Source: Gemmatimonadota bacterium (GTDB lineage: Bacteria; 4572-55; J002). Taken from it: a DNA stretch of 17,742 bases. Each line of letters starts with the position of its first letter. Within the stretch, counting starts at the first letter, position 1. Location of the stretch: positions 1-17,742 of the forward strand of contig RFFQ01000155.1 of the NCBI GenBank assembly GCA_003697105.1, in the 5' to 3' direction. Below are positions 1 through 17,742 of this stretch, piece by piece. Under the pieces are notes generated by a model. It was not told where the DNA came from. It ran no database searches and saw only the letters and a program-made list of their open reading frames with translations. The translations under genes and the position numbers were made by a program.

Positions 1-270
1 AATTTAGAACGAGAAAAGGAGCGGATTGTTCTAGAAAGTAGAAGAAAGTGGACTTTTTTTCAAGTTTTGTCGTGTACTATGATAAATATAATAAGAGTTG
101 AAGCACACCCGAGTAAAACAAAATCTGAATCACAGTCTAATAGATAAGAACTGACCTGCCATCAAATAAACGCCGGAGGGAAAGCGAAGGAATACACATC
201 CTACGAGCAATACCGAAGGGCACTGCTATCAGGCAAATTCAATTATGAAAACTTGCGTTATTTAAAATAA
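1..270 (+). pseudogene. Possible degraded gene remnant (frame 1, interrupted by a stop)
   Basis: Frame 1 is open from the window edge to a TAA at 145-147, then open again to a TAA at 268-270. The second stretch ends in a protein-like peptide (YTSYEQYRRALLSGKF, then NYENLRYLK) that looks more like a real C-terminus than random translation. The first stretch begins with a charged, helix-prone NLEREKERIVLES. No ATG or GTG start with a ribosome binding site is visible for the second part. I do not recognise the family. It could be the decayed 3' end of a gene entering from the left, or chance. A perfect TATAAT at 87-92 lies inside it but has no good -35. Confidence 0.25.
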
Positions 271-423
271 GAAAATTTGATGAATTAGACAACCACTTTC
301 TTGGTTCATCCGAACCCCCCTAAATCCTAACCCCGAAACATTGAACATTGCTATTCCCCCTCAAAGATGCTATTATTCCGGCAATTCATTTTTCAGACAC
401 CCTACAATTACGAAAGTAAAATC
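271..423. other. Intergenic leader upstream of the rRNA methyltransferase
   Basis: This is AT-rich, then C-rich, sequence with no convincing promoter, terminator or small gene. The methyltransferase frame is open back to an ATG at 367, but the extra 19 residues do not resemble the family's N-terminus, so I treat 367-423 as untranslated. Confidence 0.4.
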
Positions 424-1653
424 ATGCTCAACCGCAACGATACTCTCGAACTCACCATTGAGAAATTGACATACACGGGTGACGGTCTTGCCCGTCATGA
501 CAACCAAGTGATTTTTGTACCGCAGACGGCTCCCGGAGATCGAGTCGAAGTTGAAATTACCGAATTAAAAAAGCGGTTTGCCCGGGCACAACTCCGGCGT
601 ATCATCAAACCATCTCCGTATCGTATTGAGCCACCATGTGATGCCTTCCAACGGGGTTGTGGAGGTTGTCAGTGGCTTTATTTGGATTATGACGCGCAGT
701 TACAAATCAAACATGCCATCGTTCAGGAAGCCCTTATCCAGCACCACTTGACGAACGTGCCGGTGAAACCAATTTTGGGTATGGATGATCCGTTTCATTA
801 TCGCAACAAAGGCACGGTGATGGTACACGCTACATCCGAAGAAATAACAGTCGGTTTTTACGAACATCGCTCGAATACCATTGTTGATGTATTTGGAAGC
901 GGTACCGGAGAATGTCCGGTACAAGCCACTGCCAACAACACGATGCTACAGGAGATTGGCCGGCGGCTTCGTACCGAGCATCGGATTATCTCCCCGCCCC
1001 AGCGGCTGGCATTTCGAGCGGGTACGGATGGTAAAATTAGCGCCAATCTCCCTCCGCAATGGAAAAATAAGATACAAACTACCAAACATGCTCGTTTTGA
1101 ATTCCGCGGTTACCAATTTCGGGTATTTGGCGCCTCTTTTTTTCAGATTAATACCAACCAGACCGAAAAATTGTTACAGGTGATTGATGGCTACCTCTCC
1201 CATCACCCCATTCGGCAACTGGTCGATCTCTTCTGTGGTGTAGGGCTATTTGCCATCTGTTTTGCCGGACACGCTGAGCAGGTATGGGGCATCGAATCCA
1301 GCAGAGCGGCAATTAAAGATGCTCAAAAAAATCAACATCTGAATCAGACCTCAAATATTAACTGGATTTTAGGACGAGCGGAACGCGAACTCTTCAATCT
1401 ATGGCAAAAAGAGCCGGCTTTGGATACCCTGATTCTTGATCCACCGCGTGAGGGGTGTGACAAGCGACTTATTGGAGACATTACGCAATCTAACCTCCAA
1501 CGGGTGGTGTACGTCTCCTGCGATCCAATGACGCTTATTCGAGACTTAAAACGCCTGCAAACCGGAGGCTTCCAGATTGTGGAACTTCAACCAATTGACA
1601 TGTTTCCGCATACTTACCACATCGAATGTGTGGCGTATCTGGAGCGCGACTAA
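424..1653 (+). CDS. rlmD: 23S rRNA (uracil-C5)-methyltransferase, RlmD/RumA type
   Basis: This enzyme makes 5-methyluridine in 23S rRNA using S-adenosylmethionine. From Met at 424 it is 409 aa. Residues about 5-62 form a TRAM RNA-binding domain. Cys72, Cys79, Cys82 and Cys164 (ECPV) match the four ligands of the RumA [4Fe-4S] cluster. DLFCGVGLF (268-276) is the SAM-binding motif I. LDPPREG (338-344) and YVSCDP (363-368) follow, with Cys366 the catalytic nucleophile. HIEC near the C-terminus supplies Glu401, the general base. The first cysteine pair is spaced CX6C rather than E. coli's CX5C. An upstream ATG at 367 is in frame, but family alignment starts at MLNRNDTLEL, with a weak GAAAG 5' of the 424 ATG. 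The stop overlaps the next gene's start (TAATG), so the two are probably translationally coupled. RlmD, RlmC and dual RlmCD cannot be told apart here. Confidence 0.9.
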   Translation: MLNRNDTLELTIEKLTYTGDGLARHDNQVIFVPQTAPGDRVEVEITELKKRFARAQLRRIIKPSPYRIEPPCDAFQRGCGGCQWLYLDYDAQLQIKHAIVQEALIQHHLTNVPVKPILGMDDPFHYRNKGTVMVHATSEEITVGFYEHRSNTIVDVFGSGTGECPVQATANNTMLQEIGRRLRTEHRIISPPQRLAFRAGTDGKISANLPPQWKNKIQTTKHARFEFRGYQFRVFGASFFQINTNQTEKLLQVIDGYLSHHPIRQLVDLFCGVGLFAICFAGHAEQVWGIESSRAAIKDAQKNQHLNQTSNINWILGRAERELFNLWQKEPALDTLILDPPREGCDKRLIGDITQSNLQRVVYVSCDPMTLIRDLKRLQTGGFQIVELQPIDMFPHTYHIECVAYLERD

Positions 1654-2531
1654 TGCCCCGTGAATACTTTTACCGGATCGATGCAGAAGGGCGCTTATTT
1701 CACGATCAATCTCGCCTGACAGACCCCCAATTCCTAGATTTCTTTTTCCGGCGTTTACAACCAAACCTTACAGATAACTACCCGGATTATCCATTTATCT
1801 CTCTGTGCGGGCAAGAGCGTAATTTCGTGCAGTGCGAGGATACACCCATCGTATATCACACGTTAACACCAACGGGTTATCTGCGGTATGCTCAAAGTTT
1901 GCAAACCCCATTTCAACCGGAACAACTCTGTTTTTCGCTCCAAACGGATCAACTCTACCATCCTGCACCGGTGGGAGGCGTCGGGCGCTTAGCGGCAAAC
2001 CTGACCCACCAGTTAAGCCCCCATCTCCAACCGTGGGGACCCTTTTACAGCTATACCGGTGGGACCCAGATTCATGTGATCCCACCGCGTGAATTACCCA
2101 ATCATCAGCAGATTTTACGACCGCGACCCGATAATGGCTGTTTTGCTTGCGGAGGCGCCAATCCCTCGCAACTTCGGCTCTCCTTTTTGCTGGATACACA
2201 AGCGCAAACGGCTCAAACGTGGCTCGTACCGGATGAACGCTTGCAAGGCGCACCCGGCTGGATGCATGGTGGTATGATCTCGCTCCTGCTGGATGAAATC
2301 ATGGCAAAAGTGCTTTCCGGGATAGGCATTCATGCCGTCACCGGTCGTTTGGAAGTTAAATTTCGGAAACCGGTACTACTCGGTAAATCGATTGAAGTTT
2401 GCGGGCAACTCGTAGAAACTATCGGACGAAAATATGCCCTCCGGGGCGATATATACCAATGGGAGGACAGCCAACGGGGTACACCTCTGGCAGAAGGGCA
2501 TGGTTTGTTTGTGTGGATGGGGTACAAATGA
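1653..2531 (+). CDS. DUF4505 (UPF0598) domain fused to PaaI-like hotdog thioesterase
   Basis: This 292-aa protein has two domains. Residues 1-~145 match DUF4505/UPF0598, the family of human C8orf82. The landmarks are REYFYRID, DPQFLDFFFRRLQPN, PFISLCGQERNF, CEDTPIVY and LYHPAPVGGVG. The function of that family is unknown. Residues ~160-290 are a PaaI/THEM4-type hotdog acyl-CoA thioesterase: a CFACG motif (Cys163, Cys166), then GAPGWMHGGMISLLLDE (199-215) with the HGG loop and acidic helix, then LEVKFRKPV. The hotdog half probably hydrolyses an acyl-CoA; the substrate is unknown. The start at 1653 overlaps the methyltransferase TAA, and DUF4505 members begin near PREYFY. An in-frame ATG at 1626 would add only nine residues from inside the upstream gene. 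No terminator is visible downstream. The domain calls are firm; the biological role is not. Confidence 0.85.
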   Translation: MPREYFYRIDAEGRLFHDQSRLTDPQFLDFFFRRLQPNLTDNYPDYPFISLCGQERNFVQCEDTPIVYHTLTPTGYLRYAQSLQTPFQPEQLCFSLQTDQLYHPAPVGGVGRLAANLTHQLSPHLQPWGPFYSYTGGTQIHVIPPRELPNHQQILRPRPDNGCFACGGANPSQLRLSFLLDTQAQTAQTWLVPDERLQGAPGWMHGGMISLLLDEIMAKVLSGIGIHAVTGRLEVKFRKPVLLGKSIEVCGQLVETIGRKYALRGDIYQWEDSQRGTPLAEGHGLFVWMGYK

Positions 2532-2609
2532 AAAATGGGGGAGGTAATTGCGGCGATACGGTGAAGTGCATTTTAAGGTATTTCATTTTCTGTTTGTGTA
2601 ATTTGACGC

Positions 2610-2638
2610 TTGACAGTCCCACAGGATTGGCGTTAGAT
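2610..2638 (+). promoter_or_regulatory. Sigma-70-type promoter for the single-domain response regulator
   Basis: TTGACA at 2610-2615 is a perfect -35. It is followed by a 17-bp spacer and TTAGAT at 2633-2638 (four of six bases of TATAAT). Transcription would start near 2645, giving an untranslated leader of about 108 nt before the ATG at 2754. Confidence 0.65.
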
Positions 2639-2660
2639 TTGACCCGATAAATGGAACTGT

Positions 2661-2716
2661 CCAATAACCCCATTCTTACCGGTTTTTTGCCTTCATAAAT
2701 GGCTCGAATGGGTTGG
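2661..2716 (+). other. Possible hairpin in the response-regulator leader
   Basis: CCCATTC (2669-2675) can pair with GAATGGG (2706-2712), and CCAA (2661-2664) with TTGG (2713-2716) across a four-base bulge. It sits in the leader between the promoter and the receiver gene. The loop is long (30 nt), so this is only a candidate structure. It matches no riboswitch I know. Confidence 0.2.
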
Positions 2717-2753
2717 CACAACATCCCTACCATACCCAGCGAGAGATCACCTG

Positions 2754-3146
2754 ATGAAAGTTCTAGTTGTAGATGACGACACCGTCATCCGTAAAATGTT
2801 GAAAGTGCCGCTGGAGGCACGCTCTTATGACGTCACCCTCTGTAAAGATGGGCGGGAGGCACTAGAAGCGGTCAAAAACAATGACTTTGGGATCATTATC
2901 AGTGATATTATGATGCCTGACATGAATGGTTATGAATTGTGCAAGCAAATCCGGGCACTACCCCACGGAGATATGCCTGTGATTATTATGATGACCGCCA
3001 ATAACGCTCCTAACGTACTCCACGAGGTGACCGCGGTGGGAGCAGATGATTTTATCGCCAAACCCATTCGAGTAAAATTGCTCAACGTTCGCCTGAATGT
3101 GGCAGAACACATGTATAATTACCGCCTAGGCAAACCTTTTGAATGA
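2754..3146 (+). CDS. Single-domain response regulator (CheY-like receiver)
   Basis: This 130-aa protein is a receiver domain with no output domain. Visible residues are the acidic cluster Asp7-Asp9, phospho-acceptor Asp51 (IIISDIMMPDMNG), the Thr81-Ala82 switch and Lys103-Pro104. All signalling residues are therefore present, and it should be phosphorylated by a histidine kinase or phosphotransfer protein. It would act through protein-protein contact, because only about 15 residues follow the receiver fold. No kinase is encoded nearby, so its partner is elsewhere. It has its own promoter (2610-2638) and a GAGAG ribosome binding site at 2741-2745. It is likely a stand-alone unit, not part of the typA operon. 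Confidence 0.9.
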   Translation: MKVLVVDDDTVIRKMLKVPLEARSYDVTLCKDGREALEAVKNNDFGIIISDIMMPDMNGYELCKQIRALPHGDMPVIIMMTANNAPNVLHEVTAVGADDFIAKPIRVKLLNVRLNVAEHMYNYRLGKPFE

Positions 3147-3154
3147 CCTCACCT

Positions 3155-3203
3155 GACTCCCTACTTTTGTTGCGCCCACCAACAGTGTAAAGAGAGGGGA
3201 GTC
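3155..3203 (+). other. Nested hairpin between response regulator and typA
   Basis: GACTCCC (3155-3161) pairs with GGGAGTC (3197-3203), and inside it TGTTG (3168-3172) pairs with CAACA (3180-3184) around a 7-nt loop. There is no T-run after it, so it is not a canonical intrinsic terminator. It could be a weak or factor-assisted terminator of the receiver gene, or part of the typA leader. Confidence 0.3.
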
Positions 3204-3262
3204 TCTGCTTTCCGCCATACACCCTTTTAACGAATCCCTATTTAAAAATCTAAGGAACAGAT

Positions 3263-5089
3263 ATGCGAAAAACGAATTTTAGAAATATTGCCATTATTGC
3301 CCACGTAGATCATGGCAAAACAACCCTTGTGGATGGTATGCTCAAGCAGAGTGGTACCTTCCGTGAAAATCAACAAGTCGAAGAACGCGTGATGGACTCC
3401 ATGGATTTGGAGCGGGAACGCGGTATTACCATCATGGCAAAAAATACCGCAGTTTGGTACAAAAACATCAAAATTAACATCGTTGACACCCCGGGTCACG
3501 CTGATTTTGGTGGCGAAGTTGAGCGCAGTTTAAATCTGGTAGATGGGGCAATTCTGCTGGTGGATGCCAGTGAAGGACCGTTGCCCCAAACCCGCTTTGT
3601 CGTGAAAAAAGCACTCGCAAAGGGGTTACCGATGGTGCTGGTGATCAACAAGATCGACCGTCAGGATGCCCGCATTGATGACGTTATCAACGAGGTTTAT
3701 GATCTGTTTATTGATTTGGATGCCACCGAGGAACAAATCGAATTCCCGATATTATACACCAATGCCCGTGACGGAATCGCCCACACCGATTTAAATGATG
3801 AATCCACAGACCTTCGCCCATTGTTTGAAACTATCCTGGATTACGTCCCGGGTCCCGAGGCAAAAGATTCCGCCAACCCTCAATTTTTAGTCACCAGCCT
3901 TGATTATGACAATTATGTGGGGCAAATTGCCATCGGGCGACTCAGTAGTGGCGTGCTCAAAATGAATCAAGAATACACCCTTTGTGGCGAAGCGGAAAAT
4001 CGGACGGTCAAATTCTCGGCGTTGTATTCGTTCGATGGACTTGGGCGGAAATCTGTCGCTCAAGTGGAAGCAGGCGATATTATCGCAGTTGCCGGAGTTG
4101 AAAATGTCCGCATCGGGGATACCATTTCCTCAATCGAGGCGCCCCAAGCCTTGCCCCGAATTTCTGTCGATGAGCCAACCGTCTCTATGATTTTTTATGT
4201 CAACAACAGTCCTTTTGCCGGGAAAGAAGGTAAGTATTTAACATCCCGCCACTTACGGGATCGGTTGGAAAAAGAGATGCTACGCAACGTCGCCTTACAT
4301 GTCAAATTTATGGATCGGGCGGATGCCTTTGAGGTATGTGGACGGGGTGAACTCCAAATGGCAGTGTTGATCGAAACAATGCGCCGGGAAGGCTTCGAGT
4401 TAATGGTATCGAAACCACATGTGATCACGCGTGAAGTCGAGGGTAAAACACTCGAACCGGTGGAACATGTTTTTTTGGATGTCCCCGAAGAGTTCGTGGG
4501 AGTTGTAACCGAACAACTCTCCGTCCGAAAAGGGCGTATGATCAATCTAGCCAATCATGGGCACGGGCGTGTTAATCTGGAATTTATCATTCCTTCGCGG
4601 GGTTTGATCGGCTATCGCAGCCATTTTTTGACGAGTACTAAAGGCGCCGGGGTCATGAACACACTTTTTGAAGGTTACGAGCCGTGGGCGGGTCCCATCC
4701 CCCAACGGACTAGCGGTGCTTTGGTGGCGGATCGCAGTGGTAAAGTCACGGCATACGCCTGTCTGGCAATGGCAGATCGAGGCGAGTTGTTTGTGGAAGT
4801 CGGTACCGAAGTGTATGCCGGCATGATCGTGGGAGAACGCAACCGGAGCGGTGATCTGGATATCAATATCACCCGTGAGAAAAAACTGACCAATATCCGT
4901 GCCGCCTCCGCAGATGCTACAGTGGTTTTGCGCCCGCCCCGTCCCCTTTCACTGGATCAGATGATTGAATTCATTGCCGAAGATGAGGTTGTCGAAATAA
5001 CCCCCCAAAACATCCGCGCCCGCAAAATGGAACTGGATGCGAACAAGCGGGCAAAAGCCGCCCGCGACGCTAAATTTAGTATGCAGTGA
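3263..5089 (+). CDS. typA: Ribosome-associated GTPase TypA/BipA
   Basis: TypA is an EF-G-like translational GTPase that aids 50S assembly and stress adaptation. At 608 aa it has the usual family length. The G domain is at the N-terminus: G1 AHVDHGKTT (13-21), RERGITI (51-57), G3 DTPGH (75-79) and G4 NKID (129-132). Domain II, the EF-G III/V-like domains and the BipA-specific C-terminal domain follow in order ([16 protein letters not shown], then [16 protein letters not shown], ending [15 protein letters not shown]). An AAGGA at 3252-3256 with a 6-nt spacer sets the start. There is no terminator between it and the symporter, only a repeat array, so read-through into 5188 is plausible. Confidence 0.97.
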
Positions 5090-5099
5090 GCAGTGTACA

Positions 5100-5178
5100 A
5101 AACTCGTAAAACTCATTAAACTCGTAAAACTCATAAACTCCCAAACTCGTAAAACTCATTAAACTCAAGAAACTCAAG
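5100..5178 (+). repeat. Tandem 8-9 bp minisatellite, nine AAACTC units
   Basis: Nine head-to-tail units each start with AAACTC. Their 2-3 nt tails run GTA, ATT, GTA, AT, CC, GTA, ATT, AAG, AAG; seven units are 9 bp and two are 8 bp. The array fills almost the whole typA-symporter gap. The AAG of the final unit is the first part of the symporter's AAGGAGGG ribosome binding site. Copy number could change by slippage or recombination, altering leader length or structure. Confidence 0.9.
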
Positions 5179-5183
5179 GAGGG
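5176..5183 (+). promoter_or_regulatory. Strong Shine-Dalgarno for the GTG-started symporter
   Basis: AAGGAGGG lies 4 nt before GTG at 5188-5190. This fixes the GTG start. The site is formed partly by the last repeat unit. Confidence 0.75.
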
Positions 5184-5187
5184 TACG

Positions 5188-6555
5188 GTGGAGGTTATTC
5201 AGCAACTTGTCGCCAGTATTGGCAGTTTTGTCTGGGGACCCGTTATGATTGTGTTCTTGGTGGGTACGGGGCTTTTTCTCAGCATTCGATTAAAATTCAT
5301 CCAATTTCGGGGATTTCCACACGCGGTAGGTCTTATTTCGGGGCGTTATGATGATCCAGATGACCACGGAGAAATTACGCACTTTCAGGCACTCAGTGCG
5401 GCCTTATCTGCCACTATTGGAACGGGCAACATTGCCGGAGTCGCAACGGCTATTGCTTTAGGGGGTCCGGGTGCGGTCTTTTGGATGTGGGTTACAGCGT
5501 TGGTGGGGATGGCAACCAAATTCACGTCCTGCTTGTTGAGCAACAAATATCGAGTGGTACATGAAGATGGTTCGGTGAGCGGGGGCCCGATGCATTACTT
5601 GGAGCAAGGTCTGGGTTTAAAATGGTTAGGGATGTTGTTTGCGCTATTCACGGTCATCGCCAGTTTCGGAATTGGCAATATGGTGCAAGCAAATTCTGTA
5701 GCGCAGCCCCTTTACGATATTTTAGGTATCAATAAATGGGTTACCGGTATTGTGATGGCTGTATTGGTGGCTCTCGTTATTTTAGGTGGCATCAAGCGTA
5801 TCGGCACGGTTGCCAGCAAGATCGTTCCCTTTATGTGTGTGGCATACGTGACCGGCGCTTTGACAATCATCCTCAGTAATTTTTCTGAAATTCTACCCGC
5901 ATTGCAACAAATCATTGTGGATGCGTTTCGCCCCACATCCGCTGCGGGTGGATTTGCCGGCGCAACGGTGCTGGAAACCATGCGTTACGGGGTGGCGCGG
6001 GGTGTATTTTCCAACGAATCGGGCTTGGGAAGTGCGCCCATTGCCCACGCCGCCGCTAAAACCAAAGAGCCGGTACGCGAAGGATTAGTCGCTTCAGTCG
6101 GACCATTCATCGATACCATTATTGTGTGTACCATGACAGCCCTCGTGATTGTCATGTCAGGGCTGTGGAATCATGTCGATGAATTGGGCAATCAACTCAC
6201 GGGTGCCACCCTTAGTGCTCAAGCGTTTCAAGCGGGTCTGCCGGGTTTTGGTCAATATATTGTTAGTTTTGGGCTGGTCTTTTTCGCCTTTTCCACCATT
6301 TTAAGTTGGTCATACTATGGGGATCGCTGTGCGGAATACCTTTTGGGAGAGCGCGCCGTGATAGTCTATCGTTGGATTTGGGTCTTGCTCGTGCCGATTG
6401 GAGCAACAATTGAACTGAACTTTATCTGGAATTTATCGGATACCGCCAACGGCTTGATGGCAATACCGAATCTAATCGCGTTGATCGGTCTTTCGGGGGT
6501 TGTCGCCCAAGAGGTGAAAGATTATTTTTCACGCGAACACATCCCCTATCACTAA
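5188..6555 (+). CDS. Sodium:alanine/glycine symporter (AGCS family, TC 2.A.25)
   Basis: This is an inner-membrane transporter that imports alanine or glycine with Na+. The 455-aa hydrophobic protein has about ten or eleven transmembrane segments. Family signatures are the GTGNIAGVA stretch (78-86) followed by LGGPGAVFWMW, GSVSGGPMHYLE, and the RGVFSNESGLGSAPIAHAA motif near residue 275. The length is typical of AlsT/YaaJ-type carriers. Translation starts at GTG behind a strong ribosome binding site. It is preceded by the AAACTC repeat array and closed by a rho-independent terminator. Substrate choice between alanine and glycine cannot be read from sequence alone. Confidence 0.95.
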   Translation: MEVIQQLVASIGSFVWGPVMIVFLVGTGLFLSIRLKFIQFRGFPHAVGLISGRYDDPDDHGEITHFQALSAALSATIGTGNIAGVATAIALGGPGAVFWMWVTALVGMATKFTSCLLSNKYRVVHEDGSVSGGPMHYLEQGLGLKWLGMLFALFTVIASFGIGNMVQANSVAQPLYDILGINKWVTGIVMAVLVALVILGGIKRIGTVASKIVPFMCVAYVTGALTIILSNFSEILPALQQIIVDAFRPTSAAGGFAGATVLETMRYGVARGVFSNESGLGSAPIAHAAAKTKEPVREGLVASVGPFIDTIIVCTMTALVIVMSGLWNHVDELGNQLTGATLSAQAFQAGLPGFGQYIVSFGLVFFAFSTILSWSYYGDRCAEYLLGERAVIVYRWIWVLLVPIGATIELNFIWNLSDTANGLMAIPNLIALIGLSGVVAQEVKDYFSREHIPYH

Positions 6556-6578
6556 TATCAGGTCTTATAGGTCACCAT

Positions 6579-6620
6579 GAAACCGCAATCGCTTATGATC
6601 GAATTGCGGTTTTCTTTTTG
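6579..6620 (+). terminator. Rho-independent terminator after the AGCS symporter
   Basis: AAACCGCAAT (6580-6589) pairs perfectly with ATTGCGGTTT (6603-6612) around a 13-nt loop. A T-rich tail (TCTTTTT) follows. Confidence 0.85.
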
Positions 6621-6668
6621 CTGTGAAACCTTTATCCTCATCATTTGATGGTTTTTCTGACAAATATC

Positions 6669-6697
6669 TTGACTTTTGGGGTCAGTTGTATCATAGT
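6669..6697 (+). promoter_or_regulatory. Promoter for the NtrC-family regulator at 6753
   Basis: TTGACT (6669-6674), a 17-bp spacer and CATAGT (6692-6697) make a fair sigma-70 promoter about 50 nt upstream of the start codon. TTAGGAG at 6737-6743 is the ribosome binding site. Confidence 0.5.
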
Positions 6698-6752
6698 TAA
6701 AAAATTGCAAGCCCGTAGTTATTAATCTTACACACCTTAGGAGCAAAAACGA

Positions 6753-8132
6753 ATGTCTAAAATGAATATTCTTTTAGTGGATGATGAAGATATTGTCCGG
6801 AATAGCTTAAGTATCCTGCTCTCTCGGATGAATTGTAATGTGATTGCGGCAAAAAATGCTGAGGAAGCGCTGACGGAATACCAGCAATACGAATTTGATC
6901 TGGTATTAACGGATTTCAAAATGCCGGAAATTGATGGTCTGGAGTTGTTGAAGAAAATTCGGGGAATCGATGATCAAGCGATTGTGGTCATGATGACGGC
7001 ATACGGTAGTATTGAAAACGCCGTCGCCGCGATGCGTGCCGGCGCATTTGATTATCTGACCAAGCCATGCTCTGTCGGGCTAATGGAAGTAACGCTGGAC
7101 AAAGTTCGCCGCTACAAAGATATGCGCGATCAAAACAAACACTATTTACAGCAACTTACCGAACAATTTGGTTTCGGTAATATCATTGGTAAAAGCCGCA
7201 AAATGCAGGAAATTTATGGCTTGATTCAGACGGTTGCGGATACCAACTCTACAATTTTAATTACCGGAGAAAGTGGCACAGGTAAAGAGCTAATTGCCAA
7301 CGCGATCCATTACAACAGCCACCGAAAAAATAAGCCGTTCATTAAGTTACACTGTGCGGCACTTTCGGAAGGGGTGCTGGAAAGTGAGCTTTTCGGGCAC
7401 GAAAAGGGGTCATTTACCGGCGCAATTCGGGATCGCAAAGGACGGTTTGAACTGGCAGATAAAGGCACGTTGTTTTTAGATGAGGTGGCGTCAATCCCGA
7501 TGGCAACGCAAGTTAAGTTGTTACGCGTACTTCAGGAAGGTGAATTTGAGCGTGTCGGGGGGATTGATACCAAAAAAGTGGACGTCCGGCTCATCGGTGC
7601 AACACACCGCGACCTTGCGGAAATGGTAGCCGAAGGCACTTTCCGAGAAGATTTGTACTACCGGCTTCATGTGATCGAAATCAAACTACCCCCCTTGAAA
7701 GAGCGTCAAGAGGACATCAGCATGCTCATCGAGCATTTTCTGGATCACTATTGTGAACAAAATAATAAAGAAAGAAAAGTGTTTTCCGATGCCGCAATGA
7801 GCCTGTTGATTGATTATGAGTGGCCCGGCAACGTACGCCAATTGGAAAACGTGATCGAGCGCTCTGTCGTCCTCTCCCGAGATACCCGTACCATCACCAC
7901 GGAATTTTTACCGGAAGAATTGAAACGGGTACAATCGAAAAATGAGATTTTTCGGGAAGACCGCACCCTCAAAGAGATGGTAGACCGCTATGAAAAAGAG
8001 ATCATCCTCAATGTCCTGAATGAGCGCCATTGGAACCGCTCCGATGCCGCCCGGGTGATGGGTTTAAACCGGACAACCCTCTATGAGAAAATGCGCAAAT
8101 ACGGGATACAAATACCCGATCAAGCTCGCTAA
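6753..8132 (+). CDS. NtrC-family sigma-54-dependent response regulator
   Basis: This 459-aa transcription activator has the standard three-part layout. The receiver (about 5-120) has Asp10-Asp11, phospho-site Asp54, Thr82 and Lys104. The AAA+ domain (about 143-385) has Walker A GESGTGKE (172-179), sigma-54 contact loop GSFTGA (219-224, a conservative variant of GAFTGA) and Walker B FLDE (241-244). FREDLYYRLHV and WPGNVRQLENV follow. The C-terminal Fis-type helix-turn-helix is WNRSDAARVMGLNRTTLYEKMRKYG. It should hydrolyse ATP to open sigma-54 promoters when phosphorylated. No kinase and no -24/-12 promoter are visible nearby, so its partner and targets are elsewhere. Met4 is an alternative start; the TTAGGAG spacing favours Met1. 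Confidence 0.95.
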   Translation: MSKMNILLVDDEDIVRNSLSILLSRMNCNVIAAKNAEEALTEYQQYEFDLVLTDFKMPEIDGLELLKKIRGIDDQAIVVMMTAYGSIENAVAAMRAGAFDYLTKPCSVGLMEVTLDKVRRYKDMRDQNKHYLQQLTEQFGFGNIIGKSRKMQEIYGLIQTVADTNSTILITGESGTGKELIANAIHYNSHRKNKPFIKLHCAALSEGVLESELFGHEKGSFTGAIRDRKGRFELADKGTLFLDEVASIPMATQVKLLRVLQEGEFERVGGIDTKKVDVRLIGATHRDLAEMVAEGTFREDLYYRLHVIEIKLPPLKERQEDISMLIEHFLDHYCEQNNKERKVFSDAAMSLLIDYEWPGNVRQLENVIERSVVLSRDTRTITTEFLPEELKRVQSKNEIFREDRTLKEMVDRYEKEIILNVLNERHWNRSDAARVMGLNRTTLYEKMRKYGIQIPDQAR

Positions 8133-8168
8133 CAAAAATCAGACGGTCATCATGTCCCAAACTAAACC

Positions 8169-8209
8169 GGACGACCCCGATCATCCACGCAGCGTCACAA
8201 GGGTCGTCC
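8169..8209. terminator. Hairpin between convergent genes, possible bidirectional terminator
   Basis: GGACGACCC (8169-8177) pairs perfectly with GGGTCGTCC (8201-8209) around a 23-nt loop, placed between the convergent NtrC regulator and the HMA protein. Neither side has a T-tract, so it may be a weak terminator or an mRNA 3'-end stabiliser. Confidence 0.4.
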
Positions 8210-8217
8210 CCAAATGG

Positions 8218-8550
8218 TTAGGGTGCCGCCGCAGTCGCTACATTCGCATGGTAACCGGCTTTTTCCACAGCCGTAACCAGCTCCCGGGGAGTGACTTTTG
8301 CGGGCGCATACGTGATCACCGCCTGTTGGGATTCAAACGAAACCTTCGCCTCTACAACCCCCTCCGCTTCTACCAACGACTCCTGAATGTGCATTGCACA
8401 CCCTCCACAACTCATCCCGTTGACCTCTAAAATCAACGTTTCGGTCGGCAGATTCGCCCTCTCAGGAGCGTGATCTAAATAGAAGTACACACCCGCTGCG
8501 CCGCCGGCAAGAATCAAAATTCCCAGCCCAATTATCACCAATTTAGCCAT
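8218..8550 (-). CDS. Membrane-anchored HMA (heavy-metal-binding) domain protein
   Basis: This 110-aa protein has an N-terminal signal-anchor helix (about 3-25), a short linker and one HMA ferredoxin-like domain (about 38-103). The metal site is GMSCGGCAMHI with Cys48 and Cys51, and GYHANV sits near the C-terminus. The family (CopZ, MerP, N-termini of P-type ATPases) binds Cu(I), Hg or Zn. Here the domain would face the periplasm if the helix is a standard anchor, which is less common than a cytosolic chaperone. The frame opens with GTG at 8571 overlapping the Lrp stop (GTGA). The ATG at 8550 has a GAGGG site just upstream and begins a clean membrane anchor, so I chose it. The gene is co-transcribed with the Lrp/AsnC regulator; no metal ATPase is nearby. 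Confidence 0.8.
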   Translation of the reverse strand: MAKLVIIGLGILILAGGAAGVYFYLDHAPERANLPTETLILEVNGMSCGGCAMHIQESLVEAEGVVEAKVSFESQQAVITYAPAKVTPRELVTAVEKAGYHANVATAAAP

Positions 8551-8567
8551 AAGTCCCTCACTTTTAG

Positions 8568-9065
8568 TCACGTTGAATCAGAAGACGAATTTTGTTCCGG
8601 TGATGGTAAGTAAAATCGGGTTTCATTTTTTTTGGTAGAAAGTACAAAAGTGGAATGAATTTTTTGGATGCCATTGATTTGTGTCAGTTTCGCAAGCAAC
8701 AAATCTTCATAGGTCTGAATGTCTTTCACACAAACTTTCAGCAAAAAATCGGCATCTCCCGCCACATGATAACATGCCATGACTTCACGAATATTCTCAA
8801 CTTCGTGTAAAAACGCATCAATGGACGAATAGGCGTGTACACCCAAGGTGATGGAGACAAACACCGTTACGGCGCGATTCACTTTTTCAGGGTCAAGCAA
8901 CGCCACATACTTCTGGATAACGCCGTTGCGTTCCATTTTGCGGACACGTTCCAACACGGTGGTCGGTGCCAATCCTACTTCTGCGGCGAGTTGAGCATTC
9001 GTAATTCGCCCGTTTTCTTGTAAGATACTCAAAATCTGACGATCTGTATTATCCAGCTTGATCAT
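8568..9065 (-). CDS. Lrp/AsnC family transcriptional regulator
   Basis: The 165-aa protein starts LDNTDRQILSILQENGRITNAQLAAEVGLAPTTV in the usual AsnC-type winged helix (residues 4-50; recognition helix about 32-44). A RAM ligand-binding domain (about 66-145) follows, with the VAGDADFLLKV signature at 101-111. The family senses amino acids or related effectors and forms octamers. The C-terminus carries a short Ser-rich tail. Translation of the downstream HMA gene begins at or within about 20 nt of this stop, so the two form a unit. A near-consensus promoter with an adjacent 10-bp palindrome lies upstream and may allow autoregulation. The regulated amino acid or pathway cannot be inferred; pairing with a metal-binding protein is unusual for the family. 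Confidence 0.92.
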   Translation of the reverse strand: MIKLDNTDRQILSILQENGRITNAQLAAEVGLAPTTVLERVRKMERNGVIQKYVALLDPEKVNRAVTVFVSITLGVHAYSSIDAFLHEVENIREVMACYHVAGDADFLLKVCVKDIQTYEDLLLAKLTQINGIQKIHSTFVLSTKKNETRFYLPSPEQNSSSDST

Positions 9066-9093
9066 ACCCGTTTCTCACCCAAATTTCCGGTAA

Positions 9094-9103
9094 TGTGCGC
9101 ACA
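9094..9103 (-). promoter_or_regulatory. Palindrome TGTGCGCACA at the lrp-like promoter, candidate operator
   Basis: A perfect 10-bp palindrome lies at the predicted transcription start, one base past the -10 on the minus strand. Placement suits repression, for example autoregulation by the Lrp-like protein. The sequence does not match a classic Lrp box. Confidence 0.35.
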
Positions 9104-9132
9104 AAATTAGGCGAGATGATAGGTTGTGTCAA
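9104..9132 (-). promoter_or_regulatory. Near-consensus sigma-70 promoter of the Lrp-HMA operon
   Basis: Read on the minus strand, TTGACA (9132-9127) is followed by a 17-bp spacer and TAATTT (9109-9104). It overlaps nothing coding and lies 39 nt before the lrp-like start. Confidence 0.7.
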
Positions 9133-9143
9133 CAAAAAACCAC

Positions 9144-9172
9144 AAAAAAAACAGCGGATGCATTTCCGCTGT
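9144..9172 (-). terminator. Rho-independent terminator of the PKD lipoprotein gene
   Basis: On the minus strand ACAGCGGA (9172-9165) pairs with TCCGCTGT (9158-9151) around a 6-nt loop, followed by a T-run (9150-9144). It lies 34 nt after the lipoprotein stop and just upstream of the Lrp promoter, insulating the two units. Confidence 0.88.
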
Positions 9173-9205
9173 TAGGAGGGATAAATTCGGGTAAATTTCG
9201 CGCCG

Positions 9206-10363
9206 TTACTCCGTCAAATAAAAGCGCCCCCGGTACATTTCGCTGGTTACCGCCAGTTGAGAATAAGTGTATAAATACCATTCCACATAAGTGGTAATAT
9301 CCTCGTCTCGCGTACCAATGATCATCCAGCGATAGGTATGTCCCGGAGTGAGCAAATTCGGTGAATTTTCAAAGGGGTAATCATAGTAGGTTTGATTGAT
9401 GGGAGCATGATCTTTCTCTGAGGGATAAGCATCGATCAACGTGCCATCGGTCTCATCAAAAATGAGCATAACATAGCGATACCGTCCGGCAGAATCAGGA
9501 GCTTCCCAGTGAAAGCGGCGCGGAAAATCGGTTTGAAAGCTTAAGGTTTGATTTTCACGCCAGGGTATCCCCGCAGAACCCCCATCAAGCAGACGAATAG
9601 CATCCGCCAATTCAATGGTATCCACCCCTACCGTCTGATTTTCCACAGTAACGATTTCCGTGAAAGTACGAGATTGACCACTTAAAAACTGGAAACGTTT
9701 TTGACGCCACGAATAGCGGACATACTGCACCCGCTGGTCTGCGGCTTCTAATCCGGTCACAATCATGTACGTCTGACCTACGGGGAGTTCCGTTTGCCCG
9801 AGGGTCTGCTGGAAAAAAATATCACCGTCTTGATCTGTCCAGCCGTGTGCTCCCAGCGTACCCACGATTTCGGAAAGCTCCACTTGAGCGAATGTTTCTG
9901 GTGGAATGCCGCTCGCCGGATAATCGGTCAAGGCGAACACCTGCATCACATTTATCGTTTCCGGTAAAAGTACCGGCACATGAATCAGGTTCGGGTACAG
10001 GCTACTTACGGTAATTCGGAGATGTGCCCGGTGCGACAAACCAGCATCATCCTGCACATTTAAAGTCGAATGAAACGTACCGGTACGGGTAAATTTATAG
10101 GCTAAATCGCCGGTAGTAGTGGAAGTCCAATCAAAAATAAGGTCACCGTCAAAATCCCATGAATAGCGGACGATTTCTCCATCCGGGTCCGTTGAGCCTG
10201 CGGTAGAAAACTGCACCCACAAGGGGATCAGCCCACTATCGGGGCTAGCAGTAGCGACTGCAACCGGCGGTTGGGGGGTACTACCCTCATCCTTATCACA
10301 CGCGGCGAGTACCAAAACAAGCACCCATAAACTGGGCAACCAAATGAGATACACCAATTTCAT
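9206..10363 (-). CDS. PKD-domain lipoprotein, function unknown
   Basis: The 385-aa protein has a lipoprotein signal peptide: a hydrophobic core (about 4-20) then the lipobox LAAC with lipidated Cys22. Residue +2 after the cysteine is Asp, the inner-membrane retention signal in E. coli. A PKD beta-sandwich domain (about 33-120) is recognised by PPVAVATASPDSG, STDPDGEIVRYSWDFDGD and FTRTGTFHSTLNVQDDAG. The C-terminal ~260 residues are not a family I recognise. They are rich in aromatic and beta-type sequence, and the YPFENSPNLLTPGHTYRWMI region resembles the fibronectin-like tails of carbohydrate or surface proteins. It likely acts at the cell surface or in the periplasm in binding or adhesion. 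It is monocistronic, with GAAAGG before the ATG and its own terminator. It is divergent from the HTH regulator at 10573. Confidence 0.75.
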   Translation of the reverse strand: MKLVYLIWLPSLWVLVLVLAACDKDEGSTPQPPVAVATASPDSGLIPLWVQFSTAGSTDPDGEIVRYSWDFDGDLIFDWTSTTTGDLAYKFTRTGTFHSTLNVQDDAGLSHRAHLRITVSSLYPNLIHVPVLLPETINVMQVFALTDYPASGIPPETFAQVELSEIVGTLGAHGWTDQDGDIFFQQTLGQTELPVGQTYMIVTGLEAADQRVQYVRYSWRQKRFQFLSGQSRTFTEIVTVENQTVGVDTIELADAIRLLDGGSAGIPWRENQTLSFQTDFPRRFHWEAPDSAGRYRYVMLIFDETDGTLIDAYPSEKDHAPINQTYYDYPFENSPNLLTPGHTYRWMIIGTRDEDITTYVEWYLYTYSQLAVTSEMYRGRFYLTE

Positions 10364-10401
10364 CAGAATACCTTTCGTAGAAAGGGATTAAAGACATTGA
10401 T

Positions 10402-10428
10402 TTTTGCATCAAGACGGTAAATGCAAAA
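10402..10428. promoter_or_regulatory. Inverted repeat in the divergent lipoprotein/HTH control region
   Basis: TTTTGCAT (10402-10409) and ATGCAAAA (10421-10428) form an 8-bp perfect inverted repeat with an 11-bp spacer, 39 nt upstream of the lipoprotein start. The shape and position suit an operator; the divergent HTH protein is an obvious candidate binder. Confidence 0.35.
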
Positions 10429-10572
10429 GCTAGACCTTAAATATTCCATAACCAAACCCCAACAAGCATCATATAAATGCCAATCCACAACAAAAATCGG
10501 TTGACGCAAGACCACATTTCAAGTTACTTATGAGAAACCAAATCACAACCTTCTCACATGGGGGAAATCATT
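10429..10572 (+). other. AT-rich leader upstream of the HTH regulator
   Basis: TTGACG at 10501-10506 could be a -35, but the expected -10 (TTACTT after 17 bp) is poor. GGGGGAA just before the ATG at 10573 is the ribosome binding site. No small gene or terminator is seen. Confidence 0.3.
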
Positions 10573-11517
10573 ATGAAAACGAATCCAAAGCGCTATTTAG
10601 CGGAATATTTGAAGTCCGAACGCATCAAACGTGGGAATTTATCCACACCTAAATATTTAGAAAAGTACCCGGAAGTGCCCATCTCCAAAGGCTATTACAA
10701 TGAATTGGAAAGCGGGCGGCAGATGATCAAATTTGATAATGCTGAAGCATTGTGTCAGGGGTTAAAACTGAATCGCGAGGAATTTTATTACTATTTGCTC
10801 AAAGATGTGTTGCCCGAAGATGTGTTTAACACGCTGATCCGAACCGTACCACAAAGCACCTTAGTGGAAGAACCTACCGCGATGGTCGATCAACTAAAAG
10901 ATGAGATTTCTGATTTACTAAAAGCCTACGAGAAAGAAACCGAAAAAACCTTTTATACTAGCGGTGAAGATACGTTAGATTATCTGGATCGGGCACCAGT
11001 GGAAGAAACTTTTCCATTGCTGAATTTTGTCTATTCCAAAGATGAATGTACCATGCAAGAATTGATCGAAGTGGGGCAGAAATTTGGCATAAGTGAAGCA
11101 CGGGTTTGTGAAATTTTGGACGATTTTGGCACCTATCACATTGCGCGGCAAATTCCACGCACGGACAAAATCACGCGCTACCGTAAAACACTCTATTTAC
11201 CCCCCACTGAAAAAGGGGATCGGGTAAAAAAGAAGTATCTTAAATATGAATTCGACCGGGTCACGTCATCGCCAGATCGCGCGGTTACCATTGGAGCAGG
11301 TAAGAATTTTATCAATGCTAAGTTTATTTGCATCAAAGATGAGCATTTGGTTTTAATTTACAAACTCATTACCAAATTGATGGCAACTTTGGATGCTAAA
11401 GATACCATCCTCACGGAACGGGATATCCATCCCTACTTTTTTTCGATCATTTTTTCCTCTCGTGAAGAATACATGACGGCATCAGTGACCGAAGCTCATC
11501 CCACACATTCCCCCTAA
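10573..11517 (+). CDS. Uncharacterised regulator with XRE-like HTH and second winged-HTH-like region
   Basis: I do not recognise a named family. The 314-aa protein starts with an XRE/Cro-like helix-turn-helix (about 5-75). Its signs are ISKGYYNELESGRQ, followed by NAEALCQGLKLNREEF, typical of recognition helix and helix 5. A charged, possibly coiled-coil linker (103-127) leads to a second HTH-like stretch (147-190; MQELIEVGQKFGISEARVCEIL). The C-terminal ~120 residues are alpha/beta and could be a ligand or dimer domain. The layout resembles the TIGR02147 type of HTH protein in general shape only. The ATG at 10573 follows GGGGGAAA at good spacing; an in-frame ATG at 10558 would put that site inside the gene. 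It is divergent from the PKD lipoprotein, which it may control, and ends in a strong terminator. Confidence 0.65.
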   Translation: MKTNPKRYLAEYLKSERIKRGNLSTPKYLEKYPEVPISKGYYNELESGRQMIKFDNAEALCQGLKLNREEFYYYLLKDVLPEDVFNTLIRTVPQSTLVEEPTAMVDQLKDEISDLLKAYEKETEKTFYTSGEDTLDYLDRAPVEETFPLLNFVYSKDECTMQELIEVGQKFGISEARVCEILDDFGTYHIARQIPRTDKITRYRKTLYLPPTEKGDRVKKKYLKYEFDRVTSSPDRAVTIGAGKNFINAKFICIKDEHLVLIYKLITKLMATLDAKDTILTERDIHPYFFSIIFSSREEYMTASVTEAHPTHSP

Positions 11518-11523
11518 ACCAGA

Positions 11524-11560
11524 AAAGCAGGTACGAATGTCAGTGGATCGTACCTGCTTT
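11524..11560. terminator. 13-bp terminator hairpin between convergent genes
   Basis: AAAGCAGGTACGA (11524-11536) pairs perfectly with TCGTACCTGCTTT (11548-11560) around an 11-nt loop. The A/T ends supply a short T-tract in both directions, so it probably ends both the HTH gene and the ackA operon. Confidence 0.8.
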
Positions 11561-11584
11561 CCGCCAACCGTCATAGGGTTCGGT

Positions 11585-12817
11585 TTACAGCACGCCTTCC
11601 ATACAGCGTACTGTATCCCGGGCAATAACGAGTTCCTCATTTGTGGGCACGACAAACGTGCGGACGGTTGCGCCCTCTGCTGTAATGTCACCTTCCCGAC
11701 CTAGAATTTCCCGATTTTGCACCGGGTCAATGCGGATGCCCATAAAATCAAGACCATGTGTGGCGACTTCCCGCACTTGCCACGCGTTTTCGCCAATCCC
11801 ACCGGTAAACACGACCACATCTGCTCCACCCAGCACACCCATATAGGCACTGATGTACTTTTTCACCCGATAGCAAAACATATCAAACGCCAGGCGTGCC
11901 CGATTGACACCTTCTGTTTCGTTATCCATTACTTCTATAATCTCCCGTAAGTCATTGGAAATGCCCGATACACCGTACAACCCACTGTGTTTATTCATCA
12001 TGGTATCTGCCTGATGTAAACTAAGGTCTTCTTTCGCCATGATGTGCAAAATCACGGCGGGGTCGAGGTCGCCGGTGCGTGTGCCCATCATCAAGCCTTC
12101 TAGTGGTGTGATCCCCATCGAGGTATCTACGGATTTACCATGGTCAATCGCACAGATACTACACCCGTTACCCAAATGAACCGTAATGATCTTTAATTTT
12201 TCACGAGGAATACCGATCAATTGCCCCACCCGGAACGAGACAAACCGGTGCGATGTACCGTGAAACCCGTAACGACGAATTTTATACTTCCGGTAAAAGT
12301 AGTACGGTAGCGGATAAATATAGGCATAAGGCGGCATGGAATGATGAAAACCGGTATCAAAAACCCCCACATGTGCCACATTCGGGAAAAATTCTTTGGC
12401 AATCCGCACTCCTTTTAAGTTTTGGGGGTTGTGTAACGGCGCAAATTCAGAGCACTCATCCACTTGTTTTTCGACTTCCTCATCAATCAGAATGGATTTG
12501 GAGAAGACTTCAGCACCATGCACTAAACGGTGACCGACCCCGGCGATTTCCTCCAAGCTTTCCAAAATGTGCGGGGAATCCCCCGTCAAAACATCGATAA
12601 TTTTTTTGAGGGCTTCGGTATGATCCAAAATTTCCACCACATCTTTATACGATTCCCCATTATATGTGTAGCGAATCTGAGAGCCGGGCAAACCGATTTT
12701 TTCGACCAAACCCCGTACAATGCTATAATCCGCACCCTGCTGGATCAATTCTAGGTCGGTTTCAATGACATCAAATTTAATCGAGGAACTACCACAATTG
12801 AGTGTTAAGATTTTCAT
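11585..12817 (-). CDS. ackA: Acetate kinase
   Basis: AckA interconverts acetyl phosphate plus ADP and acetate plus ATP in the cytoplasm. The 410-aa length is typical. Signatures are NCGSSSIKF at the N-terminus, VFDTGFHHSMP, GFHGTSH, MGTRTGDLDP and FTGGIGEN. By the numbering of the Methanosarcina enzyme plus six, catalytic Arg97, His129, Asp154, His186 and Arg247 are all present. The acetyl-pocket residues Val99, Leu128, Phe185 and Pro238 also match, so acetate is the likely substrate, not butyrate. No phosphotransacetylase is in the window. The ATG overlaps the stop of the upstream dehydrogenase-like gene by 4 bp (ATGA), with GGGGAG inside that gene as ribosome binding site, so the two are co-translated. 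Confidence 0.96.
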   Translation of the reverse strand: MKILTLNCGSSSIKFDVIETDLELIQQGADYSIVRGLVEKIGLPGSQIRYTYNGESYKDVVEILDHTEALKKIIDVLTGDSPHILESLEEIAGVGHRLVHGAEVFSKSILIDEEVEKQVDECSEFAPLHNPQNLKGVRIAKEFFPNVAHVGVFDTGFHHSMPPYAYIYPLPYYFYRKYKIRRYGFHGTSHRFVSFRVGQLIGIPREKLKIITVHLGNGCSICAIDHGKSVDTSMGITPLEGLMMGTRTGDLDPAVILHIMAKEDLSLHQADTMMNKHSGLYGVSGISNDLREIIEVMDNETEGVNRARLAFDMFCYRVKKYISAYMGVLGGADVVVFTGGIGENAWQVREVATHGLDFMGIRIDPVQNREILGREGDITAEGATVRTFVVPTNEELVIARDTVRCMEGVL

Positions 12818-13689
12818 ACAATTTTCTCCCCTTTTTCATTATATTTATAAAACCCTTCTCCAGTTTTTCGCCCTAACTTATTGGCACGAATCATTTTACG
12901 TAATAACGGACATGGTCGATAGCGAGATTCTCCCAATTCTTTGAAAAGATGTTCCATCCACGCCAAAACAGTATGTAATCCGATAGAATCTGCAAGTTCC
13001 AAGGGACCCATATGGAGGTCGTACCCTAATCGCATCGCTTTGTCCACATCCTCAATAGTAGCAATGCCTTCCATCACAATGTGCATGGCTTCATTCAAAA
13101 AAGGAACAATTGCTCGCGTGGTGATATAACCGGGGTATTCAAAGACTTCCACCGCCTCTTTTTTCAGCGTTTGGACAAAATCACGCGCCACCTGAATCGC
13201 CCGGTCACTTGTATTTAAGCCCCGCACCACCTCTACCACTTTCCGGTCTGGCACGGGATAGTGAAAATGCAAGCCAACCAACCGATCCACATTTTCCAAC
13301 TTAGAGGATAGGTCGGTCACAGAAAGCACACCGGTATTCGTGGCAATGATGATCTCTTTTGGAATAATCATTTTTAATCGCTCGACAATTGAAACTTTTA
13401 CGTCGTAGATTTCCGGTGTGCAATCCAACACAAAATCCACATCCGCCAGATCATGTAGATCGATGGTATATTCAATCCGGCTGAGAATCGAGCGCTTGTC
13501 AGATTCCGTTATCCCCCATTTGGCAATCTCCCGGTCTAACGATTCGCTTAATTGTTCCTTAGAAAAAGTGGCGGATGGCTCATCTTTTTCAACAATAATG
13601 ACATGAATCCCTAATTGAGCCGCATTGCAGGCGACCCCGCCACCCATCACACCACCACCAATAATACCAATCCGTTTGAACTCCATCAT
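12814..13689 (-). CDS. 3-hydroxyacyl-CoA dehydrogenase family protein with altered active site
   Basis: The 291-aa protein has the short-chain HADH/Hbd layout. The NAD-binding Rossmann motif is GIIGGGVMGGGVA (8-20), and the C-terminal helical domain has GPLELADSIGL and the hallmark GRKTGEGFYKY. Aligned without gaps to human HADH, the His-Glu pair is kept (His141 = His158, Glu153 = Glu170). Ser137 is replaced by Gly120 (NTG instead of NTS), Asn208 by Thr191 (GYITTR instead of GFxxNR) and Asn161 by Tyr144 (HFHYP instead of HFFNP). It may oxidise an unusual hydroxyacyl substrate, or have lost the classical reaction. It overlaps ackA by 4 bp. GGAGG at 13699-13695 precedes tandem ATG codons (13689, 13686); either may be used. 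The fold call is firm, the substrate unknown. Confidence 0.85.
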   Translation of the reverse strand: MMEFKRIGIIGGGVMGGGVACNAAQLGIHVIIVEKDEPSATFSKEQLSESLDREIAKWGITESDKRSILSRIEYTIDLHDLADVDFVLDCTPEIYDVKVSIVERLKMIIPKEIIIATNTGVLSVTDLSSKLENVDRLVGLHFHYPVPDRKVVEVVRGLNTSDRAIQVARDFVQTLKKEAVEVFEYPGYITTRAIVPFLNEAMHIVMEGIATIEDVDKAMRLGYDLHMGPLELADSIGLHTVLAWMEHLFKELGESRYRPCPLLRKMIRANKLGRKTGEGFYKYNEKGEKIV

Positions 13690-14155
13690 AGAAGCCTCCT
13701 CTCAGGTAATATAGTATAAATAAATACGCTTGAAACATAATGCTTATCTGCCGTGAATATAATCACTTTAAAAGCATTTCGCCAGATAAAAAGAACTGGT
13801 TATCTAAAATAAAGCACTCCCCAATTTGTTTGTCGCTCAAAGGTTCACTAAGCGGATATTACGCCCGAATACCCTTATGTTCGCTAATTTTCAAATTTTG
13901 GTGGGGCAATCTGTGGATTATAAAGGGGGTCGATTCTAAGGGTAAACCAAGATTTACTTAAAAATAACCATTAACTAATTGAAAATAAATAAGTTATACG
14001 AACACGTGAACATGGAATTATGAATGTGAACAAAAATTTCAACGAAGCAACCACTCAGTTTAATGTGGGATAAACGGAAAAATTATGTAAATTTTATTAT
14101 AAAAATCGCTAACCAAGGAACGGTAGAAAGTCGCGTTGAAATTATGTAAATTTTA
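13690..14155. other. AT-rich intergenic region
   Basis: The 466 bp separate two minus-strand operons. The part next to 13690 must carry the dehydrogenase-ackA promoter; TATACT and TATATT on the minus strand at about 13720-13711 are possible -10 boxes, without a good -35. A 73-codon plus-strand frame (13740-13961) has no ribosome binding site and no recognisable features and is probably not a gene. The far end holds the 31-bp direct repeats. No terminator hairpin for waaA is seen. Confidence 0.4.
14080..14110. repeat. 31-bp direct repeat, copy 1
   Basis: Identical over 31 bp to 14139-14169, with 28 bp between (period 59). This AT-rich copy (core GTAAATTTTATTATAAAAAT) lies outside the waaA coding sequence. 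Confidence 0.9.
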
Positions 14156-14169
14156 TTATAAAAATCGCT
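14139..14169. repeat. 31-bp direct repeat, copy 2, spanning the waaA stop
   Basis: This copy contains the last codons and TAA stop of waaA (minus strand, stop at 14158-14156) plus 17 bp beyond. Copy 1 could therefore be a duplicated gene end. Confidence 0.9.
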
Positions 14170-15409
14170 CAATCTGCTGGATGACCCGCCGGGTAACCCC
14201 TTGTTGAGCCGCCACCACCTGGCGAGCCTGCTCACCAGCAAGTTGACGATGTTCTAGATCCGACAGCAAATGCAACGCAATTCGTCCCAATTCGCCGCTA
14301 TCCCGCACGCAAAACCCCCCACTTTGGGCTTGTAACATCTCGGCGGCGAGTCGCACATTTGCCGTATATTCCCCAAATAAGACCGGCACCCCGAGCGCCG
14401 CCGGCTCCAACAGATTATGACCCCCAATAGGCACAAGCGTTCCCCCAACAAATGCGACATCCCCGGCGGCATACGCCAGTTGCAACTCCCCCATGGTGTC
14501 GAGCAGTAAGACGGGCGTCGAAAGACTCCCAGAATGTTGTGTACGGCAAGTAAATCCAACCCCGGCATCGTTCACCAATCTGGAAATCTCTTCTACGCGA
14601 TCCAGATGGCGCGGAGCAATCACCAAAATGGCGTTTGGAAGTTGGGCTCGAATAATATCAAATGCTGCTAACACAAGCGCTTCTTCCCCTGGACGAGTAC
14701 TGCCAGCAACAAAGACGGGAGCATCTGGGGGTAACCCAAACGCCTGTCGTGCCTGAGTGCGGTCCCGATTCAGGAGTTTCTGATCCGATTTGGTACTTCC
14801 CACGACGTGTACCCGTTCTGGAGGCGCACCCAACTCAATGACCCGTTCGGCATCAATGGCGGTTTGCATCAACAGCGCATCTATTTTTTTAAGAATGGAT
14901 GAAAAAACCCATTTTACCAACCGGTAACGCTGGATCGTCCGGTCTGAAATGCGACCGTTTAGGATAATAATCTTACTACCCGCCCGGTGACATTGATCGA
15001 TCAGATTGGGCCACAGTTCGGTTTCAGCAATAATGAAGAGGGCTGGTTGAATCTGCCAGACCGCCACCCGGCAGGCCCACTTAAAATCGAGTGGAATGAA
15101 AAAGAGGTGGTCTAGGGTATCCCCCAACTCGTTACGAGCCGTCTCTTGTCCAGTAGCCGTCATCGTCGAAAGCACCATCAAGCGGTTGGGATATTGCTCT
15201 CGCATTTCTCGAATGACCGGTGAAATTCCGCGTACTTCTCCCACAGAGGCGGCATGAAACCACAGGGGTCGAGCCCGTCCGGCATTGCGAACAAATCCGG
15301 TATTTCCGGCACGTTGCTTCCATTCAACAGGGTTGCGCCATTGCTGGATCAGTAGATAAGGGAGTCCAAACAAAGTCAATATCGTCAGGAGAATATTATA
15401 AAACCACAT
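14156..15409 (-). CDS. waaA: 3-deoxy-D-manno-octulosonic acid (Kdo) transferase, GT30
   Basis: WaaA moves Kdo from CMP-Kdo onto the lipid A precursor, at the inner membrane's cytoplasmic face. The 417-aa protein has an N-terminal membrane anchor (about 4-22). FHAASVGEVRG follows, with Glu58 at the catalytic-base position. ETELWPNL (128-135) is the linker signature. GSTRPGEE, VIAPRH and VGGTLVPIGGHNLLEPAALGVPVLFG are the CMP-Kdo side. It is the second gene of a minus-strand pair, 13 nt after the LPLAT stop, with no strong ribosome binding site, so it may be translated by coupling. Its last codons fall inside a 31-bp direct repeat. Whether it adds one or more Kdo residues cannot be told. Confidence 0.96.
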   Translation of the reverse strand: MWFYNILLTILTLFGLPYLLIQQWRNPVEWKQRAGNTGFVRNAGRARPLWFHAASVGEVRGISPVIREMREQYPNRLMVLSTMTATGQETARNELGDTLDHLFFIPLDFKWACRVAVWQIQPALFIIAETELWPNLIDQCHRAGSKIIILNGRISDRTIQRYRLVKWVFSSILKKIDALLMQTAIDAERVIELGAPPERVHVVGSTKSDQKLLNRDRTQARQAFGLPPDAPVFVAGSTRPGEEALVLAAFDIIRAQLPNAILVIAPRHLDRVEEISRLVNDAGVGFTCRTQHSGSLSTPVLLLDTMGELQLAYAAGDVAFVGGTLVPIGGHNLLEPAALGVPVLFGEYTANVRLAAEMLQAQSGGFCVRDSGELGRIALHLLSDLEHRQLAGEQARQVVAAQQGVTRRVIQQIERFL

Positions 15410-15422
15410 GAGACTATCCGAT

Positions 15423-16070
15423 TTAATCCCAGTAATGATCTGCCAAATCCGTAATACGATTCAGTTCTCGTTCCACCGCTTGACGTTTTGCTTCCAGTTC
15501 GGTTTCGGTACATTTCCGTGGTATGTTAATTGGGTTACCATGAATAATCACCGCACGGGAAAATGGCTTCGGAATCATAAAGCGGTCCCAGCTATTGAGT
15601 TGCCAGCACTTTTCAGCGGCGGCAATAATGGGCAACACAGGCACACCTGCTCGCTGGGCAATCAGCACCGTTCCGATTTGTACCTGTTGGCGAGGTCCAC
15701 GGGGACCATCAGGAGTAATCGCTCCATCCTGTCCGGCAGAGATAAGCCTTGCCATCCGAAACAGCGCTTTTAAACCGCTTCGGCTAGTTGAACCCCGTAC
15801 CGGCACAAACCCCAAGCGGTGAATAGGGCGGGCGATAAATTCCCCGTCTTGACTCTCACTGATCAGGATCAACGCCTGCCGGAAGCGGTGGGAAAACCCC
15901 AAAATCAGCATCCGGGAATGCCAAAACGCATACAGTACCGGTGAGGGTATACTCGTGCGTTTGGCTTCATCAACCCACGTAATCCGCAAGGTGCGCCCAA
16001 GTAAATATATTAGCCCAGCACCCAAATACTCTGCCAAAATCAATAACAGTGTGTTTTTAATCGATTTCAT
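15423..16070 (-). CDS. Lysophospholipid/lipid A acyltransferase family protein (DUF374 LPLAT)
   Basis: The 215-aa membrane-associated protein has an N-terminal hydrophobic segment (about 7-24). The DUF374 motifs are FWHSRML with catalytic-type His51, then SQDGEFIARPIHRLGFVPVRGSTSRSG (73-99) and ITPDGPRGPR (118-127). Members sit with LPS genes and are thought to acylate lipid A or related lipids; the exact acceptor is unknown. Pairing with waaA immediately downstream supports an envelope-lipid role. I chose the ATG at 16070. The frame is open to a TTG at 16112, but a strong promoter places the transcript start at the A of the 16070 ATG, implying leaderless translation. There is no ribosome binding site at either position. 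Confidence 0.88.
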   Translation of the reverse strand: MKSIKNTLLLILAEYLGAGLIYLLGRTLRITWVDEAKRTSIPSPVLYAFWHSRMLILGFSHRFRQALILISESQDGEFIARPIHRLGFVPVRGSTSRSGLKALFRMARLISAGQDGAITPDGPRGPRQQVQIGTVLIAQRAGVPVLPIIAAAEKCWQLNSWDRFMIPKPFSRAVIIHGNPINIPRKCTETELEAKRQAVERELNRITDLADHYWD

Positions 16071-16076
16071 GGCTAC

Positions 16077-16105
16077 AGTATACGATAAAGTCCACCGGGA
16101 ATCAA
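16077..16105 (-). promoter_or_regulatory. Promoter of the LPLAT-waaA operon, predicted leaderless
   Basis: On the minus strand TTGATT (16105-16100), a 17-bp spacer and TATACT (16082-16077) are followed by only 6 nt before ATG at 16070. Initiation seven bases past the -10 would fall on the A of the start codon. Confidence 0.65.
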
Positions 16106-16127
16106 CGCCCAAATCTCAGATAAAAAC

Positions 16128-16156
16128 TTGACGTCGTATTTAATCCAAATTATGTT
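16128..16156 (+). promoter_or_regulatory. Promoter for the second NtrC-family regulator
   Basis: TTGACG (16128-16133), a 17-bp spacer and TATGTT (16151-16156) lie back-to-back with the LPLAT promoter; the two -35 boxes are 22 bp apart. The leader is about 45 nt with GAGGTG as ribosome binding site. Confidence 0.5.
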
Positions 16157-16205
16157 GATTTACATAAGCCACTACTCATTTTTCAGATGCTTATCGAGGT
16201 GACTC

Positions 16206-17579
16206 ATGAACCGGATTTTAATTGTAGAAGATAAAGAAGGTATGCGCCATATGCTGGAACACGTGCTGAAAGATGAGGGATTTAGCGTCATCAGCGCCAC
16301 TAATGGAGAGGAAGGGATTGCGCGGGTCGAGAACGAAAAATTTGATCTTGTGCTAACCGATCTCAAAATGCCCCGTAAAAGCGGGTTGGATGTGCTCCGA
16401 GCGGTAAAAGAAACCGATAGCCGTACTCCTGTTATTCTGATGACGGCCTTCGGCACCGTGGAAGATGCGGTCGAAGCGATGAAAGACGGCGCATTTGACT
16501 TCATCACCAAACCGTTTGATCCAGATCATCTGGTTTTGCTGATCCGGCGCGCGTTGGAAAAGATACACCTCGCCACGGAAAATCTACTTCTTAAAGAAGC
16601 CGCAGAATACCGCCATGGGCTACCCACAATCATCGGTAAAAGTACTGCCATGGAGCATGTCAGCCAGATGATCCAGCAAGTTGCCCCCAGTGATACTACC
16701 ATCCTGATTATGGGCGAAAGCGGCACCGGCAAAGAACTGTTTGCCCGCGCGATCCACTCCCTTAGCCCCCGCCATGACAATCCCTTTGTGGCAATCAATT
16801 GTGCGGCAATTCCCCGCGAGTTGTTGGAAAGCGAATTGTTTGGGCATGAAAAAGGTGCTTTCACTAGCGCTATTGGGCAAAAAATCGGTAAATTTGAACT
16901 CGCGGGCAATGGGACAATCTTTTTGGATGAAATCGGTGATATGGATTTAGCATTACAGGCAAAACTACTGCGCGTATTGCAAGAACGGGAATTTGAACGG
17001 GTGGGCAGTAGCAAACTCATCCCGATGCGGGCACGGATCATTGCCGCTACCAATCAAAACCTACAAGCGAAGATGGAGGAAAAGCATTTCCGTGAAGACC
17101 TCTACTACCGGATTCATGTCTTCCCCATCACCATTCCCCCACTTCGAGATCGGTTGGAGGATGTGCCTTTATTGGCACAATACTTTGTTGATAAGTACCG
17201 GCAGGAAATGAAAAAACCCATTGAAGGCTTGAGCAAAGGTGCTTTACAAAAATTACAACAGTATCACTACCCGGGTAATGTCCGTGAACTGCAAAATACC
17301 ATCGAACGCGCGGTGATCTTATGCAACAGCTCCCAGATTGAGAGCCAACATATCTTGATCCAAGCAAGCCAACGTTCTACCCCCCCATTAGCCGGTTTTA
17401 AGGCAACCAAAGGCGAATCGCTGAAAGCGTTTAGTACCAAAGCCATGCAACAAGTAGAAGCAAACTACATCCGGGAGGTATTGGCTCAAACTGGTGGTAA
17501 CAAAACCCAAGCAGCAAAAGTACTCCAAGTGAGCTATAAAACTTTACTCACTAAAATCAAAGATTATGGCTTGGAATAA
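16206..17579 (+). CDS. NtrC-family sigma-54-dependent response regulator (GAFTSA variant)
   Basis: This 457-aa activator has a receiver (about 3-118; Glu8-Asp9, phospho-site Asp52, Thr80, Lys102). The AAA+ domain (about 140-380) has Walker A GESGTGKE (170-177) and Walker B FLDE (239-242). FREDLYYRIHV and YPGNVRELQNT follow, with a Fis-type helix-turn-helix at the C-terminus (GGNKTQAAKVLQVSYKTLLTKIKDYG). The sigma-54 contact loop reads GAFTSA (217-222), with Ser in place of the second Gly; the key Thr is kept. It shares the layout of the regulator at 6753, but the two are clearly diverged. No kinase adjoins it. It is divergent from the LPLAT-waaA operon and may control envelope genes, though no -24/-12 site is seen. 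Its last 14 bases overlap the transposase remnant's frame. Confidence 0.95.
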   Translation: MNRILIVEDKEGMRHMLEHVLKDEGFSVISATNGEEGIARVENEKFDLVLTDLKMPRKSGLDVLRAVKETDSRTPVILMTAFGTVEDAVEAMKDGAFDFITKPFDPDHLVLLIRRALEKIHLATENLLLKEAAEYRHGLPTIIGKSTAMEHVSQMIQQVAPSDTTILIMGESGTGKELFARAIHSLSPRHDNPFVAINCAAIPRELLESELFGHEKGAFTSAIGQKIGKFELAGNGTIFLDEIGDMDLALQAKLLRVLQEREFERVGSSKLIPMRARIIAATNQNLQAKMEEKHFREDLYYRIHVFPITIPPLRDRLEDVPLLAQYFVDKYRQEMKKPIEGLSKGALQKLQQYHYPGNVRELQNTIERAVILCNSSQIESQHILIQASQRSTPPLAGFKATKGESLKAFSTKAMQQVEANYIREVLAQTGGNKTQAAKVLQVSYKTLLTKIKDYGLE

Positions 17580-17742
17580 CCCCTCCCCACCTTTACCTTT
17601 GGTGACCGTAGGATTAAATGGTGTTATGATAAGACAGGATGCGCTTCGCCAAGGGACAACAACCGTTTTGTATCTGGCACTGGATACCTCTCAGTTATGG
17701 GGACAATACGGCATTGTCCGACTCTCCGTTATTTACCGTGGG
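17566..17742 (+). mobile_element. 5'-truncated IS4-like DDE transposase, continues past window
   Basis: An open frame of 59 codons runs from an ATG at 17566 (inside the regulator's last codons) off the right edge without a stop. Its second half (VLYLALDTSQLWGQYG, then IVRLSVIYRG) has the look of the first catalytic-Asp strand of IS4-type transposases (LALDTS.LW, then LSVxYRG); Asp40 would be the first D of the DDE triad. The roughly 80 or more residues that normally precede this are missing, since the regulator occupies that space. It is therefore an IS remnant or a gene whose 5' end was lost. Real homology probably begins near 17610. Assignment is from memory of the family. Confidence 0.6.

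Follow-up and report, generated by a model that had tools for sequence, protein, structure and literature searches.

A DUF4505 (UPF0598) domain and a hotdog thioesterase domain are fused in one protein encoded in the window (the whole stretch of DNA analyzed here, 17,742 nucleotides), and the same fusion recurs in three genomes of another phylum. Both domains are known, and the superfamily that includes the first has already been proposed; the novelty lies in two architectures, DUF4505-hotdog and DUF4505-GNAT, and in the way the contexts converge on genes for CoA and acyl-CoA, none of which was found described in the literature searched. In the reading that we prefer, and to which we give about an even chance, the protein would be an acyl-CoA thioesterase whose N-terminal domain is a ligand- or partner-binding module of the DUF1285 superfamily, plausibly for CoA or acyl-CoA. 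The features on which the argument draws are, in window coordinates:

367..1653, + strand: rlmD, 23S rRNA (uracil-1939-C5)-methyltransferase (TIGR00479), overlapping the fusion gene by TAATG
1653..2531, + strand: gene of the 292-aa DUF4505-hotdog fusion protein (open frame, Pfam)
1659..2030, + strand: DUF4505 (PF14956) domain, residues 3-126 (Pfam, predicted fold)
1806..1808, + strand: codon of Cys52, in the S50/C52/E55/N57 patch on strands 4-5 (alignment, model)
2031..2138, + strand: linker, residues 127-162, alignable to the linkers of three Leptospirae fusions
2139..2165, + strand: C163-x2-C166-G...N motif (CFACGGANP), also in standalone hotdog proteins
2166..2528, + strand: hotdog thioesterase domain, 4HBT core at residues 202-258 (Pfam, structure comparison)
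2265..2267, + strand: codon of His205, HGG loop (THEM4 alignment)
2292..2294, + strand: codon of Asp214, which aligns with the catalytic Asp of THEM4 (THEM4 alignment)
2340..2342, + strand: codon of Thr230, which aligns with the catalytic Thr of THEM4 (THEM4 alignment)

Is the fusion real? A single open frame runs from the ATG at 1653, with a GGAG 8 nt ahead of it, to the stop at 2531; GC3 is level across the domain joint (0.50/0.49). The first-pass annotation, which proposed the fusion, named an assembly error joining two genes as what would refute it. Next to nothing is left of such an artifact, whether from assembly or from a sequencing error: beyond the even composition of one frame, the fusion recurs with an alignable linker in three genomes of another phylum, which excludes an assembly error.

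Few bacteria carry DUF4505: a sample of 386 genomes spread across families contained it once, in the genome of the window itself (G000, which represents an isolated lineage), and in one class of Spirochaetota, the Leptospirae, 15 of 48 genomes have it. Eleven of the 15 Leptospirae proteins are standalone, three are hotdog fusions (L004/G099, L013/G275, and L016/G251), and one is fused to a GNAT acetyltransferase (L018/G204; L031:9290-10336), giving the domain a second CoA-using partner. The scan that found two Leptospirales loci used as bait an alignment that included a putative human C8orf82 sequence; this sequence went into the DUF4505 tree as well, and nothing argued here depends on it or on its position. 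With the whole window protein as query, the genome contigs returned no relative; viral contigs and phages gave none, and the plasmid matches listed were standalone PaaI-family hotdogs, without a fusion.

The four hotdog fusions can be aligned over their whole length, through the linker as well: relative to the window protein, the Leptospirae fusions are 39-46% identical in the DUF4505 domain, 28-44% in the linker, and 40-46% in the hotdog domain. The window hotdog is 40-48% identical to the fused hotdogs as against at most 35% to standalone hotdogs of these genomes, and the fused domains are mutual best matches. A tree of hotdog domains separates the fused ones from the rest by a single branch that is weakly supported (76/55), among long branches. 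The DUF4505 tree has too little resolution to establish or reject the fusions as one clade (p-AU 0.088; 0.186 when the GNAT fusion is added); in the best tree, the window domain groups with the GNAT-fused domain (91/80). Because the linkers are alignable, the fused hotdogs are mutually closest, and the hotdog tree has such a branch, the simplest and most likely history would be a single fusion followed by transfer or loss, with spread between bacterial phyla.

In the C-terminal half, the 4HBT family (PF03061) matches residues 202-258 at 25.8-27.6 bits (gathering cut-off 20.6) and H205 sits in an HGG loop, so the annotation of a hotdog domain with this loop stands. The label "PaaI-like" does not hold in the strict sense: the protein scores 16.8 bits with the PaaD/PaaI equivalog TIGR02286, whose cut-off is 118.9, and the nearest structures are 2ov9 and human THEM4, which are the best Foldseek matches of the hotdog half in the whole-protein AF2 model (pLDDT 88.7; E 1.9e-8 and 1.6e-8, respectively). 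VIA Z scores are 16.1 to 2ov9, 15.2 to the THEM4 CoA-inhibitor complex 4gah, 14.3 to the PaaI structure 2fs2, and 12.8 to Staphylococcus aureus FapR. In the alignment, H205, D214, and T230 are spaced like the catalytic residues of THEM4, namely the His of its HGG loop (H152), D161, and T177, and the three residues are retained in 4/4 fusions. The fusion protein probably has acyl-CoA thioesterase activity.

FapR, a hotdog regulator that binds its ligand, suggests another possibility: a catalytically inactive hotdog half that would only bind acyl-CoA and make the protein a sensor. That FapR is among the matches, and that the protein scores too low for the thioesterase models of NCBIfam (TIGR00369 gives 20.2 bits, below its cut-off of 36.6), would fit; all three THEM4-type residues are kept, however, and Pfam finds no DNA-binding domain in the fusion protein, so a sensor is quite improbable. 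The C-x2-C-G...N motif (residues 163-171), in or near a poorly predicted stretch (pLDDT <50 at 164-171), precedes the hotdog domain and belongs to that half, because it is also present in standalone Leptospirae hotdog proteins.

If the hotdog half does the chemistry, what does the other half do? The DUF4505 family matches residues 3-126 at 113-116 bits (cut-off 27.3; E 1.7e-32 to 2.8e-33) and covers positions 10-151 of the 177 in the model, near its full length; the concern that residues 1-150 might lack such a match is thereby settled. Predicted alone, this half (AF2, pLDDT 94) has only three significant structural matches, all DUF1285 chains (E 1.5e-6, 1.8e-5, and 3.3e-5; the next match has E 0.15), and VIA gives Z scores of 11.3 to 2ra9 (121 residues aligned, rmsd 3.7) and 10.3 to 2re3 (137 residues, rmsd 4.0), with the next at Z 2.7. 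The predicted model contains the b3-a-b3 / b3 / b3-a-b3 fold of these structures and carries it to about residue 143, past the Pfam limit of 126. A profile-profile comparison by hhalign of 16 DUF4505 with 13 DUF1285-like sequences reaches 98.0% (E 3e-13, 127 columns). These results place the N-terminal half in the DUF1285/DUF4505 superfamily. DUF1285 is reached only by structure or profile-profile comparison: a PDB sequence search with the DUF4505 profile returned nothing (best E 1.3), and DUF1285_N (PF06938) matches the window protein nowhere and one of the 16 DUF4505 rows at E 0.034. Aravind and Grishin, in a personal communication that appeared in a 2010 paper (PMC2954204), had already put DUF1285 and UPF0598 in one superfamily; the comparison made here thus tests their proposal and discovers nothing new in that respect.

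For the interdomain cleft, which is lined by strand 4 among others and has no strictly conserved residues, the authors of the DUF1285 study suggested a nucleotide-based ligand, bound, in their argument, without catalysis (PMC2954208). The DUF4505 side has 16 invariant columns over 16 divergent bacterial sequences, including R3, S50, C52, E55, and N57; the last four map to strands 4-5 of the model and, from topology alone and not from coordinates, would lie on the wall that matches the DUF1285 cleft. Two cysteines had been singled out as conserved: Cys52 is among the invariant residues, but Cys61 is not conserved. With such invariance, DUF4505 might have catalytic activity of its own instead of serving for binding: an active site at Cys52 or E55/N57 would use the CoA substrate of the thioesterase, or its product, and make the fusion bifunctional; the CoA pyrophosphatase and acyl-CoA oxidation genes that adjoin DUF1285 would be in keeping with this. 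An enzyme is nevertheless distinctly unlikely, given that the residues equivalent to the S50/C52/E55/N57 patch are not conserved in DUF1285, whose authors favor non-catalytic binding, and that the fold matches no known enzyme in the structure search.

Gene neighborhoods bear on the ligand, like the fusions, only indirectly. A gene annotated as CoA pyrophosphatase follows and overlaps DUF1285 in Rhizobium leguminosarum and Sphingomonas; in Rhizobium, Sphingomonas, and Azospirillum the gene immediately after DUF1285 passes the cut-off of the CoA pyrophosphatase model NF007980, and direct reading places a gene of the same type at this position in Methylobacterium, Shinella, and Sinorhizobium. On pSymB of Sinorhizobium meliloti (strain Ak57; L120:4622-5249), the CoA pyrophosphatase frame seems broken early and is unannotated. 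A Paracoccus plasmid copy of DUF1285 has a different neighbor, not CoA pyrophosphatase. A "Nudix" gene next to DUF1285 was noted in the 2010 paper and read as a sign of oxidative stress; added here is that this Nudix, by sequence, is of the CoA pyrophosphatase type. ETF-QO (PF05187 and PF21162) lies at most two genes from DUF1285 in 6 of 11 genomes (the order of G538, plus G675), in divergent or convergent arrangement or one gene apart, and it is also near DUF1285 in Acinetobacter. An acyl-CoA dehydrogenase gene is directly upstream of a more distant DUF1285 member in one case (G564), and an acyl-CoA-synthetase-type AMP-binding gene is near a DUF1285-like gene (L112). Since operons can be inherited, these counts are not independent events.

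Other contexts differ. Many non-proteobacterial DUF1285-like genes adjoin unrelated genes (GDPD, GH3, inositol phosphatase, AAA). In one locus (L095:4844-6400), the DUF1285-like domain ends a 518-aa frame, the Arg-rich N-terminal part of which is probably non-coding. Standalone Leptospirae DUF4505 genes follow GtrA and GT2 genes or sit beside DUF4332/UppP, not CoA genes, and their placement beside cell-envelope genes counts against the CoA idea. In five Leptospirae genomes, a standalone DUF4505 gene apparently closes a GtrA (PF04138) and GT2 (PF00535) set, with the families scanned in L022 and L027 and the set recognized by gene order and length in L024, L025, and L030. One DUF4505-hotdog fusion has tmk and RmuC nearby.

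A thioesterase fusion alone does not imply that the N-terminal domain binds CoA. The domain could instead serve in targeting or in protein-protein contacts unrelated to CoA, e.g., as a tether to a ribosomal, envelope, or electron-transfer partner; the varied neighbors of standalone DUF4505 genes, a DUF1285 cleft for which catalysis has been argued against, and the existence of THEM4 and 2ov9 without a DUF4505 domain would fit such a tether. We regard it as rather unlikely. The superfamily repeatedly adjoins CoA and acyl-CoA genes in different groups, DUF4505 is joined to two different CoA-using folds (hotdog and GNAT), and the invariant S50/C52/E55/N57 patch resembles a ligand site more than a docking face.

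In the reading that we prefer, the hotdog half would assemble into a dimer or tetramer and hydrolyze acyl- or aryl-CoA using D214 and T230. The N-terminal domain would cleave no thioester itself; its interdomain cleft would bind either a partner enzyme or a ligand of the CoA or nucleotide type (CoA itself, acyl-CoA, or a product of its breakdown), and the domain would thereby set substrate choice or regulate the hotdog half. That the ligand is of the CoA type is a tentative prediction. The link between DUF4505 and acyl-CoA, suggested by the first-pass annotation from the hotdog fusion, is strengthened because hotdog fusions occur in four genomes, a GNAT fusion exists, and DUF1285 has CoA pyrophosphatase, ETF-QO, and acyl-CoA dehydrogenase neighbors. 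The accompanying claim of a first functional hint needs a qualifier: the DUF1285 tie and a nucleotide-type ligand were published in 2010 (PMC2954204; PMC2954208).

In the window, the gene upstream of the fusion is rlmD (TIGR00479 at 315 bits, cut-off 183.55), and the TAATG overlap, taken earlier as translational coupling, is real; a functional meaning is not supported. Since rlmD was not found beside the other, Leptospirae DUF4505-hotdog fusions, and the one other genome of the same class that was compared has an rlmD-like gene with neither DUF4505 nor a matching hotdog protein, rlmD is probably a neighbor only, a functional link is unlikely, and the coupling is treated as incidental. Farther downstream, at 11585-13689, genes for acetate kinase and a 3-hydroxyacyl-CoA dehydrogenase overlap by four bases (12814-12817), which suggests acyl-CoA fermentation in the source organism. 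Pfam has nothing at E 1e-4 for the 319-aa protein encoded at 10558-11517, the N-terminus of which looks, on visual inspection, like an Xre-type helix-turn-helix.

Why does a rare bacterial fusion matter? Human C8orf82, located in the mitochondrial matrix (PMC7066081), and DUF1285, with crystal structures since 2007, are both without known function; no experimental function for C8orf82 was found in the literature searched, and one paper's description of it as redox signaling relies solely on the DUF1285 paper (PMC5814406). The DUF4505 fusions and conserved neighbors converge on a small set of ligands, namely CoA, acyl-CoA, and their nucleotide parts. "Function unknown" thereby becomes a cheap binding question on two proteins that already crystallize, and C8orf82 knock-out cells gain a specific one: their acyl-CoA and acyl-carnitine profiles. 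It is possible, if doubtful, that the DUF1285/DUF4505 superfamily as a whole, C8orf82 included, is a CoA/acyl-CoA-binding module in acyl-CoA turnover and flavoprotein-linked oxidation; the superfamily is joined to a thioesterase in this protein and to a GNAT in a spirochete, is coupled to CoA pyrophosphatase in alphaproteobacteria, and lies near ETF-QO in other proteobacteria.

How does the fusion compare with known systems? THEM4/THEM5 and RHA08564 (2ov9) are the closest solved structures to the hotdog half and have the same H/D/T residues at the same spacing, but they lack a DUF4505 domain, and their sequence identity to the hotdog half is merely 14-27%. PaaI, a hydroxyphenylacetyl-CoA thioesterase, has the fold and the HGG loop in common with the hotdog half, yet the fusion falls far under the PaaI equivalog cut-off and no phenylacetate-pathway genes are present among the window genes scanned. 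DUF1285 (PF06938; 2re3 and 2ra9) has the same fold as the DUF4505 half and clear profile homology to it, but not the invariant patch, and the window protein stays below Pfam DUF1285_N. Finally, UPF0598/DUF4505 proteins, C8orf82 included, share a C-G-x-E-x-N motif with the N-terminal 126 residues of the fusion; unlike human C8orf82, which is a standalone protein, this DUF4505 domain is bacterial and joined to a thioesterase.
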